Positions 1-64,000 of a stretch of 64,000 nucleotides of DNA are shown here, piece after piece. The DNA comes from Aquisphaera giovannonii (lineage in GTDB: Bacteria > Planctomycetota > Planctomycetia > Isosphaerales > Isosphaeraceae), in NCBI RefSeq assembly GCF_008087625.1, contig NZ_CP042997.1, positions 8,370,001-8,434,000 of the forward strand, read 5' to 3'. The notes under the pieces were generated by a model. The model was not told the DNA's origin. It worked only from the letters and a program-made list of their open reading frames with translations, and searched no databases. A program made the position numbers and the translations under genes. Numbering within the stretch: position 1 is the stretch's first letter; the number at the start of each line of letters is the position of its first letter.

Positions 1-186
1 GGTGTCCAGCGACGGGACGACGTTGAACAGTCGGGCCTTGCCCGCGGTGTCCGCCAGCTTCACGACGGCGAGCCCGGCCCCCACGCACTCGAAGTCCGGG
101 GCCGCGTCGCCCGGCTTCAGCCTCGGGCCGACCAGCTCGATCGGGTTCCCCTTGAAGGTCACTTCGCCCTTGCGCGTCTCTGCCAT
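1..186 (-). CDS. tpx: Thiol peroxidase (Tpx family), N-terminal part only
   Basis: The 62 visible residues start MAETRKGEVTFKGNP and run through a GPRLKPGDAAPDF stretch to NVVPSLDT, where the window ends. This matches the N-terminus of atypical 2-Cys peroxiredoxins of the Tpx type, which reduce peroxides using thioredoxin. In that family the VPSLDT segment lies just before the peroxidatic Cys, so the catalytic residues are outside the window. The ATG is at 186 on the minus strand, divergent from mnmG. Family assignment is good; function cannot be checked without the missing C-terminal part. Confidence 0.85.
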   Translation of the reverse strand, partial: MAETRKGEVTFKGNPIELVGPRLKPGDAAPDFECVGAGLAVVKLADTAGKARLFNVVPSLDT

Positions 187-292
187 GGCTCTCATTCCTG
201 CTCGGGTGAGGATTCGCCGGCGGCCCCGGCGGGGCCCACGAGCCGTTAGGGTAGCCTCGCCGTTGGTGCAGACGCAAGCGGTCCGCATCGCC

Positions 293-298
293 TAGAAT
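293..298 (+). promoter_or_regulatory. Possible -10 element (TAGAAT) before mnmG
   Basis: TAGAAT followed by G lies 79 bases upstream of the mnmG start. No convincing -35 is visible at 16-18 bp. The same hexamer appears before several other genes in this window, which is the main reason to list it. Confidence 0.3.
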
Positions 299-376
299 GG
301 GCCGATCAGGCGTGCCCGGCCCGTCGCCGGCCGCGCCGTCTCGAGGCGGAGGCGCGGGCGCAAGGGCCCGATCACG

Positions 377-2218
377 ATGGCATCGAACCGCACGCCCTAT
401 ACGTATGACGTGATCGTGGTGGGCGCCGGCCACGCCGGGATCGAGGCCGCGCTGGCGGCCGCGCGCACCGGCTCGCGCACGGCCTTGCTGACGATGAACT
501 GCGACACGGTCGGGCAGATGAGCTGCAACCCGGCCATCGGCGGCGTGGCCAAGGGGCAGATCGTCCGGGAGATCGACGCCCTGGGCGGCGCGATGGGGCT
601 GCTCACGGACGCCTCGGCCATCCAGTTCCGGCTCCTCAACCGGGGCAAGGGGCCGGCGATGCACAGCCCGCGCGCCCAGTGCGACAAGAAGGCCTATCAG
701 CGCCTGGCCAAGCTCCTGGTCGAGCGTCAGCCCGGCCTCTCCCTCCGCCAGGAGATGGTCGAGGCCGTCGAGGTGGATGGTTCCGGCCGGGTGGCCGGGA
801 TCCGCTGCCGGGGCGACGTCACCTACCGGGCCCGGGCGGTCGTCCTCACCACGGGCACCTTCCTCCAGGCCCTGATGCACACCGGCGAGGTGAAGACCCC
901 AGGCGGCCGGGGGGGGGACGCGGCCGCAATCGGCCTGTCGGGCAGCCTCCGGGAGCTCGGCTTCGAGCTCCGGCGGTTCAAGACCGGGACGCCGCCCCGG
1001 CTCAACGGCAGGACCATCGACCTCGCCCGGCTGGAGCCGCAGCCCGGCGACGCCGACCCGGTGCCCTTCTCGTTCCTGACCGGCTCTATCGCGGCGGGTC
1101 AGCTCGACTGCCACATCACCTACACCAACCCCGAGGTCCACGAGATCATCCGCGCCAACCTCCACCGGGCGCCGATGTACTCGGGGCAGATCCGGTCCAC
1201 GGGCCCTCGCTACTGCCCGTCGATCGAGGACAAGGTCGTCCGCTTCTCGGATCGGGACGCCCACCAGATCTTCCTCGAGCCGGAAGGCCGCGACACGCTG
1301 GAGTACTACTGCAACGGCATCTCCACCAGCCTGCCGCGGGACGTCCAGGATGAGGTGATCGCCCGGATCCCCGGCCTGGAGCACGCCGAGGTCCTGCGAT
1401 ACGGCTACGCCGTGGAGTACGACTACGCCCCCCCGGAACAGCTCACCCCCAGCCTCGAAACCAAGTCGATCCCGGGACTCTACTTCGCCGGCCAGATCAA
1501 CGGCACGACCGGATACGAGGAGGCCGCCGCCCAGGGGCTCATGGCGGGACTGAACGCCTCGCACTCCGCCAAGGGGGAGACGCCGGTCGTCATCGATCGC
1601 TCGAAGGCGTACATCGGCGTCCTGATCGACGACCTGGTCACCCGAGGCGTGGACGAGCCGTACCGCATGTTCACGAGTCGCGCCGAATATCGGCTGCTGC
1701 TCCGCCACGACAACGCGGACCTCAGGCTCACCGAGATCGGCCGCGAGGCCGGGCTCGTGGACGACGCCCGCTGGGCCGCCTTCCAGTCGCGCCGGGATGC
1801 GATCCGCGGCCTCCGCGAGCGGCTGGCGACCACGAGGCGGGGCGGGACGACCCTCTTCCAGGTCCTGCGACGGCCGGAGACCACCTGGGAAGACCTGTGC
1901 GAGCTCGACGGCTCGCTCCGGGAGAGTCCCCTTGCCGCCGACGTAATCGCCCAGGTCGCGACCGAGGCGAAGTACGACGGCTATATTGGGCGACAAACGG
2001 ACCAGATCGAGCGTTTCAGGCGGCTCGAGGAGAAGCCGATCCCGCGGGAGATCGACTACTTCGCCATCCCCCAGCTCCGCGCGGAGGCCCGCGAGAAGCT
2101 CGACCGCATCCGCCCCCAGTCGATCGGGCAGGCCGGGCGGATCAGCGGGATCAGCCCCTCGGACATCGCCACGCTCCTCATCCACCTGAAGCGGAAGGCC
2201 CCGTCCGTGCCAGCCTGA
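377..2218 (+). CDS. mnmG: tRNA uridine-5-carboxymethylaminomethyl modification enzyme MnmG (GidA)
   Basis: This 613-residue FAD protein works with MnmE to modify U34 in the wobble position of certain tRNAs, in the cytoplasm. The N-terminus has the dinucleotide-binding signature [12 protein letters not shown] (residues 14-25). It is followed by the MnmG block [14 protein letters not shown] with its conserved Cys, and by [10 protein letters not shown] with the second conserved Cys. The C-terminus carries the helical MnmE-interacting region ending in [14 protein letters not shown]. Length is close to E. coli MnmG (629). mnmE is not in the window. The start is ATG at 377 with a weak AAGGG ribosome site. 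Confidence 0.97.
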
Positions 2219-2613
2219 CGAGCGCCCCGGCGGGTGTCACTCCGTCAGCGGATGTCGGCCGGCCGGCAGGTCGTGCCGGCCTCTCCGAAATGTTTAAGAC
2301 TCATCACCCCTCGGCAGGGCCATGCCGCCGCCCGCTCCCCGGAGCGGCCATCCCGCCCCCCTTGCTCAGGCGTCTGGCGTTGCTCGCCCCCCGGGGACCG
2401 GATCTGTTGCCGATCTTGTCATCGCGCCGCCATTGCCACTCCCTTGTCAGGCGGTCCACCCTTCCCCAAACCGCGACGTCGAAATTTCACTCGGCCCTCT
2501 TTTTTTCGCTAGGTTCCCACTCCGGGACTCTGCTAAAACATCGTGGGGCTGACCGACGACGACCTGACAAGCTGTGCAGCTTGGGTGGTCGCGATCGACT
2601 TCGGTCATCTGGA

Positions 2614-2641
2614 TTGACAATTTCGGGTCGTATTTTACAAT
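2614..2641 (+). promoter_or_regulatory. Sigma70-type promoter for the response regulator at 2878
   Basis: TTGACA (2614-2619, perfect -35), a 16-bp spacer, then TACAAT (2636-2641, 5 of 6 to TATAAT). Transcription would start near 2648, leaving an untranslated leader of about 230 bases. The 16-bp dyad at 2568-2583 sits about 30 bp upstream of the -35, and three direct repeats begin just downstream of the -10. Both are placed where an autoregulator could bind. Confidence 0.7.
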
Positions 2642-2643
2642 TG

Positions 2644-2669
2644 GGCAAATCGGCAATCTCGGCAATATC
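2644..2669 (+). repeat. Three tandem short direct repeats (GGCAAatc / GGCAAtctc / GGCAAtatc)
   Basis: GGCAA-type units start at 2644, 2652 and 2661, spaced 8-9 bp apart, overlapping the expected transcription start of the promoter at 2614-2641. Short direct repeats of this kind are typical of Xis/MerR-like or similar regulator sites. The downstream gene encodes an excisionase-type HTH, so autoregulation is a reasonable inference but unproven. Confidence 0.45.
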
Positions 2670-2877
2670 TACAGGCTTCGCAAGATTTGCGGTTTACGCG
2701 AGGCCTGGGAACGACTCTCCCGAGACCCCGCGAACGCATTCCTTATTGTCGGGTGCCACCACAACGGATTGTTGCATGGAGGCAGATCGAGGCCTGGACG
2801 TGCTGGCCTTGCCGGCGTCGCCGGCAGCGTGAGGACACCGCCCCGGTCTTGATCGATCAAATCGGGACTACAACGAC

Positions 2878-3459
2878 ATGAAGACGGTCTATACGACGGG
2901 CGAAGCCGCGAAGATCTGCAAGGTCAGCCAGCAGACCATCATCCGGTGCTTCGACTCGGGCCAGCTCAAGGGATTCCGGGTGCCCGGCTCGAGGTTTCGT
3001 CGAATCCCTCGCGAGTCGCTCTACCGCTTCATGAGGGAGAACAACATCCCGACCGACGCCCTGGAGAGCGGGCGGCGGCGGATCCTCGTGGTGGACGACG
3101 ACCAGGCCGTGGTGGACCTGATCTCCGACGTCCTGTCGAGCGACGACCGCTTCGAGTACAAGGTCGTCAACAACGGCTTCGGCGCCGGGATGCTCGCCAA
3201 GGAGTACCATCCGGAGTTGATCATCCTCGACGTGATGCTGCCGGACATCAACGGCCAGGCGGTCTGCGAGCTGATCCGCAGCGACCCGAGCATGGCGGAC
3301 ATCAAGATCATCTGCATCTCGGGGATGGTCGAGGAGGACCGGATCGAGGAGCTCCTCAAGTCCGGCGCGAACGATTTCCTGCACAAGCCGCTCGATATCG
3401 ATGAACTCGTGCGGCGGATCTGCCGACACTTGGACATGGAGACCAGCGCCATCGCCTGA
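2878..3459 (+). CDS. Response regulator with N-terminal excisionase/MerR-type HTH
   Basis: Residues 1-55 form an excisionase-family helix-turn-helix (TTGEAAKICKVSQQTIIRC, then FRVPGSRFRRI). Residues 66-185 form a CheY-like receiver with acidic pocket D73-D75, phospho-acceptor D118 (IILDVMLPD) and K170 (HKPLD). Placing the DNA-binding domain before the receiver is the reverse of the usual OmpR layout. The protein should bind DNA under control of phosphorylation. The likely kinase is encoded 72 bases downstream. A strong promoter and possible operators lie upstream. The ATG at 2878 has no clear Shine-Dalgarno. Confidence 0.88.
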   Translation: MKTVYTTGEAAKICKVSQQTIIRCFDSGQLKGFRVPGSRFRRIPRESLYRFMRENNIPTDALESGRRRILVVDDDQAVVDLISDVLSSDDRFEYKVVNNGFGAGMLAKEYHPELIILDVMLPDINGQAVCELIRSDPSMADIKIICISGMVEEDRIEELLKSGANDFLHKPLDIDELVRRICRHLDMETSAIA

Positions 3460-3531
3460 GCGGAGCCCAGGCCGGATCCCGCCAGTCGGGATCGCGAGGG
3501 GGAGGAGCGGTCGGGAAGGAGCCCGAAGACA

Positions 3532-5562
3532 GTGCGGGGCCATCCTGGGCGGAACACGGCGACCCACGACCTGCGCCTGCGCGTGGACGCCCTGGAGCAC
3601 CTGCCCGTCCGAGCCGCCACCGCCCGGCACGTGCTCGCGGAGGTCGCCCCGGCGGACGAAGACGGCCCGACGCGGCCGGCCGCGAAGCCCGGCCGTTCCC
3701 CGGCCGACCTCGATCCCGGCTGGGTGCTCGGCGAGGCGTCGGGGCGGGCGGAGCCGGATCCGCTCCGCCTCGTCTCGGAGCGTGCCTGGTGGCCGGTGGC
3801 CCACGCCTCCGGGGCTCGCGGCGAGGCCTTCCAGCTGCTCTGGCGGCACTCGATCGCCGTGAGCCTCGCCGCGCGGACGATCGCTCGCGAACGCGGGGAG
3901 CCGGACCCGGTACGCTACCAGCGGGCCGGGATGCTGCACGGCCTCGCCCTCTGGGCCGTCGCGGCCGCCGACCCGGACTGGCTCGTCCGGTGGCTCGGCG
4001 AGCCGGACCGACGGGCCCGCGGGGAGCTCGAGCGGTCGCACCTGGGGACCGACCTGCCCGACCTGGGACGGCGGCTGGCGGAGCGATGGGGCTGCGAGCC
4101 GGACGTCGTGGACGCCGCCTGGCTCCACGACCCCTCCAGCGGGCCGTTCGCGGACGCGGCCTCGGATCCGGGCCGGCTGGCGATCATCCGCGAGGCGTAT
4201 CTCCGGGCCGAGGGCACGCCGTGGTCGCTCTCGGACGCGTCCCGGCGGGAGGCTATGCCCCAGGAGCCGCACCTCCGCATCCTGGTGGCCGAGGTCCAGT
4301 CGCGATGCGGATCGCTCTTCGCGTCGGCGGACGCGACGCCTCACGAGGAGGCCCTCGCGCGTCGGCACGCGCGGGCCCTCCTCCGCCTCCGCGCGGCGGA
4401 GAGGTTGTGCGCCAGCCAGGGGCGGCTGCTCCACGCCATCTCCACGTCCGGGCCCGTCGAGACCCCGGAAAGCTGGGCCGCCCGCGCCGGCACGATCTGG
4501 TGCGCCGAGCCCGAGGTCAGCACGGCCCGCGTCTCGTGGGAGCCCGCGACGCCGCGAGGGTCGGCCGGGGCGGCGAGGCCTGAAGGATCCTGCCCGGAGC
4601 CGACGTCCCCGGCCAGGCCGCCCTCGGCGCGGCTCTCCCTCGGCCGCGGGGCCGGCCCAACGGCGGAGGTGGAGCTCTGGTGCGACCCGGCCCAGCCGGG
4701 GATCGACGAGCGGCTCGCCGGATCCGTGCTCGTCGGGGCCTGGGAGAGCTGGGCGTCCGCCGTCGCGTCCCGCGCCGAGGCCGAGCGGAAGCTCCAGGCC
4801 GTGGTCGCGAGCGCCCGCGACCACGTGGCCGACGAGGCGCTGCGGCTCCAGGCCGCCAAGCTCGATGCCCTCGCGGAGTTCGCCGCCGGCGCCGGCCATG
4901 AGCTGAACAACCCGCTGGCGGTCATCGTCGGGAGGGCCCAGCTCCTGCTGGCCCGCTCGCCCGACGCGGAGTCTTCCCGCTCGCTGGGGATCATCCTGAA
5001 CCAGGCGCAGCGGACGCATCGGATCCTCCGGGACCTGATGTCCGTGGCGCGTCCGCAGCCCCCCCGGTACCGGGCCTGCCGGCCCTCCGAGCTGCTCCGG
5101 CTCGGCGTGGAGGGCGTCCGCGAGGAATGCGAGGCGCTCGGCATCCGGCTGCACGCGGACGTCGAGGCCGCCGACGCGCCGGCCTGGGCGGATCCCGAGA
5201 TCCTGACGCAGCTCGCCGACTCGCTCCTGAAGAACGCCATCCAGGCCACGCCGCCGGGCGGGGAGATCGCCGTGAGGGCGCGCCTCAAGGAAGGGGAATT
5301 GAGGCTGACCGTCGCCGACACGGGGCGGGGGATCAGCGGGCAGGACGCGCAGCACCTGCTCGATCCGTTCTACTGCGGTCGGCAGGCGGGGCGGGGCCTC
5401 GGCCTGGGGCTGGCCCGCGCCGCCCGGTCGCTCGAGCTGATCGGCGGGGCCCTGACCTGGACCTCGTCCCCGGGCCAGGGCTCGACGTTCGCCGTCCGGC
5501 TGCCGCTCCGAAATGTCCCCGACGAGCCGGCCGAGAGGGCCAGGTCGGAGCGGGTCGCCTGA
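3532..5562 (+). CDS. Histidine kinase with N-terminal HDOD-like domain
   Basis: The 676-residue protein starts at GTG 3532, with GAAGGAG about 12 bases upstream. Roughly residues 90-220 resemble an HDOD/HD-fold region (LWRHSIAVSLAARTIA, then AGMLHGLALW). The usual HD pair reads HG, so metal-dependent hydrolysis is unlikely. A long linker follows. The kinase core begins near residue 440 with H456 in GHELNNPLAV, then an ATPase domain with N box (KNAIQATP), DTGRGIS and a GRGLGLGLA glycine box. No membrane segments are seen, so it is probably a cytoplasmic sensor kinase, likely partnered with the response regulator just upstream. Confidence 0.82.
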   Translation: MRGHPGRNTATHDLRLRVDALEHLPVRAATARHVLAEVAPADEDGPTRPAAKPGRSPADLDPGWVLGEASGRAEPDPLRLVSERAWWPVAHASGARGEAFQLLWRHSIAVSLAARTIARERGEPDPVRYQRAGMLHGLALWAVAAADPDWLVRWLGEPDRRARGELERSHLGTDLPDLGRRLAERWGCEPDVVDAAWLHDPSSGPFADAASDPGRLAIIREAYLRAEGTPWSLSDASRREAMPQEPHLRILVAEVQSRCGSLFASADATPHEEALARRHARALLRLRAAERLCASQGRLLHAISTSGPVETPESWAARAGTIWCAEPEVSTARVSWEPATPRGSAGAARPEGSCPEPTSPARPPSARLSLGRGAGPTAEVELWCDPAQPGIDERLAGSVLVGAWESWASAVASRAEAERKLQAVVASARDHVADEALRLQAAKLDALAEFAAGAGHELNNPLAVIVGRAQLLLARSPDAESSRSLGIILNQAQRTHRILRDLMSVARPQPPRYRACRPSELLRLGVEGVREECEALGIRLHADVEAADAPAWADPEILTQLADSLLKNAIQATPPGGEIAVRARLKEGELRLTVADTGRGISGQDAQHLLDPFYCGRQAGRGLGLGLARAARSLELIGGALTWTSSPGQGSTFAVRLPLRNVPDEPAERARSERVA

Positions 5563-5586
5563 AAGTCGCGAGGCGTTGCCGAAAAA

Positions 5587-5886
5587 TCAGGCACTCTGGG
5601 CGTGCGTCATCATGCCGTCCGCGACGGCATGGCAGTCGGGGCAGAGGAAGGTCACGTTCAGCGGCTCGGCATAATCCCAGTGGTGCCGCTGGAGCCGTCC
5701 CCGGCGACGGCACCACGAACAGCAGTGAGGTCGTGCGATCAGGCCCAGCGTCTCCCCCAGCGCGGCCGCGTAGCGGGCCGACCGGGTCCGAATCCGCCTG
5801 GGGCGGAGGGCATCCAGACTGATCTCCAGGTGCCGCGTGAGACGGGCGAACAGGGCGCGATGGCGATCCCGCTTCCGCTTCTTCAT
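5587..5886 (-). CDS. Small HNH-like zinc-binding protein
   Basis: 99 residues from ATG at 5886. A very basic N-terminus (MKKRKRDRHRALFARL) is followed by CCSWCRRRGRLQRHHWDYAEPL and then FLCPDCHAVADG. Two CxxC pairs around an HH plus a downstream H resemble the zinc-stabilised HNH/McrA-like fold often seen in phage-type proteins. Whether it cuts DNA cannot be told: the catalytic HNH residues are only partly matched. It is convergent with the histidine kinase, 24 bases apart. An in-frame extension to 5985 is possible but has no better ribosome site. Moderately sure it is a real gene. Confidence 0.6.
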   Translation of the reverse strand: MKKRKRDRHRALFARLTRHLEISLDALRPRRIRTRSARYAAALGETLGLIARPHCCSWCRRRGRLQRHHWDYAEPLNVTFLCPDCHAVADGMMTHAQSA

Positions 5887-6310
5887 GGTTCGCAACCTGT
5901 GAAAGGAGCCCAGGAGCAAGGACGGACGCAACGAAGGTGCTCGCCCCGGGGTGGTCCTCCAAGGCGAGTCACGCACGCCTAGCACGAACCTATCTAGATT
6001 ATGAGCAAAACCTATACCGGCGACAATATGTCAACGTGCTCAAGAGATTCGCGCGCGGCCATGAGCGAGGGTTGCGACGATCCTTCCGGGAATCCGGACA
6101 CGCGGCGGCCGGCGAGGTTCGACCACGTGCAGGCCGGCGCGCCCGCCGGCCGCCCGGGCCAGGCGCCCCGCGCGCACGCGGGCTGAGGGCCCTGCGGCCG
6201 GCCCGCCCGGCGCGACGCGACGCGGCCGGGGCGGAGGCCGGCGCCGTCGCGCGGGCCCCTCGAGCGAGCATCGGCCGGCGGTGATCCGATCGGATTGAGG
6301 GCGGCCCGGC
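5887..6310. other. 424-bp intergenic region without recognised gene
   Basis: The left half is moderately AT-rich (including TATCTAGATTATGAG near 5991); the right half is very GC-rich. A 61-codon plus-strand frame at 6001-6186 looks like random high-GC sequence. It is upstream of the minus-strand small protein and downstream of the ROK kinase, so its promoter role would be for the former. I found nothing firm. Confidence 0.5.
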
Positions 6311-7303
6311 TCAGCCCCGGAAGAAGTGCTCGCGGGCCAGGAGCGAGGCGCCCAGGACGCCGGCGTCGTCGCCGAGCGCGGCCCTCTCGATCCGGATCGT
6401 GGACGAGGTGTCGGTGATGATCTGCGCCCGGGCCACGTTGCGGACGTGGTCCACCCAGGGGTCGCCCATCGCGTTGACCACGCCCCCGCCGATGACGACG
6501 ATCTCCGGCCCCAGGACGTTGACGAGGCCGCCGAGGCCGAGCCCCAGGTAGTGCGCCGCGCGCTGGACGGCCTTGACGGCGACGGGGTCCTTGGCGGCCA
6601 CGGCCTCCGCCAGGTCTCCGCTCTTGAGCCGGCCCTTGCGGGCGATCTTGTCCTTGAGGACCGTCGGCGTCCCCTTGCGGATGGCCTTGGCGATCCGCCG
6701 CTGCATGGCGGTCTTGCTGGCGAGGGCCTCCATGCAGCCCTTCGAGCCGCAGCCGCAGCGGGAGCCGCCGGCCTTGACGATCATGTGCCCGATCTCGCCG
6801 GCGTTGGCCGTCGAGCCGGTGACGATCTCGCCCCCCATCACGACGCAGCCGCCGATCCCGGTGCCGACGAAGGCCGCGATCATGTCGCGGTAGCCCTTGG
6901 CCGCGCCCAGGCGGAACTCGGCGTAGCCGCCGACCCGCACGTCGTTCTGCACGAGCACCGGCCGGTCCAGATACGCCGACAGCTCCGGGCCGATGGGATA
7001 GTTCCTCACGCTCAGGTTGGCGCTGAAGAGGATCACCCCGGACTTCACGTCGAGCGGCCCGGGCGACCCGATCCCCGCGGCCGCGATGTCGCCCCGGGCG
7101 ACGCCCGAGGCCGCGATCGCCTCGTCGACGCACGCCTTCATCGTCTCCAGGATCGCCGGGCCGCCTTCCTTCGCGGGCGTGTTCCGCTTGCCGCGGCCCA
7201 GGATGACGTGATCCGCGCCGACCACGGCGGCCAGGATCTTCGTCCCGCCCAGGTCCACCCCGACAACCGGCGCCCCATCCCCCTGCCCTGCCATGGAAGG
7301 CAC
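6311..7303 (-). CDS. ROK-family sugar kinase (glucokinase-like)
   Basis: 330 residues. The ROK signatures are complete: phosphate-binding VGVDLGGTKILAA (14-26), catalytic D121 in QNDVR, GEIGH with zinc ligand H173, and the zinc-binding C-x-C-x(4)-C cluster CGCGSKGC (183-190). The family phosphorylates glucose or related hexoses with ATP in the cytoplasm, and some members are repressors. No N-terminal HTH is present, so this is an enzyme. It lies 162 bases downstream of the STAS gene in a minus-strand run with transketolase, which fits carbon metabolism. An internal ATG at 7294 is an alternative start. Confidence 0.9.
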   Translation of the reverse strand: MPSMAGQGDGAPVVGVDLGGTKILAAVVGADHVILGRGKRNTPAKEGGPAILETMKACVDEAIAASGVARGDIAAAGIGSPGPLDVKSGVILFSANLSVRNYPIGPELSAYLDRPVLVQNDVRVGGYAEFRLGAAKGYRDMIAAFVGTGIGGCVVMGGEIVTGSTANAGEIGHMIVKAGGSRCGCGSKGCMEALASKTAMQRRIAKAIRKGTPTVLKDKIARKGRLKSGDLAEAVAAKDPVAVKAVQRAAHYLGLGLGGLVNVLGPEIVVIGGGVVNAMGDPWVDHVRNVARAQIITDTSSTIRIERAALGDDAGVLGASLLAREHFFRG

Positions 7304-7465
7304 TCCCCGTCGTGTGCGAGCGCCGCGCCCGACCGTCGCGGCCGCCGACCTTCGCCACCAAGAGTCTAACCGCGCGGGCCGCGCCTTGGTATGGACGATC
7401 CCCCGGAGGGGCCCCGCGCCCCGCGACGCCGCCGCGGCCGCCGGGATCCCGTCGCCGGCCGCGCC

Positions 7466-7816
7466 TCAGGCCTTCAATCGGGCCAGCGCGTCGGCCCGCG
7501 TCTCGACGATCTCCAGGACCTTGGTCAGGTTCATGGTCTGGAAGATCTCCAGCAGGTACGCGCTGATGCCGAAGAAGACGACCCTGCCCTTGCGGCGATC
7601 GATGCGTCGCTTGATCGTGACGAGGAAGCCGATCTCCGAGCTGGCCAGGTAATTGACCTCGCTGAGGTCGATGGCGAACCGCGGATCCTCGCGGGCCTCG
7701 ATCATCTTGTAGAGCCAGTCGCGCTGGGTCGTCTGCCAGTCGTAATTGGATTCGTCCGTCGGCTCGAAGACGATGATCAGGACGCCCCCGCCCTCGCTCG
7801 TCGTGAAGTTCAGCAT
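7466..7816 (-). CDS. STAS-domain protein (anti-sigma factor antagonist type)
   Basis: 116 residues filling a single STAS fold. The central FAIDLSEVNYLASSEIGFLVTIKRRID matches the conserved strand-loop-helix that carries the phosphorylatable Ser in SpoIIAA-like proteins (here SS within LASSEIG). Such proteins take part in partner switching with an anti-sigma kinase. No RsbW-like kinase or sigma partner is adjacent, so the partner must be elsewhere. It sits between transketolase and the ROK kinase on the same strand. Confidence 0.85.
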   Translation of the reverse strand: MLNFTTSEGGGVLIIVFEPTDESNYDWQTTQRDWLYKMIEAREDPRFAIDLSEVNYLASSEIGFLVTIKRRIDRRKGRVVFFGISAYLLEIFQTMNLTKVLEIVETRADALARLKA

Positions 7817-7894
7817 GGGTAGATCCTCGCGAGCCGAGCGGCGAGAGGGATCGTGGCGAGCCGGCCGCCGGAGCCCCGCGCGGCCGGTCGATGG

Positions 7895-7900
7895 ATTCTA
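7895..7900 (-). promoter_or_regulatory. Possible -10 element (TAGAAT) before the STAS gene
   Basis: On the minus strand TAGAAT lies 79 bases upstream of the STAS start. The -35 at 17 bp is poor (TTTCTG). Listed because the hexamer recurs before other genes in the window. Confidence 0.3.
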
Positions 7901-8092
7901 TCCGGATCGAGGCCGGGCAGAAATCCAAATCGGAACGCTTCCGATCTCCCCGGGGGCCTCGCCGGCCGCATCCGCAACTCTCGGGAGGCCATCCCGAGGC
8001 GTCGTCCGCGGCGCATCACACCCGCCGGGCCCGCCGGCCAGGCCACGCCATCGACCGCGTCCCGGGTCAGGGGCGTGGGCCGTGGGTCGGGC

Positions 8093-10189
8093 TCAACGAG
8101 CGTGGAGCTCGATCTGCTTGCGGGCCTCCTCGGCGACGCGGTCGGCGGTGAAGCCGAACTCCTTGAGGAGGTCCTTGAGGGGCGCGGAGGCGCCGTAGGT
8201 CCGCATGCCGATGGTCGCGCCGCGGGCCCCCACGTACTTGGCCCAGCCGAACGAGCTGGCCTGCTCGACCGACACCCGGGCCATGACGTCCGGGGGCAGG
8301 ACGCTGTCGCGGTAGGCCTGGTCCTGGTCCTCGAAGAGCTCCCAGCAGGGGAAGCTGACGACGCGGGCCTTGACGCCCTCCTTCGTCAGCGTCTCGTAGG
8401 CCTCCACGCAGAGCGAGACCTCGCTGCCGGTGCCCATGAGGATCACGTCGGGCTTGCCGTCCGGCGCGTCGGCCAGGACGTAGGCGCCCTTCGCCAGTCC
8501 CGAGGCCGCGGCGTACTTCGAGCGGTCGAGCGTGGGGAGGTTCTGGCGGCTCAGGATGAAGGCCGCCGGCTTGTGCTTCTGCGGGATGACGACGCGCCAG
8601 GCCTCGGCCACCTCGTTGGCGTCGCAGGGGCGGATCACCATCAGGCCGGGCGTCGCCCGCAGCGACGGGAGCTGCTCGATCGGCTGGTGCGTCGGCCCGT
8701 CCTCGCCGACGCCGATCGAGTCGTGCGTGAACACGTAGATGACAGGCAGCTCCATGATGGCCGCCAGGCGGATGGGCGTCTTGCCGTAGTCGCTGAAGAT
8801 CAGGAAGCCGGAGCCGTACGGGCGGACCTTCACCGTGGCCATGCCGTTGAGGATGGCCCCCATGGCGTGCTCGCGGATGCCGAAGTGCATGTTCCGGCCG
8901 CCGTAGCTGCCGGCCTCGAAGCTGTCCACGTTCTTGAGCAAGGTCTTGGTGGAGGGCGCGAGGTCCGCCGCGCCGCCGATCAGCCAGGGCAGGTTCTTGG
9001 CGACCGCGTTGAGGACCTCGCCGGAGGTGTTCCGCGAGGCCTGCCCCTTGGGGTCGGCCGGGTAGGACGGTATGTCCTTGTCCCAGCCGTCGGGGAGCTC
9101 GCGGTGCTGGATCTTGTACAGCTCGTCGGCGAGCGCCGGGTACTTGGCCTTGTAGCCCTCGAGCTTCTGGAACCAGGCGTCGCGGAGCTCCTTGCCGCGG
9201 CGGCCGATCTTCTTGCGGAACTGCTCGTAGACGCCGTCGGGGACCAGGAACTTCTGGTCCTCGGGCCAGCCGTAGAACTTCTTGGTGAGGCGGATCTCGT
9301 CCTCGCCGAGCGGCTCGCCGTGGGCGCCCGCGGTGTCCTGCTTGTTGGGCGAGCCCCAGGCGATGTGGCTGTCGACGATGATCAGCGTCGGCCGGTCGTT
9401 CGTCTCGAGGAAGGTGTGGTAGGCCCGCTCCAGCAGCTCGATGTCGTTGGCGTCGCCGACGCGGACCACGTTCCAGTGGTAGGCCATGAACCGTTCGGCC
9501 ACGTCGTCGGTGAACGCCAGCTCGGTCGAGCCCTCGATGGTGATCCGGTTGTTGTCGTAGACCCAGCAGAGGTTCGAGAGCCGCAGGTGGCCGGCGATGG
9601 AGGCGGCCTCGTGGGAGATGCCCTCCATCATGTCGCCGTCGCTGCAGATCGCGTAGACGTTGTAGTCGATGATGTCTTCGAACCCGGGCTGGTTGTAGCG
9701 GCTCGCCAGCCAGCGTCCCGCGATCGCCATGCCCACCGAGTTGCCCACGCCCTGGCCGAGCGGGCCGGTCGTGGTCTCGACGCCCGAGGTCAGCCGGTAC
9801 TCGGGGTGCCCCGGGCACTTGCTGTGGAGCTGCCGGAACTTCTTGATATCGTCGAGCGAGACCGCCGGCGTGCCCAGGGCCTCGTAGTCCTCGTTGACCG
9901 ACTTCACGCCGGCGAGGTGCAGCAGCGAGTAGAGGAGCATCGACGCGTGGCCGCAGGAGAGGACGAAGCGGTCGCGGTTCGGCCAGACGGGGTCGCCCGG
10001 GTCGTACCGGAGGTGGTTCTGCCAGAGGCAGTACGCGACCGGCGCCAGCGCCATGGGCGTGCCCGGGTGCCCGGAGTTCGCGGCCTGCACGGCGTCCATC
10101 GCCAGGGTGCGCATCGTGTTGATCGCCAGCGCGTCCATCGGGTCCTTGGCGGAGGAAACCGGCTGCTTCGTGTTCCGTTCCGGGCTCAT
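8093..10189 (-). CDS. tkt: Transketolase
   Basis: 698 residues from ATG 10189. It is a thiamine-diphosphate enzyme that moves two-carbon units between sugar phosphates in the pentose phosphate pathway. Seen: [12 protein letters not shown] near the N-terminus, [15 protein letters not shown], the ThDP-binding block beginning SDGDMMEG and ending in YDNNRIT, and the pyrimidine-binding and C-terminal domains ([14 protein letters not shown], then [20 protein letters not shown]). Length is normal (about 660-700). A longer in-frame reading to 10477 has no family support. STAS and ROK kinase genes follow on the same strand. Confidence 0.97.
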
Positions 10190-10543
10190 GCGTCGATCGA
10201 CTCCAAGACAGTCCCCGCGTGACGCCGCGGGCTCTCGCGGCGCCGGGCCGTTGAGGCCCCTTCCCGCCCTTCCGTGCGGTCCGGTTCGGCTCCGGTCCAA
10301 GGTGATTGTTATAACCCCTGGCGGCGCGTGACCGCTACGCCCGACCGGTGAATTCGGGCTCGCCCAAACGCCTCCCGGCTCCCCCCGACGCTCCTCCGAG
10401 ACGGGCCCCGCGCCGGGTAGATCCGGGGAGGCCGGGCCCGAGGCACTCCCGCCCCGCTCCTTGCATTGCCCCGCCATGCATGTTTACCTCATCCGGCCCG
10501 AACTGCGGGCCGGGGCACGACGAAATCGAAGGAGAAGTCAGCG
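10190..10543. other. 354-bp divergent intergenic region
   Basis: Separates tkt (minus) and the retropepsin-like gene (plus). It contains one AT-rich spot, TTATAA at 10309-10314, which could serve as a -10 in either direction. No good -35 is visible on either strand. A clear ribosome site (GAAGGAGAAG) ends the region before 10544. Confidence 0.4.
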
Positions 10544-11266
10544 ATGAGTCCCAGGATTGTCGCGCCGTCGATCTTCCTCTCCGGGGCGTGCGCGGCCGCG
10601 ATCGCGGCGGATGGGAAGCCCGACAGGGCCGCCGAGCCGGCGTCGAATCCGCGATATCAGGTCTCGGCGGCGGGGAGCTCCCTGGTGCTGCTGGACGTAA
10701 CGTCCGGCTCGACGTGGATCCTCGGGCAGGCCAGGGACGGGGGGAAGGCGTGGCTGCCCATCCCGCGCGGGGACGGGAAGGAGGTCCGCGAGGTGCCCGA
10801 TTCGCTGCCGGCGGCCCCCTTCGCCCCCCCGCCGGACCTCCGCCGGTTCCTCGAATCCCAGGGATACAAGCGAATCCCCCTGCGCCGCATGGCGTCGGGG
10901 TACCTGACAACCGGCGCGAAGCTCAACGGCAAGGAACTCACCCTCGTGATCGACACGGGAGCTCCCAATACGCACCTGGACAGGGAAAGGACGCGGGAGC
11001 TGGGGCTGAAGTGGATGGAGCGGGGCGACGGCAAGGCCGCGGGGAGCGACCAGGGCACGGCGGTCGCGGTCGTGCAGGCCATCGAGGTCGGCCAGGCCCG
11101 CAGCGGACCGATCCGCATCGGGATCCACAGCATGGCCGAGACCAATCGCGCCGTCCAACCCTACGGCGACGGGCCCGTCGACGGTGTCCTCGGCGCCGAC
11201 GTCCTGGACCCGGCGTGGGCCGTGATCGACTATCGCAAGTGCGAGCTGTATCTCCGGGACCGCTGA
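10544..11266 (+). CDS. Secreted retropepsin-like aspartic protease
   Basis: 240 residues from ATG 10544, preceded by GGAG 7 bases upstream. The N-terminus is signal-like (SIFLSGACAAAIAADG). After a spacer, a retropepsin-type half begins with TLVIDTGAPNTHLD, the DTG catalytic motif (D137), and ends with DGVLGADVLDPAWAVIDYRK, matching the single-domain retroviral-type aspartyl proteases found in bacteria. Such enzymes act as dimers and need only one DTG per chain. Substrate is unknown. The divergent neighbour is tkt. Confidence 0.75.
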   Translation: MSPRIVAPSIFLSGACAAAIAADGKPDRAAEPASNPRYQVSAAGSSLVLLDVTSGSTWILGQARDGGKAWLPIPRGDGKEVREVPDSLPAAPFAPPPDLRRFLESQGYKRIPLRRMASGYLTTGAKLNGKELTLVIDTGAPNTHLDRERTRELGLKWMERGDGKAAGSDQGTAVAVVQAIEVGQARSGPIRIGIHSMAETNRAVQPYGDGPVDGVLGADVLDPAWAVIDYRKCELYLRDR

Positions 11267-11435
11267 GGGCGGGGCGTCATGCCATCCGTAAGGGGCATCC
11301 CCGGAACGGCTTGTGTGTCCATTAGCTGCAGCTTAACTGCGGCTCATGGTCGGTTAAGGTTGGGACCCTATCCTTGCTCCAGCGAACGGCCGCGGGGCTT
11401 GCCCGCGGTCCGCCGGACTGCTGGAGGAAGCCGCC

Positions 11436-11720
11436 ATGACTGCCACCGCCCTCGAGCTCATCGTGATGCCCGTTTTCTGGTGTTTCCTCTACAGCCTCGC
11501 TGTCGGATTCGTCCTCAGCAAGCTGATCGCCGGCGTGACCTTCGCCGCCACGCGGCTGCACGCAACGACTCGCGGCCGTACTGCCGGGGGGCCGGATTGG
11601 TCGATCGGCGATGCCGGGCTCGGCGGGTACGACCGGCGTTCGAGTCTGGCCGCTTCGACGACGCGTCCCGGTGCCGGGCGATCGCGCCGATCGGACTCGA
11701 CGGCATGCGCCGGGCTATAG
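11436..11720 (+). CDS. Small membrane protein of unknown function
   Basis: 94 residues starting at ATG 11436 behind a good ribosome site (GGAGGAAG). One hydrophobic segment (roughly residues 6-36) is followed by a Gly/Arg/Ser-rich tail with no recognisable domain. I do not recognise it. The clear Shine-Dalgarno and membrane segment favour a real gene, but the tail composition is close to what random high-GC sequence gives. It ends just before the response regulator at 11766. Confidence 0.45.
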   Translation: MTATALELIVMPVFWCFLYSLAVGFVLSKLIAGVTFAATRLHATTRGRTAGGPDWSIGDAGLGGYDRRSSLAASTTRPGAGRSRRSDSTACAGL

Positions 11721-11723
11721 AAT
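11718..11723 (+). promoter_or_regulatory. Possible -10 element (TAGAAT) before the OmpR-type regulator
   Basis: The sequence CTATAGAATG at 11715-11724 lies 43 bases before the response regulator start. No strong -35 is seen. It overlaps the end of the preceding small frame. Confidence 0.35.
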
Positions 11724-11765
11724 GCACCGGGCCGGGATGAATTCGACGTCGAGCGAGGTCGAGCC

Positions 11766-12455
11766 ATGGGGATCCGCATCCTGACGGTCGAGGACGACGA
11801 GCTGATCGCCGAGACCCTCGTTCGGGGCCTCCGCGAGGAGGGCTTCGCCGTGGAGCATGCCCCCGACGGCGGGGCGGCCGTCGCGGCGCTCCAGGCGGGG
11901 GCGTGGGACCTCGTGATCCTCGACTGGTGGCTGCCCGGCGAGGACGGGCTGGAGGTGCTCCGCCGGTTCCGACGCCGCGATCGGGAGACGCCGGTCCTCT
12001 TCCTGACGGCGAGGGACGCGGTGCCCGACCGGGTCCGCGGGCTCAACGGCGGCGCGGACGATTACCTCTGCAAGCCGTTCGCCTTCGACGAGCTGCTGGC
12101 CCGCGTCCGCGCCCTGCTCCGCCGCGGCGAGGGGAGGGCCGGCACCGAGCTGAGCTTCGGCGACGTGGAACTCGACCTCGCCACCCAGAAGGCCTCCCGG
12201 GACGGCCATCCGCTGGACCTCAAGGCGAAGGAGTACGCCCTCCTCGTCTACTTCCTCCGCCATCCCGGCCAGGTCCTCTCGCGGACGAGGATCTACGAGC
12301 ACGTCTGGGACGAGCGCTACGACGGGATCTCGAACACGCTCGAGGTCCACGTCTTCGAGCTGCGGAAGAAGCTCGAGGCCCGCGGCGGCCCCCGGCTGAT
12401 CCACACGCTGCGGGGCCGCGGCTACGTCTTCGGCGACCCGCCGGGGGAGGGGTGA
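11766..12455 (+). CDS. OmpR-family response regulator
   Basis: 229 residues. The receiver has acidic pair E9-D10-D11, phospho-acceptor D53 (LVILDWWLPGEDG), T81 and K103 (DDYLCKPF). The C-terminal winged helix (about 125-225) has the typical EYALLVYFLRHPGQVLSR and ends LIHTLRGRGYVF. It should control transcription when phosphorylated by the sensor kinase whose start overlaps its stop codon (TGATG). Regulon unknown. Confidence 0.95.
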   Translation: MGIRILTVEDDELIAETLVRGLREEGFAVEHAPDGGAAVAALQAGAWDLVILDWWLPGEDGLEVLRRFRRRDRETPVLFLTARDAVPDRVRGLNGGADDYLCKPFAFDELLARVRALLRRGEGRAGTELSFGDVELDLATQKASRDGHPLDLKAKEYALLVYFLRHPGQVLSRTRIYEHVWDERYDGISNTLEVHVFELRKKLEARGGPRLIHTLRGRGYVFGDPPGEG

Positions 12456-13942
12456 TGAGCCTGGCCAGCCGCCTCTCGCTCTTCTTCCTCGCGTCGCTCG
12501 CCGTCGTGCTGGTGGGCTTTTCCGCGGCCCTTTACATCCTGGGCCGGTCGTATCTGACGAGGCAGGTGGACCAGCGGCTGGAGAAGGCCCTGGACGCGCT
12601 GGAAGACGCCGTCGCCGTGGACTCCGACGGCCTGGAATGGGAGCCCCGGGACCGCAGGCTCTCGCTGGGCATGGACACGAGGCTGGAGGACATCCGCTGG
12701 ATCGTCCAGGATGGACGCGGTGCCGAGATCGATCGCTCGCCGGACGCCCGCGGCGAGGGCTTCCCGCCGCCGATCGCCCCCGGGAGCCTGGCGATCCCGC
12801 CGGGCAACGAGACCGCGCACGCGGACGTCGCCGGATGGCGGCTCGCGAGGCACCACCTGCAACTCAAGGAGCTGCTCCGCCAGATGGCCAGGTCGCCGGA
12901 GGAGATCGACGAGGACGGCTACGAGGAGCTCCTCCTCACCGTCGGCGTCTCGATCGCCCCCATGGAGGCCGGCCTCCGCATGCTCGGGCTGGCCCTGATC
13001 GCCATCCCGGCGGCCCTCTGGCTCCTCTGCGCCGCGGCCGGCCGGTGGCTCTGCCGCAGGGCGCTCGCCCCGCTCGACCGGATGGCCGCCCACGCCCGCG
13101 AGCTGGCCGCGACCGACCACCCGGGGGGGCTGCCGGTGCCCCGGACGGGCGACGAGCTGGAGGAGCTCGGCCGGGCCTTCAACGAGCTCCTCGGCCACCG
13201 GGAGGAGGCCCTCGAGCGGCAGCGGCGGTTCGCGGGCGACGCCTCGCACCAGCTCCGCACGCCGCTGGCCGGGCTCCTCGGCTTCATCGAGGTCGTCCGC
13301 CGGAGGCCGCGGCCGGCGGAGGAATACGAGCAGACGCTGGACCGCGTGCATCGCGAGGCCGGCCGGCTGAGCCAGATCGTGGAGTCCCTCCTGTTCCTCG
13401 CCCGGGCCGACGCGGAGGCCGCCTGCCCGGAGTGCGAGCCCATCGACCTCGGCTCGTGGCTCCCCGGCGTGCTCGACGCCTGGTCGAGCCATGCCAGGGC
13501 CGCGGACCTCCGCGTCGAGATCGCGGATCCATCACCGGTCGCCGGGGCACACCCGCCCCTGCTCTCCCAGGCGATCGGGAACCTCGTGGACAACGCGCTG
13601 AAGTACAGTGAGCCCGGCTCGCCCGTGACGGTCTCATGCCGGCGGGATAGCGCCACCGTGCTCGTCGCGATCGAGGACCGCGGCTGCGGGATGACTCCCG
13701 AGGAGGCCTCCGCGGCCTTCGAGCCGTTCTACCGATCGCCGCGAGCCCGCAAGCTCGGGCGATCCGGCGTGGGCCTGGGCCTCGCGGTCGTCCGCCGCAT
13801 CGTCGCCGCCTCGGGGGGCACGATCGCCGTCGAGAGCGAGCCCGGCCGCGGCAGCCGGTTCCTCCTCCGCCTGCCGGCGGCCGAGGCCGCGACCGGCGAT
13901 GCGGTCCCGATCCCGCCTTGTGCCGTCAGGGCCTCGACGTAA
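12455..13942 (+). CDS. Membrane sensor histidine kinase
   Basis: 495 residues, start ATG 12455 sharing one base with the regulator stop, with GGGGGAGG upstream. An N-terminal membrane segment (about 9-32) and a second (about 170-195) enclose a periplasmic sensor region of roughly 135 residues. A HAMP linker follows, then the phospho-acceptor H265 in FAGDASHQLRTPLAG and an ATPase domain with N box (GNLVDNALKYSEPG), DRGCGMTP and GVGLGLAVV. Layout resembles the heavy-metal/EnvZ-like HK group. It forms a translationally coupled pair with the upstream regulator. Signal unknown. Confidence 0.93.
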   Translation: MSLASRLSLFFLASLAVVLVGFSAALYILGRSYLTRQVDQRLEKALDALEDAVAVDSDGLEWEPRDRRLSLGMDTRLEDIRWIVQDGRGAEIDRSPDARGEGFPPPIAPGSLAIPPGNETAHADVAGWRLARHHLQLKELLRQMARSPEEIDEDGYEELLLTVGVSIAPMEAGLRMLGLALIAIPAALWLLCAAAGRWLCRRALAPLDRMAAHARELAATDHPGGLPVPRTGDELEELGRAFNELLGHREEALERQRRFAGDASHQLRTPLAGLLGFIEVVRRRPRPAEEYEQTLDRVHREAGRLSQIVESLLFLARADAEAACPECEPIDLGSWLPGVLDAWSSHARAADLRVEIADPSPVAGAHPPLLSQAIGNLVDNALKYSEPGSPVTVSCRRDSATVLVAIEDRGCGMTPEEASAAFEPFYRSPRARKLGRSGVGLGLAVVRRIVAASGGTIAVESEPGRGSRFLLRLPAAEAATGDAVPIPPCAVRAST

Positions 13943-13996
13943 GATGCGTCGCGTCGCCGCCCCTTCCTCTTCGGATCGAGTCAGTCGGAGGATGGA

Positions 13997-14434
13997 ATGA
14001 CGCCGAAGCGGTCCGTCTCGCTCGTGGTCCCGATGGCCGTGCTCGCCACCCTCGCCGCCGGGGCCGTCGCCGGGCCGCTCTCGCGAGGGCCTCAGATCCC
14101 CGTCAAGACATCGGAGCTGAGCGTTCTGGTCTATCGCGGCGGCCATGTCGTCGAGCGGCGTCAGCTTGCCCCGGGCTCGGAGGCCTCTGTTGCCATCGAC
14201 GGGGCACTGTCCCGGCGAGGCTGGACGACGAGCTTCCTCACGTACGCGCCGTCGGTCTACCTCCAGGACTCGAAGGGCCAGTTCACGATCAACGTCTCCG
14301 GCGAGCTCCTGATCATCAACGATTCCACGGGACGATGGCCCCGGCAGAGGATCCGCACGCTCGATGAGGAAGAGGCCCGGTCGATCCGCCGGGCCCTCAG
14401 GGCGGAACTCGGAACACCGTCCGATCTTCCTTGA
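13997..14434 (+). CDS. Secreted protein of unknown function
   Basis: 145 residues from ATG 13997 with a strong GGAGG site. The N-terminus is a classic signal peptide (SVSLVVPMAVLATLAAGAVAG). The mature part (about 120 residues) includes ELLIINDSTGRWPRQRIRTL and no motif I recognise. It follows the two-component pair on the same strand and converges with the ECF fusion gene, whose stop is 7 bases away. Being carried behind the OmpR/HK pair suggests, but does not show, a link to it. Confidence 0.7.
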   Translation: MTPKRSVSLVVPMAVLATLAAGAVAGPLSRGPQIPVKTSELSVLVYRGGHVVERRQLAPGSEASVAIDGALSRRGWTTSFLTYAPSVYLQDSKGQFTINVSGELLIINDSTGRWPRQRIRTLDEEEARSIRRALRAELGTPSDLP

Positions 14435-14441
14435 CCCGGCC

Positions 14442-17417
14442 TCACCTCCAGTCGGGCCCTGCGGCCGCTCTCTGCCCGGGGAAGGTCAGGAGCGTGCGAT
14501 GGGCCCCGTCCAGCTCGAGGATATCCAGGCGCCCATGGTCTTCGGGCTTCTCCCCGTCGATCGCAACCACCAGTTGATGCCCATCCGGGGACCAGCAGGC
14601 GGACGCGGACTGGGTGCCGGTCTCGAGGAGGCGACGGGGGCCTCGGCCATCGCCAGCAACGTCGATGATCCAGATTCCCCTGCGATCCGCCGTCGGCCCG
14701 TCCGTGTAAACGATCCGGCGCCCGTCGGGCGAGAACCTCGCGTCGAAGGGATTGCCCCCGTCGGTCAACCGGGCCATGTTCAGACCGTCGAGCCAAATGA
14801 GATAGAGCTGCCATCCAACCTTAGCGCCCCGCGAGGACGCCGTCAGAAGCGTTTTCCCGTCGGCCGACCAGTCCAGCACCATATCATCGGGAGGAATCTT
14901 CAGGACCTGTCTGTCGGTCCCGTCGGCGTTCACGCGCACCGATTCGAAGACCCACCGATGAAGCTTCTCGTCCTGGACGCCCACGCTGACGAGGAGCTGC
15001 CGCCCGTCGGGCGACCAGACCGGCGTCGCCCCGCCGCCGTCGGCGTTCAGGGGCAGGACCTTCCGCGGCTCGCCGCCCGCGGTCGAGCGGATCCAGACGT
15101 ATTGATGGTGCCGTTCCGGGAAGGCCTCGACGGACCGGTCGATGGCCGTGTAGGCGACGTTCTTCCCGTCCGGCGAGACGCGGACGCCGTTCGAGAAGGC
15201 GTCGAAGACCTTCGTGACCTCGGCCGTGTTGGGATCGACGGCCACGACGGACGGGACCGGCATGCCCTCCCCATTGGTGCCGAGGCTCGCCGTCGTGTAG
15301 ATCCGGCCGGTCGCCGCGTGTTCGGTTGCCTTGGCCGCCGGCAGGGACGGTCGAGGCGGGGCCGGCTCGGGCGAGGACTTCAGGATCGACCGCTCGCCGA
15401 AGGCGGCGAGGCGGACCGGCTTGCCCCCCTTCATGATGTACGCGACCCGCTCGTTGTGGTCCAGGATCAGGTCGCCGTCCTCAAGCCCGAGCCCCCGCTC
15501 GTCGAACTGGTGGGGATCGAGCGGCCGGTTCACGGCACAATCCTTCAGCCGGGCCTCCAGCCCGCGGGACAGGACGCCGTCGGGCCGATAGCTCGTCGCG
15601 TTCATGCTTTCGGGAACATAAACGTCGCCGATGCGTTTCCAGCCCCACTCGATCTTCGACTCGGGCGTGCCGTCCTCCTTTCCGGATGTCCGGACGTGGC
15701 TCACCGGGTTGTATCCGGCCTGCGGGCTCCAGACGGTGGTGGCCGTGAGGGACGCCTCGCCCGGGTTGCCGAAGCTCATGCTCCCGCAATACCACGTCCC
15801 GCCCGGTCCCGCCGCCCTCAGGAGCCTGAGCCGCTCGGCGACGGTCTTCAACGACTCGGCCCCTTGCAGCCCCTTCAGGGCCTGGGCGTAGAGTTCCGGC
15901 TCGCTCCAGATCGTGTTCCCGGGATCGGTCTTGAAGAAGTCCCGCGGGTCGGGCTCGCCGCCCTCCCGCATCCTCGCCTCGCGCTCCGGGAAGCGCTTCG
16001 CCATCCGCTTGTTCTGGGCGTCCGGGTGGTCGGGGAGGAACGAAGATGTGGCCCGTTCCTTGGGGTCGAAGTCGAGGTAGGTGGTCGGCGTGAGGATCGA
16101 CCTGTGGTCTCGCGCCCCCACGTTGGGGATCGTAACCTCGTCGTGCGTGCCCGGCACGAGGAACCGCATCCGGCTCGTTTCCAGGTCGCGGTAGAGGGAA
16201 TCGGCGGCGGGATCGAACGCGAAGGCGAGGGTCCGGTCGAACTCCTGGATCAGCGGGCCACGATGCTTGCCGCCCCGGGCAGCCGGCGGCAACTGGCTGA
16301 CGAAGTTCTCGTCCAGGTACTTGCGGACCACGACCGCGTAGGAACCCTTCCACGTCCGGATCTTCTCGTAATTCCCCCTCGACTGCTCGGCGAGGCGCTG
16401 GAGGATCCCCTGCATCTCGTCCGGGGCGACCTCGGCCCACGCCAGCCCTCGCCAGGGGGGCACGGCCTCGGCCGCGGGACGGGGCCGGGGCGCCTCGGCA
16501 ATCTCCGTCGCCCCCAGCTCGTGCCGAATCCGCGGCAGGTCCGGCGGAGGCAAGGGCGCGGGTGCTCCCCGGAGCCATGGCCGGGCTCCGGCGATCACGG
16601 CGGCCAGAGCGGCGATCACGCCCAACGTCATCCTCAGCTTGGTCAGGATCATGGATCTCATGACTCCTCGTGCCATGGAGGCGACCGCCCCCGTACCCAG
16701 ACCCGATTGCGCCGCGGCCCGGACGGCCTCCGCGACGAGCGAGGCCGGAGGACCCGCGGCGTTTGCGTTCGCGACCAGGCCGGCCTCGACGAGGCCCATG
16801 GCCGGCGCCACGCCCCGGCGGGCCAGCCGGGACCGGAGCCGCTCGCGGCCCCTCGCCAGGCGGCTCTGCACCGTGCCGAGCGGGCATCCCAGCCTCCGGG
16901 ACGCCTGCGACGGGGAGAGCCCTTCGAAGTAGCAGAGGACGACGGCCTCCTGGCAGTTCCGCGGCAGCCGGTTCACCTCCTCGTGGAGGACCTCGGCCAG
17001 GTCCCCGGCCCCGTCCTCGCGGACCGTCCAGGCGGCGAGCTCGCCGGCCCGGCGCTCGTGCTTCTGTCGTCGCGCCGCGGCCGCGCGAGCCGCCAGGGAG
17101 ACCCGGTAGGCCACCTGGTGCAGCCACGGCCCGAGCGAGCCGTTCACGCGCAGCGAGGGGGCCCGTCGTGCCAGGACGAGGAAGCTCGCCTGGAAGGCGT
17201 CGTCGGCCTGATGGGGATCGCGGAGGACCGATCGGCAGACCGACAGCACCATCGGCCCGTGCCGCTCGACGAGCACCGCGAAGGCCAGCTCCGCCGCCTC
17301 GCCGTCCCGGGCCGCGAACCGCTCCAGCAGGCGGCCGTCGGCCAGATTCCCGACCGCCCCCGCGCCGAACAGCGTCCGGAGCCGACCGCCGGCCGTCTCG
17401 TCCTCGGTTTCGCCCAT
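14442..17417 (-). CDS. ECF sigma factor fused to membrane segment and C-terminal beta-propeller
   Basis: 991 residues from ATG 17417 (GGGAG 6 bases upstream; an ATG at 17447 is possible but its GGAG is too close). Residues about 30-117 are sigma region 2 (DPHQADDAFQASFLVLARR) and 147-199 are region 4 (LPRNCQEAVVLCYFEGLS, then GTVQSRLARGRERLRSRL). A short linker leads to one hydrophobic segment (263-278). About 350 residues of unrecognised sequence follow. The last 320 residues carry PD40/TolB-like propeller blades (repeated SPDGK/WSPDGR/SADGK). Sigma domain inside and propeller outside the membrane is the natural reading. Such fusions are known from planctomycetes. No separate anti-sigma gene is adjacent, so the C-terminal part may supply control. 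Confidence 0.9.
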   Translation of the reverse strand: MGETEDETAGGRLRTLFGAGAVGNLADGRLLERFAARDGEAAELAFAVLVERHGPMVLSVCRSVLRDPHQADDAFQASFLVLARRAPSLRVNGSLGPWLHQVAYRVSLAARAAAARRQKHERRAGELAAWTVREDGAGDLAEVLHEEVNRLPRNCQEAVVLCYFEGLSPSQASRRLGCPLGTVQSRLARGRERLRSRLARRGVAPAMGLVEAGLVANANAAGPPASLVAEAVRAAAQSGLGTGAVASMARGVMRSMILTKLRMTLGVIAALAAVIAGARPWLRGAPAPLPPPDLPRIRHELGATEIAEAPRPRPAAEAVPPWRGLAWAEVAPDEMQGILQRLAEQSRGNYEKIRTWKGSYAVVVRKYLDENFVSQLPPAARGGKHRGPLIQEFDRTLAFAFDPAADSLYRDLETSRMRFLVPGTHDEVTIPNVGARDHRSILTPTTYLDFDPKERATSSFLPDHPDAQNKRMAKRFPEREARMREGGEPDPRDFFKTDPGNTIWSEPELYAQALKGLQGAESLKTVAERLRLLRAAGPGGTWYCGSMSFGNPGEASLTATTVWSPQAGYNPVSHVRTSGKEDGTPESKIEWGWKRIGDVYVPESMNATSYRPDGVLSRGLEARLKDCAVNRPLDPHQFDERGLGLEDGDLILDHNERVAYIMKGGKPVRLAAFGERSILKSSPEPAPPRPSLPAAKATEHAATGRIYTTASLGTNGEGMPVPSVVAVDPNTAEVTKVFDAFSNGVRVSPDGKNVAYTAIDRSVEAFPERHHQYVWIRSTAGGEPRKVLPLNADGGGATPVWSPDGRQLLVSVGVQDEKLHRWVFESVRVNADGTDRQVLKIPPDDMVLDWSADGKTLLTASSRGAKVGWQLYLIWLDGLNMARLTDGGNPFDARFSPDGRRIVYTDGPTADRRGIWIIDVAGDGRGPRRLLETGTQSASACWSPDGHQLVVAIDGEKPEDHGRLDILELDGAHRTLLTFPGQRAAAGPDWR

Positions 17418-17521
17418 CCCGTGCTCCCGGCGGACGCCCTCACGCATCTCCGACGATAAATGTCGCGAGGAGCCGGAGAGAGTCCACGATCTCCGAGATT
17501 CTCGAGGGCCGGCGCCGAATT

Positions 17522-18694
17522 TCAGGACACCGCGGGGGCGGCCGGGTCATCCTCGGCCATCAGCAGCGCGATCGGGCGCGTGGCGGGGGTCCGCTCCAGG
17601 ATGATCTTGAAGATCACCGTCAGCGGCACGGCCAGGACGAGGCCGACGAACCCCCAGATCAGGCTCCAGAAGGCCAGGCCGACGAGGACGACCAGCGGGT
17701 TGAGGCCCAGCGCCTTGCCGGTCATGGCCGGCTCGATCAGGTTCGACGTGATGCCGTGGATCGACAGGAGGATGACCGCGAAGAACAAGGGCGGCCAGAG
17801 GCTGTGATATTCGAGGACGGCCAGGGTGATCGGCGGCAGGATCGCGACGAGCGCCCCGACGTACGGCAGGAAGTTGCCGAAGAACGTGATCGTCCCCCAG
17901 GTCACCGCGCCGGTGATCCCGAAGGCCCAGCATGCGACCGCGGCCGGGATGGCGACCAGGAGGCTGGCCTTCACCTTCACCACCAGGTATTCGGAGATCG
18001 CCCGGTTGATCGATTCGGTCATCGCCAGCAGGCCGCGGGAGCGATCGGCGGGGAAGCTCGCGCGGATGCGGGCCGGGAACCTCGAGGCCGACTGGAGCAG
18101 GAAGATCATGTAGAACGCGATGACCAGGGACTCGAGGAAGACGTTGACGAAGGCGCTCGCCGCGCCGCCGACGATCCGGCGGGAGAGCTCCGCGGTGAGC
18201 GTCGAGTCGGCCTCCCCGGGTGCCTCCCCGGCCCGCGGATGCTCGAGCATCGGCAGCCAGGACTTGGTCAGGTCGCGGAGCTTCGCCTCGATCTCCTCCT
18301 CGCGTTCCATGTACCGGGGGAGGTTGTGGCTGATGACTTCCACGTCCCGGTAGACGAGCCGGGCGAGCCCCTGGAGCCCGATCGTCAGGCCGACGACGAT
18401 GATGAGGAACGCCAGGACCGGGCGCATGTGCCTCCGCAGCCGGTTGTACGCCGGGAGGAACAGGTAGCAGAGCAGGAGCGCGATGAGGAGCGGCCGGAGC
18501 ACCGGCTCCAGCCGCTCCAGGAGGTAGAGGCTGGTCGCCAGGATGACGAGGACGGCGGCCAGCGACCGGAGGCTCCCCAGGTCACGGGCCCGCCGGAGCA
18601 GAGGCTCGGTCGCCATCTGGGCGGCGGACGCGGCCGACGCCTCGGGATCCGGCGCCTCGGGGCCGTCCGGGGAGGTCGCGGGGGAGCCCGTCAT
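17522..18694 (-). CDS. AI-2E family (PerM/TqsA-like) membrane transporter
   Basis: 390 residues from ATG 18694; a TTG at 18715 overlapping the ppa stop is an alternative. Seven to eight hydrophobic segments are seen: a pair near the N-terminus (LAAVLVILATSLYLLERL, then LLIALLLCYLFLPAY), one at FLIIVVGLTIGLQGLARLVY, and a C-terminal group with the family block ending in FGNFLPYVGA. Members export small molecules such as AI-2 or act as ion exchangers; the substrate cannot be told from sequence. It lies directly downstream of pyrophosphatase, probably in one transcript. Confidence 0.88.
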   Translation of the reverse strand: MTGSPATSPDGPEAPDPEASAASAAQMATEPLLRRARDLGSLRSLAAVLVILATSLYLLERLEPVLRPLLIALLLCYLFLPAYNRLRRHMRPVLAFLIIVVGLTIGLQGLARLVYRDVEVISHNLPRYMEREEEIEAKLRDLTKSWLPMLEHPRAGEAPGEADSTLTAELSRRIVGGAASAFVNVFLESLVIAFYMIFLLQSASRFPARIRASFPADRSRGLLAMTESINRAISEYLVVKVKASLLVAIPAAVACWAFGITGAVTWGTITFFGNFLPYVGALVAILPPITLAVLEYHSLWPPLFFAVILLSIHGITSNLIEPAMTGKALGLNPLVVLVGLAFWSLIWGFVGLVLAVPLTVIFKIILERTPATRPIALLMAEDDPAAPAVS

Positions 18695-18711
18695 CGATGG
18701 CACCCCCGGGA

Positions 18712-19254
18712 TCAATGGAAGCCGCGTCGCCGCTTCTCGCTGTACCGCTGGAGGGCATCCTCGACGATCGGCAGGGCCCGCTCCGAGGACTGGATCTCCT
18801 CGACCTCGACCGACTTGCCCTCCAGGAGCTTGTAGTCCTGGAAGAACCGGCGGAGCATCATCAGCCGGTGCGGGGGGAGCTGGGACGCCTCCCGGAAGCT
18901 GTTGAACTCCGGGTCGTGGACCGCGACGGCCAGGATCTTGTGGTCGGGCTTGCCGCCGTCCACCATCGTCATGAGCCCGATCGCCCGGGCGGTCACCATC
19001 GTGAGCGGGGCGAGCGGCTCCTGGCAGAGCACGAGGACGTCCAGCGGGTCGTCGTCCTCGGCGTAGGTCTGCGGGATGAAGCCGTAGTTCGCCGGGTAAT
19101 ACACGGCGGAGTAGAGCATGCGATCGAGGCGGAGGAGCCCCGTCCGCTTGTCGAGCTCGTACTTGATGCTCGAGCCCATCGGGATCTCGACGATGGCGTC
19201 GAACTCCTTGGGCAGGTGCTGGCCCGGGGTCACGTCATGCCAGGGGTGGATCAT
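18712..19254 (-). CDS. ppa: Inorganic pyrophosphatase (family I)
   Basis: 180 residues from ATG 19254. It hydrolyses pyrophosphate to phosphate in the cytoplasm and drives biosynthetic reactions forward. The signature D-D-D-P-L-D is present ([12 protein letters not shown]), along with the substrate-binding [14 protein letters not shown] and the [11 protein letters not shown] block. Length is normal for bacterial family I enzymes (about 175). In-frame sequence upstream to 19488 lacks family support. The AI-2E transporter gene follows immediately. Confidence 0.96.
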
Positions 19255-19453
19255 GGGTGGTCGAATGCCGGAGGGAATCCCCGGAGTACGTTCTCCTCGC
19301 CAGGAAATGGAAGAGCGGATCGCGTCGCCCCAAGCATAGCAGATTTCCGGCGTGTTCGGAAATCGCCGCCGCGTGCGCGTGTTCTCCGGGACCGCCCGCC
19401 CCGGGCGGACGCTACGACCCGCGCCCGGGTGGCGCTTCCGCGGGACTTTTTCG

Positions 19454-19482
19454 TTCTCAGGGGGGATGGCGAAGACTACAAT
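19454..19482 (+). promoter_or_regulatory. Candidate promoter for the S53 peptidase gene
   Basis: TTCTCA (19454-19459), 17-bp spacer, TACAAT (19477-19482), located 52 bases before the ATG at 19534. The -35 matches 4 of 6 and the -10 matches 5 of 6 consensus positions. Confidence 0.4.
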
Positions 19483-19533
19483 CGTCACGTCCAGGCAGGA
19501 CCCTGGGGCCGCCGCACCGCCGAATCTACACCG

Positions 19534-21627
19534 ATGAGGTTACCCGTGAGCCGAGCCCGCGCCACCCACCCCACGCGCCGGGGACCCGGTCGCTCCGCGC
19601 GACCCGCTCGCCGCCGGCGCCCGCGACCCATCTCGCTCGAGGCCCTGGAAACCCGGCAATTGCTCTCGACGGCCGCGTCCGCGCTGGACAACATCGTCGC
19701 CCGGCCGAGCCTCGACGCCGCCCCGCTCGTGGCCAACCTGAACCCGACCGGCCTGTCGGTCGCGCAGGTTCGCGCCGCGTACGGCATGAATCAGGTGACC
19801 TTCCAGGGGGGCACCATCGCCGGCAACGGCGCCGGCCAGACGATCGCGATCGTCACCGCGTACGACGCCCCCACCATCGGGTCGGACCTGCGGGCCTTCG
19901 ACCGGATGATGGGGCTGCCCGATCCGCCGTCCTTCCTGAAGTATTCCCAGCGCGGGACCAAGGTGGACGGGGGGTGGGCCACGGAGACCGCGCTGGACGT
20001 GGAGTGGGCGCACGCCATGGCGCCCGGCGCCAACATCGTCCTCGTCGAGGCCAGGTCCGCGGGCCTGAAGGACCTGCTCAACGCCGTGAACCTCGCCCGG
20101 TCGATAAGCGGGGTCTCGGTGATCTCCATGAGCTGGGGCACCAATGAGTTCCGCGGCCAGACGGCCTACGACTCGGTCTTCACGACGCCGGCCGGCCACA
20201 TCGGCGGCTCGGGCCTGCCCGGGGGGATCTCCTTCGTCGCCGCCTCCGGCGACTCGGGGGCCTGGGGCGGCGTCTCGTACCCCTCCACGTCGCCCTACGT
20301 GCTGGCGGTCGGCGGGACGTCGCTGTACCTCGGCGCCGACGGCGGCTACGGGAGCGAGGCCGGCTGGAGGTGGAGCACGGGGGGATACAGCTCGTACGAG
20401 CCCGCCCCGGCCTACCAGGTGGCCGCCCAGGCGGCCTCGGGCGTCTCCTACGGCGTGCGCACGACGCCGGACGTCTCGGCGATCTCCGACCCGGCCACGG
20501 GCATCGCGGTCTACAGCTCGGTGCCCTACGGGGGCACCAGCGGGTGGTTCGCCGTCGGCGGCACCAGCGCCGCCACGCCGATGTGGGCCGGCATCGTGGC
20601 CGTGGCCGATCAGGGCCTGGCCCTCGCCGGCCGGGGGTCGATCTCGAACGTCCAGGCGGAGCTCTACGCGATCCCCTCGTCGGCCTACAACTCCGTGTCG
20701 GTCGGCTTCAACGGGTACAACGCCCTGGCGGGCTACGACCTGGTCACCGGGCTGGGGACGCCGTCGGCCGTCCGGCTGATCGCCGACCTGGCCGCGGGCC
20801 CCGGCGGGACCTCCGGGGGCGGCGGCACGGCCAGGGTCTCCTCGAGCCTCAAGTTCCGGGCCACGCGCCTCGACGTCGCGGTGGCCTCGGGCATCCCCGG
20901 GACGACCCCCGTCGGGACCACGCAGGGGCTCTTCGCCAACACGACGACGGCCGCCGCGGGGCCCGTCTCCACGGTCCTGGCGCCGAACACGGTCGTCATC
21001 GTCATCCCGCTCGGATCGGGGCAGTTCGTCGTGATCGTCGAGCGGATCATCAGCCCGCCCCTGCCCTCCGCGACGGCCTCCGCGCACGTGGAGAACGCGC
21101 TGGCGACGGAGATCGACAGCACGAATCCGGGCTTCACCAACCTGCTCAGCACCTCGCGCATCCTGCCCTTCGACCGGCTCGTCTCGGCCAGCCCCGCCCG
21201 TTACGACGGGCCGGACGTCGAGTCCCTCATCGACCTGGTGCTGCCGCCCGAGGTCGCCCCCGCCGGCCCCGTTGCCCCGGCGCCCGCCGCCGCGACGGTC
21301 GCGTCCCGGCCCGCCTCTCCGCCCGTCCTGGAGCGGGCGGCCTTCGGGCTGCTGCCGTCCGGGCCGGAGGAGGCCGCCCTTGATGCCCGCCTCGACGCGC
21401 CCGCCCTCGGGGGCCGGCCGTCGCTCCCGGCCCTGCCCGCGGAGGCCGAGGACGGCGAGGCCCGGGGCGCCCCGGCCCCCCGGCTCGCCGGCGCCTTCGC
21501 GATGGCGGGCGGCGCCGCCTGGCTCGCCTGGAAGGACGTCCGCCGCCAAGCCCGGCCCCAACCCCAACCGTCCGCACCCCGCGCGCTCCGGCCGAAGTTG
21601 CGGCGGCTGCTGCTGCCCGTCGCCTGA
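19534..21627 (+). CDS. Secreted S53 (sedolisin-like) serine peptidase
   Basis: 697 residues from ATG 19534. A basic N-terminus leads to [14 protein letters not shown], the LE-x-R-x-LLS motif typical of large planctomycete exported proteins. The peptidase domain carries the sedolisin set: Glu and Asp in [18 protein letters not shown] (about 151-155), Asp in AASGDSGA (about 240) and Ser in [12 protein letters not shown] (about 345). The catalytic domain ends near residue 425 ([12 protein letters not shown]). The last 270 residues are Ala/Pro-rich with a hydrophobic patch ([12 protein letters not shown]) and a basic tail that could anchor the protein. Sedolisins are acid endopeptidases; acid preference here is inference. 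Confidence 0.88.
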
Positions 21628-21819
21628 GGCGGGCCCCGCCCGCGCCCGGCCTCGGGCTCGTCGGGCGCGGCGACGGGCCCGATCGCCCCTCGCGCCGGCG
21701 CCCGGAGGGCCGGATGGGGGGACATCCGTGGAACCCGGGGCACATCCCGGGAATAATGTCGCGGGTCCGCGGCGATCGGGACGCGGCGCGTGCGGCGGGT
21801 TCAGGAGGCGGGGGCGCGG

Positions 21820-23307
21820 ATGAATGGCCACGGGATTCCCTTGATCTGGAGCCAGATCGCGGAGGGGGGCGCCGGCGCGGCGGCCCCGGGATCGGCGGCC
21901 GCCGGCAATGCGGGCTCGATGGCGCTGCTGGCCTTCCGCAGGTGGTGCTCGGGCCTGACGCTGAGCTCACCCGGCCCCGCCCCGGGGGCGGACGGGCTCC
22001 GGATCCTGCTGATCGCCCTGGCGGCCCTGCTCGTCCTGGCGGTGGCGTGCCAGGGCATCGGGACGGCCCTGCGGCAGCTCCTCGACCTGCCCGGCCACGT
22101 GGGGCTCGCCCGGCGGGCCACCGGCAGGGTCTGGGGCGCCGGGCAGCTCGTGGCCGCCATGATCACGGTGACGGTCCTCTCCTGGACGGGCGGCCTGTCG
22201 CTGGGCTTCCTCTCCGAGCGGTCCGATCGCTGGAAGAACGACATGGCGCTCGTCTCCCGCTCGCGGTCGGCCGGCGAGATGGCGCTGGAGCAAGGGGCCC
22301 TCGCCGCGCTCACGCCGCTGCGCGACGTCGCGGGGCTGGGGGACAACCTGCCGATCCTCTCGCTCGCGGTGTACCTGATCTTCCGCGCCTCCTCCGGGAT
22401 GGTCTCCCCGGCGATGAAGAAGGCGGACGTCGCGGCGATCCGCGGCGGCAGGGCGGTCGAGGGGTCCGGCTGGGCGACGGTCGTCTGGGGCTGCGGCTCC
22501 CTCTACGTGCTCTACCGGATCGTGTCCCGGGCGTCGGGGGGCGCGGACCTCCCCCTCGGCGGATGCCTGCTCATCGAGGCGGTGGTCGTCCCGATCCTCA
22601 TGATCGTCTGCGACGGATTCCTGCTCGCCTGGCTGCTGACCGAGCTCCGCAACGCGGGCCTGCCCGGCGTGGGCGCCGACGAGGAGCGATTCCGGCCCGA
22701 CTCCGCCCTCCGCCTGATGCCGGCGGCCATGCTCGGCTGCCTCGCCGCGCTCCCCTCCCGCTACCTGGGGACGCTCGTCTTCCTCTCCCTGCAGCACCTG
22801 CCGCGGTCCGTCGGCAGCGGGGCCGGCGGCCGCGCGATCCGCTGGCTGCTCGGCTGGGGCCTCGTCGACGTCCAGGGTGCCTCGCTCGTGGCGGTCGGGC
22901 TCGTCGGGGTCGTCGCCTGGGGCCGCGGCGGGCTGCGCGAGGTGCTGCGAGGCGGCCGGCGGCTGCTCCGCGCCGAGGGGGGGCACCTCGTCGCGACCAC
23001 CGCGATGTCGGCGATCGCGACGGCCCTGCTGGCGGGCCTGGCCTACTCGGTGCTCCTGCTCCTCCCGCTGGCCGGCTGGGTACTGCCCGCCGCCGACAGC
23101 TACTCGCATTATGCGACCCTCCCCGCGGGGCTGTGGACCCTCGCCGGACTCATCGAGCTGGCGCAACGCTCTCTGCCGACCGCCCGCGCGCTGGCCCCGG
23201 AGGCCGTCGACGACGCGAGGGGGCCGGGCGAGGCCGCCCCCGCGAGCGACGCGATCGGCGGGGGGCCGGACGGGCCGCTCGCCGTGGCCGCCGGCATCGG
23301 CGTTTGA
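21820..23307 (+). CDS. Large polytopic membrane protein of unknown function
   Basis: 495 residues from ATG 21820 behind a strong AGGAGG site (an upstream in-frame GTG at 21790 lacks one). I count about nine to ten hydrophobic segments, e.g. ILLIALAALLVLAVACQG, AAMITVTVLSWTGGLSLGF, LIEAVVVPILMIVCDGFLLAW and AIATALLAGLAYSVLLLLPLAG. No transporter or enzyme signature is recognised. The C-terminal 45 residues are Gly/Ala/Pro-rich. It follows the S53 peptidase by 190 bases on the same strand, too far to claim an operon. Confidence 0.75.
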   Translation: MNGHGIPLIWSQIAEGGAGAAAPGSAAAGNAGSMALLAFRRWCSGLTLSSPGPAPGADGLRILLIALAALLVLAVACQGIGTALRQLLDLPGHVGLARRATGRVWGAGQLVAAMITVTVLSWTGGLSLGFLSERSDRWKNDMALVSRSRSAGEMALEQGALAALTPLRDVAGLGDNLPILSLAVYLIFRASSGMVSPAMKKADVAAIRGGRAVEGSGWATVVWGCGSLYVLYRIVSRASGGADLPLGGCLLIEAVVVPILMIVCDGFLLAWLLTELRNAGLPGVGADEERFRPDSALRLMPAAMLGCLAALPSRYLGTLVFLSLQHLPRSVGSGAGGRAIRWLLGWGLVDVQGASLVAVGLVGVVAWGRGGLREVLRGGRRLLRAEGGHLVATTAMSAIATALLAGLAYSVLLLLPLAGWVLPAADSYSHYATLPAGLWTLAGLIELAQRSLPTARALAPEAVDDARGPGEAAPASDAIGGGPDGPLAVAAGIGV

Positions 23308-23804
23308 GCCCGGCTCGCGGGCCCTCGCCGGGCCCCGCTCCGCGAACCGGGAGGGCCCCCGGCGGCCGCCCCGCGGGGCCCCGCACGCCCCGCCTCCGCC
23401 GCCCCGCGGGCCGCGCCGACCGGGGCGCCGATTCGACGTGGCGCGGCCTCCGCTCAGCTTGACAGATCGTCGAAAGCCGCGTTGTAATGAATCGTGGCGA
23501 ACGGCGACGGACCCTCTCGGGATGCCGATCGCGACCGTTGATCTTTTCCGAGACCATCACGTCCGGCCGACGGACTCTCGACCCCGCCCGCGACGGCCGC
23601 TCCCGCGCCCGGCGGGACGCACCCTTCGCAGCCACTGAAGTCGTTGACAATTCGGCGAAGCCCTCACGCACCATGAGGACGCCCGAGCCGTGCGCGCGGA
23701 ACCGGGCGACCTGCAGGGAGGGCGCCGGGTGTCCCCTTCGCCGACGCGCGACGACACCGCCCCGGAACGGAACAGAGATCGAGCCGCCTCAGGAGGGAAT
23801 CCAG
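23308..23804. other. 497-bp leader region of the prkA cassette
   Basis: I see no gene. It contains the promoter at 23459-23488 and so a leader of about 310 bases. A second TTGACA at 23644-23649 has no matching -10. An AGGAGG ribosome site ends the region. Confidence 0.5.
23459..23488 (+). promoter_or_regulatory. Sigma70-type promoter upstream of prkA
   Basis: TTGACA (perfect -35, 23459-23464), 18-bp spacer, TGTAAT (23483-23488, 5 of 6). It would give a leader of about 310 bases. In E. coli the homologous yeaGH genes are stress (RpoS) controlled; here a housekeeping-type promoter is readable, though further signals in the leader are possible. Confidence 0.6.
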
Positions 23805-25865
<2,061 letters not shown>

Positions 25866-26439
25866 GCATCGGGCGGGAGGCCCAGCCCCCCGGCCGGCCT
25901 CCCCCGCCCGGCGTGACTTCCCCGCGTCCCGGCCCGGGACGCGGGCCGCTCATCGGCCGCGCACGCGGGGCCCGCAACTTGGGCAGGAATTTTCCGGACG
26001 CGCCGGCCCTGAGGCCCGCGAGGGCCGAACGGGTTGCGAATTGCTGCTTGAATCCAGCCTGTACGGGGGCCTAGAATTTGCAGTAGGGTACGGTGGCAGG
26101 GACTTCTTCAGGCCGGGCCAGGATCGACGGAACGCCACCGACCCACGACCTACCCCTCGAATTCACACGCAGGCGCCGACGGGATCGCGGCCGGCGGGGA
26201 CCAATCTGTTCTTTTCCATCTAAGCGACAGTCGGATCATTCGCTCCGACCGGCCGGGAGGCCACGCGCGGGCGTCCGCGCCCCGACGCGAGGCGCACGCC
26301 ACTCCGGGCCGGGAGCGGCCGCCGGCCGACGTCGCCGGGGCGATCCCGCCGCCAGGGCGCCGTGTCGGGTCCGTCGTCCGGGACAGGTCCGGCTTCAAGC
26401 CCTCTTGAGATCAAACGGGCAGGGACAGGGGGGAGAGCG
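25866..26439. other. 574-bp gap between prkA and yeaH
   Basis: Unusually long for a conserved cassette. I see no credible gene. A candidate promoter lies at 26048-26077, so yeaH and the genes after it may be transcribed separately from prkA. Confidence 0.5.
26048..26077 (+). promoter_or_regulatory. Candidate promoter for yeaH - Uma2 - spoVR
   Basis: TTGAAT (4 of 6), 18-bp spacer, TAGAAT (26072-26077, 5 of 6). It lies about 360 bases before the GTG start of yeaH. Confidence 0.4.
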
Positions 26440-27540
26440 GTGCGGAAAATCGATCGAGATGCCAATCGGTTCAAGCAGATCGTCCGCGGCAAGATCAAGT
26501 CCGACCTGCGTAAGTACATCACGCACGGCGAGATGATCGGCAAGTCGGGCGGCGAGTTCGTATCGATCCCCCTGCCCCAGATCGAGCTGCCGGAATTCCG
26601 CTACGGCTCCAAGAACCGGGGCGGGGTCGGCCAGGGGCCCGGCGACGTGGGGACGCCCATCGGCCGCTCGGGCGAGGGCGAGCCGGGCCAGGGGGCCGGC
26701 GAGGCGCCCGGCCAGCACATCCTCGAGGTCGAGCTCACGATGGACGACCTCGCCCAGATCCTGGGCGAGGAGCTGGCGCTGCCGCGGATCGAGCCCAAGG
26801 GCCGCGCCAACATCGTCGAGGAGAAGGACAAGTACACGGGCATCCGCCAGACCGGCCCGGAGAGCCTCCGGCACTTCAAGCGGACCTACAAGAAGGCCCT
26901 CAAGCGGCAGATCGCCTCGAACTCGTACGACCCCCGGGACCCGCTGGTCATCCCGATCCGCGAGGACAAGCTGTACCGCTCCTGGAACCCGATCTCGCTG
27001 CCGCAGTTCAACGCCGTGGTCCTGTACCTGATGGACGTCTCCGGCTCCATGACCGACGACCAGAAGGAGATCGTCCGCACCGAGGCGTTCTGGATCGACA
27101 CCTGGCTCAAGAGCCAGTACGACGGCGTGACGACCCGGTACATCATCCACGACGCGGTCGCCCGGGAGGTGGACGAGCACACCTTCTACCACACCCGCGA
27201 GAGCGGCGGCACGCGGATCAGCTCCGCCTACGCGCTGGCCAACAAGATCATCGAGGAGAGCCACTCGCCCCTCGACTGGAACATCTACATCCTGCACTTC
27301 TCCGACGGCGACAACTGGGGCGAGGACAACCGGCACTGCATCGGCCTGCTCCGGGACCAGCTCCTGCCCCGCTGCAACCTCTTCTGCTACGGCCAGGTGG
27401 AGAGCCCCTACGGCTCCGGCGAGTTCTACCGCGAGCTCGAGGAGGCCTTCGACGAGGCCCCGAACCTCGCCCTCTCGGAGATCCGCAACAAGGAAGGGAT
27501 CTACGACTCGATCAAGGAATTCCTGGGCCGGGGCCGCTAG
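26440..27540 (+). CDS. yeaH: YeaH/YhbH family protein (DUF444, VWA-like)
   Basis: 366 residues from GTG 26440, preceded by GGGGGAGAG. The N-terminus ([20 protein letters not shown]) and the Gly-rich segment ([14 protein letters not shown]) are typical of the family. A von Willebrand A-like MIDAS motif follows: D199-x-S201-x-S203 in LMDVSGSM. Somewhat shorter than E. coli YeaH (427). It acts with PrkA and SpoVR in the stress/sporulation module; biochemical role unknown. An upstream in-frame GTG at 26362 lacks family support. Confidence 0.94.
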
Positions 27541-27559
27541 GCCCGGCGGGGGGATCGCC

Positions 27560-28258
27560 ATGGCGACCGTCACGAAGCCAGAAGGCACGATCGCGACCAC
27601 GAGGAAAGCAGAGGCCGAAGGCGACCAGCTCGTCACGATGCGGGGCATCGACTGGCAGGGGTATCTGACCATCCTCGATATGAAAACGGATCGCCGGTTC
27701 CCCCGGGTGGTCTTCCTCGATGGTGAGGTCTCTTTCATGTCGCCTTCCCCGACGCATGAATTCCTCAACGATCGCCTCCGTTCTTTCCTTCGCGCCGTCC
27801 TGTCCGGGCTCGGGATTCCCTTCTTGCCGCTCGGATCGACCACATTCCGCCGGGAGGAAAGACGGGGCGGGGTGGAAGGCGGCCAGACTTACTACCTGGT
27901 CAATCGCGGTCATGTCCGCGACAAGAAGCGTATCGATCTGAGCGTCGATCCGCCCCCGGACCTGGCCGTCGAGATCGTCGTCACGCACCCGGCGGACGAC
28001 ACCCTGGAGGTCTACCGGCGGCTCCGCGTGCCGGAGGTTTGGGTCTGCACGGAAACGGAGCTCGTGTTCCTGGTCCTGGATCGGAATGGACACTATGCAC
28101 GAACCGACTCCAGCGTAGCCCTCCCCGGAATTTCTGCGGCCGAGATCCATTCCTGGATCACTCGGGGCGGATACGACGACGAGGGGGCCTGGGATCATGA
28201 CCTTCGCCGATGGATCGCCGAGGTCCTCTCCCCCCGTCTCCGCGAGACGACGCGATGA
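27560..28258 (+). CDS. Uma2-family (DUF820) putative nuclease
   Basis: 232 residues. It has the Uma2 pattern: FLDGEVSFMSPSPTHEFLNDRL, RIDLSVDPPPDLAVEIVV with Asp and Glu of a PD-(D/E)xK-like core, then LEVYRRLRVPEVWVCTETE. The lysine often found before the YxxxGVPEYW segment seems replaced (DDTLEVYRRLRVPE), so activity is doubtful. Uma2 genes are greatly expanded in planctomycetes and cyanobacteria and have no settled function. It lies 19 bases after yeaH and 67 before spoVR, inside the cassette and apparently co-transcribed. Confidence 0.85.
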   Translation: MATVTKPEGTIATTRKAEAEGDQLVTMRGIDWQGYLTILDMKTDRRFPRVVFLDGEVSFMSPSPTHEFLNDRLRSFLRAVLSGLGIPFLPLGSTTFRREERRGGVEGGQTYYLVNRGHVRDKKRIDLSVDPPPDLAVEIVVTHPADDTLEVYRRLRVPEVWVCTETELVFLVLDRNGHYARTDSSVALPGISAAEIHSWITRGGYDDEGAWDHDLRRWIAEVLSPRLRETTR

Positions 28259-28325
28259 GATGACCTGAGATCCACGACCGCAGGCCGAAAATCCCGACCC
28301 AACCCGATCCGAAGAGAGCCGAGCC

Positions 28326-29879
28326 ATGTCGATCGTGAATACCCACAACCTCCCGGCCGACCTGCGGGCCATCCAGCTCGAGACCGAGGAGCACGCCCGG
28401 AGCTACGGGCTCGACTTCTTCGACTGCATCTTCGAGGTGCTGGACTACGACGAGATCTCGGAGATCGCCGCGCTCGGCGGGTTCCCCACGCGGTATCCGC
28501 ACTGGCGGTTCGGCATGGAGTACCAGCAGCTCTCCAAGGGCTACCGCTACGGGCTCCAGAAGATCTACGAGATGGTCATCAACAACGACCCGTGCTACGC
28601 CTACCTGCTGCGCTGCAACCAGCTCGTCGACCAGAAGCTCGTCATGGCCCACGTCTACGGGCACAACGACTTCTTCAAGAACAACATCTGGTTCGGCCAG
28701 ACGAACCGCAAGATGATGGACGAGACGGCCAATCACGGCAGCCGGATCCGCTCCTACATGGAGCGGTTCGGCGAGGACGTGGTCGAGGGCTTCATCGACA
28801 GCTGCCTGTCGCTCGAGAACCTGATCGACATCTACTCCCCGCACATCAAGCGTCGCGACGCCATCAGCCGCTACGACTTCACGCCCGACGACGCGGAGGA
28901 GGATCGGTCCGGCAAGTTCCAGAGCAAGGGCTACATGGACGCCTTCATCAACCCGCCGGACATCCTGAAGGCCGAGGCGCTGAAGCGGGAGGCGGAGAAG
29001 GAGAAGCAGAAGCCGATGTCGTTCCCGGAGCAGCCGGAACGCGACGTGCTCCTGTTCCTCCTGGAGCACGCCCCGCTGAAGGCCTGGCAGTACGACGTGC
29101 TGGCGATCGTCCGCGAGGAGGCCTACTACTTCGCCCCGCAGGGCCAGACCAAGATCATGAACGAGGGCTGGGCGTCGTTCTGGCACTCGACCATCATGAC
29201 CCAGAAGACGCTGCACCCCTCGGAGCTGCTGGACTACGCCGACCACCACTCCGGCACCATGGCCACCCAGCCGGGCCGGCTGAACCCGTACAAGCTCGGC
29301 ATCGAGCTGCTCCGCGACATCGAGGAGCGCTGGAACAAGGGCCAGTTCGGGCCCGAGTGGGAGGAGTGCGACGACTACGAGGCGAAGCGGCGCTGGGACA
29401 GGCAGCTCGGCCTCGGCCGCCAGAAGATCTTCGAGGTCCGCCGGATCCACAACGACGTGACGTTCATCGACACGTTCCTGACCCAGGACTTCTGCCGCCG
29501 CTACCAGCTCTTCAGCTACAAGCACAACGACCAGAACGACACCTACGAGATCGAGAGCCGCGAGTTCAAGAAGATCAAGGAGCGGCTCCTCTTCAACCTG
29601 ACCAACTTCGGGCAGCCGATCATCCGCGTGAAGGACGGGAACTACCGCAACCGGGGCGAGCTCTACCTGGCCCACGAGCACTTCGGGATCGACCTGAAGC
29701 TGGATTACGCCCAGGACACGCTCCGGCACCTGCACCGCCTGTGGACCCGCCCGACGCACCTCGAGACGGTGGCCGACGGGCGGCCCACGCTCCTTTCGTT
29801 CGACGGGACCGACCACTCCATCCGCCCATTGGGAGGATCTTCGCATGAGTCCGAGTCGAGAGATCGCCGCCGCGCTTGA
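28326..29879 (+). CDS. spoVR: SpoVR family protein (YcgB)
   Basis: 517 residues. The full family length is present with conserved blocks ALGGFPTRYPHWRFGMEY, MAHVYGHNDFFKNN and KIMNEGWASFWHSTIMTQ. The His-rich and Glu-rich conserved motifs suggest a metal-binding or hydrolase-like fold, but no activity is established. In B. subtilis SpoVR affects spore cortex; in E. coli YcgB is a stationary-phase protein. Third member of the PrkA-YeaH-SpoVR triad. Its last 35 bases overlap the next gene. Confidence 0.96.
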   Translation: MSIVNTHNLPADLRAIQLETEEHARSYGLDFFDCIFEVLDYDEISEIAALGGFPTRYPHWRFGMEYQQLSKGYRYGLQKIYEMVINNDPCYAYLLRCNQLVDQKLVMAHVYGHNDFFKNNIWFGQTNRKMMDETANHGSRIRSYMERFGEDVVEGFIDSCLSLENLIDIYSPHIKRRDAISRYDFTPDDAEEDRSGKFQSKGYMDAFINPPDILKAEALKREAEKEKQKPMSFPEQPERDVLLFLLEHAPLKAWQYDVLAIVREEAYYFAPQGQTKIMNEGWASFWHSTIMTQKTLHPSELLDYADHHSGTMATQPGRLNPYKLGIELLRDIEERWNKGQFGPEWEECDDYEAKRRWDRQLGLGRQKIFEVRRIHNDVTFIDTFLTQDFCRRYQLFSYKHNDQNDTYEIESREFKKIKERLLFNLTNFGQPIIRVKDGNYRNRGELYLAHEHFGIDLKLDYAQDTLRHLHRLWTRPTHLETVADGRPTLLSFDGTDHSIRPLGGSSHESESRDRRRA

Positions 29880-30327
29880 CGAGAACACGCGGGCCTACAT
29901 CCTGCCGTGCGCCGTCACGTCGGAAGGCGCGGGCTATCGTTTCACCCTGCACCTCACCGCCCTGGACAGCGTCGGGGTCGGGCTCGACAGCCTGGAGTTC
30001 CAGGCCACCGACCGCACCGAGTGGTCGTCGGAGGAGCTGAACGCCTGGGGCACGCGCCTGGCCGACCGGGTCACCTACCTCCTGGAGCCGCTCAAGGTCC
30101 TGGAGATCGATGCCGGCGGCGGCGAGGTGCAGCTCCGCAGCCAGGCCCCCACGCCCCGCAATGATCGCCGGTCCTATTACGAGGTGCGCCTCTTCCGGTC
30201 CGGCCTGCTCCGCCTCGAGCGGATCGCCTTCGACGAGGCCACCCGCCGCCGCGAGCGGGCCGCCTGCCACCTCACGCGCGAGGTCCTCGAGCGCCTCGCC
30301 AACGACATCGTCGCCAGCTCGAAGTGA
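29845..30327 (+). CDS. Small protein overlapping spoVR, function unknown
   Basis: 160 residues from ATG 29845, with GGGAGG 9 bases upstream, overlapping spoVR by 35 bases. Sequence is coherent and soluble, with beta-rich stretches (YRFTLHLTALDSVGVGLDSLEF, VQLRSQAPTP, YYEVRLFRSGLLRLERIAF) and a C-terminal helix (TREVLERLANDIVASS). I do not recognise the family. Overlap with spoVR implies translational coupling and a role with the PrkA/YeaH/SpoVR module. Confidence 0.75.
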   Translation: MSPSREIAAALDENTRAYILPCAVTSEGAGYRFTLHLTALDSVGVGLDSLEFQATDRTEWSSEELNAWGTRLADRVTYLLEPLKVLEIDAGGGEVQLRSQAPTPRNDRRSYYEVRLFRSGLLRLERIAFDEATRRRERAACHLTREVLERLANDIVASSK

Positions 30328-30359
30328 GCGCCGACGACCATGACAACTCCCTCACGCCC

Positions 30360-30404
30360 CTACTGAACCCGGCCGGCCCGTCGCGGACCGGCCGCGTTCA
30401 GTAG
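30360..30404. terminator. Hairpin between convergent genes (bidirectional terminator candidate)
   Basis: A 9-bp perfect outer stem (CTACTGAAC / GTTCAGTAG) and a 6-bp inner stem (GGCCGG / CCGGCC) enclose a small loop. The right arm includes the stop codon of the M56 gene. There is no long T-run on either side, so termination would be by the hairpin alone or with Rho. Confidence 0.5.
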
Positions 30405-33400
30405 TCTTCCTCCTCGTCGATCGGCCAGACCTGGAGGAACCTCCGCTCCAGCCGCCGCCACCGCTCGGGTCCCGGCGGGATGGCGAGCACGGTGACGACG
30501 GCCTGCCGCATCCGCTCGCGGAGCGACTCCCGCCCCTCCTCCCCCGCCTCGTCCGGGAACCGGCCGATCAGCGACGCCGCCTGGTGAGGCGCGATGAACG
30601 CCGCCGCAGTCACCAGAGACTCCGCCTGGAACGAGGTGTCCCGGCCGCCGGTCGTCGTCAGCTTGTCGAGCTGCGTGCGGATCAGGCCGTCGAGGACCCG
30701 GCGCCCGAGGTCGCGATCATACCGCGCGACCATCGCCGCCACGCGGGCCCCCGCGATCAGCGGGATCTCCGCCCGGCCGTCGTCTCCCCGATACGCCGGG
30801 CGCATCGCGAGGGTCCGCCAGATGGCCTCGCGGACCCGCGTCGGGTCGACCTCCTCGACGATGGGCAGCAGCCCCGCGGCCGCCGTGCAGGCCATGGCCA
30901 GCCCATCCCACTGGTCCTGATTCCCGCGTGATGTCGCGTCGAGCAGGTCGAAGGCCTCGTCCAGGAGCTTGCCGGCCAGCCTGCGGTCGCCCTTCGCCCG
31001 GGCGATCCCGAGCGCCATGGCGGCGAGGGCCCGGGCCTTGTCCCGATAGTTGGTCATGACCGTCCGGGCCAGGTTGAGGGCCCGGGCCCGGTCGACGGCG
31101 ACCATCCGGTAGCAGACGCGCTGGATGTACGTGTCGCGGAAGTTGGGCCACGAATCGCGCATCGTCCGGACGATGCGCTCGGCCTCGGCGGGATCCTTCG
31201 CGGCGATCCGATGGGCGATGTGCCCCAGGCTGGCCGTGTAGTCCCTGTCCTCCTCGGTCCCCTTGAGGACCTCGAACGCCGCGGGGACGTCGATCAGGGC
31301 GAGTTCCTCGGCGAGCCGCCGCCGGGCGAAGGCCGCGTATCCCGTCGTGGGCAGGCGGAGCGCCGTCTGCTGGCCCTCGCGGAGCAGGCTGGTTGCCAGG
31401 TCCGTGCGGCCCAGGTCCAGGTTCCTCCGCCCCAGGTCGGCCATCCGCAGCACGCGATTCTCGGCCTCGGCCAGGGCGCGGCCGGCGACGAGCGACTCGT
31501 CGAGCAGGGCCAGCCTCCGCGATCGGTCGGCCGCGGGCACTCGACGGCTCAGGAGCTCATAGGCATACGTCCTGGCGTTCGGATCCCGGATGCCCGCGAC
31601 GATTTCCGCGGCCTCGTCGGGGCTATCCGCCGCGATCTCCTCGGCAAGCCCGCCGCGCAAGTATCCATTCCGGTTCGCCGCATCCTCGGGCGGGAGGCGG
31701 TCGACGAACTCGCGGGCCCGGGCAGGGTCCACCCTGGCGACGATGCGAAGGATCCAGTCGAGGTTGCGGACCTTCGGGTCCTTGAGGGCCCGCTCGGCAT
31801 CGTCGTCGAAGACGACATGGATCAGCTTCTTCTCCTGCTCGCGACTCATCGCGGGAGGCGAGCTTCGGAGAGGAACCGGCGCCGGGCCATCGGCCCTCTC
31901 GAGCGTGATGTCGGCCGTCGTCGCACCGGCCTCGATGAGCCTGCCGGCGAACCGGTATCCCTCCTTCGCCGCGAACACGAAGGCCGGCTCGGCGAAGATC
32001 CCGGACAGGCGATAACGGCCCGCCTGGTCGGTTTCCACCTCTTCCGAATTCGGGCCGTCGCCGGCCTGCCGGACCTTCGCCCCCGGGACGGGATTGCCGC
32101 CCGGATCGAGGATCCTCCCCTCCACGGCCCGCAATCGCCGGAGCACCACGTCCCCGAGCTTCGGGGCCGTATCGGGCCCGAGGGCCAGCCAGGGCGAGCC
32201 ATCCGACATCAGGTGCCCGGCGCCGGGGTCGACTTCGGCGCGATAGTCGAACCCGCGTTTGATCCGTCGGGCCGTCGTGAATCGCCCTGCCTCGTCGGTA
32301 CGGATCTCGCCCGCGCCGTCGAGCCGGAGATCCTCGGCAGAGGCGTCGTCCTTCATGCGCCGGACTTGGAGCCGGATGGGAGCCCGGGCGACCGGTGCGC
32401 CGGTCGTGTCGACCACGCGACCGGAGAGGGCGACCGTGTTCGCGTCGCTGATCACCAGCTTGACCGGCTCGTCGCGGCCGGCGGCGGCGGGCTGCGGCGA
32501 GGCCGTCCTCGCCTCGTCGCGCTCGGCCTCGAGCATCACGTTGGCCCCCGCGTGGATGCCCTGGAGGACGAAATCGCCGCGGGGCGACGTGCTCGCGCTC
32601 GCGTTGAATCTCGAGCCGAGATGCAGCGTCGCGCCATTCGGCTGCTTGACCCCGGGCCCGATGCGGTCCCACGTGGCCACGACGCGGGCCCCCGCGACCG
32701 GCCGTCTCGCCTCGTCCGCGACGACTCCCCGCAAGGCCACGCCCCGCTCCAACTCGATCGGCGGCAATTCCTGGCCGTCGGCGACGACCTCGGGCATCTC
32801 GACCCCGCGGGTCAGCCGGATGTGTGCTTCGGGAGCCTCCAGGAGGCAGAATACCTTCTGGCCCGGCGGCGAGAGCACTTCGAATCGGCCCCGTTCGTCG
32901 CTCCTCGCCATGACGGGAGTGATCGGGGCGTTGCCCATCCAGCTGTGGAGCCGAACGCCCGCCCCCGCGACGGGCACGCCCGTCCCTTTCTCCCGGATTG
33001 TCCCCCGGACGCGCATCCAGCGGACCAGCGGGACGACGATGCGGACGACCCCGCCCTCGGCATGGACCTCCTTCACGAGCAGGTCGATCGGACGGTGGAC
33101 GGCGTCGTCCGGCAGGGTCGGCCAGGCGCTCAGGTTGCCGGGCAGGAGGTGGTCCCCGGAGAACGCGCCCCGGTCGTCGGTGATGACCTCGGTTTCCGTC
33201 GTGATCCATCCGGCGTCGGCCGGCTCCGTCGATGCGGAAAGCCAGAGCCTCAGCCCGCGGACCGCCGAGGGCTCCGTCGCGGTCACCCGGCCGGTCACGG
33301 CGACAGTCGCGGCGAGCTTCAGCTCCGCGCCGTCCGGGAACCCCTTCGGCCGATGGAAGACCTGGGCCCCGCCCCCCGGCGGCTCGACCCGGACGGCCTC

Positions 33401-34972
33401 GATGGAACCGCCGGACGGCCCGAGCAGCCGCGCGGAGCCTTCGCCGTCCGTCCTGGAGGCCAGCCGCTCGGCCAGCGGCTCGGGGAGTCGCAGCGGAGTT
33501 TCGCGGAGGGTGGCCGGCGTAACCTTCGCCGCGGCGAGGGGCCGGCCCTCGGCATCCGTGATGCGCAGGGACGTCTGCGAGGCGGGCGAGAGCGCGACCC
33601 GGATTGGGCGATCGGGATCGCCGCCCGACCGCGCGGGCCCGGCCTGCAGCATGGCGCGGCCGATGCCGTGCGTCTCGTGGTAGGACCAGACGGCCCGCGT
33701 CCCGATAGCCGGCCCCTCGAGGCGAGAGTCGTCCCAGGCTAGACGATATCGCCCCTCGGAATCGGTGCGCGCGTCGTCCAGCGAGATGGTCCTCGACTCC
33801 GGGTACGTCTCCGCGACGATCCAGACGTCCGCCCCCGGCACGGGCTTCCCCGCGGCGTCGATGACCGTCCCGGTCAGGGTCCGCCGGTCCTCGACGGCCG
33901 CCCGGGCCTGCGGGGCGCCGGGGATGAGGAGCAGGAACGCCGCGGCGAGCGACAGGGTCGATAGGGCAAGCGTCCCTGCCATCGCGCGGGAGGTCGGCTC
34001 CTCGGCCGGCATGACGCCCAGGACCCTCCGGATCCGCTTCAGCAGGGTCCCGCCCCGCGCCGACGGGGCGAGCGACCAGGTCCCTTGCCGGATCTCTTCG
34101 AGCGCGGCCAGGGCCCTCGCATAGTCGAGCGGGTCGCCGCAGCAGGCGACGGCCAGGTCGTCGCAGCAGTTCTCCCGTTCGGCTCGAATGCGCGACGAAA
34201 GCCACCAGGCCGCCGGGTGGAAGAAGAACAGGGTCTCGATCACACTCTGAGCGAGATTGACGAGGTAATCGTGCCGGCGGATGTGCGCCAGCTCGTGGCC
34301 GAGGATGAGCGCGAGCTGGTCCGGGGGCAGCCCGCTCAACGCCGAGGCCGGCAGCAGGACGACCGGCCGGATCCAGCCGACCACCATCGGCACCTGGACC
34401 CTCGCCGATTCCAGGAGCCGGACCGGCCTCCGCAGCCCCAGCCGATCGCGGAGCTTCGCGAGGGTCCGCTCCCATCCTTCCCCGACCGGGCGGACGCCCC
34501 GCCGGACGAGCCCGCGGAGCACCAGCCAGCCCCCGGCCAGGCGCGCCGAGAGCACGATGACGCCCAGCCCCCAGCAGGCGACGAGGGCCGGCACCCACGG
34601 CTCGAGTCGGCCTCGGAGCGTCGGCCGGACCGGCCGCGCCCGGCGCGTCCCCGATGCCAACGCCTCGCGCTCCCGGGCCTCGCGATCGGCCTCCCGGGTC
34701 GTCGGTGCCGGGGGGCCGGTGGCGGACCTCGGCGCGGCGGCCGGGGCCCCGAGCCGGGCGAAGGTCGCCGCCGGCCAGGCCGCCATGATCGCGAGCGCCG
34801 CGCAGCCGGCCAGGTAGCGGGCATTCGCCGACCGGCCCCGGAGCATCGCGAACGCCGCGGCCACGGCCGCCGCCACGGCCGCGAGCTGCCACGTCGAATG
34901 GATCAGCGTCCATCCCAATCGCATGAGGAGCGGGCTTGCCGAGGCACGACCCAGGATCGCCGCGATGTCCAT
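30398..34972 (-). CDS. Giant BlaR1-like M56 metallopeptidase with carboxypeptidase-regulatory-like repeats
   Basis: 1524 residues. The N-terminal 350 residues are an M56 (BlaR1/MecR1-type) membrane protease: hydrophobic segments, zinc motif HELAH (226-230), downstream E267 in RAERENCCDD, and a last membrane segment (LALSTLSLAAAFLLLIPG). Beyond it, about 360-1090, are several CarboxypepD_reg-like beta-sandwich units (GTVIDAAGKPVPGADVW; GTIREKGTGVPVAGAGV; GVVADEARRPVAGARV; GRVVDTTGAPVARAPI; GRILDPGGNPVPGAKV). The last 430 residues are helical and Ala/Arg/Glu-rich. It is 3 bases downstream of the BlaI-type repressor, giving a BlaR/BlaI-like pair, but with no penicillin-binding domain; the extracellular repeats may be the sensor. 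Confidence 0.9.
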   Translation of the reverse strand: MDIAAILGRASASPLLMRLGWTLIHSTWQLAAVAAAVAAAFAMLRGRSANARYLAGCAALAIMAAWPAATFARLGAPAAAPRSATGPPAPTTREADREAREREALASGTRRARPVRPTLRGRLEPWVPALVACWGLGVIVLSARLAGGWLVLRGLVRRGVRPVGEGWERTLAKLRDRLGLRRPVRLLESARVQVPMVVGWIRPVVLLPASALSGLPPDQLALILGHELAHIRRHDYLVNLAQSVIETLFFFHPAAWWLSSRIRAERENCCDDLAVACCGDPLDYARALAALEEIRQGTWSLAPSARGGTLLKRIRRVLGVMPAEEPTSRAMAGTLALSTLSLAAAFLLLIPGAPQARAAVEDRRTLTGTVIDAAGKPVPGADVWIVAETYPESRTISLDDARTDSEGRYRLAWDDSRLEGPAIGTRAVWSYHETHGIGRAMLQAGPARSGGDPDRPIRVALSPASQTSLRITDAEGRPLAAAKVTPATLRETPLRLPEPLAERLASRTDGEGSARLLGPSGGSIEAVRVEPPGGGAQVFHRPKGFPDGAELKLAATVAVTGRVTATEPSAVRGLRLWLSASTEPADAGWITTETEVITDDRGAFSGDHLLPGNLSAWPTLPDDAVHRPIDLLVKEVHAEGGVVRIVVPLVRWMRVRGTIREKGTGVPVAGAGVRLHSWMGNAPITPVMARSDERGRFEVLSPPGQKVFCLLEAPEAHIRLTRGVEMPEVVADGQELPPIELERGVALRGVVADEARRPVAGARVVATWDRIGPGVKQPNGATLHLGSRFNASASTSPRGDFVLQGIHAGANVMLEAERDEARTASPQPAAAGRDEPVKLVISDANTVALSGRVVDTTGAPVARAPIRLQVRRMKDDASAEDLRLDGAGEIRTDEAGRFTTARRIKRGFDYRAEVDPGAGHLMSDGSPWLALGPDTAPKLGDVVLRRLRAVEGRILDPGGNPVPGAKVRQAGDGPNSEEVETDQAGRYRLSGIFAEPAFVFAAKEGYRFAGRLIEAGATTADITLERADGPAPVPLRSSPPAMSREQEKKLIHVVFDDDAERALKDPKVRNLDWILRIVARVDPARAREFVDRLPPEDAANRNGYLRGGLAEEIAADSPDEAAEIVAGIRDPNARTYAYELLSRRVPAADRSRRLALLDESLVAGRALAEAENRVLRMADLGRRNLDLGRTDLATSLLREGQQTALRLPTTGYAAFARRRLAEELALIDVPAAFEVLKGTEEDRDYTASLGHIAHRIAAKDPAEAERIVRTMRDSWPNFRDTYIQRVCYRMVAVDRARALNLARTVMTNYRDKARALAAMALGIARAKGDRRLAGKLLDEAFDLLDATSRGNQDQWDGLAMACTAAAGLLPIVEEVDPTRVREAIWRTLAMRPAYRGDDGRAEIPLIAGARVAAMVARYDRDLGRRVLDGLIRTQLDKLTTTGGRDTSFQAESLVTAAAFIAPHQAASLIGRFPDEAGEEGRESLRERMRQAVVTVLAIPPGPERWRRLERRFLQVWPIDEEEDY

Positions 34973-34975
34973 CGA

Positions 34976-35368
34976 TCACCCCCCCTGCTCGCGCTCCATT
35001 CGCTCGATGAGCTCCCGGATCTGCGACAGCTCCTCCGGCGGCGTCTTCCGCGACGAGAGCGCCTGCATCACGAGCTTCAGCGCCGAGCCGCCGAAGGCAC
35101 GCTCCAGGAGGTCGCCCACGAGCTGACGCTGCGTCCTCGCCTCCGTTTGAGCAGCCCGGTAGACGTGGGGCCGGCTCGACTCGTCGCGGGCCACGAGCCC
35201 CTTCTCCAGCATGATCTGGAGCAGCTTCAGCACCGTCGTGTAGCCCGTGGGCTTCGCCCGCGACGCCGCCTCGTGGACCTGCTTCAGCGTGCCCGGCCCT
35301 TCGCGCCAGAGCACGCGGAGGATCGCCAGCTCCGCCTCCGTGGGCCTCGGGATCTTGCCGCCCGCCAT
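34976..35368 (-). CDS. BlaI/MecI/CopY-family transcriptional repressor
   Basis: 130 residues from ATG 35368, chosen because GGAGG lies 8 bases upstream; a GTG at 35386 has no ribosome site. Winged helix: PTEAELAILRVLWREGPGTLKQVHEAAS, then TGYTTVLKLLQIMLEKGLVARDE with the recognition helix. The C-terminal dimerisation and cleavage region ends LIERMEREQ. In BlaI/BlaR systems the M56 protease, once activated, leads to cleavage of the repressor; here the M56 gene starts 3 bases after the stop. Two matching palindromes lie in its promoter, indicating autorepression. Confidence 0.94.
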   Translation of the reverse strand: MAGGKIPRPTEAELAILRVLWREGPGTLKQVHEAASRAKPTGYTTVLKLLQIMLEKGLVARDESSRPHVYRAAQTEARTQRQLVGDLLERAFGGSALKLVMQALSSRKTPPEELSQIRELIERMEREQGG

Positions 35369-35403
35369 CCGGATCGCCTCCGTCACATGGAAAGAACGCG
35401 CCG

Positions 35404-35432
35404 ATATTACGAAGGGCTTCGTAAGAAGTCAA
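35404..35432 (-). promoter_or_regulatory. Promoter of the BlaI-M56 operon
   Basis: On the minus strand: TTGACT (35427-35432), 17-bp spacer, TAATAT (35404-35409). The -10 lies 35 bases from the ATG at 35368. Almost the whole spacer is occupied by the operator palindrome. Confidence 0.75.
35407..35424. promoter_or_regulatory. BlaI-type operator 1 (TTACGAAG-GG-CTTCGTAA)
   Basis: 8-bp perfect inverted repeats around a 2-bp centre, placed between -35 and -10 of the operon promoter. Binding here would block RNA polymerase. Confidence 0.8.
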
Positions 35433-35445
35433 CGAAGCTCTTCGT
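35432..35445. promoter_or_regulatory. BlaI-type operator 2 (ACGAAG-CT-CTTCGT)
   Basis: 6-bp perfect inverted repeats matching operator 1, starting at the -35 edge. The two centres are 23 bp apart, about two helical turns, so two repressor dimers could sit on the same face. Confidence 0.75.
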
Positions 35446-35527
35446 AAACTCGCACGTCCCCCGCCGCCGGGACCGAGTCGCGAGGCGTCTCGCGCCGATT
35501 CCATTCCTGGCCGGCATCGGCCGGGTG

Positions 35528-35533
35528 TAGAAT
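35528..35533 (+). promoter_or_regulatory. Possible -10 element (TAGAAT) before the gene at 35588
   Basis: TAGAATG lies 55 bases upstream of the likely ATG; the -35 is weak (TTCCTG at 18 bp). Divergent from the BlaI promoter. Confidence 0.3.
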
Positions 35534-35587
35534 GAGGACGCCGTGCGTGTCATCGACCCCAAGAGATGCGGGATGCCGGGGGCTGCG

Positions 35588-36232
35588 ATGTCCAATCAAG
35601 CGGATCCGAGCCGGGATCGCGAGCTGGATGCCCTGGTCGAGGAGTTCCTCAGGTCGCGCCGAGGTGCCTGGCGAATTCGCCGCATCGGAGGCCGGAATCA
35701 CGCCGATGTGCAGGACCACCGAGATTGGTGGTCCTGGGCTCCGCATTGCAAGCTCACCTTCATGGTCCTCCTGTTGTGCCTGAAGGACCGTGCCCGCTCG
35801 TTGCGGCTGGAACCGCCGGACGATCCGGATGGCGAGGGATTGTCCCGGATGTCCTACGTCATCTCCGACGCCTCCCACGACCTCGTTCCCCCTCCTCGCC
35901 ACACCCTCCCGGGGATCTCGCAGGAATTCCGGAGGCTCGCGGGCCTATCTTCCTGGATGCGTCGCCTCGGCATCGCCGTCAGGGCCCTGGCTCGCCGGAT
36001 CGACGATCGGCAGGAAGGGGCGGATACAGGCACCTTCCGCATCACCTGCGGGGAAGACGGCTGCGACGTGACTGTACGGATCGAGCCGACCTCGAAGGGG
36101 GATCGTCTGATCGTGTCGATCTCGGACGTCGCTCCGACGCTGTCCGTCGCGTCCGACGACATCCTCCGGCGTCTGATGGCAACACGGAGGCGTATTCAAA
36201 AGAACTCCGCGAGGGTCTCGAAAGGGAGTTGA
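35588..36232 (+). CDS. Protein of unknown function
   Basis: 214 residues from ATG 35588 (in-frame ATG at 35573 and GTG at 35543 are alternatives; none has a strong ribosome site). Contains acidic and Arg-rich helices (RDRELDALVEEFLRSRRG; SWMRRLGIAVRALARRIDD) and a small beta-rich C-terminal part (TFRITCGEDGCDVTVRIEPTS). No motif recognised. It is followed within a few bases by the next small gene, so the two are probably co-transcribed. Confidence 0.65.
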   Translation: MSNQADPSRDRELDALVEEFLRSRRGAWRIRRIGGRNHADVQDHRDWWSWAPHCKLTFMVLLLCLKDRARSLRLEPPDDPDGEGLSRMSYVISDASHDLVPPPRHTLPGISQEFRRLAGLSSWMRRLGIAVRALARRIDDRQEGADTGTFRITCGEDGCDVTVRIEPTSKGDRLIVSISDVAPTLSVASDDILRRLMATRRRIQKNSARVSKGS

Positions 36233-36237
36233 GTCCG

Positions 36238-36696
36238 TTGAAAGCCGCGAAGAAATCCCGATTGTTCCTGCTCGCGGCCATCGTCCTGGCCGTTGCCGCC
36301 GGCGTGTCGGTCTACGTGGCGAGGGCCACGGGCCTTGCCGGCCCGTCCAGCAACGCCATCATGGTGGTAGCCCCGTACTGGTACAACGGGACGTGGGTGT
36401 TCGACGACCCGGCCGTCGGCCTGCGGCGAGAGCCGTTCGTGGCGGGCGTGCCGGAGATGATCGACGTGCTGGTGAAGGACATCCCCGGGGCGAAGGACGG
36501 CTTCCGCCTGCTCTTCTCCGCCAACCCGTTCCCCGGCCATCAGAAGACGCTCACCTGGCTCCGGGGCGACTCGCAGGGCAACTTCTACCGGCTCGAGGGG
36601 ACGTCCATGGAGGGCTGGATCTGCCCGGCGATGTTCCGTTACTACAGGCGCCCGCCGGCGTCCCTGTACGTGAAGGCGGAGCCCATCGCACGGTGA
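36238..36696 (+). CDS. Membrane-anchored small protein, DUF6717-like
   Basis: 152 residues from a TTG at 36238, chosen because GGGAG lies 9 bases upstream and the hydrophobic segment follows directly (LFLLAAIVLAVAAGVSVYVA). The soluble part has a well-preserved block (VVAPYWYNGTWVFDDPAVG, then REPFVAGVPEMIDVLV, then MEGWICPAMFRYY) that I associate with the DUF6717 family; that link is from memory and not certain. Function unknown. The N-terminal anchor is the unusual part. Confidence 0.65.
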   Translation: MKAAKKSRLFLLAAIVLAVAAGVSVYVARATGLAGPSSNAIMVVAPYWYNGTWVFDDPAVGLRREPFVAGVPEMIDVLVKDIPGAKDGFRLLFSANPFPGHQKTLTWLRGDSQGNFYRLEGTSMEGWICPAMFRYYRRPPASLYVKAEPIAR

Positions 36697-36744
36697 GGCA
36701 GGCAGGAGGCCCCGGACGCGGGTCTTCCCGGGAGTCGGATCGCG

Positions 36745-37635
36745 ATGTTGCGGCATGCCTCTTTCGTGATGGCCGGGCTCGCGGCCGTCGGCCTGCTTGT
36801 CGGGATCGGGATGGCCATCCGGGCGCACATCCGACGCGCGGGGCGTCTCGCCGCGCCTCCCGGTGAAGGACCGGGCCCGATCCGCCTCGGCTCGGTGCCG
36901 GCCCGGACCGACGACGTCGGCGCGGCGTCCCGTTCTTGGCGTATGCTGCGCTGGCTGCTCGCGCTCCCGCTCCTGGTGCCGATCGCCGCGCTGGTCTTCC
37001 TCGTGATCGCGATCGCACTGCTGGCATGGTTCGCGGCCGTCTTCCTGATCCACCGGGCCTACTGGCTGCGATGGAAGCTCCTCGGCATCCCCATGCCGTA
37101 TCGGAGGCAATGGGAGTCGGACGCGGACGATCGATTCTGGAGCATCATCGAGGCCGACGGGGGGTCGATCCGGGATGAGCCGGAGCAGCAGCTGGAGGCG
37201 ATCCGGAGCCGCCTCCGGCAGAAGAGGCCCGGCTACGCCGACCTCGCGGAGTTCCGGGCCCACCTCGCTCGCAGGATGGCCGACGCATGCACCGCGGACC
37301 TTCGAGCCGCATGCCTCCTGATCCACGGCCGAGATTCCGAGGAGGACTTCGCGAACTTCCGAGCCTGGTTGGTTGCTCGCGGCGAGTCCATCTATCGCGC
37401 GGCCCTGCTCGACGCCGACTCGCTGGCCGACGTGGTCGAACCCTATCGCGACGACTGCCGGCTCGCCGGCCTCCGGGCGGTCGCCGAAGAGGTCTTGCGA
37501 GAGGTGGCGAATGACGGCTTCTTTCAAGGTCCGGCCGCGATCCCGCCTGCAACCATGGAATGCGGCTGGGATTTCGGCGACCCGGAGCAGGTCTCGCGTC
37601 GCCTGCCCCGCCTGGCGGCACTGTATCTGGCCTGA
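36745..37635 (+). CDS. DUF4240-domain protein with N-terminal membrane segments
   Basis: 296 residues. Two hydrophobic segments (about 8-26 and 69-102) precede a DUF4240-like domain that starts FWSIIEADGG and contains EDFANFRAWLVARGESIYRAALLDADSLADV. DUF4240 proteins are usually short and soluble; some occur near toxin-immunity loci, but no toxin is seen here. Function unknown. Third member of a plus-strand run of poorly known genes (35588-37635). Confidence 0.75.
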   Translation: MLRHASFVMAGLAAVGLLVGIGMAIRAHIRRAGRLAAPPGEGPGPIRLGSVPARTDDVGAASRSWRMLRWLLALPLLVPIAALVFLVIAIALLAWFAAVFLIHRAYWLRWKLLGIPMPYRRQWESDADDRFWSIIEADGGSIRDEPEQQLEAIRSRLRQKRPGYADLAEFRAHLARRMADACTADLRAACLLIHGRDSEEDFANFRAWLVARGESIYRAALLDADSLADVVEPYRDDCRLAGLRAVAEEVLREVANDGFFQGPAAIPPATMECGWDFGDPEQVSRRLPRLAALYLA

Positions 37636-37716
37636 CCCAAGGCCCGGCATCGGGCCCCAGCTTGCCCCTCTCCGATATCTTTCATCAGGCTCTAGGATCG
37701 CCTCGACGGCTCGACT

Positions 37717-37722
37717 AGAATG
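37717..37722 (+). promoter_or_regulatory. Possible -10 element (TAGAAT) before hisF
   Basis: TAGAATG lies about 112 bases before the hisF ATG; no good -35 is visible. Confidence 0.25.
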
Positions 37723-37833
37723 AGTCGCTGGCCTTTCGAAGCGACGAACTGGACTGCAATTAGTGCCGCAGAAGATGGATAAGGGCGTACCGGGCGGGAT
37801 TCCGCCGGGCGGTGCGCCGCGATGGGGCTGCGC

Positions 37834-38649
37834 ATGCTGGCGAAGCGGATCATCCCCTGCCTCGACGTGAACCACGGCCGGGTGGTCAAGGGGACGAATT
37901 TCCTCAACCTGCGGGACGCCGGCGACCCGGTGGAGGTCGCCGCGCGGTACGACGCGGAGGGGGCGGACGAGCTCGTCTTCCTCGACATCACCGCCAGCCA
38001 CGAGGGGCGGGAGATCCTCTGGGACGTCGTCCGCCGGACGGCCGAGGTCTGCTTCATGCCGCTCACGGTCGGCGGCGGCATCCGCAGCCTGGAGGACATC
38101 CGGGCCCTGCTGAATGCCGGGGCGGACAAGGTCTCGATCAATTCGGCCGCGGTCCGCGACCCGGAGCTCGTCCGCCGGGCGGCCCGACGGTTCGGCAGCC
38201 AGTGCATCGTGGTGAACATCGACCCCAAGCGCGTCACCCGCGAGGGCCGCGAGGCGTGGGAGGTGCACATCAACGGCGGCCGGATCCCGACCGGGCTCGA
38301 GGCGGTCGCCTGGGCGAGAGAGGTCCAGCGCCTGGGCGCGGGGGAGATCGTCCTGACCAGCATGGACGCCGACGGCACCAAGAACGGCTACGACCTGGAG
38401 ATGACCCGGGCCGTGGTCGATGCCGTGGAGGTCCCCGTCGTCGCCTCCGGCGGCGCCGGGAACCCGGAGCACCTGAGGGCCGCCCTGGCCGACGCCGGCG
38501 CGAGCGCGGCGCTGGCGGCGAGCATCTTCCACTATCGCGAGTACTCGATCGCCGATGCCAAGGCCTATCTGGCCGGCCGCGGCGTCCCGGTGCGGCTGGT
38601 CGAGCACGGCGGCCGGGCCCACGCCCCCCCCGCCGTCGCGTCGTCCTGA
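37834..38649 (+). CDS. hisF: Imidazole glycerol phosphate synthase subunit HisF
   Basis: 271 residues from the ATG at 37834 ([12 protein letters not shown], the usual start; an ATG 12 bases upstream is also in frame). It is a TIM-barrel cyclase of histidine biosynthesis that uses ammonia from HisH to form IGP and AICAR. Catalytic D11 and D130 (VVNIDPKRV) are present, with [10 protein letters not shown] and [10 protein letters not shown] phosphate loops. hisH is not adjacent. A His/Ala-rich C-terminal extension of about 15 residues is unremarkable. Confidence 0.96.
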
Positions 38650-38766
38650 TCCGGACCGAGACCGACCCGCCCCCTTCCCGCGACCGACCCGACGAGACGA
38701 AGCCTCCGAAGCCGGCCCGACCTCTTTCCTGACCATCGAGCGACGCGTGTCGAGGAGTGACTGCCC

Positions 38767-39918
38767 ATGTCCACCGCGGTCGAAGCGAACGTCGAGGTGC
38801 TGCCCAACGAGCCGGAGGCGAACAAGCTCTTCCGGATGGTGATGAAGTACAAGGGCTCCGACCTCCACCTGAAGGTCGGCGTCGCCCCCTCGATGCGGCT
38901 GGCCGGCGTCCTGCGGCAGATGCAACTCCCCCAGCTCACGACGGCAGACATGGAGCGGCTGATGTACCCGCTGCTGTCGCCCCGGCAGCGGGGCATCCTC
39001 GACGAGGAAGGGGGCGTGGACTTCGCCCACATCATCTACGACGGCGAGAACGAGACCCGATTCCGCGTCAACCTCTTCAAGCAGCGCGGGCGGCTCAGCC
39101 TCGTCGCCCGGCGCGTGAACAACAAGATCCCCAGCTTCGAAGACCTCCACCTGCCCCAGGTCCTCGCCGACATCACCCAGTACGACCAGGGGATCATCAT
39201 CCTCGCGGGCGTCACGGGCTCGGGCAAGTCCACGACGATCGCCTCGATGCTCCAGTACATGAACGAGCGCGAGCGGCTGCACATCGTCACGGTCGAGGAC
39301 CCGATCGAATACACGTTCAAGGACGACAAGTCGATCATCAACCAGCGCGAGGTCGGGATCGACGTCATCGACTGGGACACCGCCCTGAAGCACGCCGTGC
39401 GGCAGGACCCCGACGTCATCCTCGTGGGCGAGATGCGGGACCGCGAGACCTTCAGCGCGGCGATGCACGCGGCCGAGACCGGCCACCTCGTGTTCGGGAC
39501 GATCCACGCCGGCTCGGCCCCGTCCACCATCGGCCGGCTCCTCGACCTCTTCCCCCGGGACATGCACTCCTCGCTGAGGCAGTCGCTGGCGTTCAACCTC
39601 AAGGCGATCATCGCCCAGAAGCTCCTGCCGACGACCAAGGAGCTCGCCGCCAAGGGGACGACCCGCGTGCCGACCAACGAGATCATGCGGATCAACCCGA
39701 CGGTGCGGAAGCTGATCCTCACCGAGGAGGATACGAAGCTCGGCGACGCCATCCGGATCGGCAAGGACGAGGGGATGATGGACTTCACCGAGAGCCTGCG
39801 GCAGCTCGTGGTCAACGAGAAGGTGGAGCGGGCCGTCGCGTTCGAGGTGGCGCCGAGCCCCGAGTCTTTGAAAATGGCGCTCAAGGGGATTACGATCGCT
39901 CAACCTGGTATCTTGTAA
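38767..39918 (+). CDS. pilT: PilT-type twitching/retraction ATPase
   Basis: 383 residues from ATG 38767, with GAGGAG 9 bases upstream. The N-terminal PAS-like region has the SDLHLKVG motif. The ATPase core has Walker A GVTGSGKST (148-156), Asp/His boxes, and ILVGEMRD as Walker B (E222). In type IV pili PilT powers pilus disassembly. It is followed by a PilB-like ATPase and a CvpA-like gene, but no pilin, PilC, PilM-Q genes are nearby. Confidence 0.92.
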   Translation: MSTAVEANVEVLPNEPEANKLFRMVMKYKGSDLHLKVGVAPSMRLAGVLRQMQLPQLTTADMERLMYPLLSPRQRGILDEEGGVDFAHIIYDGENETRFRVNLFKQRGRLSLVARRVNNKIPSFEDLHLPQVLADITQYDQGIIILAGVTGSGKSTTIASMLQYMNERERLHIVTVEDPIEYTFKDDKSIINQREVGIDVIDWDTALKHAVRQDPDVILVGEMRDRETFSAAMHAAETGHLVFGTIHAGSAPSTIGRLLDLFPRDMHSSLRQSLAFNLKAIIAQKLLPTTKELAAKGTTRVPTNEIMRINPTVRKLILTEEDTKLGDAIRIGKDEGMMDFTESLRQLVVNEKVERAVAFEVAPSPESLKMALKGITIAQPGIL

Positions 39919-40150
39919 GGGCCAATGCGTCCGCCGCCCCCGGGGCCCGGGGGCCGGCGGAGGGGCGGGCGAGCGGGTCGTCGCGAAGGCCCGCGGCGCG
40001 GCCGATGTCCGGCCGGTCCGCCGGAGTCCCCGCGATCGAGCCTCGCCCGGCCCGCGTCCCCGCTCCGGACCGCGACGAACCGCTAGAGAGAGGAATCTCC
40101 CCGCCTCGCCGCTCGGGCTCGAGGTCGTGCTCCCAAGAAAGGTCCGCTCC

Positions 40151-41911
40151 ATGATTCGCCCGTTCCTGGTGATCGCGACGGCACTGGCCGCATCCCTCGG
40201 CGCCGCCGGGGGGGCCTTCGCCGCCGACTTCGACTTCGTGCCGGCGCTGCTGGCCCAGTCGCCCACGGTCTTTCGAGGGACGTATTACGGCTCCTACCTG
40301 AACCTCTTCAAGTTCGTCCCCGTGGTGCTCATCTACCTGCTGTGGGCGTGGACCACGGACTGGGTGGAGCACGACACCAAGGAGCTGAACAACGTCAAGT
40401 TCGCCACGTGGAACAGCGTGGTGTTCTTCTCCGGGATCCTCGGCCTGGTGCTCATGTTCGCGATCCCGATCTATCCCCTGACCCTGCCGCTGCTGATCGT
40501 GTCGTGGCTGGCGCCGGTGCTGGCCTATTCGTACGTCCGTAACCAGACGGTCCCCGACGACCAGAAGGTGCTGACGCCCTACCACATCGGCGAGGTCGTC
40601 AACGGCCTGCTCCTGAAGCTGGGGATGAGGCCCCTGTTCAACAGGGACGTGTCGTCGGTGGACCGGGCCGGGCCGCCGATCACGTTCATCGGCAAATCGG
40701 CCGGGGCGGGCAAGGAGGATCCCGACCGCATCGCGAGGGCCGAGGAGTCGCGGTCGTTCATGGCCGCCAAGGAGCTCGTCTACGACGCGGCGCTGCGGCG
40801 GGCGACGGACATCCACCTGGAGCCGACCCCGGAGCAGCTCTCCGTCCGGTACCGGATCGACGGCATCCTCCACGCCGCCGAGCCGTTCGACCGGCCGACC
40901 GGAGACGCCGTGATCAACGTGTTCAAGGTCCTCTCGGCGATGGACATCTCCGAGAAGCGCAAGCCGCAGGACGGCTCGTTCGGCGCCAAGCTCCAGGGGA
41001 GGGACCTCGACTTCCGCGTGGCGACCTCCGGCTCCAAGGCCGGCGAGAAGCTCGTCATGCGAATCCTCGACAACTCCGGGTCGATCACCAAGCTCGAGGA
41101 CCTCGGCATGCGGCCGAAGCTCGTCGAGCAGGTCCGGGCCCTGGTGACCCAGCCGCACGGGATGTTCCTCTGCTGCGGGCCCACCGGCTCGGGCAAGTCG
41201 ACGACCCTGTATGCGTCGCTCCGCGAGATCGACCGCTACCAGCGGAACATCATCACGGTCGAGGACCCGATCGAGTATCACCTCGACAACATCACCCAGA
41301 TGGAGGTGAACACCAAGGCGGGCCAGACGTTCGCGGGGAGCCTGCGGTCGATCCTCCGCCAGGATCCCGACGTCATCATGATCGGCGAGATCCGCGACCA
41401 GGAGACCGCGACGATCGCCTGCCAGGCGGCGAACACCGGCCACATGGTCTTCTCCACCGTGCACTCGAACGACGCGGTGACCGCCCTGATCCGCATCCTG
41501 GACCTCGGCGTCGAGCCGTCCATGCTGTCCTCGGCGCTCACGGCCGTCCTCGGCCAGCGGCTCGTGAGGCTCCTCTGCGAGACCTGCAAGGAGCCGTACA
41601 AGCCCAAGCCCGAGTTCCTGAAGAAGGCGAACATCCCGGCCGACAAGATCGAGGTCTTCTACCGGCGGCCGGAGAATCCCGAGCAGGTCTGCCCCCAGTG
41701 CGGCGGCACCGGCTACTTCGGCCGGACCGGCATCTACGAGCTCCTCGTGATCACCGAGCCGATCCGCGAGATGCTCCGCGAGAACCCGTCCCTCCAGAAG
41801 ATCAAGGCGGAGGCCCGGAAGAACGGCATGATGCTCCTCCAGGACGACGGCCTCAGGCAGGTGATCCAGGGGCGGACGTCCATCGAAGAGCTGTTGCGCG
41901 TGGTCAAGTGA
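40151..41911 (+). CDS. PilB/GspE-like ATPase with an N-terminal membrane domain
   Basis: 586 residues from ATG 40151 (GTG at 40127 possible). The C-terminal 400 residues are a secretion/pilus assembly ATPase: SDLH-equivalent ATDIHLEPT, Walker A GPTGSGKST (343-351), VIMIGEIRD, and the tetra-cysteine zinc element CETCKEP ... CPQCGGTGYFGRTG. The N-terminal 180 residues are unlike GspE/PilB: a signal-like start (VIATALAASLGAAGGAFAAD), then three hydrophobic segments (FVPVVLIYLLWAWTT, VVFFSGILGLVLMFAIP, LPLLIVSWLAPVLAYS). The ATPase thus looks membrane-anchored. It follows pilT by about 230 bases. Confidence 0.9.
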   Translation: MIRPFLVIATALAASLGAAGGAFAADFDFVPALLAQSPTVFRGTYYGSYLNLFKFVPVVLIYLLWAWTTDWVEHDTKELNNVKFATWNSVVFFSGILGLVLMFAIPIYPLTLPLLIVSWLAPVLAYSYVRNQTVPDDQKVLTPYHIGEVVNGLLLKLGMRPLFNRDVSSVDRAGPPITFIGKSAGAGKEDPDRIARAEESRSFMAAKELVYDAALRRATDIHLEPTPEQLSVRYRIDGILHAAEPFDRPTGDAVINVFKVLSAMDISEKRKPQDGSFGAKLQGRDLDFRVATSGSKAGEKLVMRILDNSGSITKLEDLGMRPKLVEQVRALVTQPHGMFLCCGPTGSGKSTTLYASLREIDRYQRNIITVEDPIEYHLDNITQMEVNTKAGQTFAGSLRSILRQDPDVIMIGEIRDQETATIACQAANTGHMVFSTVHSNDAVTALIRILDLGVEPSMLSSALTAVLGQRLVRLLCETCKEPYKPKPEFLKKANIPADKIEVFYRRPENPEQVCPQCGGTGYFGRTGIYELLVITEPIREMLRENPSLQKIKAEARKNGMMLLQDDGLRQVIQGRTSIEELLRVVK

Positions 41912-41978
41912 CGCGGCCCGCCGCGGCCCCGCACCGGGGGCGGAAGGCCATCTCAGAGAGGGAAGCGAGCTCACCGGC

Positions 41979-42683
41979 ATGAAAATCGTCACCGACCTCG
42001 TCATCAGCTTCATGATCGTGCTGATGACCTATGTCGTCTCGAGCGAAGGACTCTGGGGCGCCGCCCTGATGTTCTTCAACGTCGTCTTCAGCGGCATGAT
42101 CGCGTTCAACCACTACGAGCCCCTCGCCAGGCTGATCGACAGCACGGGCATCGGCTGGGGCTTCTCGGACACGCTGGCCATGCTGTCCATCTTCTGCGTG
42201 TCCCTGCTGATCTTCCGGATGACCACGGAGACGATCGCGCCCGCCATGGTGCGCTTCCCCACCCCGGTCTACCACGCCGGCCGGCTCGTCTTCGCCCTCG
42301 GCACGTCGCTCGTCCTGACCTCGATCATCCTCCTGTCCTTCCACGCCGCCCCGGTGCACAAGCGCGTCTTCGGGGCGATGGACTGGAAATACAAGCCGCC
42401 GTTCGGGATGGGGCTGGACCACCACTGGCTGGGCTTCTTCCAGTACGCGACGAAGGAGGTCTTCCCCCGCTACGACGGCGGCGGGACGACCGTCTCCTCG
42501 GGCAATCGCGGCCAGCGCGTCAAGGTGCGTTACTTCGATCCCAAGGCCCGCTGGCTGCTCGACCATCAGGAGGCCCGCCCCTACGGCACCGAGTCGATCC
42601 TCGACGATTCCGGCGGGAGCGGCGGAGAGGCGGGCGGCGGCGGGTCCCCCGCCCCCCCGGCCCGCGGCGGGCCGCCGAGCTGA
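41979..42683 (+). CDS. CvpA-like membrane protein
   Basis: 234 residues with four hydrophobic segments in the first 120 residues (LVISFMIVLMTYVVSS; AALMFFNVVFSGMIAF; LAMLSIFCVSLLIFRM; ALGTSLVLTSIILLSF), a layout resembling the CvpA family. The soluble tail is Gly/Pro-rich and without motif. It starts 67 bases after the PilB-like gene and is probably in the same transcript. Assignment to CvpA is by layout only. Confidence 0.65.
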   Translation: MKIVTDLVISFMIVLMTYVVSSEGLWGAALMFFNVVFSGMIAFNHYEPLARLIDSTGIGWGFSDTLAMLSIFCVSLLIFRMTTETIAPAMVRFPTPVYHAGRLVFALGTSLVLTSIILLSFHAAPVHKRVFGAMDWKYKPPFGMGLDHHWLGFFQYATKEVFPRYDGGGTTVSSGNRGQRVKVRYFDPKARWLLDHQEARPYGTESILDDSGGSGGEAGGGGSPAPPARGGPPS

Positions 42684-42705
42684 GCGGCCCCCGTCGCCGG
42701 GGCGA

Positions 42706-43278
42706 TCAACGGGGCGGCTGCGGCTTCTCGGCCGCACCCGCCTCGGGCTTCTCCGCCTTCACCAGCGACCGCGTCTCCAGCAATTCGAGCTGTGTGGAGA
42801 CCGTCGTGCCCGTGGTCTGCTCCTTGACCCGGTAGAGGGCCACCTGGCCGGTGCTGGTCTCGAAGACGTACAGGGGCGCCCAGCCGGAGGTGTACGTCCC
42901 CAGCGAGCCCGTCGTCATGAGGAAATGCGGCTTCGGGCCGGTGTCCAGGTCGAGCTTGAAATCGCTCACGAGGTCCCGCTCGGCGAAGGCGCCGAAGTAT
43001 TTCGACGTGGCCCCCGTCTGGTGGAGCGCGGGGACCGTGGCGACCAGCCGGCCGGACCGGTAGTCCAGCAGGTAGAGGGCCTCCGTCGGGACCTGGATCT
43101 TGTTCGTCTCGTCGTAGCGGACCAGGATCGGCCCCGTCGCCACGATCGACTCGCCCGAGCGGTCCCCGCCGCCGGCATGCAGCGAGGCCGGGCGGAGGCT
43201 GGACATCCCCCAGCCCATCAGCAGGCCGACGAGCAGGACGGCGAGATTCGGGAGGCGTCGGCGCGAGCGAGACAACAT
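42706..43278 (-). CDS. Exported protein of unknown function
   Basis: 190 residues from ATG 43278 with GGAG 7 bases upstream. A basic N-terminus and hydrophobic segment (LAVLLVGLLMGWGMSSL) form a signal or anchor. The rest is beta-rich (ALYLLDYRSGRLVATVPAL; LYVFETSTGQVALYRVKEQ) and could be a small propeller-like or lipoprotein-type fold. Not recognised. It converges with the CvpA-like gene. Confidence 0.75.
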   Translation of the reverse strand: MLSRSRRRLPNLAVLLVGLLMGWGMSSLRPASLHAGGGDRSGESIVATGPILVRYDETNKIQVPTEALYLLDYRSGRLVATVPALHQTGATSKYFGAFAERDLVSDFKLDLDTGPKPHFLMTTGSLGTYTSGWAPLYVFETSTGQVALYRVKEQTTGTTVSTQLELLETRSLVKAEKPEAGAAEKPQPPR

Positions 43279-43431
43279 CCGCCAGCTCCTTTCGGCAGCC
43301 TATAAGGGTGGGACCATCGTGGTCGACCGGCGATCGAGGCCGGCATTGTGCGACGGACCCCCGGGCCCGTCCAGCCCATTCCCCGCCTCGCCGGCCGGGC
43401 CGAGGGGCCCCGCGGCGACCACGGCAAATAG

Positions 43432-43459
43432 ACCCGACGGTGCGCTCGTCGGGTAGAAT
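43432..43459 (+). promoter_or_regulatory. 8-bp inverted repeat abutting a TAGAAT -10 before the DUF1570 gene
   Basis: ACCCGACG (43432-43439) and CGTCGGGT (43447-43454) are perfect inverted repeats with a 7-base loop. The right arm shares its last base with TAGAAT (43454-43459), 46 bases before the ATG at 43506. The position fits an operator; a hairpin is the alternative. Confidence 0.45.
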
Positions 43460-43505
43460 GTCCGGGGGGACGGGGCCGGACCCGGGATCGTGGAGGAGTT
43501 GTCCA

Positions 43506-45065
43506 ATGACGATGAGCGCGTGGCTCCTGGCCGTCTGCCTGTCCTCGCAGGTCCCTCCGCCTCCGCGACCCGACGCCGCCGAGGACGCGGCCGCCGCCCT
43601 CCAGTCCTCGGCCAGGTCGGCGCTCGAACGCGAGAGGCAGGAATTGCGGGCCCTGGAGTCGCGCGTCGCGTCCGGCGCCGGCAAGGATGAGCGCGCCGCC
43701 GAAGTCGTGCGCCGGCTGCTCGACACGGCCCGCCCGGAGGGGGGGGCGAGCCGGTTCACGATCCTCCCCCAGGTCGTCCCGTCCCAGTCGCCGAAGGGCC
43801 TCGCCAGCATTGACGGCGGCCGGGAGCCCTGGAAATCGGACCTCGAGAAGGCCCGCTCGCGGGCGGCGGCCGCCCTCTTCGAGCTCGCGAAGAAGGCCGC
43901 GACCGGCACGCCGCCGCGCTATGCGATGGCGGCCGCCTGGCTGCGGGAGGTCCTCGATCGCCAGCCCGACCATCGCGAGGCCCGAAGGCTGCTGGGGTAC
44001 GTGCCCCACGAGGGGGGCTGGGCCCGGCCGTTCGCCATCCGCCAGCTCAAGGACGGGAAGGTGGACCACCCGGTCTTCGGCTGGGTCCCGCGCGATTGGG
44101 TCGCCCACCTGGACGCCGGCGAGCTGCCCGCCCCCTCCCCCAGGGGCTCCAGGAAGGTCCGCTGGCTACCGGCGGCCGAGGCCGATGCGATGCGGTCCGA
44201 GTGGGAGAATCGCTGGCAGATCACGACCGAGCACTTCGACATCCAGTCCGACGTGCCGCTCGGCGAATCGATCGAGTTCGCGCGCCGGCTGGAGGCGTTC
44301 TACGACGTCTTCTTCACGCTGATGGCCGACGCCGTGGGGGACAACCTGCCGCTCGCCAGGCGGTTCCGCTCGCCGGCCCTCTCGGGGGAGTCGAGCTACC
44401 GACCGCACACCGTCTATTACTTCGCGAATCGGCGGGAGTACGTGGAGCACCTCCGCGTGCTGACCGGGCCGGAGATCGAGCAGAGCATCGGCTACTACAA
44501 CCCGCCGAGGCCCGGCAAGGGGAACCGGGGCGCCTCGTACTTCTTCCGCGATCCGGACGGGCGGATCCCGGTCACGGCCACGCTCTACCACGAATCCTCG
44601 CACCAGCTCCTGTTCGAGACGGCCGGGGCGAACGCGTGCCTGAAGAACGCCGGGAACTACTGGTTCTGCGAGGGCCTCGGCACGTACTTCGAGACCGTCA
44701 AGCCCCGGCCGGACGGCTCCGTCGAGGTCGGGGGGCTCATCGGCGAGCGGCTCCGGGAGGCCAGGAAGCTGATGCTCGCCGGCGGCTTCGAGCCGCTGGA
44801 CCGGTTCGTCGGCATGGGGGAACGAGAGTTCAACCGGCCGGACCGGATTCGGGAGAATTACCAGCAGGCCCAGGCCCTGGCGGTCTTCCTGATGCAGGCC
44901 AAGGACCTGGCCTACCGGGAGCCCTTCCTGGACTATGTCCGGGACGCCTATCGCGGCCGGATCAGGCAGAACACGGGGCGATCGCTCGAGGACCGGCTCG
45001 GCGTGCCGCTCCGCCAAATCGACGCCGCGTACCGGGCCTACCTCGAGGATGCCCCGGCCCGTTGA
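43506..45065 (+). CDS. DUF1570-type secreted metallopeptidase-like protein
   Basis: 519 residues from ATG 43506, with GGAGG 9 bases upstream. Short hydrophobic N-terminus (MSAWLLAVCLSSQV) suggests export. The C-terminal half matches DUF1570, a family common in planctomycetes. It has an HExxH motif, H362-E363-SS-H366 in TLYHESSHQLLFE, and a downstream acidic helix (YWFCEGLGTYFE), the layout of gluzincin zinc peptidases. Substrate unknown. Confidence 0.87.
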   Translation: MTMSAWLLAVCLSSQVPPPPRPDAAEDAAAALQSSARSALERERQELRALESRVASGAGKDERAAEVVRRLLDTARPEGGASRFTILPQVVPSQSPKGLASIDGGREPWKSDLEKARSRAAAALFELAKKAATGTPPRYAMAAAWLREVLDRQPDHREARRLLGYVPHEGGWARPFAIRQLKDGKVDHPVFGWVPRDWVAHLDAGELPAPSPRGSRKVRWLPAAEADAMRSEWENRWQITTEHFDIQSDVPLGESIEFARRLEAFYDVFFTLMADAVGDNLPLARRFRSPALSGESSYRPHTVYYFANRREYVEHLRVLTGPEIEQSIGYYNPPRPGKGNRGASYFFRDPDGRIPVTATLYHESSHQLLFETAGANACLKNAGNYWFCEGLGTYFETVKPRPDGSVEVGGLIGERLREARKLMLAGGFEPLDRFVGMGEREFNRPDRIRENYQQAQALAVFLMQAKDLAYREPFLDYVRDAYRGRIRQNTGRSLEDRLGVPLRQIDAAYRAYLEDAPAR

Positions 45066-45129
45066 GTCGGATGGGGAGCGGGAAGGCCGCCGATGCGGGG
45101 GGAGGCGGCCCCGACCCGTTCGACTCGGT

Positions 45130-45372
45130 TCACTCGCCCACGTAGGGGAGCAGGCCCATGAAGCGGGCCCGCTTGACCGCCGAGCTGCTGGCCCGCTGGA
45201 AGGCGGCGCAGTTCCCGCTCCGCTTGCGGGAGAACATCTTGCTCTGGCTGGTGCAGAGCTTCTTGAGCAGGCCGATGTCCTTATAATCGACGTAGGCCGG
45301 GCGGGGGCAGCCTTCCGGGGTGCAGAATCGGCACCGATTCTTGCGGTTGCGTCCGAACTTTTTCCGCGGCAT
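45130..45372 (-). CDS. rpsR: Small ribosomal subunit protein bS18
   Basis: 80 residues from ATG 45372 (MPRKKFGRN). Contains the bS18 core YVDYKDIGLLKKLCTSQSKM and the C-terminal AVKRARFMGLLPYV. The N-terminal part carries CRFC and a further Cys in TPEGCPRP plus NCAAFQ, consistent with a zinc-binding (C+) form. It is alone, not beside rpsF, ssb or rplI. A good promoter lies upstream (45481-45509). Confidence 0.96.
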   Translation of the reverse strand: MPRKKFGRNRKNRCRFCTPEGCPRPAYVDYKDIGLLKKLCTSQSKMFSRKRSGNCAAFQRASSSAVKRARFMGLLPYVGE

Positions 45373-45861
45373 AAACCTTGAGTCCTTGAATCCTTCGGGC
45401 CATTCTGTCGGCGACGGCGCGGCCCCATTGACCGCCTCCACAGCCGGAGCGAGGGGCCGCGGGCCGACGGGGAAACCATCATTCTATTTGGACGGAAAGA
45501 AGTTGGCAAGCTGGCGATCCGCCGGCGCGGCGGGTTCGAGGGGGTCCTCGTCCCGGACGCCGGGGATCGCGCGGCCCAAGGATGGCCGCCCCGCCGGGAC
45601 CACGCGGCCGCCCTTGTGGCGGATGGGCTCCGCTTCCGGTTATGCTGGAGCGGCTCGCGGAGGGACGGTTCGCGCGTCGGGCCGAGCCGGCCCCGGCCGG
45701 CGAGGGCGACGACCTCGGCTCGCCCGGCCGTCGGGAGGGCCGCCCCCGGCGAGGGCGATCTCGACCGCGCGACCCGGGCCGTCCCGGCGACGGCCCGCGG
45801 CGAGGGGCGAGCGGGCCGGCGGTTCGGACTGGCTTCACGACGAGCGACCCGGGGGCACGCG
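45373..45861. other. 489-bp divergent intergenic region (rpsR / receiver gene)
   Basis: Contains the rpsR promoter. The right half (45520-45860) is very GC-rich and open in several frames; an in-frame extension of the receiver gene to 45616 is composed of Arg/Gly/Pro runs and looks non-coding. Confidence 0.5.
45481..45509 (-). promoter_or_regulatory. Sigma70-type promoter for rpsR
   Basis: On the minus strand TTGCCA (45504-45509), 17-bp spacer, TAGAAT (45481-45486); each matches 5 of 6 consensus positions. It gives a leader of about 100 bases. Confidence 0.65.
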
Positions 45862-46278
45862 GTGGAAGCGACCATCGTCCTGGCCGAGGATGAGCCCCAA
45901 CTCCGGGGCCTCTACGTGGAGTGGCTCCGCCGGTCGGGGTTCCGCGTCCACGAGGCGGCCGACGGCGGCGAGGCCCTGGCCCAGGTCCGCGCGGTCCGCC
46001 CGGACCTGCTGATCCTGGACCTCTGGATGCCGGTCCTCAACGGGCTCGAAGTCGTCGAGCACCTCGCCCGCTCGTCGGAGGCGGTCGGATTGAGGATCGT
46101 GATCCTGTCCCACCAGGACGACGCGGAGACCCGCCTGGAGGGCTTCTCGCTGGGCATCGCGGATTACTGGACCAAGGACCTCTCCCTCGCCGAGCTCCTG
46201 GCCCGCATCGCCATGGTCCTGGGCTCGCCCCCGTCGGGTCCGGGGGCATCGGAGGCCGAGGCCGAGGTGGACGGCTGA
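45862..46278 (+). CDS. Single-domain response regulator
   Basis: 138 residues from GTG 45862, chosen because receiver homology begins two residues later (TIVLAEDEPQLRG). Acidic pair E9-D10, phospho-acceptor in LLILDLWMPVLNG, S in VILSHQDD and K in YWTKDLS are present. No output domain. The last bases run directly into folC (5 bases between). No kinase is adjacent, so its partner is elsewhere; the link to folate metabolism may be only co-transcription. Confidence 0.85.
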   Translation: MEATIVLAEDEPQLRGLYVEWLRRSGFRVHEAADGGEALAQVRAVRPDLLILDLWMPVLNGLEVVEHLARSSEAVGLRIVILSHQDDAETRLEGFSLGIADYWTKDLSLAELLARIAMVLGSPPSGPGASEAEAEVDG

Positions 46279-46283
46279 CCCCC

Positions 46284-47678
46284 ATGCTCGACGCCTACCA
46301 GGATCGGCTCGATTACCTCTATGGCCGCCTCAACTACGAGACCGCGGGGATGCCCGGGCTCCCGTCCGAGCTCCGCATCGGCCGGATGCGACGGCTGCTC
46401 CGGGTGCTCGGCGACCCCCACTCCGGCCTCCGCATCGTCCACGTGGCCGGGACGAAGGGGAAGGGATCCACGGCCGCCATGCTGGCCTCGGCGCTCTCCG
46501 CGGGGGGCCGCCGCACGGCCTTGTATTGCTCCCCCCACCTGCACCGGCTCGAGGAGCGGTATCAGATCGACGGGCGGCCGATCACCGCGGCCGAGCTGTG
46601 CGGCCTCGTCGACGAGGTCCGCGCGGCCGTCGAGCGGCTCGAGGCGGAGGATCCGCTCCTCCGCAGCGCCGGGGCGACCTTCTTCGAGATCACGACGGCG
46701 ATGGGCCTCCTCCACTTCGCCCGGGCGGGGACGGACGTGGTCGTCCTCGAGGTCGGGATGGGCGGGCGGCTCGACTCGACGAACGTGGTCCGCCCGGTCC
46801 TCTCGGTGATCACGAGCATCGCCTTCGACCACACCCGGCAGCTCGGCAACACGCTCGGGGCGATCGCGACGGAGAAGGCCGGCATCCTCAAGAGGTCGCG
46901 GCCCGCCGTCAGCGGGGTGCTCCCGGACGAGCCCCGGGAGGCGATCCGCCGCGTCGCCGCGGCCCGCCGCTGCCCGCTCCGCGAGCTGGGCGTCGACTTC
47001 ACCTTCCACGCGGACCCTCCCCGGGGCCCCCTCGTCCGCCCGACGCCCGGCTCGGTCTCCGTGCGGACCTGGCGGACCGATTGGGGGGCGATGGACCTCC
47101 CCCTGCTGGGCCTCCACCAGGCGCACAACGCCGCCGTGGCGATGGCGGCGCTGGACGTCCTCGCGGAGCGGGAGCCCGGCCTGTCGATCGGGCCGGCGGA
47201 CGTGTCCCGGGGATTCGCCTCGCTCCGATGGCCGGCCCGCGTGGAGGTGCTCGGCGAGGCGCCCTGGCTCGTCGTGGATGGGGCGCACAACGTCGCCTCG
47301 GCGGAGGCGCTGGCGCGGACGCTGGCGGAGAACTTCCCCGACGTCCCCCGCGCGCTCGTCTTCGGCACGACGCGCGACAAGGACCTGCGGGGGCAGCTCC
47401 GGGCGCTGCTCCCCCTGTTCCCGTCGGTGGTCGCGACGCGATACCGTGAGAACCCGAGGGCGGTCCCGCCGGAGGACGTCGCCGAGGCGGTCTTCGAGCT
47501 CTCGGGGCGCGCCGCCGAGGTCGTCGACGATCCCCCCGAGGCGATCGAGCGGGCCCGAGGTCGGGCCGGCGTCGGGGGCCTCGTCTGCATCACGGGGTCG
47601 CTCTTCCTGGCCGCGGAGGCCCGCGCGGCGATCCTGGGTCTCGAGGGCATCCAACCCCGCGCCCCGTCGCCCCGGTGA
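46284..47678 (+). CDS. folC: Folylpolyglutamate/dihydrofolate synthase
   Basis: 464 residues from ATG 46284. It adds glutamate to dihydropteroate/folates in the cytoplasm, ATP-dependent. P-loop GTKGKGST (56-63), the Mur-ligase-like block VVLEVGMGGRLDSTN, and IAFDHTRQLGNTLGAIATEKAGI are present, followed by WLVVDGAHN in the C-terminal domain. Length is slightly above typical (about 420-440). The next gene starts 50 bases downstream. Confidence 0.95.
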   Translation: MLDAYQDRLDYLYGRLNYETAGMPGLPSELRIGRMRRLLRVLGDPHSGLRIVHVAGTKGKGSTAAMLASALSAGGRRTALYCSPHLHRLEERYQIDGRPITAAELCGLVDEVRAAVERLEAEDPLLRSAGATFFEITTAMGLLHFARAGTDVVVLEVGMGGRLDSTNVVRPVLSVITSIAFDHTRQLGNTLGAIATEKAGILKRSRPAVSGVLPDEPREAIRRVAAARRCPLRELGVDFTFHADPPRGPLVRPTPGSVSVRTWRTDWGAMDLPLLGLHQAHNAAVAMAALDVLAEREPGLSIGPADVSRGFASLRWPARVEVLGEAPWLVVDGAHNVASAEALARTLAENFPDVPRALVFGTTRDKDLRGQLRALLPLFPSVVATRYRENPRAVPPEDVAEAVFELSGRAAEVVDDPPEAIERARGRAGVGGLVCITGSLFLAAEARAAILGLEGIQPRAPSPR

Positions 47679-47728
47679 GCGGGCCCGGCGACGGCGCGGG
47701 GGGACGTCCGAAGCGTGGAGGATCGACG

Positions 47729-48130
47729 ATGAGAGAGGGTTTCTGGGTCCAGGTCGGCGCGGCCTGGGGCTTCCTCGCGGTGGCCATGGGGGCGTTCGGG
47801 GCCCATGGGTTGAAGGGCCGCCTGGAGGAGACGGGGCAGCTCGCGAATTTCCAGACGGGCGCGCAGTACCACATGTATTCCGCGCTGGCGATCGTGGCCG
47901 TCGGGCTCCTCGCCCTGTCCGGGAGGTCGGGCGCGGCGGCCTCGGCGTCGGGCTGGGCGTTCCTGCTCGGCTCGGCGATCTTCTCGGGGAGCCTCTACCT
48001 CCTCGGCGTGACCGGCCTGAGGTGGCTGGGCGCCATCACGCCCATCGGCGGCGTGCTCCTCCTGGCCGGCTGGGTCGCGCTGGCGGTGGCCGCGGGATCG
48101 CCGCAGGCCAAGGCCCTCTTACCGGAATAA
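47729..48130 (+). CDS. DUF423 membrane protein
   Basis: 133 residues from ATG 47729 with GGAGG upstream. Contains the DUF423 signature AVAMGAFGAHGLKGRL and YHMYSALAIVAVGLL, with four hydrophobic segments. Small inner-membrane protein of unknown function, widespread. Sits between folC and the ACT gene in an apparent operon. Confidence 0.93.
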   Translation: MREGFWVQVGAAWGFLAVAMGAFGAHGLKGRLEETGQLANFQTGAQYHMYSALAIVAVGLLALSGRSGAAASASGWAFLLGSAIFSGSLYLLGVTGLRWLGAITPIGGVLLLAGWVALAVAAGSPQAKALLPE

Positions 48131-48140
48131 TCCCCCGACC

Positions 48141-48788
48141 ATGCCCAAGTACATCATCAGCGTCACGGCGGCCGACCGGGTCGGGATCGTCTACTCGGTC
48201 ACCGGCGCCCTGCTCGACCTCGGGGGCAACATCCTCGAGCTCAGCCAGACCGTCATGCGCGGGTACTTCACGATCATCCTCGAGGTCGAATTCCCGGCGG
48301 CGAAGTCCACCAAGCTGCTCGTCGATGCGATCCTGGAGCACGGGAGGCGATTCGACCCGCAGGTCCTCGTGACCGAGGTCCGGGACGGGAAGCCGCGGGC
48401 CTCCGGGGCGGACGGGGAGCGGTTCATCCTGACCGTGCTCGGCGGGGACGCCCAGGGGATCATCCACGGCATCGCGGGCTGCATGGCCGCCCACGGCGTG
48501 AACATCACGGACCTGCACGCGAGGACCGACGGCAGCCGGTTCTCGATGGTGATGGAGGCCCTGATCCCGCCCGACCTCACGCCCGGCACGATCCGCGCGG
48601 AGCTAGAGCGCTACGGCCGCGAGCAGGGGATCGAGAGCTTCGTCCAGCACGAGAACATCTTCCTGGCGACCACCGAGCCGGGGCCCGTCCGCGTCGGCCT
48701 GGCCTCGCGCGCCCAGCCCCTCTCGCAGGCCGAGATCCCGGGCATGGACCCCGCACACGACGGAGGAGGCGGCCTTGCATCGAACTGA
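48141..48788 (+). CDS. Double ACT-domain protein (GcvR-like)
   Basis: 215 residues. Two ACT domains: residues 3-80 (YIISVTAADRVGIVYSVTGALLD) and about 94-170 (FILTVLGGDAQGIIHGIAGCMAA). ACT domains bind amino acids and regulate enzymes or transcription; the layout resembles the glycine cleavage repressor GcvR. The final 14 bases overlap the DUF711 gene. The pairing of a single or double ACT protein with DUF711 is known in other bacteria, supporting a joint but undefined role. Confidence 0.88.
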   Translation: MPKYIISVTAADRVGIVYSVTGALLDLGGNILELSQTVMRGYFTIILEVEFPAAKSTKLLVDAILEHGRRFDPQVLVTEVRDGKPRASGADGERFILTVLGGDAQGIIHGIAGCMAAHGVNITDLHARTDGSRFSMVMEALIPPDLTPGTIRAELERYGREQGIESFVQHENIFLATTEPGPVRVGLASRAQPLSQAEIPGMDPAHDGGGGLASN

Positions 48789-50151
48789 AGACGTCCTGGC
48801 CACGCTCAGCATGATCCGCCAGTACAAGCTGGACGTCCGCACGGTCACGATGGGCATCGACCTGTCGCCCTGCGCCGCGCCCGAGGTCTCCACGCTCTGC
48901 GCGCGGATCCGCGAACGCCTCATGCACTTCGCCGGCCGGCTGCGGGCCGTCTGCCGGGAGGTCGAGGGCCGGTACGGGATCCCGATCGTCAACCGGAGGA
49001 TCGCCGTCAGCCCGATCGGCGGGATCGCCGCGGGGCACCGGCCGGAGGACTACCTGACGATCGCCCGAACGCTGGACGCGGTCGCCGCGGAGGTGGGGGT
49101 TGACCTCGTCGGCGGCTTCTCCGCGCTCGTCCAGAAGGGCTGGACCGAATCCGAGCGGCGGCTGATCGAGTCCCTGCCGGAGGTCCTCTCCTCGACCGAC
49201 CGCGTCTGCGCGTCGGTGAACGTCGGGACGACCGCCGCGGGCATCAACATGGACGCGATCCTGGCCCTCGGCCACGTCCTCAAGGAGACGGCCGAGCGCA
49301 CGAGGGGCCACGACGGCTTCGGCTGCGCCAAGCTCGTGATCTTCGCCAATGCGCCGTCGGACAACCCGTTCATGGCGGGCGCCTTCCACGGGCCGGGCGA
49401 GCCGGACTGCGTGATCAACATCGGCGTGAGCGGGCCGGGCGTGGTCAAGGCGGCCGTCGAGGACCTCGTCGCCGTGGCGGCCTCGCGGCCGACGCTCGGC
49501 GAGATCGCCGAGGAGATCAAGAGCACGGCCTTCCGCGTCACCCGCGTCGGCGAGCTGATCGGCCGCGAGGTCGCCGCGAGGCTCGGCGTCAGCTTCGGCA
49601 TCGTCGACCTCTCCCTCGCGCCGACGCCCCAGGTCGGCGACAGCGTCGGCGAGATCCTCCAGGCCATGGGCGTCGCCCGGATCGGCGCGCCCGGATCGAC
49701 GGCGGCGCTCGCCCTGCTGAACGATGCGGTCAAGAAGGGGGGCTCGTTCGCCTCCTCGAGCGTCGGCGGGCTGTCCGGGGCCTTCGTCGCCGTGAGCGAG
49801 GACGCGGCGCTCGCCCGCGCGGTGGAGGCGGGGGACCTGACCCTCTCCAAGCTCGAGGCCATGACCGCGGTCTGCTCCGTCGGCCTGGACATGGTCGCCG
49901 TGCCCGGCGACACCGACGCGGAGACCCTCGCCGCCCTGATCGCCGACGAGGTGGCCATCGGCGTCATCAACCACAAGACGACGGCCGTCCGCGTCATCCC
50001 CGTCCCCGGAAAGGGGCCCGGCGACCGCGCCGTCTTCGGCGGCCTCTTCGGCGAGACCGCCATCGTCCCCGTCCACGCCGCCGGCGGCTCGACCGCCTTC
50101 GTCCGCCACGGCGGCCGGATCCCCGCGCCGCTGTCGAGCCTCCGGAACTAA
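48775..50151 (+). CDS. DUF711/UPF0210 family protein
   Basis: 458 residues from TTG 48775; GGAGGAGG just upstream and the match of the first residues to the family (LATLSMIRQYKLDVRTVTMGIDL) support this start. Contains VGGFSALVQKGWT, SVNVGTTAAGINMDAI and INIGVSGPGVV, the conserved blocks of a glycyl-radical-related-looking TIM-barrel-like family of unknown activity. Translationally coupled to the ACT protein. Confidence 0.93.
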   Translation: MHRTEDVLATLSMIRQYKLDVRTVTMGIDLSPCAAPEVSTLCARIRERLMHFAGRLRAVCREVEGRYGIPIVNRRIAVSPIGGIAAGHRPEDYLTIARTLDAVAAEVGVDLVGGFSALVQKGWTESERRLIESLPEVLSSTDRVCASVNVGTTAAGINMDAILALGHVLKETAERTRGHDGFGCAKLVIFANAPSDNPFMAGAFHGPGEPDCVINIGVSGPGVVKAAVEDLVAVAASRPTLGEIAEEIKSTAFRVTRVGELIGREVAARLGVSFGIVDLSLAPTPQVGDSVGEILQAMGVARIGAPGSTAALALLNDAVKKGGSFASSSVGGLSGAFVAVSEDAALARAVEAGDLTLSKLEAMTAVCSVGLDMVAVPGDTDAETLAALIADEVAIGVINHKTTAVRVIPVPGKGPGDRAVFGGLFGETAIVPVHAAGGSTAFVRHGGRIPAPLSSLRN

Positions 50152-50213
50152 CAATCGGGCCTTGCGGGCAGCCCGCAGCTCCGGCTTTTCCTTGAAATTT
50201 CCTCAGAAGAGTG

Positions 50214-50242
50214 TTGGGAAAAAGCAACACACCCGCTAGACT
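50214..50242 (+). promoter_or_regulatory. Candidate promoter for the gene at 50310
   Basis: TTGGGA (50214-50219), 17-bp spacer, TAGACT (50237-50242); each matches 4 of 6 positions. It lies 67 bases before the ATG in the most AT-rich part of the gap. Confidence 0.45.
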
Positions 50243-50309
50243 TCACATCAGTCGCAGCACCCGACGCGTTCGCATGGAAGGCCTGAGAACATCATTGGAG
50301 GATGCGGTC

Positions 50310-51299
50310 ATGATGACGCCGTCACGGGTCGTCCGCTCGCTCGGATTCGTGGGCCTCGTGGCGTGGTTCGGGATGGTGGGCTGGGTGGCGAAGTCCACCC
50401 TGGCCCAGAACGGCGGCACCAAGTCCGATGACCCGCCCGGGACGGCCGCCGATCCCAAGGCCGCTCCCGCCACCCCACCCGCATCCATCCCCGTCGCGCC
50501 GGCCGAGGACCTCGACGACGCGAAGGGCCCGCCGCCGCTGACGATCCTGACCTCGGCGCCGGCCGACGAGAAGCCGGCCGACGCGCCGAAGCCGGCCCCC
50601 GCCCCGCCGCGTCCCGTTGCCCCGCCGACCGCGGAACGGCGCGAGGCGACGGCCCCCGCCTCGGGCCCGAGCGTCCCCGCGACGGACCCGGCCGTGAAGG
50701 CCGTCGGCAAGCCGGCCCTCGAGCCGACGCCCGCGGCGGCCCCCCAGCCGATCGGCAAGGCCGCGGCCCCGACGACGGGCCCGTTCCCCGTGGCGACGGC
50801 CGGGGCCCGGGTCGGCTCCGACGATCCGGAGGCCTCCGCCCGCAGCTTCGTGGAGCGGGGCGCGAGGGAGGCCGAGGAGCACCTGAGGGCCCTCACCGCG
50901 GAGGCCGAAGACCTCCGCGGCCGGCTGGAGAGGCTCGAGTCCGGCATCAAGCAGTGGGAGGGCGTCCTCCGGGCGCTGAAGGGCTCGCGGCATGCCCGCG
51001 AGATTCCCGGCCAGGCCATCGCCCCTCGGGCCGGCGACGACGAGCCGGCGCAACTCGAGCCGATCCCGGCGAGGACGGCAGCGGCGCCCCGGGCCCCGCA
51101 GCGGAATCGGTGGGTCAGCTCCACGCCCGCCACGCCGGCCGACGCCGCGCCCCCGACCGCCTCGGCCAGCAACGAGGCCGATCCAAGCCCCTATCTCCCG
51201 CCCGCGGCGCCGCCGGTATCCGCCGAGGTCCCGGCGTCCTTGCCCTCGCCGCCGGCCACGCCGGCCGCTCCGCCGGCCCCGTCGACGCCCCCTCGCTGA
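50310..51299 (+). CDS. Ala/Pro-rich exported protein with coiled coil
   Basis: 329 residues from ATG 50310 with GGAGG 7 bases upstream. A signal or anchor (VVRSLGFVGLVAWFGMVGWVA) is followed by a long Ala/Pro/Thr-rich stretch. A helical, charged segment near residues 170-225 (EAEEHLRALTAEAEDLRGRL) is probably a coiled coil. The C-terminus is Pro-rich again. No domain recognised; possibly envelope-associated. Confidence 0.7.
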   Translation: MMTPSRVVRSLGFVGLVAWFGMVGWVAKSTLAQNGGTKSDDPPGTAADPKAAPATPPASIPVAPAEDLDDAKGPPPLTILTSAPADEKPADAPKPAPAPPRPVAPPTAERREATAPASGPSVPATDPAVKAVGKPALEPTPAAAPQPIGKAAAPTTGPFPVATAGARVGSDDPEASARSFVERGAREAEEHLRALTAEAEDLRGRLERLESGIKQWEGVLRALKGSRHAREIPGQAIAPRAGDDEPAQLEPIPARTAAAPRAPQRNRWVSSTPATPADAAPPTASASNEADPSPYLPPAAPPVSAEVPASLPSPPATPAAPPAPSTPPR

Positions 51300-51604
51300 C
51301 GATCCACCAGGGCGGCGACGGCGCGACAGGCCGGCTGGCCACGTCGGGTCGTCGCGTCGAGGCTCCTGGCAGGGCTTCGACGCCGATCGTCGCATCGCAG
51401 GGCGACTCGATCGCCCCGATGAGCCGCCGGAACCTGCGGATCCAGCGCCTGGGGGATGTCCGGCCAGGAACTCTTGCGATATCGTGAGCTCGTCCCTCTA
51501 GCTCCGGACCGGACGTCGTCGCGAGGGCCGGGCATGGCCCCGGGATGAGGCATGGAGCCCGCGAGGGCGAGACCCGATCCGCAGTCCGCTCGCATCCATC
51601 GACA
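51300..51604. other. 305-bp gap, nothing recognised
   Basis: GC-rich, with an in-frame extension of the response regulator up to 51545 that lacks family support. No convincing promoter was read. Confidence 0.4.
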
Positions 51605-52279
51605 ATGAAGCTGCTGCTCGTAGAGGATGACCGCAAGACCGGCGCCTATCTCTGCAAGGGCCTCGTCGAGGCGGGCTTCACGGTCGATCTCGCGTCTCGC
51701 GGCGACGATGGCCTGCACCTGGCATCCGGCGGCGATTACGACCTGGTCGTGCTCGACGTGATGCTGCCCGGCCGCGACGGCTGGTCCATCGTCGCCGAGC
51801 TGAGGAAGGCGGGACGGGACACGCCGATCCTCTTCCTGACCGCGATGGACGCCGTCTCCGACCGCGTGCGGGGCCTGGATCTGGGCGCGGACGACTACCT
51901 CGTCAAGCCATTCGCCTTCTCCGAGTTCCTCGCCCGCGTGCGGTCGGTCATCCGTCGGGGATCCGCACGCCAGAGTCAGGTCTACCGGATCGCCGACCTG
52001 GAGGTGGACACGGTCCGCCTCGCCGCGAGCCGATCGGGCCGCAAGCTCGAACTCACGCCCAAGGAATTCGGCCTGCTCGCGCTGCTGTCCCGGCGGGCCG
52101 GCGACGTCCTCTCGCGGACGCTCATCGCCGAGCAGGTCTGGGACATGAACTTCGACAGCGACTCGAATGTGGTGGACGTCCACATCCGGCGGCTCCGCGC
52201 GAAGGTGGATGACCCGTTCCCGACGAAGCTGATCCATACGGTCCGAGGGGCCGGCTATGTCCTCGAAGTCCGCGGCTAG
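51605..52279 (+). CDS. OmpR-family response regulator (CusR/CopR-like)
   Basis: 224 residues from ATG 51605. Receiver: E8-D9-D10, phospho-acceptor in [41 protein letters not shown]-terminal winged helix with [22 protein letters not shown] and [13 protein letters not shown]. The sequence closely resembles metal-responsive regulators of the CusR group. Its last 23 bases overlap the kinase gene. No metal efflux genes are near, so the signal is uncertain. Confidence 0.94.
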
Positions 52280-53627
52280 GTCCTGGTCGATGGGCAGGCG
52301 GATGGCCGCCTGGTACGCCGGGTCTTCGGCCGTGCTCCTCATCGTCGCGACGACGAGCCTCTACTGGATGATCGCCGCGAGCCTCGACGCCGAGGGGGAT
52401 CGGTGGCTCGGCGAGTCGATCGAATACCTGAGGAATTACCAACTTCGCACCGGCCGGTACCCCGCCCCGGAGGATTCGCCGGCCGATGAGGCCCGCATCC
52501 GTGATGAGGAGGGGAGAGTCATCTTCGAGACGCCCGCGTCGAGCGATCGCCTGCCGGCGGCGATCGTGCCGGGGGCGGCCGGCGTCGATCATCGGACCGC
52601 CGCGGGGAGGTGGTATCGCGCCCTCTCCCGGCGTGCCGACGGCCGGACCTATGAAGTCTGCTTCGACCGGACGACCGAGCTGGCCCTGCTGGGGCGATAC
52701 CGACACTACATGGCCTTCGTGCTCATCCCCGCCCTGGCCGCGACGGCCGTCGCCGGCGTCGTGATCGCCCGTCGCGGACTCAGGCCGGTCGGCAACATGG
52801 CGGAAACGGTGCGGCGTATCGGCCCCGAGCGGCTCGGCGAGCGGATCGCCATCGGAGGGCTGCCCACCGAGCTCGATGACCTGGCCCGGACCTTCAACGT
52901 CATGCTCGACCGCCTTCAGGAGTCGTTCGGCCGCCTGGAGCGATTCTCCGGCGACATCGCCCACGAGCTCCGGACGCCCGTCCACGCCATCCGGAACGTC
53001 GCCGAGGTCACCCTGGCGACGTCCCGCACGCGGGACGAGGACCGCGAGGCGCTTGCGGCCTGCCTGGACTCGGCCGAGACGCTCTCCCGCCTCGTCGAAC
53101 GGCTCCTGTTCCTCGCCCGCGCGGACGATCCGCGCATGGCCCTCGACCTGGAGACGCTCGACGTGGCCGGCGAGCTGACGGCCATCCGCGACTTCTACGG
53201 ACCGGCGGCGGAGGAAGCGGGGGTCGACCTGTCGGTCGCCGCCCCGCCACGCCTCACGGCCCGGCTCGACCGGACCCTTTTCCAGAGGGCGCTGGGCAAC
53301 CTCCTCACCAATGCCCTGACGCATACGCCCGCGGGCGGCCGCGTGACGATCGCGGCGTCCGCGGCGAGCAAGACGCTCGAGGTCTCCGTGTCGGATACGG
53401 GCGACGGCGTCGCCGAGGAGCACCTGGCTCGACTCTTCGATCGGTTCTATCGGCCCGACCGGGCCCGGACCGCCGGCCAGGGGGTTGGGCTCGGCCTCTC
53501 GATCGTGAAGAGCATCGTCGAGCTGCACCGCGGCCGCGCATCGGTGGCGAGCCGGCCGGGCGAAGGGACGGTCGTCACGTTGCATTTCCCGGCCGGCGGA
53601 GATGACGAAACCGTCATCTCGGCGTAA
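52257..53627 (+). CDS. Sensor histidine kinase (CusS-like)
   Basis: 456 residues from ATG 52257 inside the regulator gene. Membrane segments near 16-38 and 158-178 flank a sensor region; a HAMP domain follows ([26 protein letters not shown]). Phospho-acceptor H236 in [15 protein letters not shown] box [21 protein letters not shown] and GVGLGLSIV are all intact. Together with the upstream regulator it forms a complete two-component system. The next gene is the DUF1559 protein, 72 bases downstream. Confidence 0.94.
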
Positions 53628-53699
53628 CGGTGGCGTTATCTCGGCCCGGGTAACCTCGGCGAGTCTTCCGTCGAGAACAACCCGAACCGGAGCCATCCC

Positions 53700-54782
53700 A
53701 TGCCGCGACGCCACGCCCCTGTCCGGGGATTCACGCTGATCGAGCTGCTGGTCGTCATCTCGATCATCGGAGTCCTGATCGCGCTCCTGCTGCCCGCCGT
53801 GCAGGCCGCCCGCGAGGCCGCCAGGCGGGCGCAGTGCACCAACAACCTCAAGCAGCTCGCCCTGGCCGCCCACAACTACGAGTCGGCCAACGGGTGCTTC
53901 CCCATGGGGAGCCCGGTGAAGGTGGCGACCTATTCCGCGGGCTGGATCAAGGCGGGGGAGTACGACTGGGGCCACAGCCTCTTCGTCGCGATGCTGCCCC
54001 AGATGGAGCAAGGGCCCCTCTTCAACGCGGTGAACTTCTCGGTGAACATCGAGCTGGCCGAGAACATGACGATTCACCGGAGCCAGATCCAGACCCTGCT
54101 GTGCCCGAGCGACAACCTCGGGTGGCAGACCGACGAGCCGACTCAATGGGCGAATTACGCCGGCTTTCGCGTGACCCACGGCAGCTACAGCGGCTGCACG
54201 GGGACCTGGTCGCACTGGAAGGACGACCCGAGGACAGCTCCGTCCCTCGCGACGCTCGTGGCCCAGGACAACGGCATCTTCTACGCGAACAGCCGGACCC
54301 GGCTGGCCGACGTGACCGACGGCACGAGCAACACCATCCTGCTGGGGGAGCGGGCGACCTTCGATCGGTTCCGGTCGTTCTCGAATTGGTGGTTCTCCGG
54401 CTGGAACGGCGCCAGCCTCTTCGACACGCTGACCGCGATGAACCCCCAGCGCCTGGTCGCGATCTCGTCGCTCCCCATGCCGAGGCCGGACGACTGGCCG
54501 GGCGTCGTGGATAATGCCCTCCTGAACTCCGCCTCGAGCCGTCACCCGGGGGGCGCAAACGTCGCGATGGCGGACGGCTCGGTCCGGTTCCTGAAGGAGA
54601 CGATCCAGAGCTGGCCCGTGGACTCGTTCGGCAATCCCACCGGGGTCAAGGACGGCGGCGGGACCATGTATCCGTTCGACGGGACCACGCTCTACACGCT
54701 GCTGCCGGGCACGAGCCTGGGGGTCTATCAGGCCCTCTCGACGCGGAGCGGCGGCGAGGTCATCAGCTCCGACAGCTATTGA
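53700..54782 (+). CDS. DUF1559 protein with type IV pilin-like N-terminus
   Basis: 360 residues. The N-terminus has the prepilin cleavage/methylation motif RGFTLIELLVVISIIGVLIALLLPAVQAAREAARR-type (residues 9-41). The body carries DUF1559 hallmarks: CTNNLKQLALAAHNYE, NTILLGER and HPGGANVAMADGSVRFL near the C-terminus (an H-x-x-G-x-N-x-x-x-x-DGSV motif). This family is hugely expanded in planctomycetes and thought to form pseudopilins or surface fibres. It lies directly behind the CusRS-like pair and may be a target. Confidence 0.95.
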   Translation: MPRRHAPVRGFTLIELLVVISIIGVLIALLLPAVQAAREAARRAQCTNNLKQLALAAHNYESANGCFPMGSPVKVATYSAGWIKAGEYDWGHSLFVAMLPQMEQGPLFNAVNFSVNIELAENMTIHRSQIQTLLCPSDNLGWQTDEPTQWANYAGFRVTHGSYSGCTGTWSHWKDDPRTAPSLATLVAQDNGIFYANSRTRLADVTDGTSNTILLGERATFDRFRSFSNWWFSGWNGASLFDTLTAMNPQRLVAISSLPMPRPDDWPGVVDNALLNSASSRHPGGANVAMADGSVRFLKETIQSWPVDSFGNPTGVKDGGGTMYPFDGTTLYTLLPGTSLGVYQALSTRSGGEVISSDSY

Positions 54783-54964
54783 CCGCGGGGAGTGGGGAGC
54801 AGGCCGGGCACCGCCCCTCGACGATGTCCCGGCCCGTTCCATACCGTCGCGGGCAGACCGCCCGTGCTGCCGATCGCTCGCTCTCCCGCGTCGCCGGCCG
54901 GGCGACACGGAGGGCGCCGGGCGCCAGCTCGACGGGCCGAGGGCGTGGGCCCCCGGCCCGGCGC

Positions 54965-55774
54965 TCAGGCCGCGAGAACCTGGGAGAGCAGCGTGCGGGT
55001 GGCCTCGTGACGGGGGTCGTCGAAGATCCGCCCCGGCGGGCCCGACTCCACGACGCGGCCGTCGCCGAAGACGTGGACGGTGGTGGAGACCCGGCGGGCG
55101 AAGTGCATCGCGTGCGTGACGACGACCATGGTCAGGCCGTCGCCGGCCAGGTCGCTCATGACGGCCAGGACCTCGCCCGTCATCTTGGGGTCCAGCGCGC
55201 TGGTCGGCTCGTCGAAGAGCATCACCGGGGGCTCCATCGCCAGCGCCCGGGCGATGGCCACCCGCTGCTGCTGGCCGCCGGAGAGGTGCCGCGGGAGGGC
55301 GTCCAGGCGGTCGCCCATCCCGACGCGCTCGAGGAGGCGGCGGGCACGCTCCACGGCCGGCTCGCGCGCCAGGCCGAGGACGCACCGGGGCGCCTCGATC
55401 ACGTTCTCCAGCACGGTCATGTGCGCGAACAGGTTGAACGACTGGAAGACCATGCCCGCCCGGCGGCAGACCTGGCGGAGCGTCCTGTTCCGGACGGCCG
55501 CCGGATCCCCGGCCTCGACCCGCAGGCCGTCCACGACGACCGCACCGGCCTGGAAGGCCTCCAGGCCGTTGAGGCAGCGGAGGAACGTGCTCTTGCCGCT
55601 CCCGGAAGGCCCGATGATCGTCGCGACCTCGCCCCTGGCGACGGTGAGGTCGAGCCCCTTGAGGACCTCCAGGGCCCCGTGACGCTTCACCAGGCCGGAG
55701 ACCTCGATGATCGTCCGCCCCGGGCCGATGCCGGCCGCCGGCGCCGGGTCCGCGCTCGCGCCCGTCCTCGTCAC
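54965..55774 (-). CDS. Polar amino-acid ABC transporter ATP-binding protein
   Basis: 269 residues from GTG 55774 with GGGAGGTG upstream; GTGA overlap with the permease stop. Walker A GPSGSGKST, Q-loop FQSFNLF, signature LSGGQQQRVAIARA and Walker B MLFDEPTSALD are intact. Closest to the GlnQ/ArtP group. It energises the fused binding protein-permease encoded just upstream. Confidence 0.95.
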   Translation of the reverse strand: MTRTGASADPAPAAGIGPGRTIIEVSGLVKRHGALEVLKGLDLTVARGEVATIIGPSGSGKSTFLRCLNGLEAFQAGAVVVDGLRVEAGDPAAVRNRTLRQVCRRAGMVFQSFNLFAHMTVLENVIEAPRCVLGLAREPAVERARRLLERVGMGDRLDALPRHLSGGQQQRVAIARALAMEPPVMLFDEPTSALDPKMTGEVLAVMSDLAGDGLTMVVVTHAMHFARRVSTTVHVFGDGRVVESGPPGRIFDDPRHEATRTLLSQVLAA

Positions 55775-57381
55775 GCCTCACCTCCCTTCAGATCGCCGGC
55801 GAGCCGCCGCTCGGACCAGCGGGAGAACCACGAGAGGGGGACGCTCATCAGCATGTAGAGCGTCGCCGCGGCCAGCGCGAACTCGAGGGCGCCGCCGGTG
55901 CTGTTGGCGAGGATCGAGTACTGCTTGGTCAGCTCGACGAGCGTGACCACGGAGCAGACCGACGTGTCCTTGAACAGGGCGATGAAGTCGTTCGTGACCG
56001 GGGGGATGACGATCCGGACGGCCTGCGGGACGATGACCCGTCGCAACGCCATCCCCCGGCTCATGCCGAGCGCCAGGGCCGCCTCCATCTGGCCGGCCGG
56101 GATCGCCTGGAGCCCCGCGCGATAGATCTCCGCCTCGTAGGCCGAGTAGTTGATCGCCAGGCCGCCGATCCCGGCGACCCAGCGGGGGAGCTTGAGCACG
56201 AAGAAGAGCACGTAGAGCTGGAGCATGAGCGGCGTGCCGCGGATCAGCTCGACGTACCCGGTGAGGAAAGGCTGCAAGGCGCGCGGGCCGTGGAGCCTCG
56301 CGAGCGCCACGACCAGGCCGATCGCCATCGCCAGGGGCATCGAGCAGGTGGCGAGGATGACCGTGACCTTCGCCGCGTCGAGCAGCAGCCCGGAATACTG
56401 GTTGATGAGCCGCCAGCCCCTCGCGACCCCGTCGCCGGAGGCGACCTCGATCGGGCCGGAGAACGCGTCTAGCTCCGCCTGGGCCTCGGTCCAGATCCCG
56501 TACTTCTCGTACAGCCGCCTCAGTTCGCCGGAGGCCGTCAACCCGGCGAGGCCCCGGTCGAGCGCATCGCGGAGCGACGCGTCCTCGGCGCGGGTGTAGA
56601 TGACGTAGTAGCCGCGGGAGACCGGGGGCCCGGCGGAGGCCAGGCCCGGATAGCGGTCGCGATAGAACCGCGCCGCCGGCACGTCCTGGAGCGTCGCGTC
56701 GGACTGGCCGTTCTGGACCGCCAGCATCGCGTCGGTGGACCCGTCGAAGGGGATGACGTCCACCGCCGAGCCTCCGTCCTCGGCCGCGAACCGCTCCGCC
56801 GCGGAGCCGACGAGGACGCCCACCGTCCAGCGCCTCCCGTCGGGGCGGGGCCGCTTCAGGTCCTCCCAGGACGCGACGGGGGAGCCCTTGGGCGCGAGCA
56901 GCTGGAGCTGATACACGTAGTAGGGACGCGTGGCGGCGTACTCGCGGGCGCGGGCCTCGGTCCACTCGTAGCCGTTGACGACGGCGTCGATCCGTCCCGC
57001 GGAGAGGACCTGGAGCAGCTTGTCCCACTGGCCCTGGCTGAATTCGGCCGCGACGCCCAGCTCCTTGCCGAGCATCGCCATCAGCTCGACCTCGAACCCG
57101 GTGACCTCGCGCGGGCTGCGGGGATCGGGGTAGGCGTAGGGGCCGCCGCCCTCCATGTCGCTGCCGTAGCGCAGCGTGGCGGAGGCCTTGACCCGGCCCA
57201 GGCCGTCAGCCTTCGCCGGCGGGGCGATCGTCAGAGGACCGAGGGAAAGCGACAGGAGCGAGAGCAGCGCGACGGCGAGGTTCGACGGCGACGGGCGGCG
57301 CGGGGCAAGGTCCGGCCGCGCGGGGGGAGATGAGGCGACGGGGGATGCATCGGATTCCGATGCGTCGGGATCCTCTTCCAT
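55771..57381 (-). CDS. Fused substrate-binding protein and permease of an amino-acid ABC importer
   Basis: 536 residues from ATG 57381 (GGGAGG 7 bases upstream). Residues 30-60 are a hydrophobic signal or anchor. Residues about 62-300 are a family 3 periplasmic binding domain (GFEVELMAMLGKELGV, then LLQVLSAGRIDAVVNG). Residues 325-530 are a HisM/GlnP-type permease with five membrane segments and the family motif block ending in IALFKDTSV. Binding protein and channel in one chain removes the need for a free periplasmic protein. Substrate likely a polar amino acid, e.g. glutamine or arginine, by family only. Confidence 0.93.
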   Translation of the reverse strand: MEEDPDASESDASPVASSPPARPDLAPRRPSPSNLAVALLSLLSLSLGPLTIAPPAKADGLGRVKASATLRYGSDMEGGGPYAYPDPRSPREVTGFEVELMAMLGKELGVAAEFSQGQWDKLLQVLSAGRIDAVVNGYEWTEARAREYAATRPYYVYQLQLLAPKGSPVASWEDLKRPRPDGRRWTVGVLVGSAAERFAAEDGGSAVDVIPFDGSTDAMLAVQNGQSDATLQDVPAARFYRDRYPGLASAGPPVSRGYYVIYTRAEDASLRDALDRGLAGLTASGELRRLYEKYGIWTEAQAELDAFSGPIEVASGDGVARGWRLINQYSGLLLDAAKVTVILATCSMPLAMAIGLVVALARLHGPRALQPFLTGYVELIRGTPLMLQLYVLFFVLKLPRWVAGIGGLAINYSAYEAEIYRAGLQAIPAGQMEAALALGMSRGMALRRVIVPQAVRIVIPPVTNDFIALFKDTSVCSVVTLVELTKQYSILANSTGGALEFALAAATLYMLMSVPLSWFSRWSERRLAGDLKGGEA

Positions 57382-57458
57382 CAAGCGACCTCCCTCGCGT
57401 CAGGGGGCATCGAAGGGGGAATGTGATCCGATAATGATTCGATCTCCGCAGCCCCGTT

Positions 57459-58781
57459 TCAAGGCCCTTCCCCGAGGTCCTGCGGCGTCCCCGGCAATTC
57501 GGGGCCGGGCCTGAGCGGCCGCCGGGGCTCGCGGGCCGGGGCGGCGTCGGGGAGCGGGGCAGACGGGCCGTGCTGGGCCCGGAACCTCCGGGCACGCCGC
57601 AGGCGTCGGCGCACCTCGCGCGAGGTGCGGGACTCGCGAAGCCGGGTCAGCCGGCCGACGCGGAAGCGATGGCCCCGCCACTGCACCCGGGCGTTGACGG
57701 TCGCGTCGAACCAGAGCGGCAGGAGCAGGACGTCCTTGAGCGGGCTGAACAGCAGGTGCCGTAACCTCGGAAAGCGGCCCGAGAGCCATCGCGTCTGGAT
57801 CGCGTCCCGGGCCATCCCCAGGCCGACGAGCCCCGCCAGGCCCCCCCAGGCGACCCCCGAGTCCCCCGAGAAGGCCCAGACCAGCCCGACCACCGCGAGG
57901 TTCGCGAGCGGCTCCGCCACGAACGTCGCGGTCGCCATCTGGCGGCGGATCTTGTACCACCGCGAGTGCCGGTTCAGGAACCAGTTGAAGCCCCGGCGCA
58001 CGTTGACGTTGTCGATGACGTGGTGGGAGATCCGGATGGAGTAGCCCGACTTCCGGACGAGGACGCCGATGACCTGGTCCTCCGCCAGGAGGTTGCGGAC
58101 GCGGGCGAAGCCGCCGATCGCCTCGAGCACCTCCGCGGGCATCATCATGGACTTGCCGACGACGCAGGTGATCCGCATCAGCGACGCCAGCGCCATGTTG
58201 CCGGCGATGAAGCCGTTGAGCTGGAGGTTCTCCATGATCGCCCCGGAGCGGGCCTCCCCCACCCCGGCGAACAGGTTGGTCACGAGCCCCACGCCCGGCT
58301 CGGCGAGGTAGCAGGCCGTCTCGCGGAGGTAGCCGGGCCGCACGCGGACGTTGGAGTCGGAGATCAGCAGCACGCCGTGCTTCCGATACCGGTCCAGCGA
58401 CGCCAGGTTCTCCACCTTCGGGTTGAGCCCGAACGGCGGGCAGCCGACGACGAGCTGAGCATCCCGCCGGGGGTATTCCGCCATCAGGCGGCGGACCACG
58501 GCGATGGCCGGGTCGTCCTGGTCGGCGACCCCGAAGAGGAGCTGATATTCCGGATAGTCGAGGAGGAAGAAGCTCCGCAGGTTGTCCTCGAGCTCCTCGT
58601 CCAGCCCCTTCAGCGGCTTGAGGATCGTCACGGGCGGCGTGAACGCCGGCCGGGCGGCGACCCGGCGGCCGCGCCGCGGCCGGATCAGCCAGGCGAGGGC
58701 CGCCAGGGAGAGCAGCGTCGACAGCACGGCGACGATGGCGACCAGCCCGAGGATCAGGTTCCCGTTGAGCGGAGACGGCAT
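57459..58781 (-). CDS. GT21-like glycosyltransferase (ceramide glucosyltransferase/HpnI type)
   Basis: 440 residues from ATG 58781. N-terminal membrane segment (LILGLVAIVAVLSTLLSLAALAWL), GT-A domain with VTILKPLKGLDEELEDNL, FGVADQDDPA and LLISDSNVRV, then a conserved EDQVIG and a RHSRW motif (usual QxxRW in this group). Two further hydrophobic regions follow. The last 60 residues are Arg/Pro-rich. Homologues glucosylate ceramide or add a sugar to bacteriohopanetetrol (HpnI). Planctomycetes make hopanoids, but no hpn genes are adjacent. Confidence 0.88.
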   Translation of the reverse strand: MPSPLNGNLILGLVAIVAVLSTLLSLAALAWLIRPRRGRRVAARPAFTPPVTILKPLKGLDEELEDNLRSFFLLDYPEYQLLFGVADQDDPAIAVVRRLMAEYPRRDAQLVVGCPPFGLNPKVENLASLDRYRKHGVLLISDSNVRVRPGYLRETACYLAEPGVGLVTNLFAGVGEARSGAIMENLQLNGFIAGNMALASLMRITCVVGKSMMMPAEVLEAIGGFARVRNLLAEDQVIGVLVRKSGYSIRISHHVIDNVNVRRGFNWFLNRHSRWYKIRRQMATATFVAEPLANLAVVGLVWAFSGDSGVAWGGLAGLVGLGMARDAIQTRWLSGRFPRLRHLLFSPLKDVLLLPLWFDATVNARVQWRGHRFRVGRLTRLRESRTSREVRRRLRRARRFRAQHGPSAPLPDAAPAREPRRPLRPGPELPGTPQDLGEGP

Positions 58782-58869
58782 GAGAGACAGAACCCTCCCA
58801 TCTCGGTTCGTTCGATGAGCGACACGATTCGGCGTGCGGGCGACGGCGGGCCCCCGAGGGCCGCGACGG

Positions 58870-59352
58870 TCAATCCTTCTCGGGCTTCATCCGCAGCTCC
58901 ATCTCGCCGTCGCAGCATGGGCAGCTCTGCGGGTAGCGGACGTGGATCGTGCAGACGTTGCAGTAGTATTCGGGCGTGCGGAGGCGGCCGTCTTCCTCGA
59001 CCTTGAACGTCACCACCTGCAGGTAGGGCAACCCCCGCAGCCGCTTCCCCTTGATCTCGACGGGACGGCCCCTCAGCCTCTCGTCGAGGAAGAGCGCCCG
59101 GCTGGCCTCGTCCGGGATCAGCGGGACGATCGCCCCGTCGCCGTCCACGAGGACGACCTGCCTGGACACCGGCTCCGGGTCGATGCGCGTGGTCACCCCG
59201 GCCCGCTCCAGCGCGGTCGCCAGGTGGATGACCTTGCCCTTCGCGACCACATCCTGCGCCGGCGGACCGTCGGCCCGGGCCGGCGAGCCCGCCCCCAGGC
59301 CGATCGCCAGCATCAAACCGGCAACGAGGCGTGTCGGTCGTCTCCGAGTCAT
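58870..59352 (-). CDS. Exported protein with C-terminal zinc ribbon
   Basis: 160 residues from ATG 59352. A signal peptide (RLVAGLMLAIGLGAGSPARA) is followed by a beta-rich domain (KGKVIHLATALERAGV; RQVVLVDGDGAIVPLI) and a C-terminal zinc-ribbon-like pair of CxxC motifs: YYCNVC ... CPCCDGEME. Not recognised as a known family; a metal-binding exported protein is the best description. A very good -10 (TATAAT) lies 49 bases upstream. Confidence 0.75.
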   Translation of the reverse strand: MTRRRPTRLVAGLMLAIGLGAGSPARADGPPAQDVVAKGKVIHLATALERAGVTTRIDPEPVSRQVVLVDGDGAIVPLIPDEASRALFLDERLRGRPVEIKGKRLRGLPYLQVVTFKVEEDGRLRTPEYYCNVCTIHVRYPQSCPCCDGEMELRMKPEKD

Positions 59353-59685
59353 TGCCAGCCAAGATGTTAAGGTAATGTGATCGGCGGCACAGACCTGCAA
59401 ATTATATCCATCCGGGCGTGCCCGACCAAGATGTCTTCGCGAACGCGCGGCGGACGGGTTGACGACGCCCGACCCGAGGGCTGGGCCCTGGACCGGCCTG
59501 AACCCGGCGCCTTGCCATGGATCCGGAAAGGGTCCAGGATGTCGCCGGCCCGCGCCCGAATTCGAGGCGCGAACCGGGCCATGGGCGTGACGATATCCCG
59601 GGGCTCCACGCCCGCGTGAGCCCTGCCGTCCGGCCGCACGGGACGGCCGTTGCGAATGGGCCACGGTGGTTCCGGGGGAGTCGAC
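59353..59685. other. 333-bp divergent intergenic region
   Basis: The left third is AT-rich and holds the promoter of the zinc-ribbon gene. The right part is GC-rich; GGGGGAG before 59686 is the kinase ribosome site. An in-frame GTG/ATG upstream of 59686 is possible but not preferred. Confidence 0.5.
59401..59429 (-). promoter_or_regulatory. Promoter of the zinc-ribbon gene
   Basis: On the minus strand TTGGTC (59424-59429), 17-bp spacer, TATAAT (59401-59406, perfect). The -10 lies 49 bases before the ATG at 59352. Confidence 0.65.
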
Positions 59686-62364
<2,679 letters not shown>

Positions 62365-62803
62365 TGCGAGGCCCGCCCGCGGGCGTTGGACGCCTCTTGA
62401 TACGAGCCGGTCCCTCGATTGCGGCTCCGACCCCTTCGCTCCTCCGCACGCCGGCCGTCCCTCGCGAGCCACGCAATCCCCCCGGCGTGAACTGAAGCGT
62501 GCGAGCCGCCCTTACCTCGCCCTGACCGACAGGAGCCCGCTGTTCGTGTAGCCCCCGCCGAAGGAGGGCTGAGCCCGAGCGAAGGGGATCATGGATGCCC
62601 CGGGGCTCCCGCCCCGGCCGAGTGCGGCAGGCCTGCCTGCCCGGAGCGCGTCGATCGGGCACGCGCCGTGCAAGGGTGGTGTGCGTTCCAGGGTTGGGGC
62701 GCCCGCGACTCTTCCGGGTGGCCTTCGGTGAGGATCGTGCGCGCTCGGGGAGAGGCGCCATAACGCGGCCTGCGTCCTCGCGACGGCGTGCCGCGTCGGG
62801 GGG
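62365..62803. other. 439-bp gap with small inverted repeat
   Basis: No gene recognised. A small GC hairpin (AGCCC at 62550-62554 / GGGCT at 62566-62570) could terminate the kinase gene. Six-base GGGGGG just before 62804 may serve as the ribosome site of the MFS gene. Confidence 0.4.
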
Positions 62804-64000
62804 ATGTCGATGGCCACGGTGACCTCGAGGGCGGCGATGGAATTCCGGACGGACGTGCCGGCGCGGATGGACCGGCTGCCGTGGAGCCGATGGCACTGGC
62901 TGGTCGTCGCGGCCCTGGGGATCACCTGGATCATCGACGGGCTGGAGGTCACGCTCATCGGGACGGTGAGCACGGTGCTCCAGGAGCCCGAGAGCCTGCA
63001 CTTCAGCGGCCAGGAGATCGGGCTGCTCGGGACGGCCTACCTCGCCGGGGCGGTGCTCGGCGCGCTGGTGTTCGGGTACCTGACCGACCGGCTCGGGCGG
63101 AAGAAGCTGTTCACGGTCACGCTGGGGCTCTACCTCGTGGCGGCCTTCTGCACGGCGATCTCCTGGAACTTCGCCAGCTTCGCGTTCTTCCGCTTCCTGA
63201 CCGGGGCGGCCATCGGGGGCGAGTACTCGGCGATCAACTCCGCCATCGACGAGCTGATCCCGGCGCGGGTGCGGGGGTGGGCGGACCTGGCGATCAACGG
63301 CACGTTCTGGGTCGGGGCCGCGGCCGGGTCGCTCGCCAGCGTGATCCTCCTGAACAAGCGGTTCCTGCCGGCCGACGTCGGCTGGCGGGTCGGCTTCGGC
63401 CTCGGCGCGGCGCTCGGGGTGATCATCATCCTCCTCCGCAAGTACGTGCCCGAGAGCCCGCGATGGCTCCTGACGCACGGCCATCCGGAAGAGGCCGAGC
63501 GGATCGTCGCGGACCTGGAGAAGCGGATCGAGGGTGAGCGGAAGGAGCCCCTCCCGGCCCAGACCGGCGGCAGCATCACGATCCGCCACCGCGACCCGAT
63601 CGGGTTCGGGGAGCTGGCCTCGGTGATGCTCAAGATGTACCCCGGGCGCACCGTGCTCGGCCTGGCGCTGATCATCTCCCAGGCCTTCCTCTACAACGGG
63701 GTCTTCTTCACGTTCCCGCTCATCCTCAAGAAGTTCTACGAGGTGCCGGTGGACCATACGGGCCTCTACCTGCTGCCCTTCGCGCTCACGAATTTCCTCG
63801 GCCCGCTCACCCTCGGCCGCTTCTTCGACACGGTCGGCCGCAAGCCGATGATCGCCGGGACGTACACGATCTCGGCGGTGCTCCTGGCCGGCACGGGCTA
63901 CCTGTTCGCGGCGGGGTCGTTCGGGCCGGCGGCGCAGACGCTGCTGTGGGCGATCATCTTCTTCTTCGCCTCGTCGGCGGCGAGCTCGGCGTACCTGACG
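62804..64000 (+). CDS. MFS transporter (sugar/metabolite:H+ symporter type), C-terminus cut
   Basis: 399 codons are open from ATG 62804 to the window end without a stop; an ATG at 62810 is an alternative. The sequence starts MSMATVTSRAAMEF and has TM1 (WLVVAALGITWIIDGLEVTL), the MFS loop motif FGYLTDRLGRKK, RFLTGAAIGGEYSAINSAI and RGWADLAINGTFW. The second half (FFDTVGRKPMIAG) repeats the loop motif. This resembles the metabolite:H+ symporter/sugar porter group. About ten of twelve helices are inside the window. Confidence 0.9.
   Translation, partial: MSMATVTSRAAMEFRTDVPARMDRLPWSRWHWLVVAALGITWIIDGLEVTLIGTVSTVLQEPESLHFSGQEIGLLGTAYLAGAVLGALVFGYLTDRLGRKKLFTVTLGLYLVAAFCTAISWNFASFAFFRFLTGAAIGGEYSAINSAIDELIPARVRGWADLAINGTFWVGAAAGSLASVILLNKRFLPADVGWRVGFGLGAALGVIIILLRKYVPESPRWLLTHGHPEEAERIVADLEKRIEGERKEPLPAQTGGSITIRHRDPIGFGELASVMLKMYPGRTVLGLALIISQAFLYNGVFFTFPLILKKFYEVPVDHTGLYLLPFALTNFLGPLTLGRFFDTVGRKPMIAGTYTISAVLLAGTGYLFAAGSFGPAAQTLLWAIIFFFASSAASSAYLT

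Follow-up and report, generated by a model that had tools for sequence, protein, structure and literature searches.

The stretch of DNA analysed here (the window, 64,000 nucleotides of the Aquisphaera giovannonii genome) carries on its minus strand a gene for a BlaI-type repressor that is followed, after a gap of 3 bases (repressor end at 34976, next ATG at 34972), by a gene for an M56 protease, an arrangement that had been proposed in the original prediction and that Pfam matches confirm. Upstream of the repressor lies a promoter-like element overlapped by two inverted repeats. The features are as follows.

30398-34972, minus strand: M56 (BlaR1-type) membrane metalloprotease, 1524 aa; PF05569, 98.6 bits (cut-off 31)
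34976-35368, minus strand: BlaI-type repressor, 130 aa from ATG; Penicillinase_R PF03965, 86.4 bits (cut-off 22.6)
35404-35409, minus strand: -10 hexamer TAATAT, read from the sequence
35407-35424, no strand assigned: proximal box, perfect 18-bp inverted repeat TTACGAAG-GG-CTTCGTAA, 0 mismatches
35427-35432, minus strand: -35 hexamer TTGACT, read from the sequence
35430-35447, no strand assigned: distal box, 18-bp inverted repeat with 2 mismatches, core ACGAAG-CT-CTTCGT

The ATG at 35368 is the likelier start of the repressor over the GTG at 35386, because it lies 8 nt after a GGAGG and is kept in the same-genus orthologue. In the AlphaFold model of the repressor (mean pLDDT 83.2) the recognition helix comprises residues 43-56 and includes Lys48. 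A Foldseek search with this model returned 13 hits at E ≤0.001, all of them MecI, BlaI or Rv1846c chains, as befits a winged-helix fold, with TM values of 0.58-0.65 by query and an rmsd of 7-8 Å across the whole length; the fold matches include the DNA complexes 1sax, 2d45 and 1xsd. By NCBIfam the repressor scores below the BlaI_of_BCL penicillinase repressor model (37.5 bits, cut-off 180) and is not a CopY/TcrY copper repressor (TIGR02698, 37.6 bits, cut-off 121.95), and the M56 system falls below blaR1_generic (71.3 bits, cut-off 400). The M56 protein has the HExxH motif as HELAH at residue 226, hydrophobic segments at 23-41, 54-72, 127-145, 192-210 and 332-350 with a weak one at 1357-1375, and a long C-terminal part that carries carboxypeptidase-regulatory-like domains. 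About 1170 residues lie past segment 332-350, and the end of the protein is helical-looking and bears no Pfam name. The neighbours are a DUF4240 protein (36745-37635), a His_biosynth-family protein (37822-38649) and a T2SSE-family ATPase (38767-39918).

The two hexamers are separated by a 17-bp spacer (35426-35410, minus strand). The proximal box occupies this spacer and reaches 3 bases into the -10, and the distal box covers the TTG that opens the -35, where its two mismatches (35430-35431) also fall; the centres of the boxes are 23 bp apart. Transcription from this promoter would be expected to start near 35397. The promoter at 35432-35404, the palindrome across its spacer and the second copy at the -35 thus all stand as predicted. 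Allowing up to 3 mismatches, the window contains the palindrome twice, compared with 0.01 times on average for 100 dinucleotide shuffles, and in the 10.5-Mb genome it is found at 0-2 mismatches at this locus only and at 3 mismatches at 7 further places. In the same-genus orthologue (89% identical, genome G002) both boxes are kept, the -10 TAATAT is identical and CTGACT stands at the -35 position, and TTGAC is found in 3 aligned, more remote loci. The innermost G/C of the palindrome is variable among relatives, and the conserved part is TACGAA-N4-TTCGTA. A scan of 99 genomes with the strict palindrome, inner G/C included, found it in the own genome only, a result that arose because the variable centre had been taken as fixed, and this apparent non-conservation was discarded.

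Homologues of the repressor were collected by a profile search of genome contigs from many phyla, and the best 80 among the matches listed were inspected. An exact CGAA-N4-TTCG lies within 260 bp upstream of 63 of these 80; 35 have it at least twice, spaced 21-23 bp apart in 30 of the 35, 28 have a single exact core and 17 have none. Thirteen of the last group, Colwellia and Geothrix among them, have a box that departs from TACGAA-N4-TTCGTA at a single position; L101 has a pair of boxes with two mismatches, and L092, L099 and L135 have none within two, and therefore two good boxes are not always present.

We also assembled a protein-selected set of 204 sequences, in which the homologues were joined by the BlaI of A. 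giovannonii (tallies covering 16 of its 19 BlaI genes) and its relatives; loci found by the pattern were excluded, and duplicates and HMM domains of less than 25 bits or starting past profile position 12 were dropped. A subclade of 89 members, delimited by recognition helix and profile score alone, was compared with the other 115 BlaI, 113 of which come from this genome and its planctomycete relatives. Exact CGAA-N4-TTCG is present upstream of 72/89 subclade members against 3/115 of the others, and the corresponding figures are 88/89 against 26/115 when one mismatch is allowed, 68/89 against 3/115 for exact TACGA-N6-TCGTA, 57/89 against 2/115 for two boxes 21-23 bp apart (at most one mismatch each) and 40/89 against 0/115 for CGAA-N4-TTCG merging into [TC]TGAC. 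In a larger set that includes pattern-found loci the exact core was found in 85/102 stretches, compared with a mean of 1.15 over 20 shuffles. A FastTree phylogeny was built for 157 of these 204 sequences, namely roughly half of the named subclade members and the other BlaI of at least 70 bits. The window BlaI falls within a starred set of 49, of which 47 carry this operator, and on this tree the operator label requires 7 changes, compared with 43.2 after shuffling.

Operator-bearing members are spread over 11 named phyla, of which five rest on one or two assemblies, most named records being metagenome assemblies: Acidobacteriota (27), Planctomycetota (13), Bacteroidota (11), Pseudomonadota (7), Verrucomicrobiota (6), Myxococcota (4), Hydrogenedentota (2) and Poribacteria, Sumerlaeota, Rhodothermota and Gemmatimonadota (1 each), with 13 further members lacking a named phylum. 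Since the operator follows a BlaI subclade through these phyla and is mostly absent from the other planctomycete BlaI, the label "planctomycete-type" that had been suggested for it is unsupported and too narrow.

The same association is seen when DNA is scanned blind to genes. A double ACGAA-N4-TTCGT box occurs in 10 of 392 genomes of the phylum, at 13 places, with 0/392 for a reversed-pattern control, and 12 of the 13 places precede a BlaI-M56 pair, the exception (L062) lying before a PQQ-repeat gene. In 50 genomes, picked because the homologue search had shown that they hold such a BlaI, the double box was found in 35 genomes at 45 places (reversed control 0/50); one genome is shared by the two scans, G187 and G517 giving the same place. 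BlaI and M56 lie downstream in 36 of the 41 loci examined, where the BlaI match begins no more than about 230 bp away, and together with L084 and an overlapping place in L198 this brings the places at BlaI to 38/45. The palindromes are thus conserved upstream of related BlaI-M56 pairs, the comparison by which the original prediction was to be judged. The remaining 7 places are before a DUF5916 gene (L182), at L188, at L291 (no Pfam match in the frame tried) and, in Hymenobacter, before genes for a TonB-dependent receptor plug with CarboxypepD_reg (L172, L174, L186 and L187). The spacing over the 45 places is 21 bp in 15, 22 bp in 21, 23 bp in 4 and longer in 5, so that the 23 bp of the window is less common than 21-22 bp (36/45), and one box merges into TTCGTTGAC (-35) in 34/45. 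Triple boxes in 21-22 bp steps were seen ahead of BlaI-M56 operons at L061, L070 and L198, two operons with a triple box coming from the scan of the phylum, and some Hymenobacter sites are triplets with wider spacing, e.g. 27 and 31 bp.

Two other patterns were less productive. A single-box scan of the family (45 genomes) gave 11 places against 6 in the control; six were at subclade BlaI (G000, G002, G006, G010 and G015 twice), and the other five (G032, G029 twice, G064 and G024) are about the control number. A strict double box that required TA at each end was found in only 8 of 42 genomes, because the distal box, where it merges with the -35, frequently ends in TTCGTT. This pattern did reveal multiple copies in single Hymenobacter genomes, and for the 50-genome scan it was replaced by the relaxed one.

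Pooling 168 boxes gives a half-site of T(0.72)-A-C-G-A-A(0.83) with a loose centre, ACGA being itself a search requirement (at ≤1 mismatch). The common recognition helix of the subclade is GYTTxLKxxQIM, and in the profile alignment Lys48 corresponds to Thr47 of MecI, Leu47 to Arg46 and Thr44 to Lys43, three MecI positions which we take to contact bases. Where the helix column holds Lys (n=95) the operator is of the CGA type in 87 cases and another in 8; with Ser (n=32) it is TACGG in 21, TACT-type in 7, CGA in 1 and none of these in 3; and with Thr (n=65) it is CGA in 4 and none of these in 61. Proteins of a sister class, with Ser in place of the Lys, have TACGG-N6-CCGTA boxes in the same promoter layout, a box merging into CCGTTGAC in 10/24 and lying 22 bp from the next in 11 of the 15 with two listed boxes; these counts lean on the 1-mismatch rule (14/115 exact, 24/115 with one mismatch), and some of the 1-mismatch members (e.g. 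L022, L230 and L238) look doubtful. Both classes are held by the A. giovannonii genome, Lys at the window locus and TACGG at L020.

Lys48 as the sole determinant was rejected, as a remote branch with an ATVQKLL-type helix has Lys in the same column and no such box. Independent pairs on starred branches number 2 for Lys and 3 for Ser versus TACGG/TACT, too few for either outcome, and the tie between helix and operator is, as read from sequences, a clade-level association and not a demonstrated code. A BlaI specificity code is conceivable, and we hold it tentatively, at somewhat less than even odds: G-Y-T-T-x-L-Lys48 would read TACGAA-N4-TTCGTA and the sister A-Y-T-[ST]-V-[ML]-Ser would read TACGG-N6-CCGTA, the fifth base of the half-site differing within one layout (the distal box merging into TTGAC and the proximal box occupying the spacer, usually at a distance of 22 bp). 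On this reading the 19 BlaI genes of this genome could stand at the head of parallel self-repressed sensor channels insulated from one another, and the Lys type would have reached at least 11 phyla without losing its operator.

Taking these data together, we propose, with a probability of about 0.88, that the window site is the autoregulatory operator-promoter of the BlaI-M56 operon, where paired BlaI dimers would repress and the M56 protease would relieve repression. Each inverted repeat (core TACGAA-N4-TTCGTA) is expected to take one BlaI dimer. The proximal dimer would lie between the two hexamers and the distal dimer, some two helical turns away, at the edge of the -35, and the two together would exclude RNA polymerase from the promoter. 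The subclade recognition helix, G42-Y-T-T-x-L-K48, would read the TACGA half-site. By analogy with BlaR1/BlaI, relief would come from proteolysis: the M56 membrane protease, triggered via its other domains, would inactivate BlaI, and the derepressed operon would yield more sensor and more repressor. The output of the system may be the M56 protein itself; its C-terminal domain is of the type that starts the Hymenobacter TonB receptors under the same operator, and a link between this domain and the output is speculative.

The operator could instead serve a wider regulon with separate output genes, autoregulation being only part of its role, as the PQQ-repeat, DUF5916 and TonB-dependent receptor genes behind double boxes elsewhere would suggest (1/13 and 7/45 places). 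In A. giovannonii itself, however, the conserved consensus at ≤2 mismatches gives 52 matches, close to the 45 of the control, and no further target is detectable; with the full palindrome unique at 0-2 mismatches, a dispersed own-genome regulon of the kind originally suggested is rejected at this sensitivity, and therefore, to judge by the sequence, the loop is closed. We consider the wider regulon unlikely, while giving it more weight than any of the alternatives that follow. At one mismatch the consensus also occurs, besides the operator, at L297 and at L298, the latter inside a long open frame.

Bound BlaI might also act on a divergent gene, for example as an activator, since an open frame at 35543 (+) begins about 100 bp off and PetR, a BlaI-family protein, is needed both for petJ activation and for petE repression (passages of PMC7896320). 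This frame is without a Pfam match and may not be a gene, and the hexamers overlapped by the boxes face BlaI, which makes such an action quite improbable. Marginally less probable still is binding by a regulator other than the adjacent BlaI. The genome has 19 BlaI-family genes (L010-L028) from which such a regulator could come, but the boxes follow one BlaI subclade across the named phyla, gene-blind scans place them beside BlaI, and the upstream stretches of the other own-genome BlaI genes show, by eye, many differing palindromes, e.g. TTTCTATAGAAA at L021 and TACGG boxes at L020. That the palindromes arose by chance in an intergenic stretch can practically be dismissed, for although CGAA-N4-TTCG at ≤1 mismatch is also met upstream of 26/115 other BlaI and in 18.9/102 shuffled stretches, the shuffles of the window, the exact-core count (in a set including pattern-found loci) and the empty reversed-pattern controls all speak against it.

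The BlaI-M56 pair is a known kind of system. The BlaI/MecI and BlaR1/MecR1 proteins of staphylococci and Bacillus licheniformis share with the window locus the Penicillinase_R winged helix, the adjacent M56 zinc protease, inverted-repeat operators and, as we infer here, autoregulation. Their general operator consensus is TACA-N2-TGTA, whereas the boxes here are TACGAA-N4-TTCGTA, a difference rightly pointed out beforehand, and unlike BlaR1/MecR1 the window M56 protein has no penicillin-binding sensor domain among the 7 Pfam families matched. The B. licheniformis OP1 probe contains TTACATATGTAA (passages of PMC3305447), and in S. aureus BlaR1 cleaves BlaI directly (PMC9834060).

Two BlaI proteins of Clostridium thermocellum, BlaI_0696 and BlaI_1845, likewise have paired inverted repeats upstream of the operons that encode them; their regulons comprise three operons and one operon, and binding by four protomers was put forward by the authors from DAP-seq and site layout, EMSA having been made on single motifs (passages of PMC8457756). 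The motifs differ from ours (GTCTAT inverted repeats 5 nt apart and a GACTAT repeat), and therefore TACA-N2-TGTA does not bound the protein family; that study deals with one bacterium and, in the section concerned, makes no link to helix class or phyla (PMC8457756). Synechocystis PetR-PetP likewise joins a BlaI-family regulator to a BlaR1-family protease outside beta-lactam resistance, with a regulon given as four proteins, but its targets are petE and petJ and its response is to copper (passages of the commentary PMC7896320). The best sequence match having a solved structure is M. tuberculosis Rv1846c (BlaI, 2g9w), with Ala at the Lys48 position; no operator sequence for it is given in the text passages of PMC12565901, where the motif is in a figure only, or was returned by a term search of PMC8265638. 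Among the papers listed by searches of the open-licence literature, which misses most subscription papers, none described this operator class, its layout or its phylum span, and none dealt with the operators of BlaI-M56 pairs from Planctomycetes, Acidobacteria, Myxococcus or Hymenobacter, an absence that carries little weight.

The paired operator looks like an old and widespread self-control switch and not a local oddity. In the literature examined, BlaI operators are described for few organisms and mostly in beta-lactam resistance, compared with 19 BlaI-family genes in this genome alone, and an operator that can be found from sequence across phyla would allow BlaI-M56 pairs and their targets to be located in any genome. 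The operator classes suggest a testable specificity code between bases and residues, and the locus raises the question of what role is played by a sensor-repressor pair whose sole visible target is itself.

Two minor observations concern the distribution of the repressor. The BlaI at L086 comes from a 9-Mb genome recorded as Comamonas sp. KCTC 72670; its neighbours on the tree include Myxococcaceae, and the name on the record may be wrong. Within the genus of A. giovannonii, the best match to the window BlaI in genome G001 has an E-value of 7e-15, whereas G002 has the 89% identical orthologue, and therefore the system is patchy even inside the genus.
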